DNA of 64,000 nt from Halpernia humi (lineage in GTDB: Bacteria; Bacteroidota; Bacteroidia; Flavobacteriales; Weeksellaceae): the NCBI RefSeq assembly GCF_900108025.1, contig NZ_FNUS01000006.1, forward strand, positions 124,001 to 188,000, read 5' to 3'. The notes beneath the pieces were generated by a model that did not search any database, had not been told where the DNA came from, and saw only the letters and a list, made by a program, of their open reading frames with translations. The position numbers and the translations under genes were made by a program. How positions within the stretch are numbered: the first letter of the stretch is position 1; each line of letters starts with the position of its first letter. Shown here one piece after another: positions 1-64,000 of this stretch.

Positions 1-385
1 TTACAATATTTTGAACTTCATTAAATTCATGCTTCTGTTCTGTTGAAAGCGATTTACTGTCATTTACGAAATCAGGAATGCTTTGGTTTTTTAAATCGTT
101 TCTGAAAGATTTAGATTTCACTTTATCTATTGCTGCATTCCTTGCAATATTCAGCATCCAAGTGTAAAGACTGCCTTTGTTTTCGTCAAAAGAATTTATA
201 GAATTCCAGATTTTTACAAATACATCTTGCAAAACTTCATTGGTTTCTTCCTTATAAGTAAGCACTTTAATTATGATACCATATAAAGCACCGGAATAAT
301 TATCATAGAGATAATTAAATCCGTTTTCATCTCTGCTTTTTAGCATAGATACTAATTCTTCCGTTGAAATCTTCTGTTTATTCAA
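1..385 (-). CDS. ECF-type RNA polymerase sigma factor, partial (3' end outside window)
   Basis: The first ~128 residues of a sigma-70 family protein are encoded on the minus strand and run off the left edge. The translation shows a region-2 pattern: a YLYDNYSGALYG helix, then EVLQDVFVKIW, then the TWMLNIARNAAIDKVKSK stretch typical of region 2.3-2.4 of extracytoplasmic-function sigma factors. It would redirect RNA polymerase to a small regulon. The best start is a TTG at 385, giving a normal short N-terminus; the first in-frame ATG is at 346 and would remove 13 residues. The gene is divergent from the secreted msrB. No anti-sigma gene can be assessed because it would lie beyond the edge. The family is clear; the regulon is unknown. 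Confidence 0.85.
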   Translation of the reverse strand, partial: MNKQKISTEELVSMLKSRDENGFNYLYDNYSGALYGIIIKVLTYKEETNEVLQDVFVKIWNSINSFDENKGSLYTWMLNIARNAAIDKVKSKSFRNDLKNQSIPDFVNDSKSLSTEQKHEFNEVQNIV

Positions 386-401
386 AATATTTATTGCGGT
401 T

Positions 402-409
402 CAAATATA
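402..409 (-). promoter_or_regulatory. Candidate -7 element for the sigma factor gene
   Basis: On the minus strand this reads TATATTTG, an exact match to the Bacteroidota -7 consensus TAnnTTTG. It would place the transcript start about 10 nt before the TTG start at 385. No TTG is seen at the -33 position, so support is only partial. Confidence 0.3.
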
Positions 410-478
410 AATTAATTTTTTTTGAAAAAAATCTTTTTTTGCCATTTTTTCGTAAATATTTTTACTAAATCTTATTAA

Positions 479-1021
479 ATGAAACTAAACATACTAAAAA
501 CTGCGGCTGTAGTTCTTATAACTTCTTTACCTATTCAAAATTTTTCTGCCCAGAAAATACAAGAAGTAAACGGTAGAAAGTTAATAAATCCTTTTTATTC
601 CCGCACAGATACTTCAATATTACATGTAACAGATGCACAGTGGAAAAAAGTCTTAAATAAAAATCTGTACGCCGTTGCCAGAAAAAATAATACAGAAATG
701 GCATATACTGGTAAGTATAATGATTTCGATGGTATTGGCACCTATTATTGTGCGGTTTGTGGAAATGCTTTATTCAAATCTGATGCAAAATTTTCTTCCA
801 CGTGTGGATGGCCAAGTTTTTTTGAAACTATTCGTCCGAAGTCTGTTGTTTACAAAAAAGATTATTCTTTGGGAATGCTAAGAACGGAAGTAAGATGTGG
901 CAGATGCGATGCGCATTTAGGGCATTTGTTTGATGATGGCCCAACGGCCAATAAAAAAAGATATTGCATGAATTCTATTTCTTTAGAATTTGTGCCTGAT
1001 AAAAAAATTGAAAAAAAATAA
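479..1021 (+). CDS. msrB: Peptide-methionine (R)-S-oxide reductase, secreted MsrB
   Basis: A 180-residue MsrB that reduces methionine-R-sulfoxide in proteins. Residues 1-25 form a signal peptide ending SAQ, so the enzyme should work in the periplasm or on the outer surface. Two zinc CxxC pairs are visible (CAVC near 91-94, CGRC near 140-143). The CGWPSF motif carries the expected resolving Cys near 109, and RYCMNS carries the catalytic Cys near 163. All key residues are present, and the length equals one MsrB domain plus the signal peptide. The start is the ATG at 479, which alone yields the signal peptide. It is followed by a fasciclin-domain gene on the same strand after 77 nt. Divergent placement from an ECF sigma gene suggests, but does not prove, an envelope-stress role. 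Confidence 0.93.
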   Translation: MKLNILKTAAVVLITSLPIQNFSAQKIQEVNGRKLINPFYSRTDTSILHVTDAQWKKVLNKNLYAVARKNNTEMAYTGKYNDFDGIGTYYCAVCGNALFKSDAKFSSTCGWPSFFETIRPKSVVYKKDYSLGMLRTEVRCGRCDAHLGHLFDDGPTANKKRYCMNSISLEFVPDKKIEKK

Positions 1022-1098
1022 ATCTAAAAAAAACTTTACGTCGTAATTTATAACAACACAAATTAACAATATATTTTATCAACTTAATTTAAATTATT

Positions 1099-1674
1099 AT
1101 GAACTATTTAAAAATCACAACCGCAGCATTAGCATTAACAATGACTCTCGGTTTTGGAAATCAACTTTCTGCGCAGAACATGATGCAAAAAGAAAAAACA
1201 GTAATGGTGGGCGGTGCAGCAATGTATCCTACAAAAAACATTATTGAAAACGCAGTAAACTCTAAAGATCACACCACACTAGTTGCTGCTGTAAAAGCCG
1301 CAGGTTTGGTAGAAACTTTAGAAAGTAAAGGGCCATTCACAGTTTTTGCGCCAACAAATGAGGCTTTCGCAAAATTGCCAAAAGGAACTGTAGAAACAGT
1401 TTTGAAACCAGAAAACAAAGCACTTCTTACTTCAATTCTTACTTACCATGTAGTCCCAGGAAGAATTTCTTCTAAAGAATTAGCCGCTTGGATTAAAAAA
1501 GGAAACGGTAAATACGTCGCTAAAACTGTGCAAGGTGAAGATTTAACATTTTGGATGAAAGGAAAAAACATTTACGTTTCTGATATGAAAGGGAACAAAG
1601 CAAAAGTTACCATTGCAGATGTTAACCAATCTAATGGTGTGATACACGTGATTGACACCGTGTTGATGCCATAG
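1099..1674 (+). CDS. Secreted fasciclin (FAS1) domain protein
   Basis: A 191-residue protein with a signal peptide (residues 1-26, ending LSAQ) and a single FAS1/beta-Ig-h3 domain. The H1 motif TVFAPTNEAF lies near residue 80 and the H2-like VNQSNGVIHVIDTVL at the C-terminus. The YHVVPG segment in the middle is also typical. FAS1 proteins act in cell-surface adhesion or matrix binding; the ligand here is unknown. The C-terminus ends two residues after the FAS1 core, with no sorting domain or membrane anchor, so the product is probably soluble in the periplasm or exported. A strong hairpin terminator follows 30 nt after the stop. Confidence 0.9.
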   Translation: MNYLKITTAALALTMTLGFGNQLSAQNMMQKEKTVMVGGAAMYPTKNIIENAVNSKDHTTLVAAVKAAGLVETLESKGPFTVFAPTNEAFAKLPKGTVETVLKPENKALLTSILTYHVVPGRISSKELAAWIKKGNGKYVAKTVQGEDLTFWMKGKNIYVSDMKGNKAKVTIADVNQSNGVIHVIDTVLMP

Positions 1675-1704
1675 TTTTCATAGTTTTTTAATGTTATGTG
1701 AAGG

Positions 1705-1739
1705 TGCCGCTCTTAGAAATAAGTGCGGCATTTTTTTTT
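1705..1739 (+). terminator. Rho-independent terminator after the fasciclin gene
   Basis: TGCCGC pairs with GCGGCA, then after one T-T mismatch CTTA pairs with TAAG around a GAAA loop. Nine Ts follow directly. The T-run ends two bases before the stop codon of the opposing GNAT gene, so the element separates convergent genes. Confidence 0.85.
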
Positions 1740-1740
1740 G

Positions 1741-2232
1741 TTAAATTATAAATTCCATTAAAAAATCATCCATCACAAAACCGCCGCCAATATCAAAAAC
1801 ACCTTCTTCATACGTTGAAAAACCTTGGGATTTGTAGAAATTAATGGCAGGATTTTCTTTGTTCACATTTAAAATAATGCGTTTGTTGCCAAATTTTTCA
1901 ACCTCATTTTTCAAAAAATTTAAAGCATGTTTTCCGAAACCTTTGCCTTTGGTTTCCTTTAAAAGATAGATGCGATGCAGTTTTGTGCTGCCTTCTTCAT
2001 AATTATTTTCAAAACCCATTATGCCAACCGTTTTTTCTTTTTCTCTCATAAAATAATAGTGGTAATTCGGATTTTGAAATTGAGATTTTATTTCCTTTTC
2101 AGAATACATCAAATCTAGCATATAATCAATCTGTTCGCTAGAAATTATTCCTTTGTAATTGGCGCGCCAAGAAGTTTCTGCTATTTCACGGATTAATGGA
2201 ATTTCGCTTTCAGTGGCTTTCTCTATGGTCAT
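1741..2232 (-). CDS. GNAT family N-acetyltransferase
   Basis: A 163-residue acetyl-CoA-dependent N-acetyltransferase. The acetyl-CoA-binding motif A is visible as KETKGKGFGKHALNFL, with the R/Q-x-x-G-x-G/A spacing. It is followed by the motif B-like NPAINFYKSQGF. The start was set at the ATG at 2232 (MTIEKATES). An upstream in-frame ATG at 2259 would add nine residues made entirely of the intergenic repeat, which is unlikely to be genuine coding sequence. The substrate cannot be told from sequence. The gene converges on the fasciclin gene, and its 5' side abuts the 79-bp repeat array, leaving about 20 nt of unique leader. Confidence 0.88.
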   Translation of the reverse strand: MTIEKATESEIPLIREIAETSWRANYKGIISSEQIDYMLDLMYSEKEIKSQFQNPNYHYYFMREKEKTVGIMGFENNYEEGSTKLHRIYLLKETKGKGFGKHALNFLKNEVEKFGNKRIILNVNKENPAINFYKSQGFSTYEEGVFDIGGGFVMDDFLMEFII

Positions 2233-2725
2233 AAATATTCTTTGGAGGTTTAAACGCAAAGGCGCGATTTTTTGATTATTTTTAGCAATAAGGGCACAAG
2301 TTTAATATTGGTTATAAATCTGTTTTATTTAAACGCAAAGGCGCGATTTTTTGATTATTTTTAGCAATAAGGGCACAAGTTTAATATTGGTTATAAATCT
2401 GTTTTATTTAAACGCAAAGGCGCAATTTTCTGATTATTTTGGGGAACGAAGGCGCAAGGTTAATATTAGTTATATAAACGCAAAGGCGCAAGTTTTTGAT
2501 TATTTTTAGCAATAAGGGCACAAGTTTAATATTGGTTATAAATCTGTTTCATTTAAACGCAAAGGCGCAATTTTCTGATTATTTTTAGCAATAAAGGCGC
2601 AAGGTTAATATTAATTATAAATCTGTTTCATTTAAACGCAAAGGCGCAAGTTTTTAAATTTAGACTAATATTTACCTTGCGCCTTAAAATATTTTCAATT
2701 TGATAATTTTTTTGCGTCCTTGCGA

Positions 2726-2767
2726 TTAAATTTTTAGCATTTCTGCTTTAATTTTTTCTTGCAATCC
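2726..2767 (-). pseudogene. Duplicated 3' tail of dapA (13 codons plus stop)
   Basis: On the minus strand these 42 bases repeat the last 13 codons and stop of dapA (GLQEKIKAEMLKI) with no change. The fragment breaks off at 2768, where the sequence joins repeat DNA (GCAAATTTTTGATT). It is a by-product of the 201-bp tandem duplication, not an expressed gene: no start or upstream coding sequence is attached. Confidence 0.85.
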
Positions 2768-2841
2768 GCAAATTTTTGATTATTTTTAGCAATAAAGGCG
2801 CAAGGTTAATATTAATTATAAATCTGTTTCATTTAAATGCA

Positions 2842-2886
2842 AAGGCGCAAGTTTTTAAATTTAGACTAATATTTACCTTGCGCCTT
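2842..2886. repeat. Inverted repeat downstream of dapA
   Basis: AAGGCGCAAG at 2842-2851 pairs perfectly with CTTGCGCCTT at 2877-2886 across a 25-nt loop. A second identical copy lies at 2641-2685. No T-run follows on the dapA transcript side, so it is a possible mRNA-end stabiliser or a mobile-repeat arm rather than a classic terminator. Confidence 0.6.
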
Positions 2887-2927
2887 AAAATATTTTCAAT
2901 TTGATAATTTTTTTTGCGTCCTTGCGA

Positions 2928-3800
2928 TTAAATTTTTAGCATTTCTGCTTTAATTTTTTCTTGCAATCCTTCAGATGCTTTTACCAAAGGCAATCTCAAA
3001 TTATTTTTAACCAAGCCTTTTTCTGCTAAAATCGTTTTCACGCCACACGGGTTTCCTTCGGCGAAAATCAAACGTGTAATTTCAACCAAGGAATTATGGA
3101 TTTTGTAGGCTTCATCTACTTTTCTTTCAAACGCCAATTGTATCATGGTAGAAAATTCTTTAGGGTAAGCCTGCCCAATAACTGAAATTACGCCATTTCC
3201 GCCCGCCAAAGTGGTCGGAAGTGCCAATTCATCATCGCCAGAAACCAACTGAAATTTTTCATTTTTTTGTCTCAAAATATCAAAATATTGCAAAATATTT
3301 GGTGCCGCTTCTTTTATCATAATCAAATTAGGAAAATCATTCGCCAAACGTAAAGTTGTTGAAGCTTCCACATTTTGCCCAGTTCTTCCTGGCACGTTGT
3401 AAATAATAATATTTTTTCCGGTACTTGCGAGCATAGCATAATGTTGATATAGACCTTCCTGATTGGGTTTGTTGTAATATGGAGATACAGAAAGCACGGC
3501 TTCAAAGGCAGATAAATCTGTGTTTTCTATTTGGCGTTTTATTTCCATTGTATTATTGCCGCCAATGCCTAAAACTAAAGGAATTCTTTTATCATTAATT
3601 TTAATAATGTGTTCAACTACGGCCTTTTTTTCTTCAGAATTCAAAGTTGCCGCTTCTGCGGTTGTTCCCAAAGCCACCAAATAATTGGTGCCGTTTTCAA
3701 TATTGTAATTGATTAGTTTGGTTAATGAATCAAAATCTACTGATAAATCTTCGTTAAATGGCGTTACAAGCGCAACACCTACACCTTTTAAAGTATTCAT
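2928..3800 (-). CDS. dapA: 4-hydroxy-tetrahydrodipicolinate synthase
   Basis: A 290-residue cytoplasmic TIM-barrel enzyme condensing pyruvate with aspartate semialdehyde, the first committed step to lysine and meso-diaminopimelate for peptidoglycan. Visible landmarks are GTTAEAATL near 45-53 (usually GTTGE-T), the YYNKPNQEGLYQHY segment near 108-121, catalytic Tyr in YNVPGRT near 134, and the Schiff-base Lys in MIKEAAPN at 163. SGDDELALP and GGNGVISV follow. Length is normal for the family. The start is the ATG at 3800, 118 nt from the divergent acyltransferase. The 3' end is duplicated about 200 bp downstream in the repeat array. The Ala at the fourth position of the GTT(G)E motif is unusual relative to the E. 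coli enzyme. Confidence 0.96.
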   Translation of the reverse strand: MNTLKGVGVALVTPFNEDLSVDFDSLTKLINYNIENGTNYLVALGTTAEAATLNSEEKKAVVEHIIKINDKRIPLVLGIGGNNTMEIKRQIENTDLSAFEAVLSVSPYYNKPNQEGLYQHYAMLASTGKNIIIYNVPGRTGQNVEASTTLRLANDFPNLIMIKEAAPNILQYFDILRQKNEKFQLVSGDDELALPTTLAGGNGVISVIGQAYPKEFSTMIQLAFERKVDEAYKIHNSLVEITRLIFAEGNPCGVKTILAEKGLVKNNLRLPLVKASEGLQEKIKAEMLKI

Positions 3801-3819
3801 TTTATTTAAAAATTTTGCT

Positions 3820-3827
3820 CAAAATTA
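3820..3827 (-). promoter_or_regulatory. Candidate -7 element for dapA
   Basis: Read on the minus strand this is TAATTTTG, matching TAnnTTTG, 19 nt upstream of the dapA ATG at 3800. No -33 TTG is found at the right distance. Confidence 0.3.
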
Positions 3828-3894
3828 GTGATTTTTTTAGTTTAAAATTCACTGTAAACGGAAATAATTAATAAGATGAAAAAAGTAATTTTTA

Positions 3895-3902
3895 TATATT
3901 TG
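3895..3902 (+). promoter_or_regulatory. Candidate -7 element for the acyltransferase gene
   Basis: TATATTTG, an exact TAnnTTTG match, lies 16 nt before the TTG start at 3919. The -33 TTG is missing, so confidence is limited. Confidence 0.35.
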
Positions 3903-3918
3903 TTTAAATAATTATCTT

Positions 3919-4968
3919 TTGAATCGTATTCTTCCTAATCTCAATCCACTGCGATTTTTTTTGGCTTTGCTAGTAGTTCTTTTTCATGTACCTAAATTTG
4001 CTGAAAATAGAGGTGTTCCTTTTTATTATGATGCCGCTTTTTTTCAAAAGGGAACAGAAGCGGTTTATCTTTTTTTTTCTTTGAGTGGCTTTTTAATCAT
4101 TAGAAATCTTTATGACGAAAGAGTAAACAAGGGAAAAATTGTTTTGAAAAATTTTTATATGCGCCGTATTTTAAGAATTTTTCCGCTCTACTATTTGGTT
4201 TTTATTGTTGGTTTGTTATACTATCAGTTTATTTTGCCGCATTTAGGGTATGATTTTAAATCAGATTACCCTTTGTTTAATGCCATTGCATTGGGCATTT
4301 TTTTCTTACCAAATATCTTGGCTGCTATTTATCATCCAGGTGGGATTTTAGAAATATTATGGTCTATTGGTATTGAAGAACAATTTTACCTTTTTATTGC
4401 GCCTTTATTCTTATGGTTTAAAAATATAAGGAAAATATTAATCGTTTTTTCGATTTTGTATGGCTTCGTTTTTTTTAGCAATATCTTTCCTTTTCTGCAA
4501 GCGTTTAGCATGGTGTTTTTTTTCTTTACCATTAGTGGTCTCATTTCAATTTTATCGGATAAGATTATACTTCCAAAATTTGTAAAATATCTGCTTTCTA
4601 TCCTCTTAATTCTTTATTTCACTACAAATTGGTTTGTCTTTAGAAATGATATTGTTTATGATCTTTACAGCAGTATTTTATTCGCGTTCTTCTTGCATAG
4701 CATTAGTGTAAAACCGTTATTTATAATCCGAAATAGACAGTTGAATTATTTAGGGAAAATTTCTTACGGTATTTATATGTATCATGCAATAGCGATACAA
4801 ATCGTATTCTTTTTTATTTTAAAAATACATTTTAATTCTTTTCCATCGCCAGCTATTTATATTTTTACATACTTGCTTAGCGTTATATTTTTAACTTTAT
4901 TATTGGCGGGTTTTTCTTACGAATATTACGAAAAGTATTTTCTTAAACTCAAAAATAACTTCAGATAG
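3919..4968 (+). CDS. Acyltransferase 3 family membrane protein (OafA-like)
   Basis: A 349-residue integral membrane protein with about ten hydrophobic helices, matching the acyltransferase-3 family that O-acetylates surface sugars or other envelope molecules. The catalytic-type His lies in VLFHVPKF near residue 23. SLSGFLIIRNLYDER (near 55-70) and SIGIEEQFYLF (near 150) are the other two signature blocks. The first codon is TTG at 3919; no ATG exists until well inside the conserved block, so TTG is the only sensible start. The gene stands alone, divergent from dapA. The acceptor molecule is unknown; surface polysaccharide modification is an inference from the family. Confidence 0.88.
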   Translation: MNRILPNLNPLRFFLALLVVLFHVPKFAENRGVPFYYDAAFFQKGTEAVYLFFSLSGFLIIRNLYDERVNKGKIVLKNFYMRRILRIFPLYYLVFIVGLLYYQFILPHLGYDFKSDYPLFNAIALGIFFLPNILAAIYHPGGILEILWSIGIEEQFYLFIAPLFLWFKNIRKILIVFSILYGFVFFSNIFPFLQAFSMVFFFFTISGLISILSDKIILPKFVKYLLSILLILYFTTNWFVFRNDIVYDLYSSILFAFFLHSISVKPLFIIRNRQLNYLGKISYGIYMYHAIAIQIVFFFILKIHFNSFPSPAIYIFTYLLSVIFLTLLLAGFSYEYYEKYFLKLKNNFR

Positions 4969-5109
4969 AAGCCGAGTTTTAATGAATTTTAAACAATCAA
5001 AACTTCTGCAAAGTATATTTCTCGCTTTTTTATAAATTTTGCAAAGTAGCAACTGAAAAAATAGGTTTTCATTAATTAAAGATTTCGGTGTTATTTGTTG
5101 AACTTATTT

Positions 5110-5117
5110 TATATTTG
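5110..5117 (+). promoter_or_regulatory. Candidate -7 element for the 5'-nucleotidase pair
   Basis: TATATTTG matches TAnnTTTG and sits 21 nt before the ATG at 5139. TTG triplets occur at 5095-5100 but are closer than the usual -33 spacing. The element lies inside the stretch an upstream GTG start would make coding, which argues against that start. Confidence 0.4.
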
Positions 5118-5138
5118 CTTCAAAATTTATTTCAAAAT

Positions 5139-5885
5139 ATGAAGTCTAAAATTTTTCTGATCGTATTTTCGTCCCTTCTTTTATTCTCGTGCAGAGCGAA
5201 AATAGGAGTGGCAAAGGTTCACACAGAAAGCAATCACATTATTTCGTCAGAGTTAAAAGATGATCCAGCGTTTGATGCTGTGATTGCGCCATACAAAAAG
5301 AAATTAGCAGCAACCATGAATGCCGTAATTTCTCATACAAAAGTGGATCTTACAAAGAATGGAGAAAATAGTAATTTGGGAAATCTTTTGGCAGATTATA
5401 CCTTTGAAGGTGCGGCCGAGTGGGCAAAAAAAAATAATAAACCTGCGGTGGATGCTGCTGTAATAAATATTGGAGGAATACGTTCTACAATTGGCAAGGG
5501 CAATATTTTACTTCGCCATGTTTTTGAAGTGATGCCTTTTGAAAATGAAGTAGTAATCATGAAACTGAAAGGTTCGGATTTGCAAGGCTTGTTTGATTAT
5601 TATGCGAAAACACAAAAAAACAATCCAGTTTCGCATCTTTTTATAGAAACAGAAGCGGGCAAAATTACGAAGGAGAGCATTAATGGAGAAAAAATAGATC
5701 CCAGCAAAGACTATTATATTGCAACTTCAGATTATTTAGCTTTTGGAGGCGATAATATGGTTTTTTTTAAAAAAGGAGAGATGATTTCGACCGGCATTAA
5801 ATTACGGGATTTATTTGTAGAAAAATTTAAAGAAAATCCTGAAGTTTCTGCTCCAGAAGATGTAAGAGTTAGTTTTAAAAAATAA
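5139..5885 (+). CDS. 5'-nucleotidase C-terminal (substrate-binding) domain lipoprotein
   Basis: A 248-residue protein corresponding only to the C-terminal half of UshA/NutA-type 5'-nucleotidases. The ATG at 5139 gives a lipoprotein signal (MKSKIFLIV...LLLFSC, lipid-modified Cys18). A GTG at 5088 in the same frame would bury that signal behind 17 extra residues and is rejected. Family blocks are VINIGGIRSTI, the RHVFEVMPFENEVV segment and SDYLAFGGDNMVFF, which form the nucleotide-binding domain. The catalytic metallophosphatase half is the next gene, 14 nt downstream, so the two probably form a heteromeric periplasmic nucleotidase that liberates nucleosides and phosphate. The lipid anchor could hold the partner at a membrane. 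Joint function is inferred from family and adjacency. Confidence 0.9.
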   Translation: MKSKIFLIVFSSLLLFSCRAKIGVAKVHTESNHIISSELKDDPAFDAVIAPYKKKLAATMNAVISHTKVDLTKNGENSNLGNLLADYTFEGAAEWAKKNNKPAVDAAVINIGGIRSTIGKGNILLRHVFEVMPFENEVVIMKLKGSDLQGLFDYYAKTQKNNPVSHLFIETEAGKITKESINGEKIDPSKDYYIATSDYLAFGGDNMVFFKKGEMISTGIKLRDLFVEKFKENPEVSAPEDVRVSFKK

Positions 5886-5899
5886 AAAAGTAGAAGGTA

Positions 5900-6850
5900 A
5901 TGAATAGAAAAACTTTTATTAAAACCATTTCTGGCGGAACTTTAGTTGCGGCTTTAGCACCTAATATTTTGATGGCGCAAAATCCAACTTTTTTAAATAA
6001 AAAAACACTGCGTAAACTCACGATTTTGCACACCAATGATCAACACAGCAGAATTGAGCCCTTCGATGCATCTTATACCAAGAACCCAAACCAAGGCGGT
6101 TTTGCAAGACGTGCAAGTTTAATAGAAAGCATTAGAAATAAAGAAAGCAACGTACTTTTGGTAGATTCTGGCGATACGTTTCAAGGAACGCCTTATTTTA
6201 ATTTTTTCGGGGGCGAATTAGAATTTCGATTAATGAGCATGATGGGATACGAAGCCTCAACTTTGGGAAATCATGATTTTGATAATGGCTTGGAAGGTTT
6301 CCTGAAAGTACAACCTAATGCAAAATTTCCGTTTATTTGCTCTAATTATGATTTTAAAAACACTATTTTAGACGGGCAAACAATTCCGTACAAAATTTTA
6401 GACAAAAAGGGTATAAAAGTTGGCTTGTTTGGGCTTGGTGTAGAATTGGAAGGTTTAGTCGGCAAAAAAAATTATGGCGAAACCAAATATTTGGATCCAG
6501 TTGAAATTTCTAATCATTACGCAGATTTTTTAAAAAATGAAAAAAAATGTGATTTGGTAATTTGCCTTTCACATATTGGCTACGAATATGAAAATGATGC
6601 GAAGAAAATTTGTGATAAAAAATTAGTTGCGCAAACCGAAAATATAGATTTAATTTTAGGCGGGCATACGCACACTTTTTTTAAAGAGCCAGAAGTTTTT
6701 AAAAATAAAAATGATAAAAATGTGCTGGTAAATCAAGTAGGATGGGCGGGTTTGCTTTTAGGACGATTAGATTATTACTTTGATGATAATAGAAAAATAC
6801 AAAATATCGCGTGGAATAATCAGGTGATAGACGAACATATTTTGGTATAA
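5900..6850 (+). CDS. 5'-nucleotidase/UshA-type metallophosphatase, catalytic domain only
   Basis: A 316-residue calcineurin-like phosphoesterase holding the catalytic half of a 5'-nucleotidase. Metal-binding motifs are in order: ILHTNDQHSR near 42-51, DSGDTFQGTPYF near 90-101, TLGNHDFDNG near 121-130, CLSHIGYEYE near 215 and GGHTHTFF near 253. The N-terminus (MNRKTFIKTISGG, then a hydrophobic stretch) looks like a Tat-type signal with an RK rather than RR pair, so export of a folded metalloprotein is plausible. It lacks the C-terminal substrate-binding domain, which the preceding lipoprotein gene encodes separately. The porZ gene starts 5 nt after its stop, suggesting co-transcription. Confidence 0.92.
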   Translation: MNRKTFIKTISGGTLVAALAPNILMAQNPTFLNKKTLRKLTILHTNDQHSRIEPFDASYTKNPNQGGFARRASLIESIRNKESNVLLVDSGDTFQGTPYFNFFGGELEFRLMSMMGYEASTLGNHDFDNGLEGFLKVQPNAKFPFICSNYDFKNTILDGQTIPYKILDKKGIKVGLFGLGVELEGLVGKKNYGETKYLDPVEISNHYADFLKNEKKCDLVICLSHIGYEYENDAKKICDKKLVAQTENIDLILGGHTHTFFKEPEVFKNKNDKNVLVNQVGWAGLLLGRLDYYFDDNRKIQNIAWNNQVIDEHILV

Positions 6851-6855
6851 TATTT

Positions 6856-9093
6856 ATGAAAAAAAAATTAATTCTTTTTTGCTTAATCTTCGGATTAAGT
6901 TTAATTAAAAGTCAAATAATTTCTTCGGGAAAATGGAGCGATTTGTTTTCTTACAATAATGTCTTGGTAATGCGCGAAGACACAGACAAAATTATTGCAG
7001 CAACAGAAAACGGTATTTTCTATTACACTCCTTCTTCGGGTGAAGTGAAAAAATTATCAAAAGCGAACGGTTTGCATGACGTTAAAATATCCGCTTTTGA
7101 TTATAATCCTGTTACAAAAATAGGATTGGTAGGTTATGTTTCTGGTGCTTTAGATGTTATAACGCCAGATGGTATTTTTTTAATAGTAGATATTCCTATT
7201 GCAACTGGCTACACGGGTACAAAAAAAATAAATCACATATCAATTTCTGGTAATGATGCTGTAGTATCTGTTGGGTATGGTGTTTCTATTTTTAAATTAG
7301 ATAAAAGAGAATTTGCAGATACTTCATTTTTCAGTAATGGCGGTGTTTACACGGCGGCAAATGAATCGGTTATTAAAGATAACGTAGTTTATACGGCAAC
7401 ATCAACAGGTTTGAGGTCTCACGAGATGAATGTAACATTCCCAATTTTTAGTTCTTGGGCCACACCAATTTCTGGTAATTTCACCCAAATTTCAGCAGAT
7501 AATGATATTTATGTTGGAAACGCAACGCAAGTATTCAAAGGAAGTGGCAATACTTTTAGTAGTTTTTTAACCGGAATTGGGGCCTTAAAAGATATTACTT
7601 CAACTGGTGGTAAAGTTATAATTGCGGACGGGCAAAAAGTCTCTCGATATTCGGATACTGGTGTTTTAGAGAAATCTATTGCAATTAATGAAAATGTAAA
7701 TACTGCAATACAGTTTCAAAACCAAATTTATACAGGTACAAAATTATCTGGTATTTTTGATGAAAGTTTGCAGCCTTACAAACCAGATGGACCTTACTCT
7801 AATATTTCCTACAAAATATCTTTATTAAATGATGAAATTTATGTGTCAACTGGTAGTAGAGATAATTATAATAATGCGATTTATAATGGCGTAGGCTACT
7901 ATCATTTTGATGGCACAAAGTGGAAATATCCACAAATGTTTATTGGCAATGGAAATCTTTATAATATTTTAGACGTTGCGCCAAACCCTAGCAAACCCGG
8001 CGAAGTATTTTTTACCAACTATACATTTACCACAAATAAAGGAATCTATAAAATGCAGGATGGTGTTTTTGTGAAAAAATATGATGATTATTCTCTAGGA
8101 CCTTTTTACAAAAGATCTATCGGGATAACTTTTGATGAAAATAATCAAATGTTTGTGACCAAATCGATTGATAATACTGCTGGAGGTTCTGCTATTTATG
8201 TTTATAATGCTGCGGCAGATAATTTCAGTCTATTAAACACCGTAGGAACAGGGGGAATGCAAAAACCATTTGCGAAAGATGGCGTGCTTTACGCTCCTGA
8301 ACCTTATGGCGATACAGGAGGAATGGTGATTTACGATTATAAAAACACAGCTTCAAATGCAAGTGATGATGTTTTTAAAATATTAACTAAAAGTAATAAT
8401 TTGCCTATAAATGGAACTGTAAGTGCTGTTTTGGATAATAATGACGATTTGTGGATTGGAAGTAGAGGCGGTTTAAGAATTTTGCAAAACCCAAAAGATG
8501 CAATTACCGCAGATTCTCCACAAACTGAAGATATTGTAATTGAGCAAAACGGAATTCCAGAGGAATTATTTCGGGATAATACGGTGTTGCAAATTGAAGT
8601 AGATTCTGGAAACCAGAAATGGGTTTCTGTTGATGGCGGTGGCGTTTTTTACCTGAGTGATGATGGGCAACAAACTTTTGAGCATTTTACCAAAGCCAAT
8701 TCACCACTTCCTACCGATAGTGTTACAGATATAAAAGTCGATAAAAAAACAGGAAAAGTATATTTTGTGACACTTGATGGCATCGTAGTGTACCAAGGCG
8801 ATGCAGTAAATGTTACGTCTAATTTCGGCGACGTTTTAGTCTATCCAAACCCAGTAGTTTATGCCAATTATAAAGGCAATGTAAAAATTCGTGGTTTAGC
8901 GGAAAAAACAAATATCAGAATAACTGATGCTGCGGGAAATCTAGTGCACTCAGCCGTTGCAAGAGGTGGTTCTTATGAGTGGGATCTAAATAACCAACGT
9001 GGTCGCAGAGTTGCTTCTGGTATTTATTTTGTTTTGATGACCAATGAAGATGGTACAGACACTGCTACTGCAAAAATTGCCGTGGTGAATTAA
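6856..9093 (+). CDS. porZ: Type IX secretion system protein PorZ
   Basis: A 745-residue exported protein (signal peptide 1-19, ending IKSQ). Two beta-propeller-like blocks follow, with repeated short motifs such as IIAATENGIFYY, DLWIGSRGGLRIL and QKWVSVDGGGVFYL that resemble two-component-regulator propellers. The last ~85 residues form a type A C-terminal sorting domain (VYPNPV..., ASGIYFVLM near the end). This layout matches PorZ, part of the cell-surface attachment complex that delivers A-LPS and cleaves sorting tails of type IX cargo. The PorZ-RecO neighbourhood, 6 nt apart here, is one I recall from other flavobacteria. Its own sorting domain means it is itself carried by the system. gldKLMN lies about 8 kb downstream. 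Confidence 0.88.
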   Translation: MKKKLILFCLIFGLSLIKSQIISSGKWSDLFSYNNVLVMREDTDKIIAATENGIFYYTPSSGEVKKLSKANGLHDVKISAFDYNPVTKIGLVGYVSGALDVITPDGIFLIVDIPIATGYTGTKKINHISISGNDAVVSVGYGVSIFKLDKREFADTSFFSNGGVYTAANESVIKDNVVYTATSTGLRSHEMNVTFPIFSSWATPISGNFTQISADNDIYVGNATQVFKGSGNTFSSFLTGIGALKDITSTGGKVIIADGQKVSRYSDTGVLEKSIAINENVNTAIQFQNQIYTGTKLSGIFDESLQPYKPDGPYSNISYKISLLNDEIYVSTGSRDNYNNAIYNGVGYYHFDGTKWKYPQMFIGNGNLYNILDVAPNPSKPGEVFFTNYTFTTNKGIYKMQDGVFVKKYDDYSLGPFYKRSIGITFDENNQMFVTKSIDNTAGGSAIYVYNAAADNFSLLNTVGTGGMQKPFAKDGVLYAPEPYGDTGGMVIYDYKNTASNASDDVFKILTKSNNLPINGTVSAVLDNNDDLWIGSRGGLRILQNPKDAITADSPQTEDIVIEQNGIPEELFRDNTVLQIEVDSGNQKWVSVDGGGVFYLSDDGQQTFEHFTKANSPLPTDSVTDIKVDKKTGKVYFVTLDGIVVYQGDAVNVTSNFGDVLVYPNPVVYANYKGNVKIRGLAEKTNIRITDAAGNLVHSAVARGGSYEWDLNNQRGRRVASGIYFVLMTNEDGTDTATAKIAVVN

Positions 9094-9099
9094 AATAAA

Positions 9100-9789
9100 A
9101 TGACCAAAAAGAAAGGCTTTCTGTTATCTTATTTGAAATTTGGGGACAATGATGCAATTCTTCATTGTTTTACCAATAATGAAGGTTTTGAAAGTTTTTA
9201 TCTCCGCGGAATCTATGCTTCAAAAAATAAAAAAAAAGCCTTGCTTACGCCGCTAGCAGAACTTTATTTAGATCTAAATTTAAAACGTAAATCAACTGCT
9301 CTTCAACTCTTAAATCAAATAGAAAAAGTAGGCTCTGGAAGTACAGATTTTAACGTAAAAACGGCGTCGATTTTATTTTTTACAGCAGATTTTTTAAATC
9401 AAGTTTTAAAAAACGAAAATGCACAAAATTTAATTTACCGAGAGATAGAATTATTTATTTTTGAAGTAAAAGCGGGTAATTTGCAAGCCCACCTCATATT
9501 TTTATTTAAAATATTGCAACTTCTGGGTTACGCGCCACTTCTTGTTCAGGGAGATTTTTTAGATTTAGAAACAGGTGCTTTTAGCAATCAACTGTCTCAC
9601 CAGAATTTTAATTCAGAAATATCTAAAATTTGGAAAACAATTTTGGAAACTAATGGAGATTATACCTTGCAGATTCCCAAAAACAAAAGCAGAGAATTGC
9701 TAAATTCTCTGCTCATTTACTATCAATTTCATATTGAAAATTTCAAAATTCCGGTTTCGCTAGAAATTGTGAAAGAAATATTTCAGTAA
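9100..9789 (+). CDS. recO: DNA repair protein RecO
   Basis: A 229-residue RecO. The N-terminal OB-fold is recognisable in KGFLLSYLKFGDNDAILHCFT and ESFYLRGIYASKNKKKALLTPLAELYLDL. A helical C-terminal domain follows, including IFLFKILQLLGYAPLL. RecO works with RecF and RecR to load RecA onto SSB-coated DNA and anneals strands in gap repair. The zinc-binding Cys cluster of some RecO proteins is missing, as I recall is usual in this phylum. Start ATG at 9100, 6 nt after porZ, suggests co-transcription. The stop lies only 3 nt from the stop of the convergent lipoprotein gene. Confidence 0.9.
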   Translation: MTKKKGFLLSYLKFGDNDAILHCFTNNEGFESFYLRGIYASKNKKKALLTPLAELYLDLNLKRKSTALQLLNQIEKVGSGSTDFNVKTASILFFTADFLNQVLKNENAQNLIYREIELFIFEVKAGNLQAHLIFLFKILQLLGYAPLLVQGDFLDLETGAFSNQLSHQNFNSEISKIWKTILETNGDYTLQIPKNKSRELLNSLLIYYQFHIENFKIPVSLEIVKEIFQ

Positions 9790-9792
9790 TTA

Positions 9793-10515
9793 CTACGGCG
9801 TTGGTCTAGTTTCAGTTTTATAAACTTGAAAATTAAAGACAAAAGAACGATCGTTTAAACTATAGCCGGTATAATTAAAATGTGGATCTTTACCAAAAGC
9901 ATCTCTGGAAGGTACTATTATGACCCCTTGTAAATTATAATTATCAGAATCCGGGATATTGTAGGCTTTAAATTTTCTTAATGCTTCACCAAAACCTTCA
10001 ATCTCGTAATAACTGTGAGATTTTACTGTTCCAGCATCTACAACAGATTGTTTTGTGTAGTAATAACCAGGATCTACTTCTGGTACACCAGTTCCAGATA
10101 CACCATTTCTAAATGTTTGAGGGGACGTGAACTCAACTACATTATTGGTATCTGTAGCCTGATAAGTTAAAGTGTTTGACATTAATCTTATAACATCTGT
10201 GCTTCCAATATCAGTTCCAGGTGTGGGTTGTGCGCCCTCTCTCATAATATAAATAACCCCTGAAGGTAGAGTAACAGGATTTAAATCTGCTAATTTTACT
10301 TTTGTTGCACTTGGTACGTCAGTAGTTGTAAATGGTTTTATATTTCCACGAGAATCCAAATAATAATCATTTAAAAATTTTTGTGCAGCCTCGTCATCAT
10401 ATTTATTCTGCGTTGCCGCGTCATAAACTACCGCTGTAACAGGAGTTGTCGTATCATTTTTACAAGAACTTAATGCCAAAGCTAGAACTGCAAAACCAAA
10501 TATTATTTTCTTCAT
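9793..10515 (-). CDS. Lipoprotein, possibly a divergent FKBP-type prolyl isomerase
   Basis: A 240-residue lipoprotein: the signal ends ALALSSC, so Cys18 would be acylated. The C-terminal half has a pattern like FKBP domains: GEALRKFKAYNIPD resembles the W/L-x-x-A-L helix, VIIVPSRDAFG resembles the I/V-P-S-x-x-A-Y-G strand, and SFVFNFQVYKTE resembles the final strand. Classic FKBP active-site aromatics are not clearly kept. Bacteroidota carry several FKBP-like lipoproteins, including GldI, so a periplasmic folding role is possible. Enzymatic activity is doubtful. It is monocistronic, divergent from the S4-domain gene and convergent with recO. Confidence 0.6.
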   Translation of the reverse strand: MKKIIFGFAVLALALSSCKNDTTTPVTAVVYDAATQNKYDDEAAQKFLNDYYLDSRGNIKPFTTTDVPSATKVKLADLNPVTLPSGVIYIMREGAQPTPGTDIGSTDVIRLMSNTLTYQATDTNNVVEFTSPQTFRNGVSGTGVPEVDPGYYYTKQSVVDAGTVKSHSYYEIEGFGEALRKFKAYNIPDSDNYNLQGVIIVPSRDAFGKDPHFNYTGYSLNDRSFVFNFQVYKTETRPTP

Positions 10516-10556
10516 TTTATATTTAATGATTAAATTGCTACATTATTATAACTCTG

Positions 10557-10564
10557 CAAAAGTA
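10557..10564 (-). promoter_or_regulatory. Candidate -7 element for the FKBP-like lipoprotein gene
   Basis: Read on the minus strand this is TACTTTTG, matching TAnnTTTG, 41 nt before the ATG at 10515. No -33 TTG was identified upstream. Confidence 0.3.
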
Positions 10565-10574
10565 AAAAAAAGAT

Positions 10575-10997
10575 ATGAGAATAGATAAATTTTTATGGAG
10601 CATTCGATTTTATAAAACGAGAACGCTGGCGTCCGAAGAAATTAAGAAAAACCGCGTTTCGATAGGAGATGCGAAAGTAAAAACATCTAAAGAAGTGAAA
10701 ATTGGCGACGAAATTACCATTAGAAAAAATCAAATAGATTATAAAATCAAAGTCTTGGCGCTCCCAAAAAGCAGAATTGGCGCAAAATTAGTGCCGCTTC
10801 ACATAAAAGATATTACTGCAAAAGAGCAATTAGATTTATTAAAATTGCGCCAAGACAGCCAAAATTATTACAGAAATAGAGGCGAAGGCAGACCAACCAA
10901 AAAAGACCGCCGCGAAATGGAAGATTATCTAGAATCTGGAGACGAGGTAGATGATTGGGATCAATTTTTTAATACAGAAAATTTAGACGAAGACTAG
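10575..10997 (+). CDS. S4-domain RNA-binding protein, Hsp15-like
   Basis: A 140-residue cytoplasmic protein whose N-terminus is a compact S4 RNA-binding domain (MRIDKFLWSIRFYKTRTLASEEI, then VKTSKEVKIGDEITIRK). The length and basic-then-acidic layout match Hsp15/HslR, which binds 50S subunits with stalled nascent chains and helps recycle them. The C-terminal ~40 residues are charged, with RPTKKDRREMEDYL followed by an acidic tail, probably disordered. Its last 15 bases overlap the end of the convergent aroK gene. Family assignment is firm; the exact ribosomal role is inferred. Confidence 0.87.
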   Translation: MRIDKFLWSIRFYKTRTLASEEIKKNRVSIGDAKVKTSKEVKIGDEITIRKNQIDYKIKVLALPKSRIGAKLVPLHIKDITAKEQLDLLKLRQDSQNYYRNRGEGRPTKKDRREMEDYLESGDEVDDWDQFFNTENLDED

Positions 10998-11498
10998 TCT
11001 TTCAATTTCATTCACTATTTCTTCAGCAGATTTAGCATCTGTAGAAATTGTAAATTGCGCTTGGTTGTAGAAAAAATTTCTTTCGAATAGATGTTTGGCA
11101 ATATATTCTGGCAAATCTTCCTCGGAAATTTTTGCGATTAAAGGTCGTTTTTCTTTTTCTTTTAAAATTCTTTCCGTTAAAGTTGAAATATTAGCACGCA
11201 AATAAATACTTGTGGATTTTTTGTTTATCATCTCCATATTGTTATAATAAGCAGGCGTTCCACCGCCAAGGCTTAAAATAATATCTTCAGATTTGGCTAA
11301 AATTTCATCTAAAATTTCTTTTTCTTGCTTTCTAAAATAGATTTCGCCCCTATCTGCGAAGATTTCGGAGATGCTTTTTTGATTTTTTCGAATTATTTCT
11401 TCATCTAAATCTATTAATTTATAATTTGTTTTTACACTTAAATTTTTGGAAATGTGTGTTTTACCAGAACCCATGTAACCAAGTAGGGAAATAATCAT
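10983..11498 (-). CDS. aroK: Shikimate kinase
   Basis: A 171-residue P-loop kinase phosphorylating shikimate to shikimate 3-phosphate in aromatic amino acid synthesis. The Walker A loop GYMGSGKT lies at residues 7-14. The substrate-binding DLDEEI segment follows near 31, RGEIYFRKQEKEIL near 50-63, and GGGTPAYY near 78-85, which are the shikimate-contact blocks. KEKRPLI near 117 supplies the lid arginine. Length is standard. It overlaps the 3' end of the S4-domain gene tail-to-tail by 15 bp, and its start faces the tRNA-Lys promoter. Confidence 0.94.
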   Translation of the reverse strand: MIISLLGYMGSGKTHISKNLSVKTNYKLIDLDEEIIRKNQKSISEIFADRGEIYFRKQEKEILDEILAKSEDIILSLGGGTPAYYNNMEMINKKSTSIYLRANISTLTERILKEKEKRPLIAKISEEDLPEYIAKHLFERNFFYNQAQFTISTDAKSAEEIVNEIERLVFV

Positions 11499-11530
11499 AT
11501 TTTTATTTTATACAAATTACTTAAAAAATT

Positions 11531-11559
11531 TTGAGATTTTAAAAAAACTCTTATCTTTG
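11531..11559 (+). promoter_or_regulatory. Promoter of the tRNA-Lys/Leu/Lys cluster
   Basis: TTG at 11531-11533, an 18-nt spacer, then TATCTTTG at 11552-11559 match the Bacteroidota housekeeping consensus TTG-N17-20-TAnnTTTG. Transcription would begin near 11566, about 30 nt before the first tRNA. This is one of the two best promoters in the window. Confidence 0.8.
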
Positions 11560-11595
11560 CACCACTTTAATAAAAGCATTTATGCTTGTAGTAAA

Positions 11596-11668
11596 GACTC
11601 GGTAGCTCAGCTGGTAGAGCAATACACTTTTAATGTATGGGTCCTGGGTTCGAATCCCAGCCGGGTCA
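11596..11668 (+). tRNA. tRNA-Lys (anticodon TTT), copy 1
   Basis: A 73-nt cloverleaf. The acceptor stem GACTCGG/CCGGGTC contains one T-G pair. The D arm is GCTC/GAGC, the anticodon stem ATACA/TGTAT with loop CTTTTAA, and the T arm CTGGG/CCCAG with TTCGAAT. The anticodon TTT is at 11629-11631. CCA is not encoded. It is identical to the copy at 11865-11937. Confidence 0.97.
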
Positions 11669-11684
11669 CAATAACAAGAAGTTT

Positions 11685-11720
11685 CCGTCTAGTTATTTGC
11701 TTAACGAGACGGTTTTTTTT
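11685..11720 (+). terminator. Hairpin with T-run between tRNA-Lys and tRNA-Leu
   Basis: CCGTCT pairs with AGACGG and, after one A-G mismatch, GTTA pairs with TAAC. Eight Ts follow at 11713-11720. It has the form of an intrinsic terminator, but the next base, 11721, is the first base of tRNA-Leu. It may be a partial terminator or a processing hairpin. Confidence 0.7.
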
Positions 11721-11803
11721 GCCTGTGTGGTGAAATTGGTAGACACGCCATCTTGAGGGGGTGGTTTCCTATGGATGTGCTGGTTCGAGTCCAGTCGCAG
11801 GCA
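11721..11803 (+). tRNA. tRNA-Leu (anticodon GAG)
   Basis: An 83-nt class II tRNA. The acceptor stem is GCCTGTG/CGCAGGC, the D arm GTG...CAC, and the anticodon stem CCATC/GGTGG with loop TTGAGGG. The anticodon GAG is at 11755-11757. A long variable arm is present, and the T loop is TTCGAGT. CCA is not encoded. No separate promoter is visible upstream because the preceding hairpin and T-run occupy that space. Confidence 0.95.
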
Positions 11804-11864
11804 CAGAGCGATATAATTTTTATTAAAAAAATTACCAATAATTATCAAAATTATTAACATTCCC

Positions 11865-11937
11865 GACTCGGTAGCTCAGCTGGTAGAGCAATACACTTTT
11901 AATGTATGGGTCCTGGGTTCGAATCCCAGCCGGGTCA
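11865..11937 (+). tRNA. tRNA-Lys (anticodon TTT), copy 2
   Basis: Identical over all 73 bases to the copy at 11596-11668. It lies 61 nt after tRNA-Leu, with no good promoter in between, so it is probably co-transcribed with it. Confidence 0.97.
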
Positions 11938-11985
11938 CAATTTACGCGAGTAAATTTTCATAACATATTTGGTGATTTGGTTTAA

Positions 11986-12026
11986 AAAAAGCTTTCTCGT
12001 AATAGGAAAGCTTTTTATTTTTTCAA
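11986..12026. terminator. Bidirectional terminator between the tRNA cluster and panC
   Basis: AAAAAGCTTTC at 11986-11996 pairs perfectly with GAAAGCTTTTT at 12006-12016. T-rich sequence follows on the plus strand, and an A-run lies at the other side, giving Ts on the minus strand. It can end both the tRNA transcript and the convergent panC transcript. Confidence 0.8.
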
Positions 12027-12036
12027 GGTCTTTTTT

Positions 12037-12885
12037 TTAGTCCAAATGCATATTATCAATCAATCTCACATCGCCTACATTAACGACTAAAAATGCGCGG
12101 TACGATTTGTCTTTATAGAAAAAATCGGTTTCTTTCAGTGTTTCTTCGTCAGCAATAGTGAAATATTCTAACTCCATACCCGACGCGTGATGAAATATTT
12201 CTTCTACTCGAGAATTTATTTCGGGAATGGTAATTATTCTAAACCATTCATTTACTTTCACTAATGTTTCGTACAAAAGTGTGGCTTCTTTTTTTTGGTG
12301 AGAACTTAACCTTTCGTTTCTAGAACTTAATGCTAAACCGCCATTATTTCTGTAAATAGCAACGCCATGAATTTTGATAGGTAAATGCAATTTTTCAACT
12401 AATTTTTTTATAATAGCCAATTGTTGAAAATCTTTTTCGCCAAAATACGCTTGGTCTGGCCGTACTTGCTTAAAGAGTTCTTCTATCACTGTAGCCACGC
12501 CATCAAAATGGCCAGGACGGAATTTGCCTTCCATTTCCAACTCTATTCCATCGAAATTATATTGCTTGCTTTCGGTCTGTTTCGGGTAAATATCTTTTAT
12601 TTCTGGGATGTAAAGTGCATCTACATTGCCCGAGGCTTCTAATTGTTTTATATCAAAATCTAAAGTACGTGGATATTTTGCCAAATCACTCACGTTATTA
12701 AATTGTGTGGGATTTACAAAAATGGATGAAATCACTAAATCATTCTCTGCTTTTGCCGCTTTATAAAGAGACATGTGACCTTCATGAAGTGCGCCCATTG
12801 TTGGGGCAAAGCCAATTTTTTTACCCATTTCTTTCTGCCTTTCAATGTAATTTTGCAGTGTGGTTTTGTTTTTTAAAATTTCCAT
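12037..12885 (-). CDS. panC: Pantothenate synthetase
   Basis: A 282-residue ATP-dependent ligase joining pantoate and beta-alanine, the last step to pantothenate (coenzyme A precursor). The nucleotidyltransferase HIGH-type motif is in PTMGALHEGHMSL near 28-40. VNPTQFNN, the FRPGHFDGVATV block, YFGEKDFQQL and LSSRNERLS follow in the expected order. Length matches the family. The start was set at the ATG at 12885 (MEILKNK); an in-frame TTG six bases upstream would add two residues and is less likely. It stands alone; panB and panD are not nearby. Confidence 0.95.
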   Translation of the reverse strand: MEILKNKTTLQNYIERQKEMGKKIGFAPTMGALHEGHMSLYKAAKAENDLVISSIFVNPTQFNNVSDLAKYPRTLDFDIKQLEASGNVDALYIPEIKDIYPKQTESKQYNFDGIELEMEGKFRPGHFDGVATVIEELFKQVRPDQAYFGEKDFQQLAIIKKLVEKLHLPIKIHGVAIYRNNGGLALSSRNERLSSHQKKEATLLYETLVKVNEWFRIITIPEINSRVEEIFHHASGMELEYFTIADEETLKETDFFYKDKSYRAFLVVNVGDVRLIDNMHLD

Positions 12886-12891
12886 AGACAA

Positions 12892-13279
12892 GATTTTAAA
12901 GTAAATTTAAGGATAATTATTATTTTATCGCTATAAAGTATTTTAAGTTAAAAGTAAAGTATTCTTCTATTTTTAATCATTTTTCAAATCTTGATTGCAA
13001 ATTCGTCTGTTTGCAGCCATTGTTCTCATAAATTTAAGTGCAAACATAATGTTTTCGATGCTTCTTTTGAGTTTTAGATTGGCTAAAATTCTTAAATTTA
13101 TTCAAAAAATAGAAATTAAATCGAAAAGGTTTATGATGAAAGAAACTTCACTAGTCTATGTGCCAAGGTTGAAATTAAATTAAGATTTATATTTAATTAG
13201 AAACAAACACAAAAATTTTAAAATAGAAAGAAATTTCAAGTTGAAAAAGGCAAAATATTAAATATATGTTAAATGAAAT
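12892..13279. other. Intergenic region, no gene recognised
   Basis: About 390 bp of AT-rich sequence between divergent panC and the glycogen-synthase-like gene. A 62-codon open frame at 12995-13183 has no recognisable protein features and seems accidental. No repeats, hairpins with T-runs or RNA-gene structures are visible. It probably holds only the panC promoter, for which no exact consensus match was found. Confidence 0.6.
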
Positions 13280-13306
13280 TTGTTAGACTAAAATTTCGTA
13301 ATTTTG
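13280..13306 (+). promoter_or_regulatory. Promoter for the glycogen-synthase-like/DUF4270/glmS run
   Basis: TTG at 13280-13282, a 16-nt spacer, then TAATTTTG at 13299-13306. This matches TTG...TAnnTTTG with a slightly short spacer. Transcription would begin near 13313, leaving a ~44-nt leader before the ATG at 13357. Confidence 0.6.
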
Positions 13307-13356
13307 CATCTTAGGGCGAGAGAGTGCTCTTGTTATTATGAATTAGAAAAAAAAAT

Positions 13357-14127
13357 ATGCAGAATAAGAAGATACTGTACGTTACCACAGAATTGTTTCC
13401 TTATCAGGAAGAAAGTAATATGGCAACTATGGTGAACAAGATGGCGTTGAAAATGCACCAAGAAGGGAATGATGTTCGTGTTTTTATGCCACGATTTGGA
13501 TCTATAAGTGAAAGAAAATTTCAGTTGCACGAAGTTATCAGGCTTTCTGGGATGAACATTATTATTAATGATTTAGATCAACCTCTTATCATAAAAGTGG
13601 CGTCTTTGCCCGGTGAAAGATTGCAAGTTTATTTCATAGATAACGATGAATATTTTAAAAGAAAATATTTTTATGGCGATGAAGAGACTAAATATTATGA
13701 AGATAATGATGAGCGTGCTATATTTTTTGCAAGAGGTGTAATAGAGACCATCAAAAAACTAAATTGGGTGCCAGATATTATTCATCTTAATGGTTGGATG
13801 TCTTCTATGATTCCTATTTATTTGAAAACATTTTACAAAAAAGATTCTTATTTTAGTGATACTAAAATTGTGATGTCGCTTTATAATGAAGAAGTTATTC
13901 CGCTAGATAGTGGGATTGAAGAAAAATTAAAATTTGATAATATAATAGGTCTTAATGCGTTAAAAGACCCAAGTTCAGAAAATTTTTTACTTGATAGTAT
14001 TGATTTTGTGGATGTAATCTTAAAAGGAGACGAGTTTCTCGAAGGTGCTTTAGACCAAAAATTTAATGATACCAAAGTTCAAAAATCAGAATACCTCGAT
14101 TCTGATAATTTCAATAAAATTTACTAA
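13357..14127 (+). CDS. Glycogen/starch synthase-like protein, GT5 N-terminal domain only
   Basis: A 256-residue protein matching the N-terminal (GT5 catalytic-domain) half of glycogen synthases: KILYVTTELFPY at the start, then RVFMPRFGSISERK, and WVPDIIHLNGWMSS near 140, where GlgA has the H-x-x-x-W-x-S/T block. The usual KTGGL loop near residue 15 is replaced by ESNMATMVNKM. The C-terminal nucleotide-sugar-binding domain is absent, so length is about half of GlgA. Similar short homologues beside DUF4270 genes are, as I recall, common in Flavobacteriia, so this is probably a family trait and not a fresh truncation. Enzyme activity is doubtful. It is first of a tight run with DUF4270 and glmS (gaps of 14 and 17 nt). 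Confidence 0.82.
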   Translation: MQNKKILYVTTELFPYQEESNMATMVNKMALKMHQEGNDVRVFMPRFGSISERKFQLHEVIRLSGMNIIINDLDQPLIIKVASLPGERLQVYFIDNDEYFKRKYFYGDEETKYYEDNDERAIFFARGVIETIKKLNWVPDIIHLNGWMSSMIPIYLKTFYKKDSYFSDTKIVMSLYNEEVIPLDSGIEEKLKFDNIIGLNALKDPSSENFLLDSIDFVDVILKGDEFLEGALDQKFNDTKVQKSEYLDSDNFNKIY

Positions 14128-14141
14128 TAGAATTTATATAA

Positions 14142-15707
14142 ATGACTAAAAAATTTCAAGGGCTGTTGCAAATTACATTTTTTGCACTCGTTGGTAGTCT
14201 GTTGCTTATAAACTGTGAGCCAAATGCAGATAACCTAGGTTCGCAATTTTTCACAAATGGCGCCGCACAAGATAGCGTAGTGCTGAAAGATTTGATTGCG
14301 TATAATATTTCGAATAATGACACAATCAGAACAGATAATGCAAAAATGGATTCCGTAACACTCGGTGCTTTCGATGTACCACAATTTGGTAAGTTGAAAT
14401 CGTCGTATTTTACGCAAGTTAGGCTTTCTTCTTATGCACCAACTTTTGGTACAAATGCAAAAGCAGATTCTGCGGTGTTGGTCATAACTCCCTCTCTCCC
14501 TACTTCTACTGATTCAATTAGAAAATCTACTATTAATAATTTCATTTATCCGACTGGAAACATTGCTTCTACAAAAATTACCAAAACATATCCCGTGATA
14601 TACAAATATGGTAGAACAAAAATTGGAGGTAAAACAAAATTAACAATAAACGTAAACGAAGTTACCGATTACATGGGTTCTACGGTTACAAAATTGTATT
14701 CTAATCAAGATTTTGCAACGGGTGCATTACTTGGATCTAAAGATTTTTATGGAGATGTAACTTCAGTAAATATTAAAAGCAATGCAGATAGTACAGAACT
14801 TTTTAACCGAGAAGCAAACTTAAGGATTCCACTAGATAGCACATTTTTTCAAAATAAAATAATTGCAAAAGCGGGTATGCCTGAATTGAGTGATGTTTCA
14901 ACATTTATAAGATATTTTAGAGGGTTAAAGGTTTCCGTAGCAGAAAATGATGGTTATTTATTCAAATTTGCGCCGAATCAAGTAAAATTGCAACTCTATT
15001 ATAAAAGTGATTCAATAGTAGATGGTGTTAATACAAGACCTCAAAATGTATTTAGTTTAGATGTTGGATCTAATAATGTGCATTTTCAGAAAATAGATTT
15101 TGATAGAAATGGCACGGCAGCAGGAGCAGCAATGGCAGTCTCTGATAGTATAAATGGTAGCCCAAAATTATTTTTGCAAGGAATGGGAGGCCCAGGCGTA
15201 GGATTAAAAATACCAGCAACTACAATAGCATCTTTGAAAGATTTATATAACAACCAAAAAGCAGGCATTCTTTCTGCTACTATTAGATTATATTCAGATA
15301 ATTCCTGGTTAAATAATTTTGGAAAACCCAAATATTTTGTTACGAAACAAAAAAATGTTTCAACTTTCTTAAAAGAATTTACAACCTATAGCATCAACCC
15401 TAATTTTAGATTGATTACCACGAATAATCTTTATGGAAATCCTTCTTATTATGACATCAATATCACTAAGACTGTGAAAGATGTTATAGAAACCGAAGCA
15501 CCAAATAAAGATATAGTGATTAATGTAGGCGACTATACTTTAGATGCAGCAACCCAATCCTTTTTAGGTTTAGCGTCTTCCAATTTAGCCTATGGGCAGA
15601 ATTTTAATACTCGATCCTACACTCCAAACGCTGTGGTTTTGGTAGGTACAGATTCATTAAACCCGCAGAGGGCGCAACTCCGGGTGATTTATGCAAAAAA
15701 ACAATAA
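14142..15707 (+). CDS. DUF4270 family lipoprotein
   Basis: A 521-residue lipoprotein; the signal ends SLLLINC (acylated Cys near 26) and is followed by EPNADNLG. The body is Ser/Thr/Asn-rich and beta-strand-like, with family hallmarks such as DSVTLGAFDVPQFGKLKSSYFTQVRL early and a C-terminal RAQLRVIY strand. DUF4270 proteins are restricted to Bacteroidota and have no known biochemical function. Location is the outer or inner membrane surface. It lies between the GT5-like gene and glmS in one apparent operon, which hints at cell-envelope sugar metabolism but proves nothing. Confidence 0.85.
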   Translation: MTKKFQGLLQITFFALVGSLLLINCEPNADNLGSQFFTNGAAQDSVVLKDLIAYNISNNDTIRTDNAKMDSVTLGAFDVPQFGKLKSSYFTQVRLSSYAPTFGTNAKADSAVLVITPSLPTSTDSIRKSTINNFIYPTGNIASTKITKTYPVIYKYGRTKIGGKTKLTINVNEVTDYMGSTVTKLYSNQDFATGALLGSKDFYGDVTSVNIKSNADSTELFNREANLRIPLDSTFFQNKIIAKAGMPELSDVSTFIRYFRGLKVSVAENDGYLFKFAPNQVKLQLYYKSDSIVDGVNTRPQNVFSLDVGSNNVHFQKIDFDRNGTAAGAAMAVSDSINGSPKLFLQGMGGPGVGLKIPATTIASLKDLYNNQKAGILSATIRLYSDNSWLNNFGKPKYFVTKQKNVSTFLKEFTTYSINPNFRLITTNNLYGNPSYYDINITKTVKDVIETEAPNKDIVINVGDYTLDAATQSFLGLASSNLAYGQNFNTRSYTPNAVVLVGTDSLNPQRAQLRVIYAKKQ

Positions 15708-15724
15708 ATAAAACTCAAATTATT

Positions 15725-17578
15725 ATGTGTGGAATAGTAGGATACACCGGTTTTCAAGACTCTTATGACATCGTTATCAACGGTTTAAGAAGACTAGAAT
15801 ATAGAGGATATGATAGTGCAGGTATAGTTGTAGAAGATAATCAAGGCAAATTATATACCGCTAAAACAAAAGGTAAAGTAGAAGATTTGGTGAAAATTTC
15901 TACTAATTTAAAAGGTATTTCTCATACTGGGATGGGGCACACAAGGTGGGCCACTCACGGCGTGCCAAGCGATAGGAATTCGCATCCGCATAGTTCAAAT
16001 AGCAAAAAAATTGTATTGGTTCATAATGGTATAATCGAAAATTATGATACCATCAAAACTATGCTGATGGGCAAAGGTTTCACCTTTGAATCCGAAACAG
16101 ACACCGAGGTCTTGGTAAATTTGATAGAGTATTTCATGAATAATGATACTTCTCTAGATTTCCCCACAGCGGTAAGATACGCTCTGAACGAGGTTTATGG
16201 CGCCTATGCGATCACTGTAATGCACCAAGATTATCCCGGCGTTCTAGTTGTTGGCAGATTGGGTTCTCCACTTGCAATAGGTTTGGGCGAAGGGGAGTAT
16301 TTTATTGCTTCAGATGCTTCTCCTTTTGTAGAATTTACAAAAGAAGCGGTTTATTTAGAAGAAGGCCACATGGCTACAATTTCCTTGGAAAATGGTGTGG
16401 ATATCAGAAATATCAAAGACAATGAAAAAATCACACCTGCCATTCAAGAATTAAAATTAAGTTTAGAGCAAATAGAAAAAGGCGGTTATGAACATTTCAT
16501 GCTAAAAGAAATTTTTGAGCAACCAAAATCAATTCATGATACTTTAAGAGGAAGGTTATTGGTAGATGAAGGAATCATAAAAATGGCAGGAATTTGGGAT
16601 CATTTAGAAAGATTAAATAAAGCAGAAAGAATTGTCATCATCGCATGTGGAACCTCTTGGCATGCAGGTTTAATAGGAGAATATTTAATAGAAGAATTTG
16701 CAAGAATACCGGTTGAGGTAGAATATGCTTCCGAGTTTAGATATAGAAATCCAATTATTACCAATAAAGACGTTGTAATTGCAATTTCGCAATCTGGTGA
16801 AACAGCAGATACAATGGCTGCAATTAAATTAGCCAAAGAAAAAGGTGCATTTGTTTATGGTATCTGTAATGTTGTAGATTCATCTATTTCTAGGTTTACA
16901 GATGGAGGCTCTTATACGCACGCAGGCCCAGAAATAGGCGTAGCGTCCACTAAGGCCTTCACTTCACAATTAACCATTTTATCTTTAATTGCTTTAAAAT
17001 TAGGTAAACACAACGGTAATTTGAGCAATGTAGAATTTATGAGGCTAATTACCGAACTTGATGCTTTGCCGAAAAAAGTAGAAGAAGTGCTCGCTACAAC
17101 GCATGATTTAGTGAAAGAAATAGCAAAAGATTTCGTGGGTGCACAAAACTTTTTATACCTTGGAAGAGGCTACAATTTCCCTGCTGCACTAGAAGGCGCA
17201 TTGAAATTAAAAGAAATTTCTTATATTCACGCAGAGGGATATCCGGCTGCCGAAATGAAACATGGCCCAATTGCATTGATAGATGAAAATATGCCAATCG
17301 TTATCATTGCACCAAAACAAGGTCACTACGACAAAGTTGTAAGTAATGTTCAAGAAATTAAAGCTAGAAAAGGAAAAATTATTGCTTTAGTAAATAAAGG
17401 AGATGTACAAGTTTCAAATATGGCTGATTATGTAATCGAATTTCCGGAAACTTCAGAATGTTTTTCACCAATTATTGCATCAGTTCCTTTACAGTTATTG
17501 GCCTATTACATAGCAGTTTATCGAGGCGCAAACGTAGATCAGCCGAGAAATTTGGCAAAATCTGTCACCGTAGAATAA
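15725..17578 (+). CDS. glmS: Glutamine--fructose-6-phosphate aminotransferase (isomerizing)
   Basis: A 617-residue enzyme making glucosamine 6-phosphate, the entry point to UDP-GlcNAc for peptidoglycan, lipid A and surface glycans. It starts MCGIVGY, so Cys2 is the glutaminase nucleophile. GHTRWATHG near 77-85 and HNGIIENY near 101 complete the glutaminase site. Two SIS sugar-isomerase domains follow: CGTSWHAG and SQSGETADT, then YLGRGYNFPAALEGALKLKE. The C-terminus LAKSVTVE is the classic ending. Length is normal. It is the last of three closely spaced genes, and no glmS-type ribozyme is seen upstream. Confidence 0.97.
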   Translation: MCGIVGYTGFQDSYDIVINGLRRLEYRGYDSAGIVVEDNQGKLYTAKTKGKVEDLVKISTNLKGISHTGMGHTRWATHGVPSDRNSHPHSSNSKKIVLVHNGIIENYDTIKTMLMGKGFTFESETDTEVLVNLIEYFMNNDTSLDFPTAVRYALNEVYGAYAITVMHQDYPGVLVVGRLGSPLAIGLGEGEYFIASDASPFVEFTKEAVYLEEGHMATISLENGVDIRNIKDNEKITPAIQELKLSLEQIEKGGYEHFMLKEIFEQPKSIHDTLRGRLLVDEGIIKMAGIWDHLERLNKAERIVIIACGTSWHAGLIGEYLIEEFARIPVEVEYASEFRYRNPIITNKDVVIAISQSGETADTMAAIKLAKEKGAFVYGICNVVDSSISRFTDGGSYTHAGPEIGVASTKAFTSQLTILSLIALKLGKHNGNLSNVEFMRLITELDALPKKVEEVLATTHDLVKEIAKDFVGAQNFLYLGRGYNFPAALEGALKLKEISYIHAEGYPAAEMKHGPIALIDENMPIVIIAPKQGHYDKVVSNVQEIKARKGKIIALVNKGDVQVSNMADYVIEFPETSECFSPIIASVPLQLLAYYIAVYRGANVDQPRNLAKSVTVE

Positions 17579-17630
17579 TATAATTATAAAATATTATATA
17601 AATTTTTGCGTTCTGTAAAAAAAATCATAA

Positions 17631-17657
17631 TTGTTTTTTAAAAAAATTATATATTTA
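17631..17657 (+). promoter_or_regulatory. Promoter of the gldKLMN operon
   Basis: TTG at 17631-17633, a 16-nt spacer, then TATATTTA at 17650-17657. The last position is A instead of G. Transcription would start near 17664, just before the ATG codons at 17671 and 17680. Confidence 0.5.
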
Positions 17658-17679
17658 CCGACTAATTTCAATGTATAGC

Positions 17680-19101
17680 ATGAAAAGAATATTTCTTTTA
17701 CTATTAACTTCAGTATTCATAATATCTTGTAACAAAGGTGGGGCTGCACGTGCTGGAAAACCAGGTTCTAAAACTAAAGGAGAACTTGTATCACATTATA
17801 ATTCCAAAAGTTTTGTCTCTCTTAGACCTTACGGCATGGTACCAATTCCTGCAGGTTCTTTTGTGATGGGTATGGCAGACCAAGATTTTACCAACACACC
17901 GGAAAAAGCACCTTTAAAAACAGTAACTGTTTCTTCCTTCTTTATGGATGAAACCGAGATTACCAATGCAGAATATAGAATCTTCGTTACTTACGTTAAA
18001 GATTCAATCGCAAGAACATTACTCGCAGAAGCAGCAGGTGATGGCGGAAGCGATGGAAATGGAACTGGTATCGCAGATTATGCATATTTAGCGAAAAAGG
18101 CAGGAAATGATGCCACACCGTATCAGCAATTTTTAGAAGATAAGGGTGGAAGAGATGGCTATAACGAATCTAAAAGATTAGATTGGAGCGTGCCATTAAC
18201 TTACAACACATCTGCTTATCCCGATGCAAAATATGCAGAAGTAATGGAATCTATGTACTTGCCGCCTGCAAAAAGAATTAATAATGAAAGAATTATTGAT
18301 GCTAGTAAACTTAAGTATGCATACGAATGGGAAGATGTAGAAACTGCAATTAAAGATAAAGGCAGAGGCACAAAATATATCAAAAAAGAAAGTATCGCAG
18401 TATATCCAGATACTACTGTTTGGGTAAAAGATTTTAATTATGCTTATAATGAGCCACTTTATGATGGTTATTTTTGGAGAAAAGCTTACGATTTTTATCC
18501 AGTAGTTGGAGTTACTTGGGATCAAGCAAGAGCATATTGTAACTTTAAAACTAAATTAAAATCTGATTATAACGAAAGTTTAAAAAAGAAAAAGCAAAAG
18601 CCAATGGCATTTCGTTTACCAACAGAAGCTGAATGGGAATATGCGGCAAAAGGTGGAATTGAAAACGCAACTTATCCTTGGGGCGGGCCTTATTTAACAG
18701 ACGATAGGGGTTGCTATTTAGCCAACTTTAAACCAAAACGTGGTAATTATATCGAAGATGAAAAGAAAGGAACTTATACTTATACAGCGCCAGTAAAATC
18801 TTTTCAAAGAAATGGGTATGGTTTATATGACATGGCAGGGAACGTTGCAGAATGGACGGAATCTCCTTACAGCAATTCTACTTACCAATTCTCTTCTACA
18901 TTAAATCCTTATCTTTCTAACCAAGCTTACAGAGATGTAAAAAAATCTGTGCGTGGTGGTTCTTGGAAAGACGTATCTTATCTTTTGATGACTGGCTATA
19001 GAGATTGGGAAAGAAAAGATTCTGCGAGAAGCTATATCGGTTTCAGAACCGTGCAAGATATCCCAGAAGGAACTGCCAAATACAGAAAAAAAACTAATTA
19101 A
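17680..19101 (+). CDS. gldK: Gliding motility/type IX secretion lipoprotein GldK (PorK)
   Basis: A 473-residue outer-membrane lipoprotein of the type IX secretion core. With the ATG at 17680, the signal MKRIFLLLLTSVFIISC ends in the acylated Cys17. An ATG three codons earlier is possible but weakens the signal. The rest is an FGE/SUMF1-like sulfatase-modifying fold: PAGSFVMGM, DETEITNAEYRIFV, FRLPTEAEWEYAAKGG, GLYDMAGNVAEWTES and VRGGSWKD. In known systems GldK and GldN form a periplasmic ring attached to the outer membrane. An insertion of about 100 residues between the first two blocks and AYCNFKT is typical of GldK. It is first of the gldKLMN operon. Confidence 0.95.
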   Translation: MKRIFLLLLTSVFIISCNKGGAARAGKPGSKTKGELVSHYNSKSFVSLRPYGMVPIPAGSFVMGMADQDFTNTPEKAPLKTVTVSSFFMDETEITNAEYRIFVTYVKDSIARTLLAEAAGDGGSDGNGTGIADYAYLAKKAGNDATPYQQFLEDKGGRDGYNESKRLDWSVPLTYNTSAYPDAKYAEVMESMYLPPAKRINNERIIDASKLKYAYEWEDVETAIKDKGRGTKYIKKESIAVYPDTTVWVKDFNYAYNEPLYDGYFWRKAYDFYPVVGVTWDQARAYCNFKTKLKSDYNESLKKKKQKPMAFRLPTEAEWEYAAKGGIENATYPWGGPYLTDDRGCYLANFKPKRGNYIEDEKKGTYTYTAPVKSFQRNGYGLYDMAGNVAEWTESPYSNSTYQFSSTLNPYLSNQAYRDVKKSVRGGSWKDVSYLLMTGYRDWERKDSARSYIGFRTVQDIPEGTAKYRKKTN

Positions 19102-19137
19102 TTTAAAAATAAACTAACATAATAAACTTTTACTAAC

Positions 19138-19812
19138 ATGTTTAAAACCAAAGCAAACAGAACTAATTTTTTCTATTCATTTTTTGCGGCTATCGTTATA
19201 TTAGGAGCATTATTTAAAATGACACACTGGCATTTAGGTCCTATTGGTGGGAATTTAATGTTGGGAATCGGTCTTGGTGCCGAGGTTTTAGTATTCTTAT
19301 CTATGGCTTTTTTCCCAGAGCAAGCAGAAGAATCTTACGCTTGGGAAAATGTATATCCAGAATTGCTTGATGAAAATGCCGTAGCAAAACCACGAAAAGC
19401 AGTAAGTTTTTCAAATGATGAACTTAATGTTTCATTATCAGATAAATTAGACAAAATGCTTGAAGAGGCAAATTTAGATGTAAGTTTATTCGAAAGATTA
19501 AAATCAGGTTTAGATAAATTTTCAGGTTCTGTAGAAAAAATTAATGAAACTGTTGATGTATCTGCTGCAACACAAAAATATAATGATCAATTAGTTTTAG
19601 CGTCCTCTCATTTAGAAAGTATGAATGCACTTTATGCTTTGCAATTAGAACACGGTAGAACACAATCTGAATACAGCAAAAAATACGTAGAAGATATGCA
19701 GAAATCTGCACAACATTCTGAAAATTTCAATAATGAATTACAAGGACTTACTTCTAATTTAAATAATCTTAATAGAGTTTACGGCGGTATGTTAAGCGCA
19801 ATGAAAGCCTAG
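19138..19812 (+). CDS. gldL: Gliding motility/type IX secretion motor protein GldL (PorL)
   Basis: A 224-residue inner-membrane protein with two transmembrane helices (FFYSFFAAIVILGALFKM near 11-28; LMLGIGLGAEVLVFLSMAFF near 40-60) and a long cytoplasmic helical tail. KMTHWHLGPIGG between the helices is the family signature. GldL and GldM form the proton-driven motor that powers type IX secretion and gliding; the Glu in GLGAEVLVF is in the position of the essential charged residue. The C-terminal region (near 95-224) is predicted coiled coil. Spacing of 36 nt after gldK and 46 nt to gldM fits one transcript. Confidence 0.95.
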   Translation: MFKTKANRTNFFYSFFAAIVILGALFKMTHWHLGPIGGNLMLGIGLGAEVLVFLSMAFFPEQAEESYAWENVYPELLDENAVAKPRKAVSFSNDELNVSLSDKLDKMLEEANLDVSLFERLKSGLDKFSGSVEKINETVDVSAATQKYNDQLVLASSHLESMNALYALQLEHGRTQSEYSKKYVEDMQKSAQHSENFNNELQGLTSNLNNLNRVYGGMLSAMKA

Positions 19813-19858
19813 TTTTCCTTTATTTTAATTACTAACGTATAACAAAACTTTATTAAAA

Positions 19859-21424
19859 ATGGCACAAGGAAAACAAACCCCTCGTCAGAAGATGATCAAC
19901 CTGATGTATCTGGTATTTATCGCAATGCTTGCGATGACTATCGATCAGGAAATCATCAGGTCCTATCAAGATACAAACCTTTCACTAGAAAGCACTAGAA
20001 ATTTAACTGAAAGTAACAATGGAATTTTCGAACAAACTTTAGAAGCAAAAGCCAAAAACTCCCCAGAAAATTTTGAACTGCCCAAACAAAATTATCAAAA
20101 TTTAAGAGCGAAAGCAGATGATTTGGTGGGATATTTGGAGAGAATGAAACGTGATTTAAAAAAAGACGCAGATTTTAATTCTAGTCCAACAGTTGGTGTG
20201 GATGAAAATTTCGCTGCTTTAAATAATACCGAACCAGCAACGCAATATTTCTTTAAAGATGGTAGTGAAAATACACCCTCCAAAAAAGCAATCGATTTGC
20301 AAAATAAAATTAATGATTTTAGAGCGTTTGTAAATCAAACTTTTGGTAAAAATGAAGACATGAAGAGTATTGTGCAGCGCGCTAATAAACAAATGGTTAC
20401 GGTTGCTCCAAAGAATTCTAATAATAAAAATTGGATTCAGTATAAATTTTACAACCAACCTTTAATCGCCGCATTATCTAATATGGAAGTCATTCAGTCT
20501 TCTGTGCGTGGTATTCAAGGTGATGCTTTATCTTTAATGTTACAAGAAAAAGTTGACGCAGATATTAAATTTACAAGTTACGAAGCCATTGTTTCTGCAC
20601 CTACACAGGTTGTACAAGGGGAAACTGCAGTAGCAAAAGTTTCTATTGCTAATACTTCCAATAATGTTCCTGGTTTACAAATGCCTGGTCTAACGGTAAC
20701 AAATGGACAGGGTATTACAAATTTAAATACAGGTTCACTTGGACAGAAAGTTTTTGCTGGTAACATTACTTTTCAAGATAAAAACGGAAATCCAATTACA
20801 CTTCCTTATAGCCAAAATTACAACGTAGTTTCTGGTGTTAATCCATTAATAGCACAAGCTGGAGCTTTATTATCTGCAGATAAAATGAATGTTTTATACC
20901 GTGGATTAGCTAACCCAATCACAGGTTCTATTTTAGGTGCAGATACCTCTGGACTTTCACTTTCAGCGCCAGGTGCTTCTGTGACTGGAGGAAAAGGAAA
21001 ATGGATGGTAACTCCAAGTACTGGAAATACAGTTAATCTTACCATTTCGGGGAAAGATTCCAAAGGAAAAACAATTACGCAATCTTTTCCTTTCAGAATT
21101 AAAAATGTTCCACCGCCAGTGGGGCAAATTCAAGGTAGCAGTGTTGTTTCAATGCCTGCAAGCGCAATAGCAAATCAGCGAGTTAATGCTGCGATGCCAG
21201 ATTTTGATTTTCCTGTAAGTTTTACGGTGAATAGTTTTAAATTCAAAGCACCAGGAAAAGCAGCGATGTCAATCTCAGGAAGTTCTATGAGTGGAGTTGC
21301 AAGTTTAACTAAAAATTTAAGAGCAGGTGATGTGGTTTATGTTTTTGATATTGAAGCGACAGCAACGGGGCTTGGTAGCCAAAGATTAAAGAATATTCCG
21401 CCAATAATAATAAACGTTCAGTAA
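19859..21424 (+). CDS. gldM: Gliding motility/type IX secretion motor protein GldM (PorM)
   Basis: A 521-residue protein with one N-terminal membrane helix (MINLMYLVFIAMLAMTIDQEIIRSY, near 12-36) that sits in the GldL pentamer. A large periplasmic part made of helical and Ig-like beta domains follows. The N-terminal GKQTPRQKMINLMYLV block is strongly characteristic. GldM carries energy from the inner-membrane motor to the GldK/GldN ring. Glycine- and proline-rich linkers (PPPVGQIQGSS near 420) separate the last domains. Length matches the family. Confidence 0.95.
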   Translation: MAQGKQTPRQKMINLMYLVFIAMLAMTIDQEIIRSYQDTNLSLESTRNLTESNNGIFEQTLEAKAKNSPENFELPKQNYQNLRAKADDLVGYLERMKRDLKKDADFNSSPTVGVDENFAALNNTEPATQYFFKDGSENTPSKKAIDLQNKINDFRAFVNQTFGKNEDMKSIVQRANKQMVTVAPKNSNNKNWIQYKFYNQPLIAALSNMEVIQSSVRGIQGDALSLMLQEKVDADIKFTSYEAIVSAPTQVVQGETAVAKVSIANTSNNVPGLQMPGLTVTNGQGITNLNTGSLGQKVFAGNITFQDKNGNPITLPYSQNYNVVSGVNPLIAQAGALLSADKMNVLYRGLANPITGSILGADTSGLSLSAPGASVTGGKGKWMVTPSTGNTVNLTISGKDSKGKTITQSFPFRIKNVPPPVGQIQGSSVVSMPASAIANQRVNAAMPDFDFPVSFTVNSFKFKAPGKAAMSISGSSMSGVASLTKNLRAGDVVYVFDIEATATGLGSQRLKNIPPIIINVQ

Positions 21425-21474
21425 TAACGTTTGAATTTGATAGATACATTTTATCTTCGTATAAAAATTTTAGA

Positions 21475-22548
21475 ATGAAAAAAGTCCTATTTATATTTCT
21501 TGCTTTGAGTTTCACAGCGGTGGGAGCGCAAACAAAGAAAAAGACAAAAAAGAAAAGAAAGGCAAAAACCGCGGTTGCTGCCTCTAAAGAATCATTGGTT
21601 CCGGCGGCAGAATTGCCTGTGGAAACGCCTACTACACCAGACACACCAGATAATACTGGAGGGTCTATCGATGATGCGCCAGTCAATTCTATGTCTATTT
21701 TAAATGCAAAATCTCCTGAAGCGTTTCGTAAATATAGAGACGAAGGAATGATGCGGCAAGGCGATTCTTTAGTTTCTACAAAAGTAGATCCATTAAAATA
21801 TGGGTTTATTGAAGATAAAGATGTGCTGAAAAGCATGGTCACTTGGGAGATTATAGATTTGAATGAAAAAATAAATCAGCCATTTTATCATAATGAAGAT
21901 GGATTGGTTTCTGAAAACAAATCTTTATACCAAATTTTGTTAGATGCAGTAAATGATGGAAAAATAACCGAAGTTTACGATGATGAAATGTTTACCACTC
22001 GATTAACCAAGCAACAAATTTATGACAGAACACATGGTACAAAAGTAACAGATTATTTAATTGATAAAATTAATGCTGGAACTGCCACTGAAGAAGATAA
22101 AAAAGCAGGAACTTACGTTTACGAGACAAAATCAGAAAATGTTAAGTTGTTGAAAATTAAAGGGATGTGGTATATTGATCGTAGAGATGGCGAAATGAAA
22201 TACAGACTTATCGGTATTTGCGCTATGGGGCAAGATCCCGCCACAATGGGAGAGCAATTTGCAAATAAAGACGAATTGATAGATTTGTTTTGGGTATATT
22301 ATCCAGATGCAAGAAAAGTTTTAGCCAATAATGTGGTTTTCAATAATCAAAATTTATCTTCAAATATTACTTATGACGATTTATTGAACGCACGTCGTTT
22401 TTCTTCGATTATTTATAAGGTAGATAATGGTCTTGGAAATGGCGTTATAAAAGATTATATTCCAAAAGATGCACAAGCACAATTGGATGAAAGCGATCGC
22501 ATTAAAAACCAAATTCTACAAATGGAAAACGATATGTGGGCTTACTAA
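21475..22548 (+). CDS. gldN: Gliding motility/type IX secretion protein GldN (PorN)
   Basis: A 357-residue periplasmic protein with a signal peptide (1-19, ending VGAQ), then a lysine-rich low-complexity stretch (TKKKTKKKRKAK) and a Pro/Thr-rich linker to about residue 70. The conserved core includes VTWEIIDLNEKINQPFY, LKIKGMWYIDRRDGEMKYR and LIGICAMGQDP, all hallmarks of GldN. It pairs with GldK in the outer-membrane-associated ring. The operon ends here with a strong terminator 23 nt after the stop. The basic linker is longer than I would expect from other GldN proteins. Confidence 0.94.
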   Translation: MKKVLFIFLALSFTAVGAQTKKKTKKKRKAKTAVAASKESLVPAAELPVETPTTPDTPDNTGGSIDDAPVNSMSILNAKSPEAFRKYRDEGMMRQGDSLVSTKVDPLKYGFIEDKDVLKSMVTWEIIDLNEKINQPFYHNEDGLVSENKSLYQILLDAVNDGKITEVYDDEMFTTRLTKQQIYDRTHGTKVTDYLIDKINAGTATEEDKKAGTYVYETKSENVKLLKIKGMWYIDRRDGEMKYRLIGICAMGQDPATMGEQFANKDELIDLFWVYYPDARKVLANNVVFNNQNLSSNITYDDLLNARRFSSIIYKVDNGLGNGVIKDYIPKDAQAQLDESDRIKNQILQMENDMWAY

Positions 22549-22571
22549 AGTTCAATATTTATAATTATAAG

Positions 22572-22602
22572 AAACCTGAGTTTTTAATGCTCAGGTTTTT
22601 TT
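22572..22602 (+). terminator. Terminator of the gldKLMN operon
   Basis: AAACCTGAG at 22572-22580 pairs perfectly with CTCAGGTTT at 22590-22598 around a 9-nt loop, followed by a continuing T-run to 22602. Confidence 0.88.
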
Positions 22603-22662
22603 GGCTATTATTTTAAATATTTGCAATTTGTAATTTATAAATTCGAATTTAGTGTTTTTATT

Positions 22663-23697
22663 ATGAAAGAAATAGATTATATAATTGTTGGCGATGGTTA
22701 TGCAGCCTTGTTTTTTGCCCATCAACTCATTTTAAATAAAAAATCGTTTGTAGTTTTTTCGAGCGGAGAAAAAAGTGCATCTCACATTTCAGCCGGAATT
22801 ATTAACCCTTTGGTTCTTAAACGTTTTACGCGCTTTTGGCTGGCTCAAGAACAATTAGATGCCTTGCGAAAAACCTTGAAGGAAATAGAAACCTACACAG
22901 GTGAAAATTATTGGATTAATGAGCCAATTCATCGAATTTTACACGACGAAATGGAACGCGACGTTTGGACAAAGAAATGCAAACGAGAAGATTTAAAACC
23001 TTTTTTAAGTTCAGACTTTAAATCATTTGATGAAGTAAAAAATTCTTTTGGAACTGGTTGTGTTTTGCAATCTGGTAGATTAAATGTTCAGGCTTTTTTC
23101 GCAGATTTTTTTTCTTATTTAAAGGAAATCAATGCTATAAATTTTGAATATTTTAAATATGAAGAATTAGATGCAGAAGAGAACATCTACCAAAACTTTA
23201 AATTTAATCATATTGTTTTTGCCGAAGGAATGGCTGTGAGAAACAATCCATATTTTAAAAATATTCCTTTAATTCCAAATAAAGGGCATCAGTTAAATTT
23301 GAAGTTATCCGAAAATTTAGATAATAAAACCTTTAAGAAAAAATATTTTCTTTTCCCAACGTCTGAAAATAGATTTTATTACGGTGGAACCCACGATCGA
23401 GATCATCTGGAAAATGAAATCAATGAAGATTCTGTGAAAGATTTAAAAAAATCATTAGAAGATTTTTATGAAAAAGATTATGAAATTTCTTCAGTTTATT
23501 ACGCTTTTAGACCAACTGTTGGAGATAGAAGGCCGATATTAGGGCGACACAGTTCACATGAAAATTTATTCGTTCTAAACGGTCTCGGCGCGCGAGGTAT
23601 TTTAAATGGAAATTATTTCGCCAAAGATTTGTTTGATTTCATCGAAACTGGAAAGCCGCTATTAGAAGAAGTGGATGTAAAAAGGTTTTTGAAATAG
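22663..23697 (+). CDS. FAD-dependent oxidoreductase, DAO family
   Basis: A 344-residue flavoprotein of the D-amino-acid-oxidase/glycine-oxidase fold. The dinucleotide-binding motif is at the N-terminus as DYIIVGDGYAALFFAHQL, with GDGYAA replacing the usual GxGxxG. ISAGIINPLVLKRF near 50 and AFRPTVGDRRPILGRH plus NGLGARGI near the C-terminus are the other FAD contacts of the family. The start is the ATG at 22663; an in-frame TTG at 22621 would place 14 hydrophobic residues before the motif. The substrate is not known; oxidation of an amine or amino acid is the family expectation. Confidence 0.82.
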   Translation: MKEIDYIIVGDGYAALFFAHQLILNKKSFVVFSSGEKSASHISAGIINPLVLKRFTRFWLAQEQLDALRKTLKEIETYTGENYWINEPIHRILHDEMERDVWTKKCKREDLKPFLSSDFKSFDEVKNSFGTGCVLQSGRLNVQAFFADFFSYLKEINAINFEYFKYEELDAEENIYQNFKFNHIVFAEGMAVRNNPYFKNIPLIPNKGHQLNLKLSENLDNKTFKKKYFLFPTSENRFYYGGTHDRDHLENEINEDSVKDLKKSLEDFYEKDYEISSVYYAFRPTVGDRRPILGRHSSHENLFVLNGLGARGILNGNYFAKDLFDFIETGKPLLEEVDVKRFLK

Positions 23698-23714
23698 TCC
23701 GTTGTTCTAATGCT

Positions 23715-23747
23715 AAACCTTCAAGGTTTCCAAAACCTTGAAGGTTT
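23715..23747. repeat. Palindromic intergenic repeat
   Basis: AAACCTTCAAGGTTT and its reverse complement AAACCTTGAAGGTTT are separated by CCA, giving a 15-bp perfect stem between the convergent DAO gene and corA. A short A-run follows. I recall this AAACCTTGAAGGTTT palindrome as dispersed in Flavobacteriia genomes. It may also act as a terminator for both neighbours. Confidence 0.7.
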
Positions 23748-23772
23748 AATATAAAAAAATCTCAAAAACGAC

Positions 23773-24672
23773 TTACCATTTCTTCTTCCGCATATAAATA
23801 AAAATCACAATTTCAATAATCGCCATCAAGCACAAAACATAGTAGTAGCCGTGTTTTAGGTGTAGTTCTGGCATAATTTCGAAATTCATTCCATAAACGC
23901 CAGCGATGAAAGTGATCGGTAAAAAATAGACCGAAAAGATAGCCAAAAGTTTCATCACTTGGTTGGCTTTTTGATCAGAAAGTGCGATAAACATTGAAAT
24001 TAAGTTGGTAACTTGTGCATTTAGATGATCAAAATCTGCCGTAACATCTTTGTATTTATCTTTAAAATCTACCACTTCAGAATCTACTAAATTTAGAAGT
24101 TTGAATTTTTCAACCCAATCTGCTGAAATATTTAGAATTCTTGTATTGAGACCTGCTTTTCTTTTCAATCGGTATAAACGCCGAATTTGGTTTTTGTTGC
24201 TGGTGTTTTTCAAGAATATTTCGTCTTCTAAACGATCTAGAATAGCCATTAAATTGCGGGCTTCATCATCATAAGATTTCAAAACCTTTAAGGCCAAAAT
24301 CAATGCAATATCTTCCTTGCGAATTACTTCTAATTTTTTTTGGGCTTCTACTTTAGTTTCATGCACGCTTCGGTTTTTCATCCGATGAATGCTTATAATG
24401 GTTTTATCAAAAATAAAAACCCCTAATTTGGTACTCACATCGCTGATAGTACTCAGATTGGTGCGTTCTAATTCTGTATTTTCGCGCATCAGGTAAAAAT
24501 AGACCTCATCTACTTTTTCAAATTTTGGAAGATGGTTTGGGTCGATAGTATCTTCTAAAAGAAGATGATTAATGGAGTACCGTTCATGGATAAATTTTAA
24601 ATCTTCCGCAGTTGGTGCAACAACATCAATCCATTCACAATGCTCATTTTTAAGAAATATTTCTAAAGCCAT
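23773..24672 (-). CDS. corA: CorA family magnesium/cobalt transporter
   Basis: A 299-residue CorA-type channel. The signature GMN lies in GVYGMNFEIMPEL near 258-270, between the two C-terminal membrane helices (MKLLAIFSVYFLPITFIAG and YYVLCLMAIIEIVIFIYM). The large N-terminal cytoplasmic funnel includes LLLEDTIDPNHLPKFE, which is typical. It would import Mg2+ as a pentamer. The C-terminus ends MRKKKW, the usual basic tail. It converges on the DAO gene and diverges from fabH. Confidence 0.94.
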   Translation of the reverse strand: MALEIFLKNEHCEWIDVVAPTAEDLKFIHERYSINHLLLEDTIDPNHLPKFEKVDEVYFYLMRENTELERTNLSTISDVSTKLGVFIFDKTIISIHRMKNRSVHETKVEAQKKLEVIRKEDIALILALKVLKSYDDEARNLMAILDRLEDEIFLKNTSNKNQIRRLYRLKRKAGLNTRILNISADWVEKFKLLNLVDSEVVDFKDKYKDVTADFDHLNAQVTNLISMFIALSDQKANQVMKLLAIFSVYFLPITFIAGVYGMNFEIMPELHLKHGYYYVLCLMAIIEIVIFIYMRKKKW

Positions 24673-24736
24673 GTTACAAATTTAGTATAAAAAACTAGGT
24701 TATAAAATTGGTATTTTTCATCTGCTAAATAAACAT

Positions 24737-24744
24737 TATTTTTG
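24737..24744 (+). promoter_or_regulatory. Candidate -7 element for fabH
   Basis: TATTTTTG matches TAnnTTTG and lies 17 nt upstream of the ATG at 24762. The nearest TTG upstream is 26 nt away, longer than usual. Confidence 0.35.
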
Positions 24745-24761
24745 TGTTAAATTATTTTAAA

Positions 24762-25784
24762 ATGTATAAAAGTGTAATTGCGGGTATTGGGCATTACGTT
24801 CCAGAAAATATTGTGACCAATGATGATTTGTCTAAATTGATGACCACCAATGATGAATGGATTATAGAACGAACTGGTATTAAAGAAAGACACCATCGCA
24901 AAAATAGAAATGATTCTGAAGAAACAACCGCATATTTGGGATTTAGAGCGGCAGAAAATGCTTTAAGAAATGCAAAACTTTCGGCTAAAGATTTGGATTT
25001 TATCATTTTCGCAACTTTGAGTCCAGATTATTTTTTTCCAGGTTGCGGTGTTCTTTTGCAAGAAATGCTCGGCTGTGAGACGATTGGTGCTTTAGATGTC
25101 AGAAACCAATGTTCTGGTTTTGTGTATGCGATGAGCGTTGCAAATGCGTATATAAAATCTGGCGAATATAAAAATATTTTAGTTGTGGGCGCAGAAGTGC
25201 ACTCATTTGGTTTAGATTTTTCTGATGCTGGGCGAGGTGTTTCTGTAATTTTCGGCGATGGTGCAGGTGCATTAATTTTAAAAGCATCGGATGACGCAAA
25301 CATAAATGGTATTTTGGCCACCAATTTACATTCCGAAGGAAAATACGCAGAAGAACTTTGCACAAAATTCCCCGGATCTAAATTTGGCTGGAGCGATCGA
25401 ACTTTGCTAGAACCAGACGCGGTTTCCGCAGAAGAAATTTACCCGATAATGAATGGCAATTTTGTGTTTAAACACGCCGTAACGCGTTTCCCAGAAACCA
25501 TTATGGAAGTTTTAGATAAAGCAGGAAAGCGTGTAGAAGATTTGGATATGTTTATTCCACACCAAGCAAATTTGCGAATTTCACAATTTGTACAAAAAAA
25601 ATTGAATTTACCTGAAGAAAATATTTTTAATAATATTCAAAAATATGGCAATACAACGGCCGCTTCCATTCCTTTGGCTTTAAGCGAAGCCATCGAGCAA
25701 GGAAAAATAAAACGTGGAGATTTGGTCTGTTTATCGGCGTTTGGGAGCGGTTTTACTTGGGGAAGTATTTTGTTTGAATATTAA
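24762..25784 (+). CDS. fabH: 3-oxoacyl-ACP synthase III family protein (FabH)
   Basis: A 340-residue thiolase-fold condensing enzyme that starts fatty acid chains from acetyl- or branched acyl-CoA and malonyl-ACP. The catalytic triad is visible: Cys in VRNQCSGF near 117, His in FIPHQANLRI near 267 and Asn in KYGNTTAASIP near 297. GDGAGALIL precedes them. The start was set at the ATG at 24762 (MYKSVIAGIG); a TTG six codons upstream overlaps the promoter-like element. The gene is away from plsX/rpmF and other fab genes, so it may be a second KAS III copy; specificity cannot be told. Confidence 0.9.
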   Translation: MYKSVIAGIGHYVPENIVTNDDLSKLMTTNDEWIIERTGIKERHHRKNRNDSEETTAYLGFRAAENALRNAKLSAKDLDFIIFATLSPDYFFPGCGVLLQEMLGCETIGALDVRNQCSGFVYAMSVANAYIKSGEYKNILVVGAEVHSFGLDFSDAGRGVSVIFGDGAGALILKASDDANINGILATNLHSEGKYAEELCTKFPGSKFGWSDRTLLEPDAVSAEEIYPIMNGNFVFKHAVTRFPETIMEVLDKAGKRVEDLDMFIPHQANLRISQFVQKKLNLPEENIFNNIQKYGNTTAASIPLALSEAIEQGKIKRGDLVCLSAFGSGFTWGSILFEY

Positions 25785-25822
25785 TTTTTGGTTTTGCTTT
25801 AATTAAATTAAAATCATTTTTT

Positions 25823-26071
25823 GTGAAAATAACTTTTAAAATTGAATATAAGTATGAAAATGGTTACGTTCTCGCACGCTTATTAAATTTAAAAGAAAAT
25901 ATAGAACTAAAAGTAAATGCAAAATTGGAGACATTTAATATTAAAAATATTGCGCCTTCAAATGCTTTGAACACAGGAAACAAGCAAAGAACAGATTTGT
26001 TTGTTTTCTGTTTAAAAAATAAAGCAACTTTAGAAAAATTAACGGTCGGAAAAATAGTGGAATTAGTATAA
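25823..26071 (+). CDS. Small protein of unknown function (82 aa)
   Basis: An 82-residue protein with a GTG start at 25823, 38 nt after fabH. It is basic, without signal or membrane helix, and begins with alternating hydrophobic residues (MKITFKIEYKYENGYVLARLL) that suggest beta strands. It ends KLTVGKIVELV. I do not recognise the family. Regular codon use, length and position directly behind fabH favour a real gene, possibly co-transcribed. It converges on the DUF5916 gene, with stops 10 nt apart. Confidence 0.55.
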   Translation: MKITFKIEYKYENGYVLARLLNLKENIELKVNAKLETFNIKNIAPSNALNTGNKQRTDLFVFCLKNKATLEKLTVGKIVELV

Positions 26072-26080
26072 TTTGCAACT

Positions 26081-28504
26081 TTATAACTTTTCTTTTTTAC
26101 TTAAAAGATGTTTCACCGCATTATAATCTATAAAATAAGTAACTTTCAAACTCAAAGTGTTATTCATCGGTTCATTAAATAATTGATTAAAGTTATTTCT
26201 AAAATTAACTTTAGAATAATTTAAACTGTTCTGAACGGCATTTTGATAAAGCAAAGTGAGTTGACTTCCCGGCGCAAAATACCAAGAATAGCGTAAATCT
26301 ATATTCCAAGCATTATAAGTTTGGTTTTTTATGCTGTAATTATTAACGTCTGAAACGCGACCATTATCTTGCAAAATTCCAAATTTTTTGTAATTGACTT
26401 CGGTATAATAATGCCTTAAATTGAAACTAATCAACATCGTATTATTGATGGCGTACCGAGAAGTAAGGCCATTTATCACCGTATTTCTGTTTCTGGTTCC
26501 GATGTAAATATTTGCATTTTGATTTCCAGCAAAGCCTTGTTCTTGGTTACTAATATCAGATGAGCCATTATATTCTAAAGAAAAATGATCAGAAAAACGG
26601 TATCTAAAACCCAATTCATTGTACATTCTATTTCTTCCAGTTTGATCGTACATGTAATAATCTATCGCAAAACTGTAAGTTAGTTTTTTGCGATTGTCTG
26701 AATTATAATAAAGATAAGGATTAATGTGTGCCGGTATAAATAAGTATTTCCCGAAAGTTCTTGGCTCATACAAATCATTTTCACCCACGGGAAAACTGTG
26801 AACGCCCACGGTATAATTTCGAAATTGTTTGTCTTGAAAACCGATATTGGTATTAAAATCAAAAACTTGAAAAAGATCGGTATCTAATCTTCTGCCATAA
26901 TTTATATTGTTGTTCCAATTGATATTATTATAATTTTTGTTGGGCTGCAAAAGGTGATAGCCGTAATAACCATGAAAACTATAATAATTGGTTGGTCCGG
27001 TATATCCCAAATCATCGATATTATAATTTTTAGAAATGGCTTCAAAATCAAATGCATATTGGCTTTTTCCAGATATTTTTCCAACGCCGGCAGCGATATC
27101 TGTTCCGAATATTTTAGTATTATCTTTCACATAGCTGCCTTTAAAGTTGCTATAGAAATTGTATTTATTTTTTTTATCTGTTAGATTTGTCAAAATTGCG
27201 GTTGCATTTGCATCGCGAAAATCTCCCGCTCTGGTGACGTTTGTGTTTACAAAAGATACTGAAGAATTGCCGTTAAAACGCTGGTCTAGCACAATCACGT
27301 TATAATTAGCAAGTGGTTCCAAGGTTTCTGTTCGTATTTGTCCAGTTGCATTATTAATGATTTCAGCATCGGTTTTTTTCGTAATTCCATTAAAAAAGCC
27401 AATCCCCAATCCTTTATTTGTTCGGCCAGAAATCTTTGTAGCATTTAATAATTTTACTTTTTGAATATTTTTAACCAAACTTTCGACACTCTTTAAATTG
27501 GGATCTCGCGAGGGATAATCGCCTACACGACGCGAATAAAATAAATTTCCTTTGCTGAAAAGTTCCGTTCCTTCTGTAAAAAAAGCACGATTTTCTGTAA
27601 ATTGCTGCTCGAAGGGACTTAAATTTAAAATAGTCGCATCAAATGCAGTTTGGCCAAAATCTGGAATCAAAGTGGTGTCTAACGTAAAAGCATCGTTTAT
27701 CCCATATTTTACGTCCATTCCACCATTTATACTTGCCGTTGTTTTCCCGTCGTAATTATTGAGATAAGTAGAAAAATAGGGGAGAAAAGATAATCGCACA
27801 GGTGTGTTTATTTTTTCGATACCTTTTAAAGTGCCATCAAATAATAGAAGCGAATTTTTTTTATTATCTACAAAATTCCAGGTGGTTTTTACTTTATTTC
27901 TTCGGGTAAATCTAATAAAATTTAATCCCCATTTTTGGATATCTTTTTTAGGAAAACGCAGTTCAGAAAACGGAATTTTCATTTCTACTGCCCAACCTTT
28001 TTCATTTATTTTTGCGGCACTATACCAAACTGCGCTCCAGTTTCCGTCTTCATTATCGTTGGTAAGTTTGGCGTCAAACTGCACGCCGCTTGGCATTACA
28101 AGAAATTCTAAACTTTGTTGTTTGTCATTATAACCATTTAGTAAAACATCAAAAAAATCATCATTGCCCACATCATCGCGTTCTACTAATTCTTTTGCAA
28201 TTTTATCTGGTTCTGGGTCGTACATCATCGCACTGATGTAAATTGCGGTATCGTCGTACAAAATTTTCACTTCTGTTCTAAAATCAGGGGATTCAGCCTT
28301 TCCATTTTGTGGTTGAAATTCTACAAAATTTTGCGCGACTGGGACGTTTTTCCAAATTTCTTCATCTAAAATGCCATCTATTTTAGGAGCAGAAGAAACT
28401 TTGATGGCTGTAATTTCTTTTCTAACAATACTGTCTTCCGACTTTTTTTGCGCAAAAAATATAGAACTAGCAGAAAGACAAATTATTAAATAAAAGATTC
28501 TCAT
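26081..28504 (-). CDS. CBM9-like/DUF5916 outer-membrane protein, paralogue 1
   Basis: An 807-residue exported protein (signal peptide 1-18, ending FFAQ). Residues ~30-230 resemble the carbohydrate-binding family 9-like domain: KIDGILDEEIWKNVP, DTAIYISAMMYDPEP and AVEMKIPFSELRFP. The rest is DUF5916, rich in alternating strands with aromatic ends (FDFNTNIGFQDKQFRNYTVG, WNIDLRYSWYFAPGSQLTLLYQN), probably an outer-membrane beta barrel. No substrate is known for the family. It is closely related to the next gene on the same strand over the whole length, so the pair arose by tandem duplication. Confidence 0.87.
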   Translation of the reverse strand: MRIFYLIICLSASSIFFAQKKSEDSIVRKEITAIKVSSAPKIDGILDEEIWKNVPVAQNFVEFQPQNGKAESPDFRTEVKILYDDTAIYISAMMYDPEPDKIAKELVERDDVGNDDFFDVLLNGYNDKQQSLEFLVMPSGVQFDAKLTNDNEDGNWSAVWYSAAKINEKGWAVEMKIPFSELRFPKKDIQKWGLNFIRFTRRNKVKTTWNFVDNKKNSLLLFDGTLKGIEKINTPVRLSFLPYFSTYLNNYDGKTTASINGGMDVKYGINDAFTLDTTLIPDFGQTAFDATILNLSPFEQQFTENRAFFTEGTELFSKGNLFYSRRVGDYPSRDPNLKSVESLVKNIQKVKLLNATKISGRTNKGLGIGFFNGITKKTDAEIINNATGQIRTETLEPLANYNVIVLDQRFNGNSSVSFVNTNVTRAGDFRDANATAILTNLTDKKNKYNFYSNFKGSYVKDNTKIFGTDIAAGVGKISGKSQYAFDFEAISKNYNIDDLGYTGPTNYYSFHGYYGYHLLQPNKNYNNINWNNNINYGRRLDTDLFQVFDFNTNIGFQDKQFRNYTVGVHSFPVGENDLYEPRTFGKYLFIPAHINPYLYYNSDNRKKLTYSFAIDYYMYDQTGRNRMYNELGFRYRFSDHFSLEYNGSSDISNQEQGFAGNQNANIYIGTRNRNTVINGLTSRYAINNTMLISFNLRHYYTEVNYKKFGILQDNGRVSDVNNYSIKNQTYNAWNIDLRYSWYFAPGSQLTLLYQNAVQNSLNYSKVNFRNNFNQLFNEPMNNTLSLKVTYFIDYNAVKHLLSKKEKL

Positions 28505-28643
28505 TAATTAGTTTTCAGATAAGACAACTGTTTAGGCGATTGTGTTACATCAAATAAAAAAAACAGAACTTTTTCTTTTATTAAATAGAAAATAAATGAC
28601 AAAAACTTTTTTGACTATTTTATGAATGTGTTTTTGTTAAAAA

Positions 28644-31055
28644 TTATTTCAGCCAATTTCGTACTGAATTATAGTCGATAAAATAAGTAACTTTCAAACT
28701 CACGGTGTTGTTCATCGGTTCATTAAATAAATTACTGAAATTGTTTTTGAAGTTAACTTTAGAATAATTCAAATAATTTTCGGCTGCATTTTGGTAAAGT
28801 AAAGTAATTTGGCTTCCTGGCGCAAACCACCAAGAATAGCGCAAATCTATGTTCCAAGTATTGTATGTTTGGTTGTCGGATGTGTAATTATTAACCTCAG
28901 AAACGCGTCCGTCATCTTGCAAAATACCAAAATTTTTGTAGTTGACTTCCGTATAATAATGCCGTAAACTGAAATTAAGCGACATTTTATTATTAATGGT
29001 ATATTTTGAAGTTAACTCATTTGTAACGGTATTTCTATTTCTTGTGCCGATGTAAATGTTAGAATTTTGTTTGCCCACATAGCCTTGTTCTCGATTGCTA
29101 ATGTTATAACTGGCGATATATTCTAAAGATAAATGGTCAGAAATGCGATAACTCAAATCTAATTGATTGTTAATTTTTGTTCTTCCCTTTTGCTGGTAGG
29201 CATAATAATCTACCGAAAAATAATAGTTAAATTTCTTTCGTGTATCAGAATTATACCAAATCCAAGGATTGACGTAAGCGGGGATAAATAGGTATTTGCC
29301 AAATGTGCGTGGTTCAAATAAGTCGTTTTCACCTTTTGGTGTTAATAATAAACCACCGCCCAAGTTCCGGAATTTTTTATCTAAAAATGAAAAATTAGAA
29401 TAGATAGATAATATTTTAAACAAATCTGTATCTAATCTTCTTGCATAATTTACATTGGCATTTACGGTTATTTTATTGAAATTTTTGCTAGGACGGAGCA
29501 AAGTGTAACTGTAGTTTCCGTTGTAATTAATAAAATTGGTTTCGCCTGTGTAACCTAGGTCATCAATATTGTAATTTTTAGAAATACTCTCAAAACCCAA
29601 TGAATATCGGTTTTTCCCCGAAATTTTTCCAACTCCAGCATTTAGGTCGGTACCAAAAGTTTTGGTATTATCTTTTACATAACTTCCTTTTAGACCGCCA
29701 AAAACGTTGTATTTATTTTTTTTATCTGTTAAATCAAAGAGTAATGCTGTTGCATTGGCATCTCGAAAATCACCGGCTCTGGTGACGTTAGTGTTGATTA
29801 ATGAGACAGAGGAATTGCCGTTAAAACGTTGGTCTAAAACTGTTACATTATAGTTTGCAAGCGGTTCTAAAGTTTCTTTGCGAATGTTTCCCGTTACGGT
29901 ATCACGAATTTCAACTTGTGATTTTTCGGTAATGGCATTAAAAAAGCCAACGCCTAAACCTTTGTTGGTTCGTCCCGATATTTTCGTGGCATTTAATAAT
30001 TTTACTTTTTGGATGCTGCCAACTAATACTTCATTTGTCCCTAAGTTTGGGTCGCGCGAGGGATAATCGCCCACACGGCGGGAATAAAATAAATCCCCTT
30101 TGCTAAAAAGTTCAGTTCCTTCTGTAAAAAAAGCACGATTTTCTGTAAATTGTTGCTCAAAAGGTCCTAAATTTAAAATAGTGTTATCAAACGTGGTTTG
30201 CCCAAAATCTGGAATAAGTGTTGTGTCTAAAGTAAAAGCATCGTTGATGCCGTATTTTACATCTAGTCCGCCATTTACGCGTGTGGTATTTGTGCCATCG
30301 TAATTATTTAAATAAGTAGAGAAATAGGGTAGAAAAGATAATCTTACCGGTGTGTTTATATTTTTAATACCGTTTAAAACACCGTCGTAGAGCAAGAAGG
30401 AACCTTTCTTGTTATCGACGAAATTCCAAGTACTTTTTATTTTACTTCTACGAATTAGTCGCACGAAATTTATACCCCATTTTTGGATGTCTTTCTTGGG
30501 AAAACGAAGTTCAGAAAACGGGATTTTCATTTCTACCGACCATCCATTTTCATTTATTTTTGTTGCGCTATACCAAACGGCGCTCCAATTTTTGTCTTCG
30601 CCAGTATTGTTGGTGAGTTTAGCGTCAAATTGCACACCGCTGGGCATTATCATGAATTCTAGACTTTGTTGCTTGTCATTATAACCATTAATTAAAACAT
30701 TAAAATAATCATCAAAGCCAATGTTATCGCGTTCTGTTAATTCTTTTCCAATTTTTTTAGGATCTGGGTCATACAATGTGGCACCTATATAAATGCCAGT
30801 ATCATCATACAAAATCTTTACTTCAGTTCTAAAATCGGGGGATTCTGCTTTGCCATTTTCAGGCTCTAATTGTACAAAATTTTTGGCTAAAGGAACATTT
30901 TGCCAAACTTCATCGTCTAAAATGCCATCAATTTTTGGTGCTTTAGAAGTTTTGATGGCCGTAATTTCTTTTCTAGCAATACTGTCTTGTGTTTTATCTT
31001 GCGCAAAAATATTCACGCTTCCTAAAAAACAAAAAAGTATTAAGAAAAATTTCAT
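28644..31055 (-). CDS. CBM9-like/DUF5916 outer-membrane protein, paralogue 2
   Basis: An 803-residue paralogue of the neighbouring gene, with a signal peptide 1-18 ending IFAQ. It has the same CBM9-like N-terminal domain (KIDGILDDEVWQNVP) and DUF5916 barrel-like remainder, ending VTYFIDYNSVRNWL. Long blocks around residues 200-330 are nearly identical between the two, while the barrel strands in the 500-650 region differ more, as expected if surface loops diverge. It lies 139 nt upstream of paralogue 1 in the direction of transcription, so they could share a transcript. Substrate and role are unknown. Confidence 0.87.
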   Translation of the reverse strand: MKFFLILFCFLGSVNIFAQDKTQDSIARKEITAIKTSKAPKIDGILDDEVWQNVPLAKNFVQLEPENGKAESPDFRTEVKILYDDTGIYIGATLYDPDPKKIGKELTERDNIGFDDYFNVLINGYNDKQQSLEFMIMPSGVQFDAKLTNNTGEDKNWSAVWYSATKINENGWSVEMKIPFSELRFPKKDIQKWGINFVRLIRRSKIKSTWNFVDNKKGSFLLYDGVLNGIKNINTPVRLSFLPYFSTYLNNYDGTNTTRVNGGLDVKYGINDAFTLDTTLIPDFGQTTFDNTILNLGPFEQQFTENRAFFTEGTELFSKGDLFYSRRVGDYPSRDPNLGTNEVLVGSIQKVKLLNATKISGRTNKGLGVGFFNAITEKSQVEIRDTVTGNIRKETLEPLANYNVTVLDQRFNGNSSVSLINTNVTRAGDFRDANATALLFDLTDKKNKYNVFGGLKGSYVKDNTKTFGTDLNAGVGKISGKNRYSLGFESISKNYNIDDLGYTGETNFINYNGNYSYTLLRPSKNFNKITVNANVNYARRLDTDLFKILSIYSNFSFLDKKFRNLGGGLLLTPKGENDLFEPRTFGKYLFIPAYVNPWIWYNSDTRKKFNYYFSVDYYAYQQKGRTKINNQLDLSYRISDHLSLEYIASYNISNREQGYVGKQNSNIYIGTRNRNTVTNELTSKYTINNKMSLNFSLRHYYTEVNYKNFGILQDDGRVSEVNNYTSDNQTYNTWNIDLRYSWWFAPGSQITLLYQNAAENYLNYSKVNFKNNFSNLFNEPMNNTVSLKVTYFIDYNSVRNWLK

Positions 31056-31082
31056 TAAATAGTTTTAAAAATTGTTCATATT

Positions 31083-31108
31083 AAAAAAGCAGATTAAAAA
31101 TCTGCTTT
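31083..31108 (-). terminator. Terminator after the DUF3108 gene
   Basis: On the minus strand AAAGCAGATT pairs perfectly with AATCTGCTTT around a TTT loop, and the Ts continue. It lies 21 nt past the DUF3108 stop and separates it from the DUF5916 pair. Confidence 0.82.
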
Positions 31109-31129
31109 ATAACTTTTCAAAAATAGTAA

Positions 31130-31900
31130 TTATTTCCTAAAATACAGGGGATACTTTACATTTTTAAAACTTTCTAAATCAGCTTTTAATGAGCCAACTG
31201 CAAGTTCGGCTTTTATGGCAACAGGCAAGTGGTTTTTATCGTTGCTAACCCACATCGTAACACTTTCATTGTCTTTAAAAACACGCCCGCTTAATACAGA
31301 TGGAATAATTTTCAAACAATTAATTCGTCCAAATTTAGTCTTTACATTTTCATTTCCAATCACTTTTAATTGAAAAGGAAAGAGGCCATCATCTATCCAA
31401 ATATTCATTTTTATTACTGCTCCAGGCTTCAACTGGGTAGAATCTAAACTTCGCAAATAGTAAAATGCTGAAAGCATATCTTGCACACCTTTCGCAGTTT
31501 TAATAACTCTAGAGCCATTTGCGGGTTTTTCTTTATCCGTTAAAATCACAGTTTGATTCTCATGGTTAAAAACACTTTGGTAATGCTGGGTATAATTTCC
31601 TTCGTGCACATCTCTAACATAGAAACTTGGCAAACCCGTCGCGATATTGATGAAACTTTCATACAAATCATCTGTTTTAAAGAATGCGCGCACCGCACCA
31701 GTTGTTTTGCCTACGCCTTTTACAAAAAAATGCGGTTCGTTTTTATAATTGGTTTTTAGTGAAGTTAAAGTGGCACTTCCGGCGGTTAGAAAACCATAAT
31801 GTATTCTATAAGTAAGTGTTTCACCAGAATTAATATTATCAATTTGTGCGAAAAAAAGCGCTGATAAACAGACACCAAATAAAACTAAAATTTTTCTCAT
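31130..31900 (-). CDS. DUF3108 domain-containing secreted protein
   Basis: A 256-residue protein with a signal peptide (1-18, ending FFAQ). DUF3108 landmarks are GETLTYRIHYGFLTAGSATL near 25-44, FFKTDDLYESFIN near 92, GVQDMLSAFYYLRSLD near 157 and VTMWVSNDKNHLPVAIKAEL near 220. The family is thought to be periplasmic and beta-rich, with no established activity. It is on its own, with a terminator behind it and two TAnnTTTG-like elements before it. No functional link with the DUF5916 genes can be shown. Confidence 0.85.
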   Translation of the reverse strand: MRKILVLFGVCLSALFFAQIDNINSGETLTYRIHYGFLTAGSATLTSLKTNYKNEPHFFVKGVGKTTGAVRAFFKTDDLYESFINIATGLPSFYVRDVHEGNYTQHYQSVFNHENQTVILTDKEKPANGSRVIKTAKGVQDMLSAFYYLRSLDSTQLKPGAVIKMNIWIDDGLFPFQLKVIGNENVKTKFGRINCLKIIPSVLSGRVFKDNESVTMWVSNDKNHLPVAIKAELAVGSLKADLESFKNVKYPLYFRK

Positions 31901-31913
31901 AATCTTTCTTTTA

Positions 31914-31921
31914 CAAAAATA
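31914..31921 (-). promoter_or_regulatory. Candidate -7 element for the DUF3108 gene
   Basis: On the minus strand this reads TATTTTTG, 13 nt before the ATG at 31900. A second match, TAAATTTG, lies just upstream at 31926-31933. No -33 TTG fits either. Confidence 0.35.
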
Positions 31922-32016
31922 TTGCCAAATTTAAGAACTCATTTAATACTGCCATTGCTGCATATTTGAAGAATTACTGTCTGATATTTGTCAGCGAACT
32001 TTCTTTTAAAATTTAG

Positions 32017-32024
32017 TAAATTTG
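32017..32024 (+). promoter_or_regulatory. Candidate -7 element for the ferredoxin reductase gene
   Basis: TAAATTTG, an exact TAnnTTTG match, is 33 nt before the ATG at 32058. The nearest upstream TTG (31988-31990) is 26 nt away, so the -33 box is uncertain. Confidence 0.4.
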
Positions 32025-32057
32025 CTAAATTATTTTTTTTATTAAATATACTATTAA

Positions 32058-33110
32058 ATGATTAGCACAGATTTATTAATTATAGGAGCCGGCCCAACCG
32101 GACTTTTTGCTGTTTTTGAAGCCGGTTTACTAAAATTGAAATGCCATCTAATAGATGCTTTGCCACAACCAGGCGGACAATTAACCGAACTTTATCCTAA
32201 AAAGCCAATTTTTGACATTCCTGGTTATCCCGCCATAAATGCTGGTGATTTAGTTGACAATTTAATGGAACAAATTAAACAATTTCAACCCGGTTTTACT
32301 TTGGGTGAAACGGCTGAAATTATTAATAAATTAGAAGATGGCACTTTTGAAGTCATCAGCAATAAAGGGACTGTGCATCATGCAAAAGCCGTTGCAATCG
32401 CAGGTGGTTTGGGCACTTTTGAACCTCGAAAACCACTTTTAGAAAATATTGAAAAATTTGAAGAAAATGGAGTTGAATATTTCGTAAAGGAACCAGAACA
32501 TTTTAGAAATAAAAAAATTGTAATTGCAGGCGGTGGCGACTCTGCTTTGGATTGGGCCATTTTTTTATCCGATGTTGCAAGCGAAGTTACTTTAATTCAC
32601 CGTAGAAATGAATTTCGGGGCGCATTGGATTCTGTAGAAAAGGTGCAAGCTTTGAAAGATGCAGGAAAAATTAATTTGATTACACCTGCAGAAGTGGTTG
32701 CTTTGAAAGGCGATTCTCATATTTCTGCAATTTCCATAAAATCTAATGACGAAATTATCGATATAGAAACCGATTTTTTTATTCCGCTTTTTGGTTTAAC
32801 TCCGAAATTGGGTGCTATTGCCAATTGGGGTTTAGAAATCGAAAAAAATGCTATTAAAGTTAATAATGCCTTGGATTATCAAACCAATATCGACGGTATT
32901 TATGCAATCGGCGACGTTAATACCTATCCTGGAAAATTAAAATTAATTTTATGCGGTTTTCACGAAGCCACTTTGATGTGTCAAAGTGTTTACAATCGAA
33001 TAAATCCGGGTAAAAAATATGTTTTAAAATATACCACTGTAAGTGGAGTAGATGGTTTTGACGGCACGCGTAAAGAGGCAGAAAAAGCGGTAGTTATGAA
33101 AATAGATTAA
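32058..33110 (+). CDS. Ferredoxin--NADP(+) reductase, thioredoxin-reductase-like
   Basis: A 350-residue FAD/NAD(P)-binding protein. The FAD motif IIGAGPTGLFAVFEAG is near 7-22, and the NADPH motif IAGGGDSALDWAIFL near 156-170. YAIGDVNTYPGKLKLILCGFHEA near 280-302 is the second FAD block. The CxxC of true thioredoxin reductases is absent, which with the length points to the TrxR-like ferredoxin/flavodoxin reductase type. The 2Fe-2S ferredoxin 103 nt downstream is the probable electron partner. The C-terminal extension after residue 310 (KYVLKYTTVSGVDGFDG) is typical of this subgroup. Confidence 0.9.
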   Translation: MISTDLLIIGAGPTGLFAVFEAGLLKLKCHLIDALPQPGGQLTELYPKKPIFDIPGYPAINAGDLVDNLMEQIKQFQPGFTLGETAEIINKLEDGTFEVISNKGTVHHAKAVAIAGGLGTFEPRKPLLENIEKFEENGVEYFVKEPEHFRNKKIVIAGGGDSALDWAIFLSDVASEVTLIHRRNEFRGALDSVEKVQALKDAGKINLITPAEVVALKGDSHISAISIKSNDEIIDIETDFFIPLFGLTPKLGAIANWGLEIEKNAIKVNNALDYQTNIDGIYAIGDVNTYPGKLKLILCGFHEATLMCQSVYNRINPGKKYVLKYTTVSGVDGFDGTRKEAEKAVVMKID

Positions 33111-33111
33111 A

Positions 33112-33124
33112 GCCACGAAGTGGC
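33112..33124. repeat. Small inverted repeat between reductase and ferredoxin genes
   Basis: GCCAC and GTGGC are separated by GAA. The hairpin has no T-run, so it is more like a dispersed palindrome than a terminator. Confidence 0.4.
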
Positions 33125-33213
33125 GACTGCAATAGAAAACCGCAAAAATATTTTGAAATATTTATTTTTTTAGAACAATTTTTGGCAATTTAAATCAATC
33201 ATCAATTATCGCA

Positions 33214-33543
33214 ATGCAAGACATCAACATAAAAATCACAGATCGAAACGGAACCCTTCATGAAGTGCTTGTGCCTACGGATATGTCTATGAATTTAATG
33301 GAAGTTATTCGCTCTTACGAAATAGCAGATGAAGGAACTATCGGTGTTTGCGGCGGTATGGCAATGTGCGCATCATGCCAAGTTTATGTAGATAATAATT
33401 TCGATTTACCAGAAATGGATGTGGAAGAAGATGCCATGTTAGGTGAAGCGTACCACGTGCAAGAAAACAGTAGGCTCGGTTGCCAAATTCCAATTACTGC
33501 ACAGTTAGAAGGTTTGGAAGTCACTTTAGCGCCATATCCTTAA
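33214..33543 (+). CDS. 2Fe-2S ferredoxin, adrenodoxin type
   Basis: A 109-residue ferredoxin. The four cluster ligands are in the Cys-x5-Cys-x2-Cys pattern at 46, 52 and 55 (GVCGGMAMCASCQVYV) with the fourth Cys at 90 (SRLGCQI). This is the vertebrate/ISC-type (adrenodoxin-like) pattern. Acidic residues in the middle (PEMDVEEDAM) are the usual docking surface for a reductase. Position downstream of the ferredoxin reductase gene supports an electron-transfer pair. No isc/suf or P450 genes are near, so the final acceptor is unknown. Confidence 0.93.
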   Translation: MQDINIKITDRNGTLHEVLVPTDMSMNLMEVIRSYEIADEGTIGVCGGMAMCASCQVYVDNNFDLPEMDVEEDAMLGEAYHVQENSRLGCQIPITAQLEGLEVTLAPYP

Positions 33544-33569
33544 AATTATTAAAAATATTGTGGAGTCCT

Positions 33570-33603
33570 AAAAAACATCAGATTTTTATGGTGTTTTTTT
33601 TTA
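33570..33603. terminator. Terminator between ferredoxin and DUF3037 genes
   Basis: AAAAAACATCA pairs with TGGTGTTTTTT (one T-G pair) around an 8-nt loop, and Ts continue on the plus strand. The A-run on the left gives Ts on the minus strand, so it can serve both convergent genes. Confidence 0.72.
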
Positions 33604-33605
33604 TT

Positions 33606-33989
33606 TCATTTTACCAATTCTTCAAATAACCTTTCAAAAGTGCGATCCAGATTTTGAGTCAAACCAGCATGTGGTCTTGAAGTTTGAACGCAAGAACTCC
33701 GAACTGCATTTAGCCATCTAAATCTTTCTGGGATGTCTAAAGTTGCAATGTTTCCGCTAGATTTTTCACCGCGAGCGATGTTTATAAAAGATTGTAAATT
33801 ATTTTCTAAATCTTCAAATTGATCTTCATTAAAAAAATAATTTAGTTTTTCCTTATTTAAAATATATTCTGCACGAATATATTTTTCCTTTTTGCAAAAC
33901 AAAATTAATCCTACATTAAAGAATTCTTCGCGCTCCACTTTTGGCAAAGCACGTATCACAGCGTATTCGTAAAGTTTAAAGTCTTGCAT
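33606..33989 (-). CDS. DUF3037 domain protein
   Basis: A 127-residue cytoplasmic protein. It begins LYEYAVIRALPKVEREEFFNVGLILFCKKEKYI, the typical DUF3037 opening, and contains WLNAVRSSCVQTSRPHAGLT near 93-112, the second conserved block. It has no known activity. Its start overlaps the end of the HipA-like kinase gene by 14 bp, so the two are probably translationally coupled. The recurring association of these two families is, as far as I recall, the main functional clue. Confidence 0.88.
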   Translation of the reverse strand: MQDFKLYEYAVIRALPKVEREEFFNVGLILFCKKEKYIRAEYILNKEKLNYFFNEDQFEDLENNLQSFINIARGEKSSGNIATLDIPERFRWLNAVRSSCVQTSRPHAGLTQNLDRTFERLFEELVK

Positions 33990-34761
33990 CTTCTGCTGCT
34001 TTTACAAATATTTCAGAATTTTCTAATCGAATTTTTAAAAATTCAAAATAAACGGTTCTAATTTCTTCTGGTGAAAGTTCCGTATCTCGCCAATGAAGCC
34101 AATCATCTGGAATTAAATTAATGATGGAACTCAAAATTTCAGGCGTTATTTTCGACTTAAATTCTAAATCAATTTTTCTTAATTCTGTGGCTTTATCTAA
34201 AAGAACGTGATCTTTTATCATTAAAAATGGCGTTTTTGCTTTCTCTTCCCATCCATCCCAAGAATGGTGAAAATAGAGCGACGCACCAAAATCTATTAAC
34301 CAAAGTTCGCGGTTCCAAATCAGCATATTGGTATTGCGAAAGGTACGGTCGATATTCGTTAGAAAAGTGTCTAGCCAAACAATTTTTGATGCTGTTTCTG
34401 CATCAACTTTCATTACAGAAGGATCAAAATTGATGGCGCCAGACAAAAAATGCATGGCTAAATTTAGACCTGTACTTGCTTTTAGCAAATCTTGAATTTC
34501 TTCGTCGGCCTCGGTTCTACCAAAGTTTTCGTCTAAATTTGCAAATACCAATTCAGGAATTTTTAAACCTAAAAATCTTGCCAATTCGCCACCAATTAGT
34601 TCAGAAATGAGCATTTTCACACCGTGGCCCGCTCCTCGAAATTTCAAAACATATTTAAAATCATCGTCCGCTTCGGTTAATGCAGGCAAAGAACCGCCCT
34701 CTCGCAATGGCAAGATATAGCGTGTGACGATTACGGTTCTCAATGATTGATCAGTTTTCAT
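33976..34761 (-). CDS. HipA-like kinase domain protein
   Basis: A 261-residue protein of the HipA-type kinase fold, shorter than HipA toxin (~440 residues). YVLKFRGAGHGVKMLISELIGGELARFLGL near 51-80 holds the ATP-binding Lys and following helix. KIVWLDTFLTNIDRTFRNTNML near 126-147 is the catalytic-loop equivalent (NxDR-x(2)-NxN). LWLIDFGASLYF near 152-163 is the DFG-like metal site. All three blocks look intact. The regulatory N-terminal HipA domain is missing and no HipB-like repressor gene is adjacent; a DUF3037 gene overlaps downstream. Kinase activity is inferred; substrate unknown. Confidence 0.85.
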   Translation of the reverse strand: MKTDQSLRTVIVTRYILPLREGGSLPALTEADDDFKYVLKFRGAGHGVKMLISELIGGELARFLGLKIPELVFANLDENFGRTEADEEIQDLLKASTGLNLAMHFLSGAINFDPSVMKVDAETASKIVWLDTFLTNIDRTFRNTNMLIWNRELWLIDFGASLYFHHSWDGWEEKAKTPFLMIKDHVLLDKATELRKIDLEFKSKITPEILSSIINLIPDDWLHWRDTELSPEEIRTVYFEFLKIRLENSEIFVKAAEDARL

Positions 34762-34841
34762 TTTGTTTTGAAGTAATTGGATTTATTTATTTAAAAATTC
34801 AATTCTTTTGCATTCAATTCTTACATTCTTATGGTAAAATG

Positions 34842-35135
34842 TTAAGCCAAAAACTCCAAATCTTTATCTTTAAAATCGTTTTTTTCTACCATTTTATTCA
34901 TGGTTTTTAGCATTTTCACGCGTAGTTTTGCGAGTTTTCGGATATTGGCATCTGAACTGTAATTAAAAATTGAATCTTTGAAAGTAAAAGTATCTCCTTT
35001 TTTAAACTCTATTTCGTCTTTTTTTAGTTCACCTAAAAGCATCAGATTTGTCATTTGCTCTAAAACTTTATGCTCTGTTTTTGCTAAAGATTTTAGGGAT
35101 TTTAGCAATTCTTTGTTGTATTTTTTATTAGCCAT
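34842..35135 (-). CDS. Small lysine-rich protein of unknown function
   Basis: A 97-residue cytoplasmic protein, rich in Lys, Glu and Leu, with no signal or membrane segment. Residues 4-35 and 60-90 look like amphipathic helices (LLKSLKSLAKTEHKVLEQMT; LAKLRVKMLKTMNKMVEKN). I do not recognise a family. It lies 80 nt upstream of the HipA-like gene on the same strand and could share its transcript. The ATG at 35135 follows an AT-rich leader. It is divergent from glyA. Confidence 0.6.
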   Translation of the reverse strand: MANKKYNKELLKSLKSLAKTEHKVLEQMTNLMLLGELKKDEIEFKKGDTFTFKDSIFNYSSDANIRKLAKLRVKMLKTMNKMVEKNDFKDKDLEFLA

Positions 35136-35236
35136 TTTTTTAAGTATTTCTTGTTAAAAGTCAAATATAACTTCTTCTATCTTTAAAACTCTATTTTTGC
35201 AAACATACCAAATTTCAGAAGATATTTCCTTCTTTT

Positions 35237-35263
35237 TTGCAATCTAAAATTTACTTAAATTTG
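35237..35263 (+). promoter_or_regulatory. Promoter of glyA
   Basis: TTG at 35237-35239, a 16-nt spacer, then TAAATTTG at 35256-35263. The predicted transcript starts near 35270, 33 nt before the ATG. Confidence 0.6.
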
Positions 35264-35302
35264 ACATTTAAAATAAATTACAAAATACTATAAAAATTCA
35301 AA

Positions 35303-36574
35303 ATGAATCAAGACCCGATATTTAATTTAATTGAACAAGAACGCGCCAGACAAACGCACGGAATAGAACTAATCGCTTCTGAAAATTTTGTTTCAGAAAA
35401 CGTGATGAAAGCCGTTGGAAGTGTTTTAACCAACAAATATGCAGAAGGCTATCCCGGAAAAAGATATTATGGCGGTTGCGAAGTAGTAGATGAAGTGGAG
35501 CAGTTAGCAATCGACAGAGCAAAAGAATTGTTTGGCGTAGAGTACGCAAACGTGCAGCCGCATTCTGGCTCTCAAGCAAATGCAGCGGTTTATTTGGCTT
35601 GTTTAAAACCGGGTGATTCTGTCTTAGGTTTAGATTTATCAATGGGCGGTCACCTCACACATGGCAGTTTTGTGAATTTTTCAGGAATTCAATACAACGC
35701 ACATTTTTATGGAGTAGAGCGGGAAAGTGGTTTGATAGATTACGAACAAATGCGCCAAAAAGCTTTAGAAGTAAAACCTAAAATGTTAATCGCTGGTTTT
35801 TCTGCTTATTCTAGAGATTTAGATTATAAAAAATACCGAGAAATTGCAGATGAAGTGGGTGCTACTTTATGGGCAGATATTGCGCATCCAGCAGGTTTGG
35901 TGGCAAAAGGTTTGCTAAATTCACCGTTTGAATATTGCCATGTTGTGACCACCACAACGCACAAGACTTTGCGTGGACCGAGAGGAGGAATGATTATGAT
36001 GGGTAAAGATTTTGAAAATACTTACGGCCACGAAACGCCAAAAGGTGAAACCAAAATGATGAGCCAAGTATTGGATGGTGCTGTTTTCCCAGGCATTCAA
36101 GGTGGTCCGTTGGAACATGTAATTGCAGGAAAAGCAGTGGCTTTTGGTGAGGCTTTGGATGAGAAATTTTTGACATATCAAAAACAAGTCGTTGCAAATG
36201 CTAAAGCTTTATCTAATGCAATGATTAACAATGGTTTTGATATTGTAAGTGGCGGAACGGATAATCATTTAATGTTAGTTGACCTTAGAAATAAAAATGT
36301 AAACGGGAAAGAAACTGAAAAAGCTTTGGTAAAAGCTGACATCACTTGTAACAAAAATATGGTGCCTTTTGATGATAAATCGCCTTTTACAACTTCAGGA
36401 ATTCGTTTGGGAACTGCTGCTATTACCACTAGAGGTTTAAAAGAAAATGATATGGAAACTATTGCAGGATTAATCTCAGAAGTGGTTTCAGAGCTAAAAA
36501 ATGAAGCTGTTTTAGAAAAAGTGAAAAGAGATGTGAATAATTTAATGGAGGGAAAATTGCTTTTTAATTATTAG
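35303..36574 (+). CDS. glyA: Serine hydroxymethyltransferase
   Basis: A 423-residue PLP enzyme converting serine and tetrahydrofolate to glycine and 5,10-methylene-THF, the main source of one-carbon units. The PLP lysine is in [14 protein letters not shown] at residue 221. [30 protein letters not shown] and [11 protein letters not shown] near the N-terminus bind folate and cofactor. [10 protein letters not shown] supplies the PLP-ring Asp. [15 protein letters not shown] near 370 is the carboxylate-binding Arg block. Length is typical. A heptamer repeat array begins 5 nt after the stop. Confidence 0.97.
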
Positions 36575-36578
36575 AATA

Positions 36579-36655
36579 GATGTTAGACGTTAGATGTTAG
36601 ATGTTAGACGTTAGACGTTAGATGTTAGACGTTAGATGTTAGATGTTAGATGTTA
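36579..36655. repeat. Heptanucleotide tandem repeat (11 copies of GAYGTTA)
   Basis: Eleven contiguous 7-bp units read GATGTTA or GACGTTA, in the order T-C-T-T-C-C-T-C-T-T-T at the third base. The array begins 5 nt after the glyA stop and ends about 100 nt before the recX-like ATG. A seven-base unit is prone to slippage. It is non-coding here. Confidence 0.95.
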
Positions 36656-36759
36656 GATAAATAGGTTAAATTTTAATTTTAAAGACCAAAACCATCGATC
36701 AAAAATCCACAATTGACAAGCAAAAGAAATCTTACACTTTTGAAGAGATAAAACAAAAA

Positions 36760-37185
36760 ATGGTGAATTATTGTGTTTACCAAGACCGTTGTCACAAGGA
36801 AGTAGAGCAAAAATTTTGGGATTTTCTTCTTATACAAGAGGCTAAAGATGAAATAATACTCTATTTGATAAAAGAAAATTATCTAAATGAAGAACGTTTT
36901 GCGAGAAGTTTTGTTCGTGGGAAATTTTATCAAAAACATTGGGGAAGGAATAAAATTATTGGGCAACTTAAATTTAAAGGCATTACACCAAAACTCATTC
37001 AGAAGGCGATGGATGAGATAGATGAAGAAGATTATGAAGCAAGTATTAAAAAACTTTATTTGCAATACTATAAACTTCAGAAAGATGCGAAAGACCATAT
37101 GAAACACCAAAAAACCACGCGTTATCTTATAAGCAAAGGTTATGAATATGAAATAATTTCAAGACTTAGGCAAGATTTGCTGTAA
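36760..37185 (+). CDS. recX: RecX family regulatory protein
   Basis: At least 141 residues of a RecX-type inhibitor of RecA filaments: three-helix repeats with CHKEVEQKFWDFLLIQEAKDEIILYLIKENYLNEERFARSFVRGKFYQKHWGRNKI and a C-terminal TTRYLISKGYEYEIISRL repeat. The first ATG at 36760 begins inside the conserved first helix: in-frame codons upstream read KKSYTFEEIKQK, which also looks like RecX sequence, and the frame stays open to 36670. No ATG, GTG or TTG is in frame there, so either an ATT at 36712 or a similar rare codon starts the protein, or the start has been damaged. Coordinates use the safe ATG. Confidence 0.82.
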   Translation: MVNYCVYQDRCHKEVEQKFWDFLLIQEAKDEIILYLIKENYLNEERFARSFVRGKFYQKHWGRNKIIGQLKFKGITPKLIQKAMDEIDEEDYEASIKKLYLQYYKLQKDAKDHMKHQKTTRYLISKGYEYEIISRLRQDLL

Positions 37186-37255
37186 CTAGATAATTATTTG
37201 TTATTTTTGGAAAAACTTTTAAGTAATCTTGAATAATTTTAATAATCATTAAACT

Positions 37256-37891
37256 ATGAACATAAAGATTAGATTTTCGCTTGTATTATTTATGATAATG
37301 ACAGGTATTTTATTTGGACAAAATTTTAAATATGGCGTAACAGGCAATTTTCATAAAGGTTCTATTGTTAATGTGCATGATATTTCCAAAGGTGTCTATG
37401 GTGGAAGTTTAGGCGGTTTTGCGCAATGGGCACTAATAGAAAATGATGTTTTTAACTCTGCTTATCTCTATCTTCAGCCTGAAATAGAATTCAATACACA
37501 AGGTGAAGTGGCCAAAGCTAATAATGAAATACAGAGATATCAAAATAATTATGTTTCTATGGCGGTTTATTTTAGATACTTTTTTCACCAAGGAAATATG
37601 AAACGCGATATGTTTTTATTCGCTGGGCCGCGCATTGAGTATTTGGTTTCTAATTCAAAAAGCACATCGCTCGCTTATGAAGCAGGTTATTATAAATATA
37701 ATTTAGACGATAAAATTAATAAATTCGGGTATGGCGTTTCTTTTGGTGTCGGGGTTGCAATTACCCGCCAGTGGGAAGCTTTTATGAGATACGATAGAGG
37801 TTTTAGCAAAATTTATCCTAATAATCCTAGAAATACATATAATAGACTTTTGGGAGTTGGTATCAACTATTATATTACTAATAATTGGTAA
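37256..37891 (+). CDS. Outer-membrane beta-barrel protein
   Basis: A 211-residue exported protein (signal peptide 1-21, ending ILFGQ). It has alternating hydrophobic strands ending in aromatic residues: FKYGVTGNFHKGSIV, LYLQPEIEFNTQG, YVSMAVYFRYFF, DMFLFAGPRIEYLV, FGYGVSFGVGVAITRQWEAFMRYDRGF and LLGVGINYYITNNW at the C-terminus. This matches the small PorT-like/OmpW-like outer-membrane barrels of Bacteroidota. It stands directly before the wza-like gene (46 nt) and may be the first gene of the polysaccharide locus. Specific function is unknown. Confidence 0.8.
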   Translation: MNIKIRFSLVLFMIMTGILFGQNFKYGVTGNFHKGSIVNVHDISKGVYGGSLGGFAQWALIENDVFNSAYLYLQPEIEFNTQGEVAKANNEIQRYQNNYVSMAVYFRYFFHQGNMKRDMFLFAGPRIEYLVSNSKSTSLAYEAGYYKYNLDDKINKFGYGVSFGVGVAITRQWEAFMRYDRGFSKIYPNNPRNTYNRLLGVGINYYITNNW

Positions 37892-37937
37892 TTTTTCATA
37901 AGTTTTGCTCTGTCGTAAGTTTAACTAAAAACAAAAA

Positions 37938-38732
37938 ATGAAAAACATATTTTTCATATATACATTACTTTTTCTTTTCATACTTCAATCTTGTGTACCC
38001 AAAAAAAATATGGTGTACTTGCAAAATGATAATTTTGAGAATGAAGTTTCCCAAGCAAAATATGTAGGCTTACACATACAAGTGGGCGATATTTTAGAGA
38101 TAAATGTATCTGCTTTTGATAATATTGCAGCGCGACCATTTAATCTTTCTACAATTTCACAAATAGGAAGTCCAGCAACAACTACAAGTTCAACTACTGC
38201 TCCAAGTAGTTACACTGTTACCACTGAAGGAACAATTTATTTTCCTATTCTCGGAACCATTTATTGCAAAGGTCTTACTAAAGAACAATTAAAAGCAGAT
38301 TTAGAAAATCGTTTGAAAGCCTATCTTACAGATCCAATAGTTGCGATTTCACTTAAAAATTTCAATATTAGTATTTTAGGAGATGTGAAAAGTCCTGGAC
38401 AAAAAACAAGCGCTTTAGAAAAATTAAATATTTTTCAAGCCGTCGCACTTGCAGGTGATTTGCAAGATTCTGCGAATAGAACCAATGTAAAAATCATTCG
38501 CTTCTCTGAAGAACAAGGTAAAGATATTATTGCCACGCTAGATCTTTCTGAAGCATCAGTGGCGAAATCGCCCTATTTTTATCTCCAACAAAATGATATT
38601 GTATATGTGGAGCCAGATAAAAATAAACAGATTGCAGCAAACACGACCAACCCAAATCGTAATTTGATCTTGCAATTAGGTGGTGTATTTTTGGGTTTAT
38701 TTACATTAGTATATAGTTTAACAAAAAAATAA
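37938..38732 (+). CDS. Polysaccharide export outer-membrane lipoprotein (Wza/BexD family)
   Basis: A 264-residue lipoprotein; the signal ends LFILQSC (Cys19). The polysaccharide-export domain holds GLHIQVGDILEINVSAFD near 45-62 and YTVTTEGTIYFPILGTIYCKGLTKEQLKADLENRLKAYL. A SLBB-type domain follows (FNISILGDVKSPGQ, NIFQAVALAGDL). The C-terminus has a hydrophobic stretch (LILQLGGVFLGLFTLVYSL), longer than the short amphipathic helix of E. coli Wza. It would form the exit pore for capsule or exopolysaccharide. The next gene (Wzc-like) starts at the base after its stop, so they are surely coupled. Confidence 0.92.
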   Translation: MKNIFFIYTLLFLFILQSCVPKKNMVYLQNDNFENEVSQAKYVGLHIQVGDILEINVSAFDNIAARPFNLSTISQIGSPATTTSSTTAPSSYTVTTEGTIYFPILGTIYCKGLTKEQLKADLENRLKAYLTDPIVAISLKNFNISILGDVKSPGQKTSALEKLNIFQAVALAGDLQDSANRTNVKIIRFSEEQGKDIIATLDLSEASVAKSPYFYLQQNDIVYVEPDKNKQIAANTTNPNRNLILQLGGVFLGLFTLVYSLTKK

Positions 38733-41072
38733 ATGGAGCTTTTAGAAAATTCTGCTCCAGAAAGGCGAGCAACACCAATTAATATTAAAAAAGAAATCGG
38801 GAGATATCTTTTAAAATGGCCTTGGTTTTTACTCAGCATGTTATTGTTTTATACCGCTTCAAAAATTTATTTGCGATACGCACAACCACAATATTACACA
38901 TCAACTACTTTAAAACTTCAAGAAGCAAAAGGAAATAGTTCAGCTCTCAGTGATCTGAAAAATCTCGGAATGGGCGTATCTGGCGATGATGAACTGCAAG
39001 GAGAAACTACTGTTATTGTTTCTAAGCCTATTTTGGCAAAAGTGGTAAAAAATTTGAATTTAGATGTTAGTTTTTACAGTTTAGGCGCTATTAAAGAAGT
39101 TGAACTCTATGATGATTCTTCAGTAATGGGAAGTATAATCAAACTGGATAATCCAAACAAATTTTGGCAAGCAACTTATACGCTTTCACCAGCAAGTAGT
39201 AATTCTTATTTTCTTTCGGATGAAGATGGCAAAAATAAAAAGGAGTATAAATACAATCAGCCGGCAAAATTGCCTTTCGGAACGGTCTTGTTAAAATTAA
39301 AACCAGACGCGGCTCTTAGTGGGCCAATAAAAGTGGTATTTCAAAATCCGAAAAATGTAGTTGGCCAGTTAGAAGGTGGCATTATGGTTTCGCTTCCAGA
39401 AAATAAAGGGTATTTGATGGATGTTGCAATCACAGGGCCAGTTCCAAAAAAATCTGAAGACATTCTTAATAATCTTTCAAAAGAATATATAAAAGATGGA
39501 ATAGATGATAAAAATCTAGAAGCAGAAAATACCCAAAATTTTATAAATGACCGTTTGGTAATCATCACCAATGATCTTTCTGGGATTGAAAATGAAAAAG
39601 AAAGTTTTAAAAGATCAAACCAAATCACAGATATTGAAGCGCAAGCTAATATGGCACTAAGCCACGCAGATGCAGATACAAAAGCTGCTTTTAACTTAAA
39701 CACACAGTTAGATTTAATAAATTCTATATACAATGCCACTTCCACTGAACAATTGTTGCCAACAGATATGGGTCTTTCAGGTGGTTTAGAATCTACAATT
39801 TCGCAGTATAATAATTTATTACTTACTAAAAACAGAGTTTCAAAACAGGCCACACCTTTAAACCCTGAAATAATTGAAATGACGAAGCAGATTGCAATCG
39901 TAAAAAATCTGCTCCGTAAAAATTTAGTTGAAGCAAGAGAAAATCTTCAAGTGCAATTGGCGCAAACCAAAGCACAATTAAATATTGCAAAAGACAATAT
40001 AAATAAGTATCCTACAAGGGAAAAAGTGTTTAGAAGTATAGAAAGACAGCAAACTTTGAAGGAACAATTATACCTTTACTTATTACAAAAAAGAGAAGAA
40101 AATGCCATTACTTTAGCCGTTACAGCGCCTAAAGCAAAAGTTATTAATCCTGCTTACACTACAGGAATCGTAAAACCACAATACCGCAATATTATTTATG
40201 GTGCAACGGCAGTTGGTTTTCTATTACCCTTACTCTTATTTTTAGGCATTAATGTTTTAGATACTAGAATTAACAATAAAAATGATATTTTAAACTTATT
40301 CCCTGAAGCAAGTGTGATAGGCGAAATCCCTGTAAATGCCGAGAAAAACCCAATGGTTCATGCCAATGATTTTTCTGTTTTTGCCGAATCTTTTAGGATT
40401 TTGGTTAGTAATTTACGTTTCATTTTACGCACCAAAAATATTTACAAAGGTGGCGTGATTCTCGTAACCTCTTCTGTAAAAGCGGAAGGTAAAACCACCA
40501 TTTCTATAAATACTGCCCTTAGTTTAGCAGGAAAAAGCAAAGTGATTATTCTTGGTGCCGATATTCGCAACCCACAGTTACACCGGTTTATAGAGGGTGA
40601 AAATTTCGGGTTGACCGATTATTTAGTTTCAGAAGACACAGCTTCAGAATCTTATATTTTCCCTTCAAGATTAAATCCAAATTTAGACATTATGTTTAGC
40701 GGGCAAATCGCACCAAACCCCAATGATTTACTAGAAATGGAAAAATTTCATGAATTACTCGCATCTCTAAAAACAAAGTATGATTATATCGTTTTAGATT
40801 CTGCACCAGTAATGCTTGTGAGCGATACACTCAGTTTGGTAGATAATGCAGACGTGGTTCTTTATGTTATAAAATCAGAATTTACGGAGCGAGAAATGCT
40901 TGCTTATGCAGCAGACTTTAAAAAAGAAAATAACATAAAAAGTCTGGCTTTTGTGCTAAACAACGTAAAACCACAGAATACAAAATACGGCACAAAATAC
41001 GGATATGGTTATTATTCTTATGAGAATCACAAGCCGAAAGCGTGGTGGCAGAAATTATTTAAAAAAATATGA
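38733..41072 (+). CDS. Polysaccharide co-polymerase with tyrosine autokinase domain (Wzc-like)
   Basis: A 779-residue inner-membrane protein. Two membrane helices (WPWFLLSMLLFYTASKIY near 27-45; NIIYGATAVGFLLPLLLFLGI near 487-507) flank a long periplasmic coiled-coil Wzz region. The cytoplasmic BY-kinase domain has Walker A in SSVKAEGKTTIS near 580, Walker A' in VIILGADIRNPQLHRF near 605 and Walker B in YIVLDSAPVMLV near 685. A tyrosine cluster sits at the C-terminus (KYGTKYGYGYYSYEN), the usual autophosphorylation site. It controls chain length and export together with the Wza-like pore. The ABC permease gene overlaps its stop by 4 bp. Confidence 0.94.
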   Translation: MELLENSAPERRATPINIKKEIGRYLLKWPWFLLSMLLFYTASKIYLRYAQPQYYTSTTLKLQEAKGNSSALSDLKNLGMGVSGDDELQGETTVIVSKPILAKVVKNLNLDVSFYSLGAIKEVELYDDSSVMGSIIKLDNPNKFWQATYTLSPASSNSYFLSDEDGKNKKEYKYNQPAKLPFGTVLLKLKPDAALSGPIKVVFQNPKNVVGQLEGGIMVSLPENKGYLMDVAITGPVPKKSEDILNNLSKEYIKDGIDDKNLEAENTQNFINDRLVIITNDLSGIENEKESFKRSNQITDIEAQANMALSHADADTKAAFNLNTQLDLINSIYNATSTEQLLPTDMGLSGGLESTISQYNNLLLTKNRVSKQATPLNPEIIEMTKQIAIVKNLLRKNLVEARENLQVQLAQTKAQLNIAKDNINKYPTREKVFRSIERQQTLKEQLYLYLLQKREENAITLAVTAPKAKVINPAYTTGIVKPQYRNIIYGATAVGFLLPLLLFLGINVLDTRINNKNDILNLFPEASVIGEIPVNAEKNPMVHANDFSVFAESFRILVSNLRFILRTKNIYKGGVILVTSSVKAEGKTTISINTALSLAGKSKVIILGADIRNPQLHRFIEGENFGLTDYLVSEDTASESYIFPSRLNPNLDIMFSGQIAPNPNDLLEMEKFHELLASLKTKYDYIVLDSAPVMLVSDTLSLVDNADVVLYVIKSEFTEREMLAYAADFKKENNIKSLAFVLNNVKPQNTKYGTKYGYGYYSYENHKPKAWWQKLFKKI

Positions 41073-41914
41073 ATAATCAGGAAGAAAGCTATTTTATTAC
41101 TTCAGAACATAAAGTCTTAGAGTTAGATTTTAAAGAAGTTTGGCGTTATCGTGATTTGCTTGGTCTTTTGGTAAAAAGAGATTTTATTACTTTCTACAAA
41201 CAGACCATTTTAGGACCTTTATGGTTTATTATTCAGCCGCTTCTTACAACAATTATTTATATTATTTTATTCGGAAATATTGCAAAAATAGGAACCGATG
41301 GTTCACCACAGATTTTATTTTACTTATCTAGCATTACCATTTGGAATTATTTTTCTGAAAGCTTAACAAAAACATCTTCTGTTTTCACAGCAAATTCTGG
41401 GATGTTTGGTAAGGTCTATTTTCCAAGATTAATCATGCCACTTTCTATCGTGACGTCTGCACTTATGAAATTTGCCGTTCAGTTTGGTGTTTTTATTTTG
41501 GTGTTTTTTTATTATTTTATTTTTACTAAATCTATACATCCCAATTTATGGGTTTTATTTACGCCGGTTCTTATCTTTTTAATGGCAGTATTTGCTTTAG
41601 GTTTAGGGATGATTTTTTCTTCTCTTACTACTAAATACAAAGACCTTACATTTCTTCTTGCTTTTGGTATTCAGTTGTTTATGTATCTCACGCCAGTTGT
41701 TTATCCTATCTCTGCTTTGCCAGAAAAATACCGGTTTTTAGTTTACGCAAATCCTTTATCACCAATTTTTGAATGTTTTAGATACGCTTACTTAGGGACA
41801 GGTAATTTTCAATTATCCAGTTTACTTTGGAGTTCTATTTTTATATTTTTAATATTAATTTTGGGAACGGTCATCTTTAATAAAGTAGAAAAAAGTTTTA
41901 TGGATACTGTTTAA
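41069..41914 (+). CDS. Polysaccharide ABC transporter permease (Wzm-like)
   Basis: A 281-residue ABC-2 type permease with six hydrophobic helices. LLGLLVKRDFITFYKQTILGPLWFIIQPLL near 29-60 is the family opening (cytoplasmic amphipathic helix and first membrane segment). LSSITIWNYFSESL and QLFMYLTPVVYPISALP follow. It pairs with the ATP-binding protein two genes' breadth downstream (25 nt) to move lipid-linked polysaccharide across the inner membrane. Start ATG overlaps the wzc-like stop (ATGA), so translation is coupled. Confidence 0.93.
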   Translation: MNNQEESYFITSEHKVLELDFKEVWRYRDLLGLLVKRDFITFYKQTILGPLWFIIQPLLTTIIYIILFGNIAKIGTDGSPQILFYLSSITIWNYFSESLTKTSSVFTANSGMFGKVYFPRLIMPLSIVTSALMKFAVQFGVFILVFFYYFIFTKSIHPNLWVLFTPVLIFLMAVFALGLGMIFSSLTTKYKDLTFLLAFGIQLFMYLTPVVYPISALPEKYRFLVYANPLSPIFECFRYAYLGTGNFQLSSLLWSSIFIFLILILGTVIFNKVEKSFMDTV

Positions 41915-41939
41915 AAAGTAAAAAGTAAAAGACAAAAAA

Positions 41940-43235
41940 TTGAATAAAAACACAGCCATAATTGCTGAAAACATCTCTAAACAATACCGTTTAGGAGAAG
42001 TAGGAACAGGCACTATTACGCATGATCTTAATCGATTTTGGGCAAAAATACGTGGTAAAGAAGACCCTTTTCTTAAAATTGGCGAAGCCAATGATCGTAG
42101 TGCAAAAGGAGGAAGCGAGTATGTTTGGTCTTTGAAGGATATTAATTTTGAGATTGAAAAGGGCGATGCGGTAGGTATTATTGGTAGAAATGGTGCTGGA
42201 AAATCGACGCTATTAAAATTATTAAGCCGCGTTACAAAACCAACAACAGGTCATTTTGAAGTGCAAGGAAGAATCGCCTCACTTCTGGAAGTTGGCACAG
42301 GTTTTAATCCTGAAATGACAGGGCGAGAAAACATTTTTCTTAACGGCGCCATTTTAGGAATGCGCAAGCAGGAAATTAAAAAAAAGTTTGATGAAATTGT
42401 AGATTTTGCGGGGGTAGAACGTTATATCGACACACCTGTTAAACGCTATTCTTCCGGGATGTATGTGCGTCTGGCTTTTGCCGTGGCGGCGCATTTAGAA
42501 TCTGAAATCTTAATAGTAGATGAGGTTCTTGCCGTAGGCGACGCCGAATTTCAAAAAAAATGCCTTGGCAAAATGGGCGATGTTTCAAAAGGAGAAGGAA
42601 GGACTGTTTTGTTTGTTAGTCACAATATGGGTTCCGTAAAAGAATTATGTGACAATTGTATGTTTTTAGAGAATGGAATAGTTCGAAATATAGACGTGAC
42701 CGACAATATTATAAGAGAATATATTGGTATTGAAAATGAAAAAATTTTTACAAAAGATTTGGTGATAAATGATTCGCACAGAAGATATGAAACTGAACGT
42801 GAATTGGAGATAATGTCTTTAGAAATTTTAGATACCTTAATTGCTAACAAATATGCAACAAATTCAAAGATAAAAGTTAAAATTGAATTAAAAAGGAATA
42901 AAAAAATTATAGATAAGTTTAGAATTGCCGGTTCAATATTTTCCGAAGAACAGATTAAAATTGGAACGTTCTTTTCGGATTATTTAACTTTTGTAAATGA
43001 AGAATTTCAAACAGTAATTTTAAATATTGAAAATCACAATTTATCAAAAGGGAAATATTATTTTGGATTGTCTGTCGGAATAGGTAATCAAGATACAGAT
43101 AATAAAGAGTTTGATATTGTATATGAAGTATTAGGTTTTGAAATAACCCATTCAAGAGATTTGAATAGTCCAATTTTAAAATGGCCAAATAACTGGGGGA
43201 ATATTAATTTTAATGCAAGTATTACTAATATATAA
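41940..43235 (+). CDS. Polysaccharide ABC transporter ATP-binding protein with C-terminal glycan-binding domain (Wzt-like)
   Basis: A 431-residue protein. The ABC domain spans ~1-260: Walker A GIIGRNGAGKSTLL near 77-90, signature VKRYSSGMYVRLAFAVAAHL near 160-180 and Walker B SEILIVDEVLAVGD near 185. Residues ~275-431 match the Wzt C-terminal beta-sandwich (KIKVKIELKRNKKI; GKYYFGLSVGIGNQ), which in E. coli O8/O9a binds the modified end of the finished chain. The start is TTG at 41940, giving MNKNTAIIAENISKQYRLG. A methyltransferase gene begins on its last stop base, consistent with a terminal-methyl export signal. Confidence 0.93.
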   Translation: MNKNTAIIAENISKQYRLGEVGTGTITHDLNRFWAKIRGKEDPFLKIGEANDRSAKGGSEYVWSLKDINFEIEKGDAVGIIGRNGAGKSTLLKLLSRVTKPTTGHFEVQGRIASLLEVGTGFNPEMTGRENIFLNGAILGMRKQEIKKKFDEIVDFAGVERYIDTPVKRYSSGMYVRLAFAVAAHLESEILIVDEVLAVGDAEFQKKCLGKMGDVSKGEGRTVLFVSHNMGSVKELCDNCMFLENGIVRNIDVTDNIIREYIGIENEKIFTKDLVINDSHRRYETERELEIMSLEILDTLIANKYATNSKIKVKIELKRNKKIIDKFRIAGSIFSEEQIKIGTFFSDYLTFVNEEFQTVILNIENHNLSKGKYYFGLSVGIGNQDTDNKEFDIVYEVLGFEITHSRDLNSPILKWPNNWGNINFNASITNI

Positions 43236-43936
43236 TGAATTATTTTACAGATTCTAAAATTAACTTTTCTAATTTAGATGTGTTCATAAGGAGAAGGAGC
43301 ATCTTTAACGCAATTAAATGGGCATTACCTTATTTCGGTAAATCACTTTTGGATATTGGTTGCGGTAAAATGCCATATAAAAATGAAATTTTAGAAAATT
43401 CTCGCGTAGAAAGTTACGTCGGGCTAGATATTGATAGTGCAATAACTTATGATGAAGAAGTTATTCCAGATTTTAGATGGGATGGAAAAGTAATGCCGTT
43501 TGAAGATAATACCTTTGATTCTGCTTTTGCTACAGAGGTTTTGGAACATTGTCCAAATCCCGAAATTATCCTAGCAGAAATATTTAGAGTAATTAAGGAT
43601 GATGGATGTTTTTTTTTTACTGTTCCTTTTATTTGGAATTTGCACGAAGTTCCTCATGATGAATTTCGATATACACCATTTTCTCTAAACAGACTTTTGG
43701 CAGAAGCAGGATTTGAAAACATTGAAATATACACTTCAGGCGGTTGGGATAGCTATTTAGCGCAGGCCATCGCTACTTGGATAAAAAGGTCATCTATTTC
43801 TCAAAGGAAAAAAGTGTTTTTTAGTTTCCTTTTAAAACCTTTAATAAAAAAGTTATATTCAAGGGATTTAAATAAAAAAATTTCTTTTAAAGATGGGCAA
43901 ATGATAACAGATTTATATGGAATTGCAAAAAAGTAA
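43235..43936 (+). CDS. Class I SAM-dependent methyltransferase
   Basis: A 233-residue Rossmann-fold methyltransferase. Motif I is SLLDIGCGKMPYK near 37-49, the acidic motif II YVGLDIDSAI near 65, and VMPFEDNTFDSAFATEVLEHCPNPEIILAEIFRVIKDDG forms the motif IV/V block of the Methyltransf_11 family. The start overlaps the Wzt stop by one base. Direct coupling to a Wzt with a glycan-binding tail suggests methylation of the polysaccharide, possibly as a chain-end cap. That role is inferred; a sugar-modifying role inside the repeat unit is equally possible. Confidence 0.86.
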   Translation: MNYFTDSKINFSNLDVFIRRRSIFNAIKWALPYFGKSLLDIGCGKMPYKNEILENSRVESYVGLDIDSAITYDEEVIPDFRWDGKVMPFEDNTFDSAFATEVLEHCPNPEIILAEIFRVIKDDGCFFFTVPFIWNLHEVPHDEFRYTPFSLNRLLAEAGFENIEIYTSGGWDSYLAQAIATWIKRSSISQRKKVFFSFLLKPLIKKLYSRDLNKKISFKDGQMITDLYGIAKK

Positions 43937-45032
43937 AAAAAACATTGCTATAATTGTTGATACTGTAGATGAAATATCTGAAACTTTTATAAAAAATCAC
44001 ATAAAATATTTACCGCATTATAATTTTGTATTTAGTGGATTTCCTGTACCATTAAATAAAATGATGGTAAAACCTTCTTTATTTAATAAATTTAAATATA
44101 GAATGATTTCAAAAAAAATTGCGAAGTCATGGTTACAATTATATCAAGAAAATCAATTTACAAATGAAATAAAAAATAATAAAATCGATATAGTTTTTGC
44201 AGAATTTCTTACAAATGGTGTTAAAGTTTTGGAATTATGCAAAAAAAATAATTTACCCTTAATAGTCACCGCTTTAGGCTACGATATCTCTATTGAAAGT
44301 ATTGTTACAAAAAATAATCTATTATATAAAGAGTTATTTGATTATTGCCAAAATATCGTTATTGTATCTAAACATATGAAGGACAAAATTTTAGAAATAG
44401 GTTGTGATGAGTCTAAAATTATTTATTCACCTTGTGGTCCAGATGAAAGTTTTTTTAATATTAATCCTAATTTTAAATCAAAACAAATATTTGCATTAGG
44501 AAGATTTGTAGATAAAAAAGGACCTATTTTTACACTTTTGGCCTTTAAGCAAGTACTAGAAAAAGTACCAAATGCAAATTTAGTTTTTGGTGGGGAAGGA
44601 CAATTGTGGAATGCTGCAAAAGATTTAAGTTACTCTTTAGGTATGAATCAAAATGTGCTTTTCCCAGGTTTTATAAGTCAAGATAAGCAAAAAGAAATAC
44701 TTTCAGAATCTATAATGTTTGTTCAACATTCTCAAAAAGCTGACAATGGCGATTCAGAAGGAACTCCTGTTGCATTGTTAGAGGCATCCGCTGCTTCATT
44801 ACCGGTTGTTTCTACATTTCATGCTGGCATTCCAGATGTTATTTTGAATAATAAAACTGGCTTTTTGGTGAAAGAGAAAGATGTAAACAATATGGCTGAA
44901 AAAATGATTTATTTATTAGAAAATATAGATATAGCTAAAGGTATGGGAAAAGCCGGCAAAAAGTATGTTGAAAAGAATTTCTCATTAGAAAGCCATATTT
45001 CAGATCTTAATGAATGTATTTTACGAAAATGA
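43917..45032 (+). CDS. Glycosyltransferase family 4
   Basis: A 371-residue GT-B glycosyltransferase. The C-terminal donor-binding domain is clear: IFALGRFVDKKGPIFTLLAFK near 190-210, NANLVFGGEGQLWNAAKDLSYSLGMNQNVLFPGF, and the EX7E-type block DSEGTPVALLEASAASLPVVSTFHAGIPDVI near 278-308. The start overlaps the methyltransferase by 20 bp, and MELQ is the first of two possible openings. It adds a sugar from a nucleotide donor to a lipid-linked glycan at the cytoplasmic membrane face; donor and linkage cannot be told. Confidence 0.9.
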   Translation: MELQKSKKNIAIIVDTVDEISETFIKNHIKYLPHYNFVFSGFPVPLNKMMVKPSLFNKFKYRMISKKIAKSWLQLYQENQFTNEIKNNKIDIVFAEFLTNGVKVLELCKKNNLPLIVTALGYDISIESIVTKNNLLYKELFDYCQNIVIVSKHMKDKILEIGCDESKIIYSPCGPDESFFNINPNFKSKQIFALGRFVDKKGPIFTLLAFKQVLEKVPNANLVFGGEGQLWNAAKDLSYSLGMNQNVLFPGFISQDKQKEILSESIMFVQHSQKADNGDSEGTPVALLEASAASLPVVSTFHAGIPDVILNNKTGFLVKEKDVNNMAEKMIYLLENIDIAKGMGKAGKKYVEKNFSLESHISDLNECILRK

Positions 45033-45871
45033 TGAACACTCCACTTTTCTCCATTCTCATCGCCCAATATAACAATGGCAAATTTTTCGAAGATTGTTAT
45101 AAAAGTATTATGGCACAAACTTATCAAAATTGGGAAGCAATTATTGTAGATGATTGTTCTAATGATAATTCTTTGCAGCAAATTAAAAAATTGATAGGCG
45201 AAGATCATCGATTTAAAATCTTCACAAACGACCAAAACAAAGGTTGCGGTTTTACCAAAAGGAAATGCGTGGAACTAGCCTCTGGAGAAATATGTGCATT
45301 TCTAGATCCAGACGATACTATTTCGGAAATTGCTGTTGAAGAAATGGTAAAAACGCATATCGAGCTTCCCGATACTGGTTTGGTTTATTCTAATTTTATT
45401 TATTGTGATGATAATTTAAACCAAAAGGAAATTCATTTTCAAAATGCAGTTGTAAATTTTTCATCAGATTTTTTTAATCTAAAAGGGGAAATTTCTCATT
45501 TTGCAACCTTTAAAAAATCATTTTATGAGAAAACTTCAGGCATCGATGAATTTTTAATAAGAGCAGTAGACCAAGATTTATATTTAAAACTCTATGAAGT
45601 AGGAAAAGTATTTTATATAAATAAAAATTTTTATTATTATCGGATACACGATGGTGGTATTTCCACTAATGAAAATAAAAGAAAAGCAAAATATTGGCAT
45701 TGGGTTGTTATTATTGCAGCAGCAAGAAGAAGAAAAGTTAATATTGAAAATCTATTTATGGATATTGAAACAATTCCTTTTCGAGAAAGAGCATTAGAAT
45801 TGGAAATCGCAAATTATAATAAATCTATTATCTTTAAAGCACTAAGAAAAATTGGAATATTTAAAATATGA
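45029..45871 (+). CDS. Glycosyltransferase family 2
   Basis: A 280-residue GT-A glycosyltransferase. FSILIAQYNNGKFFEDCYKSIMAQTYQNWEAIIVDDCSNDNS holds the nucleotide-binding DD pair near 40, and FLDPDDTI near 95 the metal-binding DxD-type motif. VDQDLYLKLYEVGKV is the acceptor-side block. The ATG at 45029 overlaps the previous stop as ATGA; an ATG five codons upstream is also in frame. The next gene again overlaps by 4 bp. Confidence 0.9.
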   Translation: MMNTPLFSILIAQYNNGKFFEDCYKSIMAQTYQNWEAIIVDDCSNDNSLQQIKKLIGEDHRFKIFTNDQNKGCGFTKRKCVELASGEICAFLDPDDTISEIAVEEMVKTHIELPDTGLVYSNFIYCDDNLNQKEIHFQNAVVNFSSDFFNLKGEISHFATFKKSFYEKTSGIDEFLIRAVDQDLYLKLYEVGKVFYINKNFYYYRIHDGGISTNENKRKAKYWHWVVIIAAARRRKVNIENLFMDIETIPFRERALELEIANYNKSIIFKALRKIGIFKI

Positions 45872-46710
45872 ATAATCCTTTAATTTCCATAATAGTTCCC
45901 TGCTACAACCAAGCACAATATTTAGATGAATGCTTGCAATCCGTTTTAGACCAAACATACACAAAGTGGGAATGCATTATCGTGAATGATGGTTCGCCAG
46001 ACAATACAGAAGAAATTGCAAAAATTTGGACTTTAAAAGATCCCCGTTTTAAATATTTTTATAAAGAAAATGGCGGTTTAAGTTCTGCCAGAAATTTTGG
46101 ATTAAATTTAGCAAATGGCGCATTTGTTCAGTTGTTAGATTGTGATGATTATATTGCTAAAAATAAGTTAGAGTTACAAATCTTAGATTTAGAAAGTGGT
46201 GACATAAGCATTTCTGATTATGAAAAAGTAAATGATAACCACGAAAAACTTTCTTTGCAATATTGTGCACCTTTTACTGACACAGGTTTTAGTTTTGAAG
46301 ATTTAATTTTAAAATGGGAAACTGAATTATCAATACCTTGTCATTGTGTTCTCTTTAAAAGAACAACACATAGATTTAACGAGAAATTAAAAAATCACGA
46401 AGATTGGGTTTTTTGGGTTCAACTTTTTTATTGTTCTCAAAAAATTATTTATAATAGAAATGTGTTGGCTTATTATCGTATTTCTGCCAATTCTATGAGT
46501 AGAAATATAAATGAAATGAATAAAGGTTTTTTAAAGGCTTGCAATTTTTTATTTTCTTATTTTCGAGAAAAGAAAGAAAGAAACGCTTTACTTTTACTTA
46601 CGTCAAAAAAAAGAAGAATTAGAAATACTACAAAAATGACTTTGAAAGAAATTTTCGCAAAAAAATTTCCTTCAATTTACAATTCTTACCTTAATTATGT
46701 CAAACAATAA
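45868..46710 (+). CDS. Glycosyltransferase family 2
   Basis: A 280-residue GT-A enzyme. ISIIVPCYNQAQYLDECLQSVLDQTY opens the domain, IIVNDGSPDNTEEIA near 38-50 binds the nucleotide, and QLLDCDDYI near 90 is the DxD-type metal site. NHEDWVFWVQLF near 177 matches the catalytic ED block. The C-terminal ~50 residues are very basic (KKERN...SKKRRIRNTTK) and probably lie at the membrane. It overlaps its upstream neighbour by 4 bp and downstream by 14 bp. Confidence 0.9.
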   Translation: MNNPLISIIVPCYNQAQYLDECLQSVLDQTYTKWECIIVNDGSPDNTEEIAKIWTLKDPRFKYFYKENGGLSSARNFGLNLANGAFVQLLDCDDYIAKNKLELQILDLESGDISISDYEKVNDNHEKLSLQYCAPFTDTGFSFEDLILKWETELSIPCHCVLFKRTTHRFNEKLKNHEDWVFWVQLFYCSQKIIYNRNVLAYYRISANSMSRNINEMNKGFLKACNFLFSYFREKKERNALLLLTSKKRRIRNTTKMTLKEIFAKKFPSIYNSYLNYVKQ

Positions 46711-47770
46711 AATAAAATACCTCGCATACTACCTTCCGCAATTCCACCCAATTCCCGAAAATGACGAGTGGTGGGGAGAAGGTTTTACCGAATGGACCAA
46801 TGTAAAAAAAGCAAAACCATTATTCAAAGGCCATCAACAACCAGTAAAACCGGGAGAATTGGGTTATTATGATCTTTTAAAAACAGAAGAAATTCAAGAA
46901 AAACAAGCCAAACTTGCCAAAGAACACGGCATTGATGGTTTTATTTATTACCAATATTGGTTTGGAAACGGTAAGATGCTTCTAGAAAAACCAGCAGAAA
47001 AAATGCTCGCCAATATAAATGTCGATTTGCCATTTTGCTTTTGCTGGGCAAATGAATCTTGGAGAGGCATCTGGCACGGTTTAGATAATCCAGATACGCT
47101 TATGGAGCAAACTTATAACGGCGAAGAAGATTATAAAAATTATTTCAATTATTTGCTTCCCTTTTTTCAAGACCAAAGGTATGTGAAAATTGATAATAAG
47201 CCTGTTTTTGTAGTGTATGATGCAGCCGCGCTTCCTAATGATTTTATACCATTTTTTCAAAACTTAGCAAAAGAAAACCAACTAAATGGGATTTATTTTA
47301 TGGCGAGCAACAGAGGCAGTAATGATTATGATTACAAATCAAAAGGATTCGATTCTAAAATATCTGGAGATTACAACGTGCTGCTTGATAAGGAATTGTT
47401 TAAAATTAGAAAACCCACATTTAGAAACCGTTTATTAAAAAAACTTCAAAAAAATGTAAATCTTCCCATGGTTTTAGATTACAAAAGTTTTTTTAAAAAA
47501 TTAAAGTACACAAATTCTAACGTAGAAACTTTTCCTATGGTTTTGCCCAATTGGGATAATACACCAAGAAGTAAATACAAAGGATTTTTATTTTCAAATT
47601 CTTCACCCGATTTATTTAAAAAGGAAATAAAAAAAGCCATAAAATTTCTGAATAACAAAGACTGTAAAGAAAAACTAATCATCATAAAATCGTGGAATGA
47701 ATGGGCAGAAGGCAATTACATAGAACCTGATGAAAATTTAGGAAGAAATTGGTTAAAATCTTTCAAATAA
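46697..47770 (+). CDS. WbsX-like glycosyltransferase (GH99-like domain)
   Basis: A 357-residue protein of the WbsX/glycosyltransferase-WbsX family. The start KYLAYYLPQFHPIPENDEWWGEGFTEWTNVKKAKPLFKGH is diagnostic. ANESWRGIWHGLDNP near 115 and KSWNEWAEGNYIEPDENLGRNW near the C-terminus are the other conserved blocks, with aromatic and acidic residues typical of the GH99-like barrel. The family occurs in O-antigen and capsule loci and is thought to transfer or trim sugars. Catalytic mode is not settled. The locus breaks briefly here: the next gene starts 72 nt later. Confidence 0.9.
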   Translation: MSNNKIKYLAYYLPQFHPIPENDEWWGEGFTEWTNVKKAKPLFKGHQQPVKPGELGYYDLLKTEEIQEKQAKLAKEHGIDGFIYYQYWFGNGKMLLEKPAEKMLANINVDLPFCFCWANESWRGIWHGLDNPDTLMEQTYNGEEDYKNYFNYLLPFFQDQRYVKIDNKPVFVVYDAAALPNDFIPFFQNLAKENQLNGIYFMASNRGSNDYDYKSKGFDSKISGDYNVLLDKELFKIRKPTFRNRLLKKLQKNVNLPMVLDYKSFFKKLKYTNSNVETFPMVLPNWDNTPRSKYKGFLFSNSSPDLFKKEIKKAIKFLNNKDCKEKLIIIKSWNEWAEGNYIEPDENLGRNWLKSFK

Positions 47771-47794
47771 TTTTTTATACATACATTAATAAAT

Positions 47795-47802
47795 TATATT
47801 TG
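47795..47802 (+). promoter_or_regulatory. Candidate internal promoter (-7 element) in the polysaccharide locus
   Basis: TATATTTG, an exact TAnnTTTG match, lies in the 72-nt gap before the GT4 gene at 47843, with a 40-nt leader. No -33 TTG is seen. It is one of few gaps in the locus large enough for a promoter. Confidence 0.3.
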
Positions 47803-47842
47803 AATCATTACACCAAATCAACGATGTAAAGTTGAAAAGTAT

Positions 47843-48991
47843 ATGAAAAAATTTAAAGTCGGGTACTATTGTTTGCACAATCCAGAGAACAAAAAAGCGT
47901 GGTCTGGAACTCATTATTCCATGATGAAAGCAATAGAAGATGCTGATTGTGAGGTTGTTAATTTGTCGCCAATTTTGTATCCACGTTCTTATCATCGTCT
48001 TTTAGCAGTTTATAATAAAATCCATAAATTATTTAGTGATAAATTAATTTATGAAGAGTTTACTTTTTTATCAGCAATTTATTCAGCAATTTACTTTAAA
48101 AAAATAATTAAAAATAAAGAAATTGATATCTTGTTTTGTCCCGCAGCAAGTGCGCAATTCGTCTTTTTACCGAGTAGATTTCCTGTTATATTTTTTAATG
48201 ACAGCACATTTGATCAACTGAAAAACTATTATACTAATTTTAAATATTTTTCAAATTATTCTTTAAATATTTCATCCTTACTTCAAAAACTTGCCTTAAA
48301 AAAGGCCTCTAAAATTATTTTAAGTTCCAATTGGGCGAAAGATTTTGTAGTAAAGCATTATAAAAATTTAGAACATAAAATTGTTTTATCGTCTTTAGGC
48401 GCAAATATGGAAATCCCAAATTCCATTCATCAGAAAAAATACAACAGTCCCTTTGTTTTTCTTTTTGTGGGTTTAAATTGGGAGAGAAAAGGCGGCGACT
48501 TGGTATTAGAAACCGTAGAAAATTTACAAAAAAGAGGATTTAAAATTATTTTAAATTGTGTTGGAGTAAAACCTCCTGTTGAAAAAGAGTATATGGTTTA
48601 TCATGGTTTTTTAGATAAAACTATTGCTAAAGATGCGCTTTTACTTAATAGATTATATAGTGAATCCCATTTTTTATTTGTACCAAGTAGAGCAGAATGC
48701 TACGGCATCGTTTTTAGTGAAGCTTCGGCCTATGGTTTAGTTAGTATCGCAAGCAATACAGGCGGAATTCCTTCTGTAGTTAATGAGGGAGTAAATGGTT
48801 TTTTATTTAGTTTAGATGCGCCCGCAGAAGACTATGCGAAAAAAATTGAAAACATTCTTTTGTCCCCGAATTTATTAAAAGAATTATCTCTTCGTGCAAG
48901 AGAATTTTATGAGAATAATTTAGATTGGCATATATTTTCAGAAAAATTTAATCAAATTTGCCAAGACATTATGTTTAAAAGTAAATCTTAA
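47843..48991 (+). CDS. Glycosyltransferase family 4
   Basis: A 382-residue GT-B enzyme. The C-terminal half has FVFLFVGLNWERKGGDLVLETVENL near 204-228, and the EX7E block RAECYGIVFSEASAYGLVSIASNTGGIPSVV near 284-315, with NGFLF behind it. The N-terminal acceptor domain is divergent, beginning KFKVGYYCLHNPENKKAWSGTHYSMMKAIE. Donor and linkage are unknown. It follows the only sizeable gap inside the gene cluster and could start a new transcript. Confidence 0.9.
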   Translation: MKKFKVGYYCLHNPENKKAWSGTHYSMMKAIEDADCEVVNLSPILYPRSYHRLLAVYNKIHKLFSDKLIYEEFTFLSAIYSAIYFKKIIKNKEIDILFCPAASAQFVFLPSRFPVIFFNDSTFDQLKNYYTNFKYFSNYSLNISSLLQKLALKKASKIILSSNWAKDFVVKHYKNLEHKIVLSSLGANMEIPNSIHQKKYNSPFVFLFVGLNWERKGGDLVLETVENLQKRGFKIILNCVGVKPPVEKEYMVYHGFLDKTIAKDALLLNRLYSESHFLFVPSRAECYGIVFSEASAYGLVSIASNTGGIPSVVNEGVNGFLFSLDAPAEDYAKKIENILLSPNLLKELSLRAREFYENNLDWHIFSEKFNQICQDIMFKSKS

Positions 48992-49028
48992 AAATTTATT
49001 TTTAAACAAATTAAGCCTTACTCTAAAA

Positions 49029-49910
49029 ATGAAAAACTACCTCTATTATATTTATTGGATTTATAGAACTTTGCCTTTCCGGTGGAATTTCCCGAAGTAT
49101 AAAATCATGTCTATTGAAGAAACTATTTCGGATATTATTACCCAAAAAAAAAGCATTTCTCGCTTTGGTGATGGTGAGTTTTTACTACTTTTAAAACAAC
49201 AAGATCTTGGTTTTCAGAAGCAAAATACTTTATTGGTAGATCAACTTCTAGAAGTTTTAAATAATCGAAACCCTAAATTTTTGGTCGCAATTCCTGATAG
49301 TTTAGCAAGCACCAAAACGCACAAAAGATTTGCTAAAGTTTACTGGAAATTATTTATCAATACACACGGCAAAACGCTTGTGAAATTGTTAGATAAAAAA
49401 TATAATTACGGTAATGCAAATATCACCAGATTGTATGTGGGGATGAAAAACCAAGCGAAATCAAAAATCTATTTTGAAAAAATAAAAGCAATTTGGGAAA
49501 ATAGAAATATTTTAATAATCGAAGGCGAACTTTCCAGATTAGGCGTAGGAAATGACTTGTTTGATAATGTAAAAAGTTTAGAAAGAATCATTTGTCCGCA
49601 GAAAAATGCATTTGAAAAATACGAAGAAATAAAAGCAGCGGCAATTAAATTGGGCAAAGATAAATTGATTCTGTGTGCTTTAGGTCCAACTGCAACGGTT
49701 CTTTGCTCGGACCTTGCAAACGAAGGATTTTGGGCGTTTGACATCGGCCACATCGATGTAGAATATATGTGGATGCTGATGAAAGCCGAGGGAAGAGTTT
49801 CTATAAAAGGTCGTTATGTTAATGAATCCGATAATTCAGAAGGCTTTGAATTGGAACCAGAATTAAAATCAGGATATGAAAAATCCATTATTTTAGATTT
49901 ATCCCAATAA
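49029..49910 (+). CDS. GT-D fold glycosyltransferase (SP_1767/DUF1792 family)
   Basis: A 293-residue protein of the family whose founding members transfer glucose onto serine-rich repeat glycoproteins with the GT-D fold. The conserved FGDGEF motif (SRFGDGEFLLLL near 41-52) is the metal-binding DxE site. LIIEGELSRLGVGNDLFDN near 165-183 and LCALGPTATVLCSDLANEGFWAFDIGHIDVEYMWM near 221-255 are the other hallmarks. Here it is surrounded by polysaccharide genes and probably builds the glycan itself. Confidence 0.87.
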   Translation: MKNYLYYIYWIYRTLPFRWNFPKYKIMSIEETISDIITQKKSISRFGDGEFLLLLKQQDLGFQKQNTLLVDQLLEVLNNRNPKFLVAIPDSLASTKTHKRFAKVYWKLFINTHGKTLVKLLDKKYNYGNANITRLYVGMKNQAKSKIYFEKIKAIWENRNILIIEGELSRLGVGNDLFDNVKSLERIICPQKNAFEKYEEIKAAAIKLGKDKLILCALGPTATVLCSDLANEGFWAFDIGHIDVEYMWMLMKAEGRVSIKGRYVNESDNSEGFELEPELKSGYEKSIILDLSQ

Positions 49911-49935
49911 AAAATTAAGTTATTTTTGATTTAAA

Positions 49936-50886
49936 ATGAACAAATATCCTAAAATAAGCGCGTGTATTGTTACCTATAATCAGGAAGATCTTATTTCGCA
50001 ATGCCTCGATGGCGTGCTAATACAAGATTATCCTGGTGAAATTGAAATTGTCTTAAGCGATGACTGCTCTACAGATAACACCGACGCAGTTATTACGGAT
50101 TATATTGCCACAAAAAAAATTCCAGAAAACATTACGGTAAAATATATCAGCCAACAAATTAATAAAGGTTACGTTAGAAATCTTATGTTTGTTTTGAGCG
50201 ATGCAACAGGAGATTACATTGCACTTTGCGACGGAGACGATTACTGGACGAGTGTAGATAAATTGAGAAAACAATGCGATTTTTTAGAGAAAAATCCAGA
50301 TTATAGTTTGTGTTATACCTCTTACCAATGCATCGATTTAAAAGGCAATAAGTTAGGTGTAGCGAGAAGTGGTTTAAACAAGAAGAATACTGCAGATGAG
50401 GTTTTGCAGGGAAGATTTTTATTACCCATAAGAACCGCATTTTCAAGAAATTTTTCCAATGAATTTGTGCCATTTTTTGAAAAATTTCTAAACCCTACGA
50501 GCGCAGACCGAATATATCCTTACTTTTATGCGTTGAAAGGAAAGGTGAAGTTTTTTGATGAAATTACTGCAGTTTACAGAGTTCATGAAGGCGGAATATG
50601 GACTCGTTTAGACGAAAGAAGAAAAATTGAGGAAAGCATAAAGCATCAAATGATTTTCATTGAACGTGCTACCGATAATGAACTAAAGAAAAATAGCGCT
50701 AAAAAGATTTTTTTCCGGGACACCTTAAGCAGTTTGTATTTCAAATTCGTGAAAGATCCGTCCAATATCTTCGGGAATATAATTTTTGTTGTTAAAAAAA
50801 ATAAAATTGCAAAATCGCAACTTTTACCTGCTGCATTAGATTTTTTTAAGTATTACCTGCAGATTTTAAAATCTAAATTTAAGTAA
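49936..50886 (+). CDS. Glycosyltransferase family 2
   Basis: A 316-residue GT-A enzyme. KISACIVTYNQEDLISQCLDGVLIQDYPGEIEIVLSDDCSTDNT contains the nucleotide-binding DD near 43, and ALCDGDDYWT near 97 the DxD-type motif. A block with FDEITAVYRVHEGGIWTRLDERRK near 205-228 is typical of capsule GT2 enzymes. The last ~80 residues are basic and hydrophobic, suggesting membrane contact. Start ATG at 49936, 25 nt after the GT-D gene. Confidence 0.9.
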   Translation: MNKYPKISACIVTYNQEDLISQCLDGVLIQDYPGEIEIVLSDDCSTDNTDAVITDYIATKKIPENITVKYISQQINKGYVRNLMFVLSDATGDYIALCDGDDYWTSVDKLRKQCDFLEKNPDYSLCYTSYQCIDLKGNKLGVARSGLNKKNTADEVLQGRFLLPIRTAFSRNFSNEFVPFFEKFLNPTSADRIYPYFYALKGKVKFFDEITAVYRVHEGGIWTRLDERRKIEESIKHQMIFIERATDNELKKNSAKKIFFRDTLSSLYFKFVKDPSNIFGNIIFVVKKNKIAKSQLLPAALDFFKYYLQILKSKFK

Positions 50887-50919
50887 GATGAAAACATTCT
50901 GGTTTATCAACATATTAAA

Positions 50920-52320
50920 ATGAACATTCCAAAAGTAATAAACCTTGTCGTGAAAAACGACCTTTGCGTTGGTTGTGGCATTTGTGTGTACAAATGTCCT
51001 TCAAATGCTTTGGAAATGGCTTGGGATAAAAATGGATTTTTATTTCCAAAAGTCATTAGTTCTTGCGATTCTGAAGGCGATTGCCTAGAGGTTTGTCCCT
51101 TTAATTCAATCCCAAAAGATGAGGTAAAAACAGAAAATGAAATTGCACAATTATTTTTAGAAACTGAAAATCACCACCAAAAAATCGGGAAATACAAGCA
51201 GATTTATGCGGGATTTTCTACAGAATTTCGCTTGTCATCTTCTTCTGGCGGCTTGGGAACTTACATTTCGACAAAACTTTTAGAAAACAAAATCGTAGAT
51301 CACATTTTTTCTATAAAGGAGTCTTCAGAACCGGGCATTTTTTATCAATATTCTGTGAGCAGTAGCAAATCAGATTTATTGCGAGCCTCTAAAACACGCT
51401 ATTTTCCGGTCACTTTAGCCACCGTTTTTTCTGAAATTAATCAATTGGAAGGCAAAATAGCAATAGTTGGCGTTGGCTGTTTTATTAAAGCCATTCGGCT
51501 TGCACAGCATTCTGAGCCAAAATTAAAAGAGAAAATTCCGTTTTTAATCGGCATTATTTGTGGCGGATTGAAAAGCAGTTTTTTCACCGAATATTTAGCG
51601 TCCAAGATGGCGGTTGAAATAAAAAATATCCGAAAACCACAATTTCGAAAAAAAGATTTTTCGAGTACGGCAAACGATTATTCTTTTTCTTGTTCTGATG
51701 AAAATGAAGAAGAAAAATCCATCAAAATGAAAACCGTAGGCGATATGTGGGGAACCGGACTTTTCAAAGCCAATGCCTGCGATTTTTGTGAGGATGTCAC
51801 CACAGAATTAGCGGATATTTCACTTGGCGACGCGTGGCTAGATCCTTTCGACAAAGATGGAAAGGGAACAAATGTCATCGTAACGCGCTCTTTATTAGCA
51901 GAAAATTTAATAAAAGAAGGCATTAAAAATAAAGATTTAGAAGTTGATTTTTTACCGCTTGAAATCTTTTTATCTTCGCAACAAGGAAGTTTTAATCACC
52001 GCCATAAAGGTTTGCCTGCAAGAATTAAATTGGCGAAAAAGAAAAACCAATTAGTTCCACCAAAACGATATGAAAATGAAACTGTGGGTTGGGATTTTAA
52101 ATTGGTGCAAAAACAACGCATGAAAGTGCGCGCCGAAAGTCTAGCCGTTTGGCAACATAAAAAAGAGGCTTCTGTTTTTGATGAAACTATACAGAAATCT
52201 TTAAAAAAATTAAATTTTTATACCAAGATTTATCACAAAAGAAGACGGTTTTCACAACTTAAAAATAAAGTAATTGTGAAAATAAATAATCGTATTTTTT
52301 CTAAAAATAAGAACCAATAA
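50920..52320 (+). CDS. Fe-S protein with F420 hydrogenase beta-subunit-like domain
   Basis: A 466-residue protein. The N-terminus has a 4Fe-4S ferredoxin motif, CVGCGICVYKCPSNALEM near 16-33, and a second Cys group, CDSEGDCLEVCPFNSIP, near 50-65. The remainder matches the coenzyme F420 hydrogenase/dehydrogenase beta-subunit C-terminal domain: SSSGGLGTYISTKLL near 108, GVGCFIKAIRLA, CGGLKSSFFTEYLA and ANACDFCEDVTTELADISLGDAW. Proteins of this type regularly accompany polysaccharide pyruvyl transferases, and one lies two genes downstream (54521). Their reaction is unknown; a redox step on the sugar or ketal is a guess. Confidence 0.88.
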   Translation: MNIPKVINLVVKNDLCVGCGICVYKCPSNALEMAWDKNGFLFPKVISSCDSEGDCLEVCPFNSIPKDEVKTENEIAQLFLETENHHQKIGKYKQIYAGFSTEFRLSSSSGGLGTYISTKLLENKIVDHIFSIKESSEPGIFYQYSVSSSKSDLLRASKTRYFPVTLATVFSEINQLEGKIAIVGVGCFIKAIRLAQHSEPKLKEKIPFLIGIICGGLKSSFFTEYLASKMAVEIKNIRKPQFRKKDFSSTANDYSFSCSDENEEEKSIKMKTVGDMWGTGLFKANACDFCEDVTTELADISLGDAWLDPFDKDGKGTNVIVTRSLLAENLIKEGIKNKDLEVDFLPLEIFLSSQQGSFNHRHKGLPARIKLAKKKNQLVPPKRYENETVGWDFKLVQKQRMKVRAESLAVWQHKKEASVFDETIQKSLKKLNFYTKIYHKRRRFSQLKNKVIVKINNRIFSKNKNQ

Positions 52321-52337
52321 TTTATTTTAAAAAAAGT

Positions 52338-53369
52338 ATGAGTAATAAATTAAGCGTCATCGTTCCTGTTTATAATGTTGAAAATTATCTGCATCAATGT
52401 GTAGATTCCATTATAAATCAGACTTTTGCAGACTTAGAAATTATTTTAGTTAATGATGGTTCTACGGATTCTTCACCGCAGATTTGTGATGATTTTGCAA
52501 AAAAAGATTCTAGAATTAAAGTTATTCATATTCAAAATTCGGGTGTTTCTGTGGCAAGAAATATTGGGATAGAAAGTGCAACAAGCGATTACATTACATT
52601 TGTAGATAGCGATGATTGGCTTGAACTTTCGATGTATGAAAACATGTTCGAAATTAATAATCAGGATGAAAAGTTTGATGTCATTATGTGCGATTTTACG
52701 AATGTTAAAGAAAATTCTAAGGAACAAATTTCAGCCAATATTCGGAAAGGAATTTATTCTAAAAAACAAATCGTTGAAGAACTTTTTCCTACGTTGTTGG
52801 TCGCCGAAAATTTTGGTCGTATTCCAATTGTTTCAGTTTGCAATTGTCTTTTTCATTGTTCGATTCTGGTAAAGAACAAAATAAGATTTGATGCAGAATT
52901 AAAGTTTGCTGAAGATTATTTGTTTATGGCAAACCTAATGACAGAAGCAAATTCGTATTATTATTTAAAAGAAAATTATTTTTATAATTACCGGCAATAC
53001 GATGATTCTCGGTCCAAAAAATTTCAAAATTCTTGGTGGCAAAATTTATTAAATTTAAACCATAAACTCAAAAATCTTCTCGAAAATAACAAAGATTTTA
53101 ATTTCTCGCGACAGTTGAAATTGCAATTATTACATTCAGTTTTTTTTGTTTTAAATAGTATTTATAAAAACAAAACTTTAAATTTCGGTAAAAAATTAAA
53201 GGAAGTTAGATTAATATTAAATACGCCAGAATTAGAAAATTCATTTTCAGATTTAAGCCTTAAAAAACAAGTGAAAGCACAAAAAATTTTATTTTTTTTC
53301 ATTAAAAACAAAATGGCTTTCAGTTATTTAGCATTTTTGCGTATCATTTCATTCCTAAAAAATGCGTAA
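52338..53369 (+). CDS. Glycosyltransferase family 2
   Basis: A 343-residue GT-A enzyme. LSVIVPVYNVENYLHQCVDSIINQTF opens the fold, ILVNDGSTDSSPQICDDFA near 37-55 binds the nucleotide, and TFVDSDDWLE near 85-94 is the DxD-type site. FAEDYLFMANLM near 190 is the catalytic ED block. The C-terminal ~100 residues are very lysine-rich. It overlaps the following GT4 gene by 8 bp. Confidence 0.91.
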   Translation: MSNKLSVIVPVYNVENYLHQCVDSIINQTFADLEIILVNDGSTDSSPQICDDFAKKDSRIKVIHIQNSGVSVARNIGIESATSDYITFVDSDDWLELSMYENMFEINNQDEKFDVIMCDFTNVKENSKEQISANIRKGIYSKKQIVEELFPTLLVAENFGRIPIVSVCNCLFHCSILVKNKIRFDAELKFAEDYLFMANLMTEANSYYYLKENYFYNYRQYDDSRSKKFQNSWWQNLLNLNHKLKNLLENNKDFNFSRQLKLQLLHSVFFVLNSIYKNKTLNFGKKLKEVRLILNTPELENSFSDLSLKKQVKAQKILFFFIKNKMAFSYLAFLRIISFLKNA

Positions 53370-54510
53370 AGTTTTAATTATTTCAAACGATTTAGAGATG
53401 GGCGGCATTCAAAAAAGTTTGATTGATTTCTTGCATTTTCTATCTAAAAAAGAGTTCCGTTTAGATGTATTACTTTGGGAAAAAGAAGGTGTATTAAAAT
53501 CACAAATTCCAACGTCCGTCAATATTATTGAGAGAAAATATCCTAAAACTTGGAACGAAATTAAAAAAGAGAAAAATGTTTTAAGCAAAATTCAATATTT
53601 TTTTAATTATTTAAAGTTTAATTTCTATTCGAAAATCCTAAAAAAACCTTGGCTTTATTTCGCTAAAATTTCTGAAACTTATGATTTTGCAATCAGTTAT
53701 TCTCAAAATGGATTTCCGCGATTTTTTGCGATTGACAAAGTGAAATCTAAGAAAAAATACCTTTGGTTTCACCACGGATCTTATGATTTTAAAGGAAAAG
53801 AATACGATTTGGATAAAAAATATTTTGCTAAATTTAATCAATTAATTACCGTTTCGGATGCCAATAAAACGATGCTTTTAAAACATTTTCCTGATTTAGA
53901 AGATAAAATTTCTGTTGTTCCAAATATCATTAATGTTGAGAAAATTATTTCTGACGCTAAAGAATTGGTTTTGGATTTTCCTAAAATTGAAGGCGTTTAC
54001 AATTTCGTAACCGTAAGTCGATTTTCAAAAGAAAAAGGAATTAATCTCGCGGTAGATATTGCGACAGAACTTAGAAATCAAGGCTTGAAATTCAAATGGT
54101 ATTTCATTGGTGAAGGCAAAACTTTTTTAGAAATAAAAAAATTAGTTGCGGAAAGAGATTTAAAAGATGTTTGTATTCTTTTAGGGACGAAAGAAAATCC
54201 GTATCCTTACATGAAATTAGCGGATTTTTACATTCAAACTTCCTTTGTAGAATCGCAATCTATCACGATTTATGAGGCTTTAGCATTGAAAAAATTAATT
54301 TTTACGACAGATTTACCGGCGTTAAACGATGCTTTAGAAAATGGAAACCTGGGTGTTTTGTGCAAAGCAGAAAAAATGGATTTTGTAAATAAAATCACCC
54401 ATTTGCTCAACAATGATTTACTTAAAAATAATTTATTGGAAACTGTTGAAAAACATGAAGTTAAGAATGAAATTGCTTTTAATAAACTGAATGAATTATT
54501 TGAAATTTAG
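53362..54510 (+). CDS. Glycosyltransferase family 4
   Basis: A 382-residue GT-B enzyme. RKVLIISNDLEMGGIQKSLIDFLHFL at the start carries the GG-I/A-x-K/R acceptor loop. FVTVSRFSKEKGINLAVDIATEL near 214 and VESQSITIYEALALKKLIFTTDLPALNDAL near 297-326 form the donor domain; the latter replaces the usual E-G-F/E sequence with ESQSITIYEAL, as in other capsule GT4 enzymes. The start overlaps the previous gene by 8 bp. Donor unknown. Confidence 0.89.
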   Translation: MRKVLIISNDLEMGGIQKSLIDFLHFLSKKEFRLDVLLWEKEGVLKSQIPTSVNIIERKYPKTWNEIKKEKNVLSKIQYFFNYLKFNFYSKILKKPWLYFAKISETYDFAISYSQNGFPRFFAIDKVKSKKKYLWFHHGSYDFKGKEYDLDKKYFAKFNQLITVSDANKTMLLKHFPDLEDKISVVPNIINVEKIISDAKELVLDFPKIEGVYNFVTVSRFSKEKGINLAVDIATELRNQGLKFKWYFIGEGKTFLEIKKLVAERDLKDVCILLGTKENPYPYMKLADFYIQTSFVESQSITIYEALALKKLIFTTDLPALNDALENGNLGVLCKAEKMDFVNKITHLLNNDLLKNNLLETVEKHEVKNEIAFNKLNELFEI

Positions 54511-54520
54511 ACAATAAGCA

Positions 54521-55585
54521 ATGAAAAAAATAGGAATTATATCGCTTTTTGGTTATAACAATTACGGCAACAGGTTGCAACTTTTTGCCGTTCAAAAAGT
54601 GTATAAAACGCTAGGTTTTGAGTCTGAAATCATAAAATATAAACAAGAAATTCCAAAAGACCCGATTGTAATTCAAATAAAGGTTTTACTTACTAAAATT
54701 TTGTTTTTAAAATCAAATTTATCTAAATCTCACCTAAAAAATAAAAGGATAAATAATTTTAAAAAACATGCAAAATTAAATTATACAGAATCAGCAAATC
54801 AAATAAATCCGCTGAAAATTGCTTCTAATTTCCATGAAAATTATTCATTTTTTAGCGTTGGAAGCGATCAAATTTGGGGTTGGTTTACGCATTCTATTTC
54901 CGATTTTGTTTTTCTAAAATTTGCGCCAAAAGAAAAAAGAATCACCTTTTCACCCAGTTTTGGAAGTTCTAAAATCGACGAAAAATACCGAGAGATTTTC
55001 ACCAAAGGTTTAGAAGAATTTGAATATATCAGTGTGCGCGAAGAAAGTGGCGCAAAAATCGTAAAAGATTTCACTGGAAAAGAAGCAACGGTTCTTTGTG
55101 ATCCCACAATGTGTCTTTCTAAAGAAGATTGGCTGGAATTTGCAACATCGCACAACAAAAAACCGACGCGAAAATTTGTCTTGACTTATTTTCTTGGTGA
55201 AAAATCACCAAAAGTGAATGCCGTTTTGAATGGAATTTCTAAAGATTTCGAAGTCGTAAATTTGAATGATTTAAAATCCTCAGAATTTTACGCCATCACG
55301 CCTTCAGAATGGGTAGATTATATTAATTCTGCAAGTTTATTTTTAACAGATTCCTTTCACGGCGTGGTTTTTTCAATCGTTTTGCAGACGCCTTTTGCCG
55401 TTTATAGCAGAGTTGGTGGTGAAAATATGCAAACCAGAATTACCAATATTTTAGAAAAATTTTCCCTGCAAGATCGATTTGAATTAACTTCAAATGATTC
55501 ATCTTTGTTTAATATGGATTTTAAAAATTCAGAGGAAATTATAAACTTTGAAAAGGAAAAGGTTTATCGTTTTTTAAAAAAATAG
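54521..55585 (+). CDS. Polysaccharide pyruvyl transferase family protein
   Basis: A 354-residue protein with the GT-B-like fold of pyruvyl transferases (CsaB/WcaK type). IGIISLFGYNNYGNRLQLFAVQKVYKTLGFE is the conserved start. FSVGSDQIWGW near 112-122, VREESGAKIVKDFTGKEATVLCDPTMCLSKEDW near 173-206 and FLTDSFHGVVFSIVLQTPFAVYSR near 272-295 are family blocks. It would attach a ketal-linked pyruvate from PEP to a sugar, adding negative charge to the polysaccharide. The Fe-S/F420-like gene at 50920 is its usual companion. Confidence 0.9.
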   Translation: MKKIGIISLFGYNNYGNRLQLFAVQKVYKTLGFESEIIKYKQEIPKDPIVIQIKVLLTKILFLKSNLSKSHLKNKRINNFKKHAKLNYTESANQINPLKIASNFHENYSFFSVGSDQIWGWFTHSISDFVFLKFAPKEKRITFSPSFGSSKIDEKYREIFTKGLEEFEYISVREESGAKIVKDFTGKEATVLCDPTMCLSKEDWLEFATSHNKKPTRKFVLTYFLGEKSPKVNAVLNGISKDFEVVNLNDLKSSEFYAITPSEWVDYINSASLFLTDSFHGVVFSIVLQTPFAVYSRVGGENMQTRITNILEKFSLQDRFELTSNDSSLFNMDFKNSEEIINFEKEKVYRFLKK

Positions 55586-55593
55586 TTAAAAAT

Positions 55594-56667
55594 TTGAAAT
55601 TACTCTACATCACAAATGGCATCACAGGTTCTGGCGGACTCGAAAGAGTTTTGGCCGTGAAAACTGCGCTATTGGTAGAAAATTTTGGCTATGAAATTCA
55701 TATATTAAGTTTAAATGAAAACGGAAAAGCGACTTTTTTTAAATTTTCTGATAAAATTAAAAGACATTCCATAGAAATTTCTGGCAATAAATTTCAGTAT
55801 TTTTTGAAGTACAAAAGTGGAATTCAGAAGATTGTAGATGAAGTTAAACCTGATGTTATTTCAGTTTGCGATGATGCTTTGAAAGGTTTTTTTCTTCCTT
55901 ATTTAATTAAGACCAAATCGAAATGGATTCACGAAAGTCACGCTTCTTTTTTGTTGGGAAATAAAGGAAAAGGACTTCCCTTAAAGAAAAAAATACAACA
56001 CCAAATAAAGCAGATTTTAGGAAAAAACTTTTCGAAAATAATTTTGTTGACAGAAGCCAATAAAAAAGAATGGTCGCTGAAAAATTTGCTCGTTATTCCC
56101 AATCCTTTGTCATTTGAAAGCCAAGAAATTTCTTCTCTAAAAAACAAAAAAATAATTGCCGTCGGAAGTTATAGTTTTAACAAAGGCTATGATTTATTAT
56201 TAAAAATTTGGGCGAAAATTGAAACCAATTTCCCAAATTGGGAACTCAATGTTTATGGTAGAAATACCAAAGAATATTTACAAACTGAGGCAGAGAATTT
56301 AAACTTAAAAAACATTCATTTTTTTTCTTCGGTTCCGGATATTGAAAAAAAATATGTAGAATCTTCTTTTTTGGTTTTGCCATCGCGTTCGGAAGGTTTC
56401 GGAATGGTTTTGATAGAAGCGATGAGTTGCGGTTTGCCAGTCATCAGTTTTGATTGTCCGCACGGTCCGAAGGAAATTATCAGCAACGGAAAAGATGGTT
56501 TTTTAATAGAAAATGGAAATATAGATGAATTTTCAACAAAAATAAAAACGCTTATAAATGATGAAAATTTACGGCAAGAAATGGGGAAAGCGGCGAAATT
56601 AAATTCAAAGAAATTTAATGCGGAAACAATTGTGAAACAGTGGGATGAACTTTTTAAAAAAATATAA
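55594..56667 (+). CDS. Glycosyltransferase family 4
   Basis: A 357-residue GT-B enzyme with a TTG start at 55594, 8 nt after the previous stop; the opening KLLYITNGITGSGGLERVLAVKTALL is complete, so the TTG is sound. IIAVGSYSFNKGYDLLLKIWAKI near 187-209 and SEGFGMVLIEAMSCGLPVISFDCPHGPKEII near 269-299 are the donor-domain blocks with the EX7E pair. Its layout, including the FDCPHGPKEII loop, resembles GalNAc/Gal-type GT4 enzymes of capsule loci, but donor is not provable. It is clearly related to the next gene. Confidence 0.9.
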   Translation: MKLLYITNGITGSGGLERVLAVKTALLVENFGYEIHILSLNENGKATFFKFSDKIKRHSIEISGNKFQYFLKYKSGIQKIVDEVKPDVISVCDDALKGFFLPYLIKTKSKWIHESHASFLLGNKGKGLPLKKKIQHQIKQILGKNFSKIILLTEANKKEWSLKNLLVIPNPLSFESQEISSLKNKKIIAVGSYSFNKGYDLLLKIWAKIETNFPNWELNVYGRNTKEYLQTEAENLNLKNIHFFSSVPDIEKKYVESSFLVLPSRSEGFGMVLIEAMSCGLPVISFDCPHGPKEIISNGKDGFLIENGNIDEFSTKIKTLINDENLRQEMGKAAKLNSKKFNAETIVKQWDELFKKI

Positions 56668-57793
56668 AAAAGTGAAAATTCTCTATCTCACAGATCAAGT
56701 TTATCTTCATGGGGGCATTGAAAAAGTGCTTTCCCAGAAGGCTAATTATTTTGCAGATAGTTCTGGTGATGAGGTTTTTATTGTGACTTATAATCAAGAA
56801 GGAAAAACGCCGGTTTATGATTTTAGTTCAAAAATTATTTGGGAAGATTTGGCAATTAATTATGAAATTGGGAAAAGTTATTTCCACCCTAAAAATTTAA
56901 AAAAAATCCCGAAACATATTTCTGCTTTGAAGGATGTTTTGGGAAAAATAAATCCAGATGTTGTAATAAGTTCAAGTTTCGGTCCCGATTTTTATTTTTT
57001 GCCTTATATCAGAAAAAATAGTCCTAAAATTAAAGAATTTCATGGTTCCCGTTATTTTTATGAAAAGCAGGAAAGTGGCTTCAAAAAAAGATTATTGCAT
57101 CTTCTAAATAAAATAATTGAAAAAAAATACACTTCGATTGCGGTTTTAAATGAAGATGAACAAAATTTCTATACGAACGACAACATTGCAGTCATTCCAA
57201 ATCCAGCGGAAATTTCTGATAAACGCGCCGGTTTAAAATCGAAGAAAATAATGGCTGCTGGAAGAATTTCACCGGTTAAAAATTTTGGTGATTTAATAGA
57301 AATATTTTCAAAAATTAGTAAAGATTTTCCCGAGTGGGAATTGCATTTTTTTGGTGAAGATTATCTTGGAACTCAGCAATTATTAGAACATAAAATTGCA
57401 GAATTTGGTCTACAAAATCAAATAAAATTTAAAGGAAATGTTCCAGATTTAAAAAGTGAAATGCAAAATTACAGCATTTACGCCATGACTTCTGAAACCG
57501 AATGTTTCCCGATGGTTTTGTTAGAATCGCTTTCTATAGGTTTGCCGATCATAAGTTATGATTGCCCAACCGGACCAAAATATATCGTGAAAAACGAGGA
57601 AGATTCTTTTCTTATTCCTAATAAAAATTTAGATATTTTTACTGAAAAATTAAAATTATTAATGGAAAATGAGCAACTTCGGCAAGAATTGAGCAAACGA
57701 GGTTTAGAGAATGTTTCTCGTTTTGAAATTAATATTGTGATGAAGCAATGGCAAAATTTGTTCGAAAAAGTCAGTTCAAGTGGAAAGAAGTAG
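56645..57793 (+). CDS. Glycosyltransferase family 4
   Basis: A 382-residue GT-B enzyme. KILYLTDQVYLHGGIEKVLSQKANYF carries the acceptor loop. IMAAGRISPVKNFGDLIEIFSKI near 203 and TECFPMVLLESLSIGLPIISYDCPTGPKYIV near 285-315 are the donor domain. An ATG at 56645 overlaps the preceding gene by 23 bp; a GTG at 56672, matching the MK-x-LY start of its neighbour, is an equally good start with a 4-nt gap. A segment of this gene (57602-57658, encoding DSFLIPNKNLDIFTEK) is repeated in decayed form about 1.3 kb downstream. Confidence 0.89.
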   Translation: MNFLKKYKKVKILYLTDQVYLHGGIEKVLSQKANYFADSSGDEVFIVTYNQEGKTPVYDFSSKIIWEDLAINYEIGKSYFHPKNLKKIPKHISALKDVLGKINPDVVISSSFGPDFYFLPYIRKNSPKIKEFHGSRYFYEKQESGFKKRLLHLLNKIIEKKYTSIAVLNEDEQNFYTNDNIAVIPNPAEISDKRAGLKSKKIMAAGRISPVKNFGDLIEIFSKISKDFPEWELHFFGEDYLGTQQLLEHKIAEFGLQNQIKFKGNVPDLKSEMQNYSIYAMTSETECFPMVLLESLSIGLPIISYDCPTGPKYIVKNEEDSFLIPNKNLDIFTEKLKLLMENEQLRQELSKRGLENVSRFEINIVMKQWQNLFEKVSSSGKK

Positions 57794-57819
57794 ATATTTT
57801 AAAAATTATAAATAACAGA

Positions 57820-58872
57820 GTGAAAAAATTCTTAATATCTCTTTTTTATTTGCTTACAAATCCTGTGAGAGCCGTGAAAATTATGAGTTTGTATCGCTTT
57901 TTGAAAGGTAGATATAGAGCGACAATAATTTTGTCACATTCATACAGAGAGGCTTTTTACAGAAGAAAACAGGGAAGAAACAATCATTTAAAAGCAGCAG
58001 ATTTTAACAAAAAAAACACATTAGAAAATCAACAAATAATAATTAATATTCACGATGGTTTAATGCGTTCTGGAGGTTTAACAGATCGTTTAAAGGGAAT
58101 TTGCACGCTTTATATGTTCGCGAAAAAGAACAATTTTAAATTTAAAATTTATTTTATTTACCCATTTAATTTAGAAAAATACTTGGTGCCGAATAATTAT
58201 GATTGGTCAATAGAGGAAGATGAAATATATTATAATTTAACGAAAACAGCCATTTACACTTGGGAAAATGAAAAATTCGCTGGTGATTTTTTCCGATTGA
58301 ATAAATCTAAAGAACAACTACACGTCAGTTGTAATTCTGGGGAATGTTTTAATCATTATTCAGAATTATTTTTTGAACTGTTTAAGCCATCGCCATTTTT
58401 AGAATCTAAAATAGAATTTCATCGTCAAAAACTTGGTGGAGTGGGGAATTATATTTCAATGTCATTTCGTTTTCAAAATTTATTGGGCGAGTTTGAAGAA
58501 GGAAAAAGTACTGCTTTAAATGAAGAAAAACGAAAATTTTTAATAGAAAAATGCTTAATTGCGGTAAATAAAATTAAATTGAAACACAAAGATGCGAAAA
58601 AAATTTTGATAACTTCTGACAGTAATATTTTTCGAGAAATTGCTACAAAAACTTACGCCTATATTTACACCTATATTTTACCAGAAGAAGTAGGACATAT
58701 TGATTTTGCAGATGCAGGGAAAGGAAAAGAACTTACCGCATTTATGGATATGTTTCTAATTGCAGGTGCGGAAAAAGCCTATCAAATAAGAAGTGCAGAA
58801 ATGTATAACAGTGATTTTCCTAAAATGGCTGCAAAAATCAATAATGTGCCCTACGAAATGATTTTAATTTAA
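57820..58872 (+). CDS. Putative polysaccharide-locus transferase of unknown family
   Basis: A 350-residue protein I do not firmly recognise. After a hydrophobic N-terminal segment (KKFLISLFYLLTNPVRAVKIM) it has IIINIHDGLMRSGGLTDRLKGICTLYMFAKKNNF near 75-105. The GGLTDRLKG loop resembles the nucleotide-sugar loop of fucosyltransferase-like proteins (NodZ/GT11-type), and KKILITSDSNIFREIA near 265 looks like a second GT-B strand-turn. The start was placed at GTG 57820; an ATG at 57748 would overlap the GT4 gene by 46 bp with sequence that reads as an out-of-frame shadow. Position inside the locus supports a glycosyltransferase, but this is inference. Confidence 0.6.
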   Translation: MKKFLISLFYLLTNPVRAVKIMSLYRFLKGRYRATIILSHSYREAFYRRKQGRNNHLKAADFNKKNTLENQQIIINIHDGLMRSGGLTDRLKGICTLYMFAKKNNFKFKIYFIYPFNLEKYLVPNNYDWSIEEDEIYYNLTKTAIYTWENEKFAGDFFRLNKSKEQLHVSCNSGECFNHYSELFFELFKPSPFLESKIEFHRQKLGGVGNYISMSFRFQNLLGEFEEGKSTALNEEKRKFLIEKCLIAVNKIKLKHKDAKKILITSDSNIFREIATKTYAYIYTYILPEEVGHIDFADAGKGKELTAFMDMFLIAGAEKAYQIRSAEMYNSDFPKMAAKINNVPYEMILI

Positions 58873-58904
58873 TATTTCATCTCGTGAGGAAATTTCTTGA
58901 GACA

Positions 58905-58962
58905 GAATCTTTTATGATTCCTAAAAAAAAATTAGATATTTTTACTGAAAAAACTAATATTA
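58905..58962 (+). pseudogene. Relic of a GT4 glycosyltransferase gene
   Basis: In frame this segment encodes ESFMIPKKKLDIFTEKTNII, which matches DSFLIPNKNLDIFTEKLKLL of the GT4 gene at 56645 (57602-57658). Twenty-one consecutive bases around TTAGATATTTTTACTG are identical, and the alignment needs no gaps. The frame has no start and ends in TGA at 58968. It is the remains of a duplicated or replaced glycosyltransferase gene. Confidence 0.75.
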
Positions 58963-60057
58963 TTGTTTGATTGGGTTCCTTTAAGCAGTTATACTGCAAT
59001 TTACTATAATATAATGATGGTCTTGATGCTCATCACGCTTTTTCATTCTTATCAAAGCGATTTGTTTACAGTAAATACCAAAAATTTTGCTAAAATTTTG
59101 GGTCTTTTCAGTTTATTTTTAATCACTTTTTATTTAGGAACGCGCCCGGTAAGTTATCAATTTGGGGATATGTTGACTTATTCTAAATTTTATAATCGTA
59201 TTGTTGCTGGCGAAACTCCCATTGTTACAAAAGATTTTTTATTCAATTATTTTTTAATTTTTTGTGCCCATATAATTGGAGAACGCATTTTTTTCTTTAT
59301 TTGCGCTGTCATTTATATCATTCCTTGTTATGTTTTTTCTAAAAAATATTGCGGCTCATATTGGTATTTTGTTTTTTTTATTTTCATAGGTTCTTATATG
59401 TTTTGGCCATTTGGTACCAATGGAATAAGAAATGGTTTGGGAACTTCAATTTTCATATTAGCGCTTTGTTTTTATAACCGAAAAGTTGTTATGTATATTT
59501 TAATGGCTGTTTCTTTTGGTGTGCATAGTTCGCTTATAATCCCGATAGCGGCATTTTTTGTAGCGGGAGTTTATAAAAACCCTAAAGTTTATCTTTATAT
59601 TTGGGCTGCAGCAATTCCACTTTCCTTAGTTGGTGGTGGTTTTTGGGAAACTTTATTTGCAAGTATTGGTTTCGGTAGTGATTCTAGAGCGGTAGATTAT
59701 CTTACAAAAGGAAATGCATATCATGATCATTTTGCTTACACAGGATTTCGTTGGGATTTCTTGTTTTATTCTTCTTTTGCAGTTTTCGCTGGTTGGTATT
59801 TTATATTTAAGAAAAATATTACAGATAAATTTTACATCCATCTTTGGGGAATTTATATGATTGCCAATGCCTTTTGGATTTTAGTAATTCGCGCTAATTT
59901 TTCAAATCGTTTCGCCTATTTATCGTGGTTTTTAATGGCGCCCATTATTGCCTATCCTTTATTACGTTACAAAATGTTTCCGAATCAGTATAGAATAATA
60001 GGCATTGTTTTAGTGGTTTATTATATGTTCACTTATTTTATGTATTTAAAAGGATAA
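58963..60057 (+). CDS. EpsG family membrane protein (polymerase-like)
   Basis: A 364-residue membrane protein with about ten hydrophobic helices, matching EpsG, the presumed Wzy-type polymerase of exopolysaccharide systems. LITFYLGTRPVSYQFGDMLTYSKFYNRI near 53-80 carries the typical R-P...G-D-Y/T-x-x-Y motif, and FWPFGTNGIRNGLGTSIFILAL near 147-168 is the second signature (G-x-R-N/Q). The annotated TTG at 58963 is uncertain: it lies at the end of the GT4 relic, and an ATG pair at 59014 is also in frame but would cut the first helix. The next gene overlaps its stop by one base. Confidence 0.87.
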   Translation: MFDWVPLSSYTAIYYNIMMVLMLITLFHSYQSDLFTVNTKNFAKILGLFSLFLITFYLGTRPVSYQFGDMLTYSKFYNRIVAGETPIVTKDFLFNYFLIFCAHIIGERIFFFICAVIYIIPCYVFSKKYCGSYWYFVFFIFIGSYMFWPFGTNGIRNGLGTSIFILALCFYNRKVVMYILMAVSFGVHSSLIIPIAAFFVAGVYKNPKVYLYIWAAAIPLSLVGGGFWETLFASIGFGSDSRAVDYLTKGNAYHDHFAYTGFRWDFLFYSSFAVFAGWYFIFKKNITDKFYIHLWGIYMIANAFWILVIRANFSNRFAYLSWFLMAPIIAYPLLRYKMFPNQYRIIGIVLVVYYMFTYFMYLKG

Positions 60058-60947
60058 TGATAAAACTAACTATTTTCACGCCCACTTTCAACCGAATACA
60101 TCTTTTGCCGCGGTTGTATGAAAGTTTAAAATCTCAAACCAATAAAGATTTTATTTGGATGTTGATTGACGACGGTTCTACAGATGGCACGGAAGACTTG
60201 GTGAACCAATGGAAACTAGAAAATGAATTTGAAATTCAATATTTTTATAAAAAAAATGAAGGCATGCATTCTGCTCATAATTGGGCTTACGAAAGGATAC
60301 AAACGGAATGGAATACCTGTATAGATTCTGATGATAAAATGCCCAAAAATGCGGTGGAAATTATTGTTCGAGAAATTTTAAAAATTAATAATGAAAACTG
60401 CTACGGAATAGTAGGTTTAGATGCAGATTTTAACGGTAAAATTTTAGGTGAATATTTTCCCCAAAATTTAAAAGAAGTACAAATGATGGATTTGGCTAGA
60501 AAACATAAAGTTACAGGCGATAAAAAATTGGTTTTTAAAACGGAAATTTTAAGAAAATTACCGCCATATCCAATTTTTAGCGGCGAAAAACTAGTGCCAC
60601 TCAGTTACAAATCTTTTGAAGCCGAAGCCCAAGGTTATTATTTAATTCCAAAAAACGAAATTTATTGCCTTGTAGAATACCAGGAAGATGGCTCTACAAA
60701 TAATATGTGGCGACAATATAGATTGAATCCGCAGGGTTTTGCTTTTATGAGACTTAAAAAATTGAATTCTAAAATAGGTGTAAAAGAGCAATTTAGAAAC
60801 GCCATTCATCTTGGATCTTCCGTTCTTTTTACAAAAAATTACCGGCAATTAAGCCAAACAAAATACCCGATAATTGTTTTATTATCGATGCCTTTTTCTA
60901 TTTTACTAAATCTGTATAACCGATACAAAACCAAAAATTTATTTTGA
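60057..60947 (+). CDS. Glycosyltransferase family 2
   Basis: A 296-residue GT-A enzyme. LTIFTPTFNRIHLLPRLYESLKSQTN opens the domain, LIDDGSTDGTEDLVNQW near 37-53 binds the nucleotide and CIDSDDKMPKNAVE near 89-102 is the DxD-type site. The FTPTFNR opening and HSAHNWAYERIQTEWNTCIDSDD block place it in the subfamily commonly found near EpsG genes. The C-terminal helix (IIVLLSMPFSILLNLYNRY) may touch the membrane. Start overlaps the EpsG stop by one base. Confidence 0.91.
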   Translation: MIKLTIFTPTFNRIHLLPRLYESLKSQTNKDFIWMLIDDGSTDGTEDLVNQWKLENEFEIQYFYKKNEGMHSAHNWAYERIQTEWNTCIDSDDKMPKNAVEIIVREILKINNENCYGIVGLDADFNGKILGEYFPQNLKEVQMMDLARKHKVTGDKKLVFKTEILRKLPPYPIFSGEKLVPLSYKSFEAEAQGYYLIPKNEIYCLVEYQEDGSTNNMWRQYRLNPQGFAFMRLKKLNSKIGVKEQFRNAIHLGSSVLFTKNYRQLSQTKYPIIVLLSMPFSILLNLYNRYKTKNLF

Positions 60948-62056
60948 AAGTCCTTCACATCATCAATTCTCTCGCAACAGGCGGCGCAGAAAAACTGATT
61001 TTGGAAACACTTCCAAGATACAATGCGTTGGGAATAAAAGCAGATGTTTTATTATTGAACGGCACTTCACATCCATTTTTAGAGGCATTAAAAAAACAAA
61101 ACTGCTGTGAGATTTTTATTTTGGGAAAGTCTTCGCCTTATCAATTAAAATTTATTTTAAAAATTATTCCTTATTTAAAAAAATACGATTTAATTCACGC
61201 ACATCTTTTCCCAGCAACTTATTTCTCAATAATTGCGAAAAAACTTTCATTGTCGAAAACACCCGTAATTTTCACTGAGCATAATACATCCAATAAAAGA
61301 TTTCGAAGCAAAAAACTTAAAAAAATCAACCGCTGGGTTTATTCCTTTTTTGATTGTATTGTTTGCATTACTGACGAAGTAAAACAAGAAGTAATCGCGC
61401 AAACTTCTTTGCCAGAAGAGAAATTAGTGGTAATAAACAATGGGGTAGATGTGTCTAAATTTTCGCAAGCGGAAGCACAGGATCGGACTTTAATAGACCA
61501 TTCTTTGCAAAAAAATGATTTTTTGCTTTGCCAAGTTTCCTCTTTTCGAGCGCAGAAAGATCAAAAAACTGTTATAAAAGCATTACAATATTTGCCTGAA
61601 AATGTCAAATTAATTTTAGTGGGCGAGGGAAGTTTAAGAGAAAGTGCTGAAAATTTAGTGAAGGAATTAAATTTGGAAAACCGCGTTTGTTTTGTTGGGA
61701 ATAGAACAGATATTCCGCAAATTTTAAAAACTGCAAATGTTAATATTTTATCTTCTAATTATGAAGGTTTGTCGCTTTCAAGTATTGAAGGAATGTCTGC
61801 TGGCAGACCTTTTATAGCAAGTGATGTGCCCGGTCTTTCTGATGTTGTGCGCCATGCAGGCATTCTTTTCCCAAAAGGCGATGAAAAAAAATTAGCAGAA
61901 GAAATTCATCATTTAATGGAAGACGAAAATTATTATCAATCTATTGTAGAAAAATGTTTGAAAAGAGCTGCGCAATTTGATATTAATATAATGGTTGAAA
62001 AGCACGTTTTATTCTATCAAAAAATGCTTGCTTCCAAAGAAAGTATAAAAACTTGA
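60944..62056 (+). CDS. Glycosyltransferase family 4
   Basis: A 370-residue GT-B enzyme with a TTG start (TTGA overlap with the previous stop). KVLHIINSLATGGAEKLILETL has the GGAE-x-x acceptor loop. YDLIHAHLFPATYFSII, FTEHNTSNKR, the donor block LLCQVSSFRAQKDQKTVIKALQYL near 187 and SNYEGLSLSSIEGMSAGRPFIASDVPGLSDVV near 270-300 follow. It is the last gene of the continuous run before the palindrome-rich gap, so probably the end of the long transcript. Confidence 0.91.
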   Translation: MKVLHIINSLATGGAEKLILETLPRYNALGIKADVLLLNGTSHPFLEALKKQNCCEIFILGKSSPYQLKFILKIIPYLKKYDLIHAHLFPATYFSIIAKKLSLSKTPVIFTEHNTSNKRFRSKKLKKINRWVYSFFDCIVCITDEVKQEVIAQTSLPEEKLVVINNGVDVSKFSQAEAQDRTLIDHSLQKNDFLLCQVSSFRAQKDQKTVIKALQYLPENVKLILVGEGSLRESAENLVKELNLENRVCFVGNRTDIPQILKTANVNILSSNYEGLSLSSIEGMSAGRPFIASDVPGLSDVVRHAGILFPKGDEKKLAEEIHHLMEDENYYQSIVEKCLKRAAQFDINIMVEKHVLFYQKMLASKESIKT

Positions 62057-62090
62057 GTTCGATTATTAAACAATTTTAAAATATCAATAG

Positions 62091-62206
62091 GAATGGGCTT
62101 TAGCCCATTTTTTAAAATTATAGTAAAATTGGCTTTAGCCAAATCATATTTTAAGTTTCGGCTAAAGCCTTTTATTTCGCTAATTTTCACATCGGGCTAA
62201 AGCCCG
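62091..62206. repeat. Cluster of GGCTTTAGCC palindromes
   Basis: Four related elements stand within 116 bp: AATGGGCTTTAGCCCATT (62091-62108), TTGGCTTTAGCCAA (62128-62141), CGGCTAAAGCC (62158-62168) and TCGGGCTAAAGCCCGA (62191-62206). Three are near-perfect palindromes around GGCTTTAGCC or its complement. I recall the same core as a dispersed intergenic repeat in flavobacteria. They could fold as hairpins and end the upstream transcript, although no long T-run follows. Confidence 0.85.
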
Positions 62207-62403
62207 ACACAATTGATAAACATATAATGAATTGAATGTTAGTAAATTATATTTTAAATAACAATCGCACTCAGGTTAAAAATATCTAATCAATCTTTTT
62301 CAGCGCTTTTTCTCGTAGATGTTTAAAAGTTATTCTGATTAAATTTCATTAATGATTTGTAAAAGTATTTTTGTATAAAACTCTTATATTAAGCGTTTTA
62401 ATA
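62207..62403. other. Intergenic region, no gene recognised
   Basis: Together with the palindrome cluster this makes 400 bp without a gene between two GT4 genes. It is AT-rich. A TATTTTTG at 62366-62373 resembles a -7 box but has no -33 partner. No RNA gene or further repeat is visible. Confidence 0.55.
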
Positions 62404-62432
62404 TTGGTTTTATAAGAAAAGTTTTAACTTTG
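62404..62432 (+). promoter_or_regulatory. Promoter of the final GT4 gene
   Basis: TTG at 62404-62406, an 18-nt spacer, then TAACTTTG at 62425-62432: a full consensus match with the same spacing as the tRNA-Lys promoter. Transcription should begin near 62439, 18 nt before the ATG at 62457. Confidence 0.78.
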
Positions 62433-62456
62433 CAAAACAATTAATCATAAATGTGA

Positions 62457-63599
62457 ATGAAAAAACTCATCAGGGTAACTTCTGTGCCACTTTCTATAGA
62501 AAAACTTTTAGGAAACCAGCTGAGTTATATGAATGAATTTTATGAAGTAATCGCTGTTTCTTCCGACGAAAAAAATTTGAAAAGAATAGCGCAAAATTTA
62601 GGTGTGAAATATCACGCAGTTGAGATGACGCGAAAAATTACGCCCATTAAAGATCTGCTTGCCATTATAAAAATGTACCAATTTTTTCGAAAAGAAAAGC
62701 CCGAAATTGTTCATTCTCATACACCAAAAGCAGGATTAGTTGCAATGATTGCGGCGTATTTTTCAAAAGTACCAGTAAGAATGCACACCGTTGCAGGTTT
62801 ACCTCTTTTAGAAGCCACAGGTTTTAAAAGATTAATTTTAAATCTCGTAGAAAAAATAACTTATTCTTTCGCAACTAAAGTTTATCCCAATTCTTTTAAG
62901 ATGAAAGATATAATGATAGAAGAAAAATTTTGTAAACCTCAAAAGTTGAAAGTTTTAGGTAACGGAAGTTCTAACGGAATAGATTTGCAGCATTTTGATC
63001 CAGAAATTTTTTCTGAGAAGACTAAGCAAAATTTAAAAAATGAATTAAATATTTTGCAAGATGATTTCGTTTTTATTTTTATCGGAAGATTGGTGAAAGA
63101 TAAAGGGATTAATGAACTTGTTTCTGCGTTCTCTTCTATGAATGCGTTTAAAAATATTAAACTTCTCTTAGTTGGACCTTTGGAGCAAAGCCTAGATCCT
63201 ATTTTAGAAAAAACTTTATATGAAATTGAAAATAACCCGCAAATTATAACTACAGATTTTGTTGCGGATGTACGACCTTATTTAGCAATTAGCAATTGTT
63301 TGGTTTTGCCAAGTTATAGAGAGGGATTTCCCAATGCAGTTTTGCAAGCGGGCGCGATGGAACTTCCGTGTATAGTTACGGATATTAATGGATGTAACGA
63401 AATTATTACTGATGGTATAAATGGATTAATTATTGCTGCGAAATCTGAAAGTGATTTGAAAAACGCTATGTTGAAATTGCTTAATGATTTAGATTTAGTG
63501 CAGAAATTAAAATTAACTTCTAGGAAAACTATTGAAAAAAAATATTCTCAGCACAAACTTTGGCATGAATTGCGCTTCGAATATGAAAGTTTTTTTTAA
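62457..63599 (+). CDS. Glycosyltransferase family 4 (PglA/capsular GT4 type)
   Basis: A 380-residue GT-B enzyme. Unlike the other GT4 proteins here it has the PglA-like N-terminus: TSVPLSIEKLLGNQLSYMNEFYEVIAVSS, IVHSHTPKAGLVAMIAAYFSKVPVRMHTVAGLPLLEATG near 83-121, and GNGSSNGIDLQHFDP near 173. Then come FIFIGRLVKDKGINELVSAF and SYREGFPNAVLQAGAMELPCIVTDINGCNEII near 285-316. Such enzymes often add the second sugar to a lipid-linked starter. It has its own promoter and 400 bp upstream gap, so it is regulated apart from the main run. An ATG-TGA pair at 62451 precedes the real start. Confidence 0.92.
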   Translation: MKKLIRVTSVPLSIEKLLGNQLSYMNEFYEVIAVSSDEKNLKRIAQNLGVKYHAVEMTRKITPIKDLLAIIKMYQFFRKEKPEIVHSHTPKAGLVAMIAAYFSKVPVRMHTVAGLPLLEATGFKRLILNLVEKITYSFATKVYPNSFKMKDIMIEEKFCKPQKLKVLGNGSSNGIDLQHFDPEIFSEKTKQNLKNELNILQDDFVFIFIGRLVKDKGINELVSAFSSMNAFKNIKLLLVGPLEQSLDPILEKTLYEIENNPQIITTDFVADVRPYLAISNCLVLPSYREGFPNAVLQAGAMELPCIVTDINGCNEIITDGINGLIIAAKSESDLKNAMLKLLNDLDLVQKLKLTSRKTIEKKYSQHKLWHELRFEYESFF

Positions 63600-63717
63600 A
63601 AAATACAACATGAAAAATAGACTTAATAATAAAATATCTCTTTATAAAATATGATATAAATAATATAATTAACAGTAATCCTAACTCACAATTTTGGGAA
63701 AACTAACATAATTGACA

Positions 63718-64000
63718 ATGAAAAAAAATAACTTCTATTTAGAGGCAAATTACGTATTTGTCCAACAACGCTCACGTCCTAGAATTTTTTGGTTGAGTGG
63801 TTTAATATCTAAAAATAATATTAAACTAAAAACTCTATTGACTTTTGTATTTCTAATGCTGTTGCAAACTTTTGTTTTTGCGCAAGTTACGAGTTATACA
63901 TTTTCGCAAAGTAGCGGAACTTATGCAGCACTACCAACTTCAACAACTTTATTTACATCAGGATGGGACGATGGTGTAGCAACAGTAACCGTTCCCTTTA
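63718..64000 (+). CDS. Secreted surface protein, partial (3' end outside window)
   Basis: The first 94 codons of an exported protein. The ATG at 63718 gives about 37 polar residues (MKKNNFYLEANYVFVQQRSRPRIFWLSG...) before a hydrophobic core LLTFVFLMLLQTFVFAQ, so the signal peptide is unusually long. The mature part begins VTSYTFSQSSGTYAALP and continues TTLFTSGWDDGVATVTVP, a pattern I know from the N-termini of large flavobacterial cell-surface proteins carrying type IX sorting tails. The C-terminus is not in view, so that role is inferred. It is unrelated to sugar synthesis. Confidence 0.7.
   Translation, partial: MKKNNFYLEANYVFVQQRSRPRIFWLSGLISKNNIKLKTLLTFVFLMLLQTFVFAQVTSYTFSQSSGTYAALPTSTTLFTSGWDDGVATVTVPF

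Follow-up and report, generated by a model that had tools for sequence, protein, structure and literature searches.

A scrap of a glycosyltransferase gene before epsG, best read as the footprint of a gene-order change in a Halpernia humi polysaccharide locus

How does a short piece of a glycosyltransferase gene come to lie directly before an epsG-family gene, when the gene it resembles stands intact one gene upstream? The question arises in a window of 64,000 nucleotides from Halpernia humi (the whole stretch of DNA analysed here; contig NZ_FNUS01000006.1, positions 124,001 to 188,000). The locus is a polysaccharide cluster that includes Wzz/tyrosine-kinase-like and ABC-transporter proteins, several GT2 and GT4 glycosyltransferases, a pyruvyl transferase and the epsG-family gene, whose product we take, going by the family name, to be a polysaccharide polymerase-like membrane protein. 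The features concerned are as follows.

56645..57793, + strand: G, a GT4-type glycosyltransferase gene (PF00534, E 2.4e-32; PF13439, E 1.9e-9)
57601..57660, + strand: the stretch within intact G that matches the relic (alignment, own-genome search)
57794..57819, + strand: the 26-base G-H gap, in which no remnant of another gene can be recognised
57820..58872, + strand: H, an unrecognised putative transferase gene (61% identity with 8194-9237 of the Halpernia frigidisoli locus, L007)
58873..58903, + strand: spacer from the H stop to the relic, with no significant likeness to G and no other match in its own genome
58904..58964, + strand: the relic, read as a fragment of a second copy of G (alignment, shuffles, own-genome search)
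58963..60057, + strand: gene I of the epsG family, here called epsG (PF14897, E 8.3e-19; ten relatives at 44-74% identity)

In local alignment the relic pairs with its counterpart in G at 87% identity over 61 columns, with one 1-base insertion. It corresponds to G residues 319-339, contains an exact core of 21 bases (TTAGATATTTTTACTGAAAAA), and its final bases reach into the epsG start codon. The first-pass annotation of this DNA had pointed to a 20-residue match with a GT4 gene and a 21-bp core; alignment, shuffles and the own-genome search bear out both the position and the core. The same annotation had named a chance match as the finding that would overturn its reading. Chance similarity draws some plausibility from the composition of the window (68% A+T) and from the many short matches, up to ∼45 bits among the matches listed, that a family-wide search returns, but the scores lie far outside that range. 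The 90-base gap between H and epsG (58873-58962) scores 76 against G, a value reached by none of 2000 dinucleotide shuffles of the gap (mean 24.0, maximum 46); shuffled gaps compared with the rest of the window score 42 or less (n=100). When the gap is searched against its own genome, two matches are returned, the gap itself and the stretch in G (71.6 bits, E 9.9e-14, vs the ∼45-bit background among the matches listed). In the other 319 family genomes the best of the matches listed (53.6 bits) is the G ortholog of H. frigidisoli and all others listed are below 45 bits; at E 0.01 the gap has matches in at least 144 of the 320 genomes. Among 30 gaps of the window, delimited by mechanically called genes, this one also gives the strongest match to a gene elsewhere. 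A chance match is rejected on the shuffles and on the own-genome and family-wide searches, and its probability is negligible: the homology of the relic to its parent G exceeds chance.

Likeness to G on the 5' side of 58904 is unsupported, being equalled by 18% of shuffles. The relic and the matching G stretch are each 61% like the GT4 gene at 55594, which is ordinary paralogy. One candidate source elsewhere was set aside: the 3' half of the relic matches contig 5 of G001 (L014) at 28 of 31 bases, but 43.7 bits is the background level, and the match sits in a predicted gene that, by reading its sequence, resembles a methyltransferase.

What remains of the gene is slight. About 20 of the 382 G codons are left; the G frame persists for 16 codons and is then broken by the inserted base, so the relic is unable to encode the G product. 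Over these 16 codons it differs from G at five bases in four codons, and all four changed codons are replacements, as would suit dead DNA, with the comparable stretch amounting to 16 codons only. The relic is nearest to G of the window (43 of 48 bases). Among 26 orthologous G segments the best is that of H. frigidisoli (40 of 48) and the other 25 reach 38 or less, L102 having been excluded from this comparison for a gap. The variable sites group the relic with G at four positions, the relic with H. frigidisoli at one and G with H. frigidisoli at three, with all three different at one. Together, the site patterns and identities weakly favour an origin of the relic within the window's own line. 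They cannot date the event, because the segment is conserved by nature: the ortholog in L116, from another genus, is also identical to window G at 43 of 48 bases.

The place where the relic lies gains meaning from the gene order in relatives. The comparison set comprises 320 family genomes, including one other Halpernia genome, H. frigidisoli; NCBI taxonomy lists H. humi and H. marina as well in the genus. In 50 other family genomes the epsG match reaches E 1e-30 or better; five with weak matches (G014, G220, G074, G184, G040) were left out and 45 loci were examined, of which L119 and L122 have no epsG start at the threshold and were excluded to give a count of 43. G stands directly before epsG in 21 of the 43, H. 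frigidisoli among them, and there the alignment to G stops 9-95 bases short of epsG. Another six (L080, L082, L094, L095, L106, L111) have G with 559-2353 bases between it and epsG, and 16 have no G within the ∼4 kb examined. A first scan of ten epsG loci, which has genomes in common with the larger set, gave six with G adjacent, two with intervening DNA and two whose locus lacks an upstream G. For the more distant loci, G orthology means the best tblastn match only. Because the two genes adjoin in 21 of 43 loci (six of ten in the first scan), G-epsG adjacency is taken as the ancestral state, and the relic occupies that junction, the same place where relatives have an intact G.

These comparisons also bear on what was lost. 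Looking in relatives for an intact GT4 gene, as the annotation had proposed, does find one directly before epsG. Its idea of a lost third GT4 is right in that the relic is a real GT4 remnant; the gene in relatives, however, is the ortholog of the GT4 gene that survives at 56645, so that by inference the lost part is most of a second copy of G.

Gene H looks like the newcomer at this position. The H. frigidisoli locus runs G (4856-5962), epsG (6001-7098), a gene X (7100-8152) and H (8194-9237), which places H second downstream of epsG, whereas the window reads G-H-relic-epsG. H is found in two of the 320 family genomes, its own included, both of them Halpernia, and in five of 395 genomes of a sample of the order and three of 395 of a sample of the phylum, its own counted in each. 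It gave no match on plasmids, and among viral contigs none of 34 candidate stretches was confirmed. Since relatives keep G-epsG, and H is rare and lies after epsG in H. frigidisoli, the window order looks derived. The earlier proposal that a recombination simply put the unrecognised transferase gene in place of a GT4 unit does not survive the finding of its ortholog downstream of epsG, which makes this a difference of order; the accompanying claim of a cassette boundary does, as the relic sits where the old G-epsG junction has given way to G-H-relic-epsG.

The start of H is probably GTG 57820 and not ATG 57748 (which would give a 46-base overlap with G), because homology with the H. frigidisoli ortholog begins there. 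H has no meaningful match in Pfam, none in NCBIfam and no sequence match in the PDB, and an AlphaFold model based on two sequences cannot be used (mean pLDDT 36.5). A GG..DRLKGI stretch common to H and its relatives is, to our eye, presumably reminiscent of GT-B fucosyltransferases. Between the window and H. frigidisoli the amino acid and nucleotide identities are 61% and 69% for H, 64% and 70% for G, and 67% and 70% for epsG; three further genes of the locus, C, D and E, give 60% and 66%, 55% and 64%, and 65% and 69%. The divergence of H resembles that of its neighbours, which suits descent from one ancestor. On the simplest view, both species would have inherited H and the order would then have changed in the window's line. 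Gene J, the neighbour of epsG on its downstream side in the window, shares only 45% of its amino acids (58% of nucleotides) with the gene after H in H. frigidisoli and may not be the same gene; the region has therefore changed by more than one step. Gene X had no match in the window's genome in one search run without a positive control.

The relic is probably a dead remnant, from the 3' part of a second G copy, that stayed at the former G-epsG junction as H came between the two genes. The preferred route to the present order, which we infer, is tandem duplication with later loss. It would run as follows: (i) in an ancestor ordered G-epsG-..-H, a tandem duplication whose breakpoints fell within G (near residue 319) and immediately downstream of H would fuse the H end to the interior of a second G, giving G-epsG-..-H-g'-epsG-..-H; (ii) the first epsG block and the second H would be lost; (iii) a further loss of ∼170 bases, comprising the rest of g' and the spacer, would leave today's G-H-g'-epsG. 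The last figure is the sum of 133 bases of window G and the 38-base G-epsG spacer of H. frigidisoli. Such a duplication would explain both the abrupt start of the relic inside G shortly after H and its position on the epsG side, and the place where gene order departs from that of H. frigidisoli does carry a paralogous remnant. Counted against this reading are the 22 of 43 loci that do not have G directly before epsG. No trace of another epsG or another H is visible in the gaps of the window (the G-H gap is 26 bases long, and epsG and the next gene overlap by one base), and none of the epsG loci scanned has both copies of G. As the outgroups are without H, the direction of its move is read from G-epsG adjacency and nothing else. 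With no further remnant, intermediate genome or donor found, and one other Halpernia genome compared, the route stays one of reconstruction.

A single crossover with incoming DNA would produce the same geometry and fits almost as well as duplication. Here the 3' part of a relative's G, followed by H, would have recombined with the resident G, by single crossover or by homology-facilitated illegitimate insertion, so that the 3' end of today's G comes from the donor and the relic represents the resident gene's former 3' end. Two G segments flanking H as direct repeats are the pattern expected of such an insertion; H is rare (two of 320 family genomes and five of 395 in the order sample, its own counted in both); the G-epsG junction accepts inserts, with 559-2353 bases of other DNA there in six of 43 loci; and two alleles would explain at once the five differences in 48 bases between relic and G. 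The history of H speaks otherwise, however, as its divergence between the two Halpernia species is like that of neighbouring genes. No donor in which H follows the 3' end of G appeared in the order and phylum samples (395 genomes each) or in the loci of L045 and L048, the two of four distant H relatives in which neighbouring genes were read. A mosaic G was also looked for: by 60-codon block, its nucleotide identity to the H. frigidisoli ortholog is 0.76, 0.67, 0.63, 0.79, 0.67, 0.67 and 0.60, with no clear or sharp break at the relic position, which is a weak test. Donor insertion is a possible but less probable origin. Less probable still is that template switching or end-joining repair placed a short patch of G in the H-epsG gap, with no longer second copy ever present. 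The match is just 61 bases long, its 5' end is sharp and the DNA preceding it is unmatched, as expected of a patch, yet only coincidence would then explain why it lies at the junction where G ends in 21 of 43 relatives, between H and epsG and in the orientation of G. The relic has also been considered as DNA travelling with H and rejected, as the DNA following H in H. frigidisoli (137 bases) gives only a weak AT-rich likeness, with a score of 29.

It is very unlikely that the relic has been retained as a functional promoter or leader of epsG that formerly lay inside the end of G. An open frame of 18 codons also starts within it, at ATG 58914, and runs 8 bases into epsG. The relic has no sigma-70-like site in a scan that does not cover Bacteroidota promoters, and no Rfam match. 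The observation that would favour such a role comes from another genome, G281 (L088), where 36 bases lying 71-106 bases before epsG resemble the same part of G with a score of 40. This likeness is marginal: one of 200 dinucleotide shuffles reaches 40 (shuffle maximum 41), and five other upstream stretches retested do not rise above shuffles. Because the candidate was drawn from a screen of 22 loci, made with plain shuffles, it is only suggestive as a second scrap. G281 has no G match at E 1e-20, and so offers no G of its own for comparison. Three other screened loci were at or above the shuffle maximum, namely L110 and L103, whose matches fall inside long open frames, and L108, in which the stretch is nearly all covered by a GT4 gene like that at 55594.

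A wider reading would combine the duplication joint and complementary loss with a slot before epsG that recurrently rearranges and leaves scraps of G in more than one genus (in the window, perhaps in L088). We regard this as tentative and rather improbable. In L080, L082, L094, L095, L106 and L111, no scrap of the locus's own G rises above shuffles; these six insert-bearing loci therefore argue against scraps as a regular trace of inserts there.

Comparable cases are known. The account of the Streptococcus pneumoniae 33X cps locus describes a retained scrap like wcrG and wzx of serotype 10B, which its authors regard as possibly left by recombination at that site (PMC10782959). The window resembles that case in that a polysaccharide locus retains a scrap of an earlier locus; it differs in that the scrap here belongs to a neighbouring gene that is still whole, and in that the locus is flavobacterial. 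The tandem duplication-random loss model concerns gene-order change in animal mitochondria (PMC5745709). The likeness to that model is that order differs between relatives and a paralogous pseudogene fragment lies in the rearranged place. Unlike the mitochondrial cases, this is a bacterial polysaccharide locus in which only one of the expected remnants is seen and for which no intermediate is known, so membership is not claimed.

A literature search by title found nothing on this locus, which is a weak absence. The relic is best read as a real gene scrap, the footprint of a gene-order change in a polysaccharide locus and of a kind already known, for which a new mechanism is unnecessary. Such a footprint puts two states of a flavobacterial polysaccharide locus in sequence, with G-epsG as the old and G-H-epsG as the new. 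It is a small example of the glycosyltransferase shuffling around a polymerase-like gene by which surface polysaccharides diversify, and adds one instance while leaving the understanding of the process unchanged.

Some minor observations concern epsG itself. Its start is TTG in the window (58963) and, by eye, in six of eight relatives (L003, L005, L006, L007, L008 and L010, near 6001); it is ATG in L004 and GTG in L009. The DNA upstream of epsG differs among relatives despite the common TTG start. In L003, L005, L006 and L008 the spacer just before 6001 carries repeats like CAACCTTAACCTC, which are partly present in L006, a locus without G upstream. On contig 1 of G280 (1644025-1645100), epsG is matched in two overlapping pieces, the frame being seemingly broken.

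Other parts of the window hold repeats of several kinds. An intergenic tandem array at 2249-2654 has units of ∼66-79 bases, with periods of 66, 79 and 145. A pair of identical 77-base stretches at 11596-11941 proves to be two tRNA-Lys genes, which enclose a tRNA-Leu. The 7-base unit TAGATGT is repeated about 12 times at 36577-36658, ∼2 kb before the Wzz-like gene. The gap between two GT4 genes at 62057-62456 contains palindromes (GGGCTTTAGCCC/GGCTTTAGCC) and an imperfect inverted repeat of 139 columns, and has an RNA fold z-score of -4.5.
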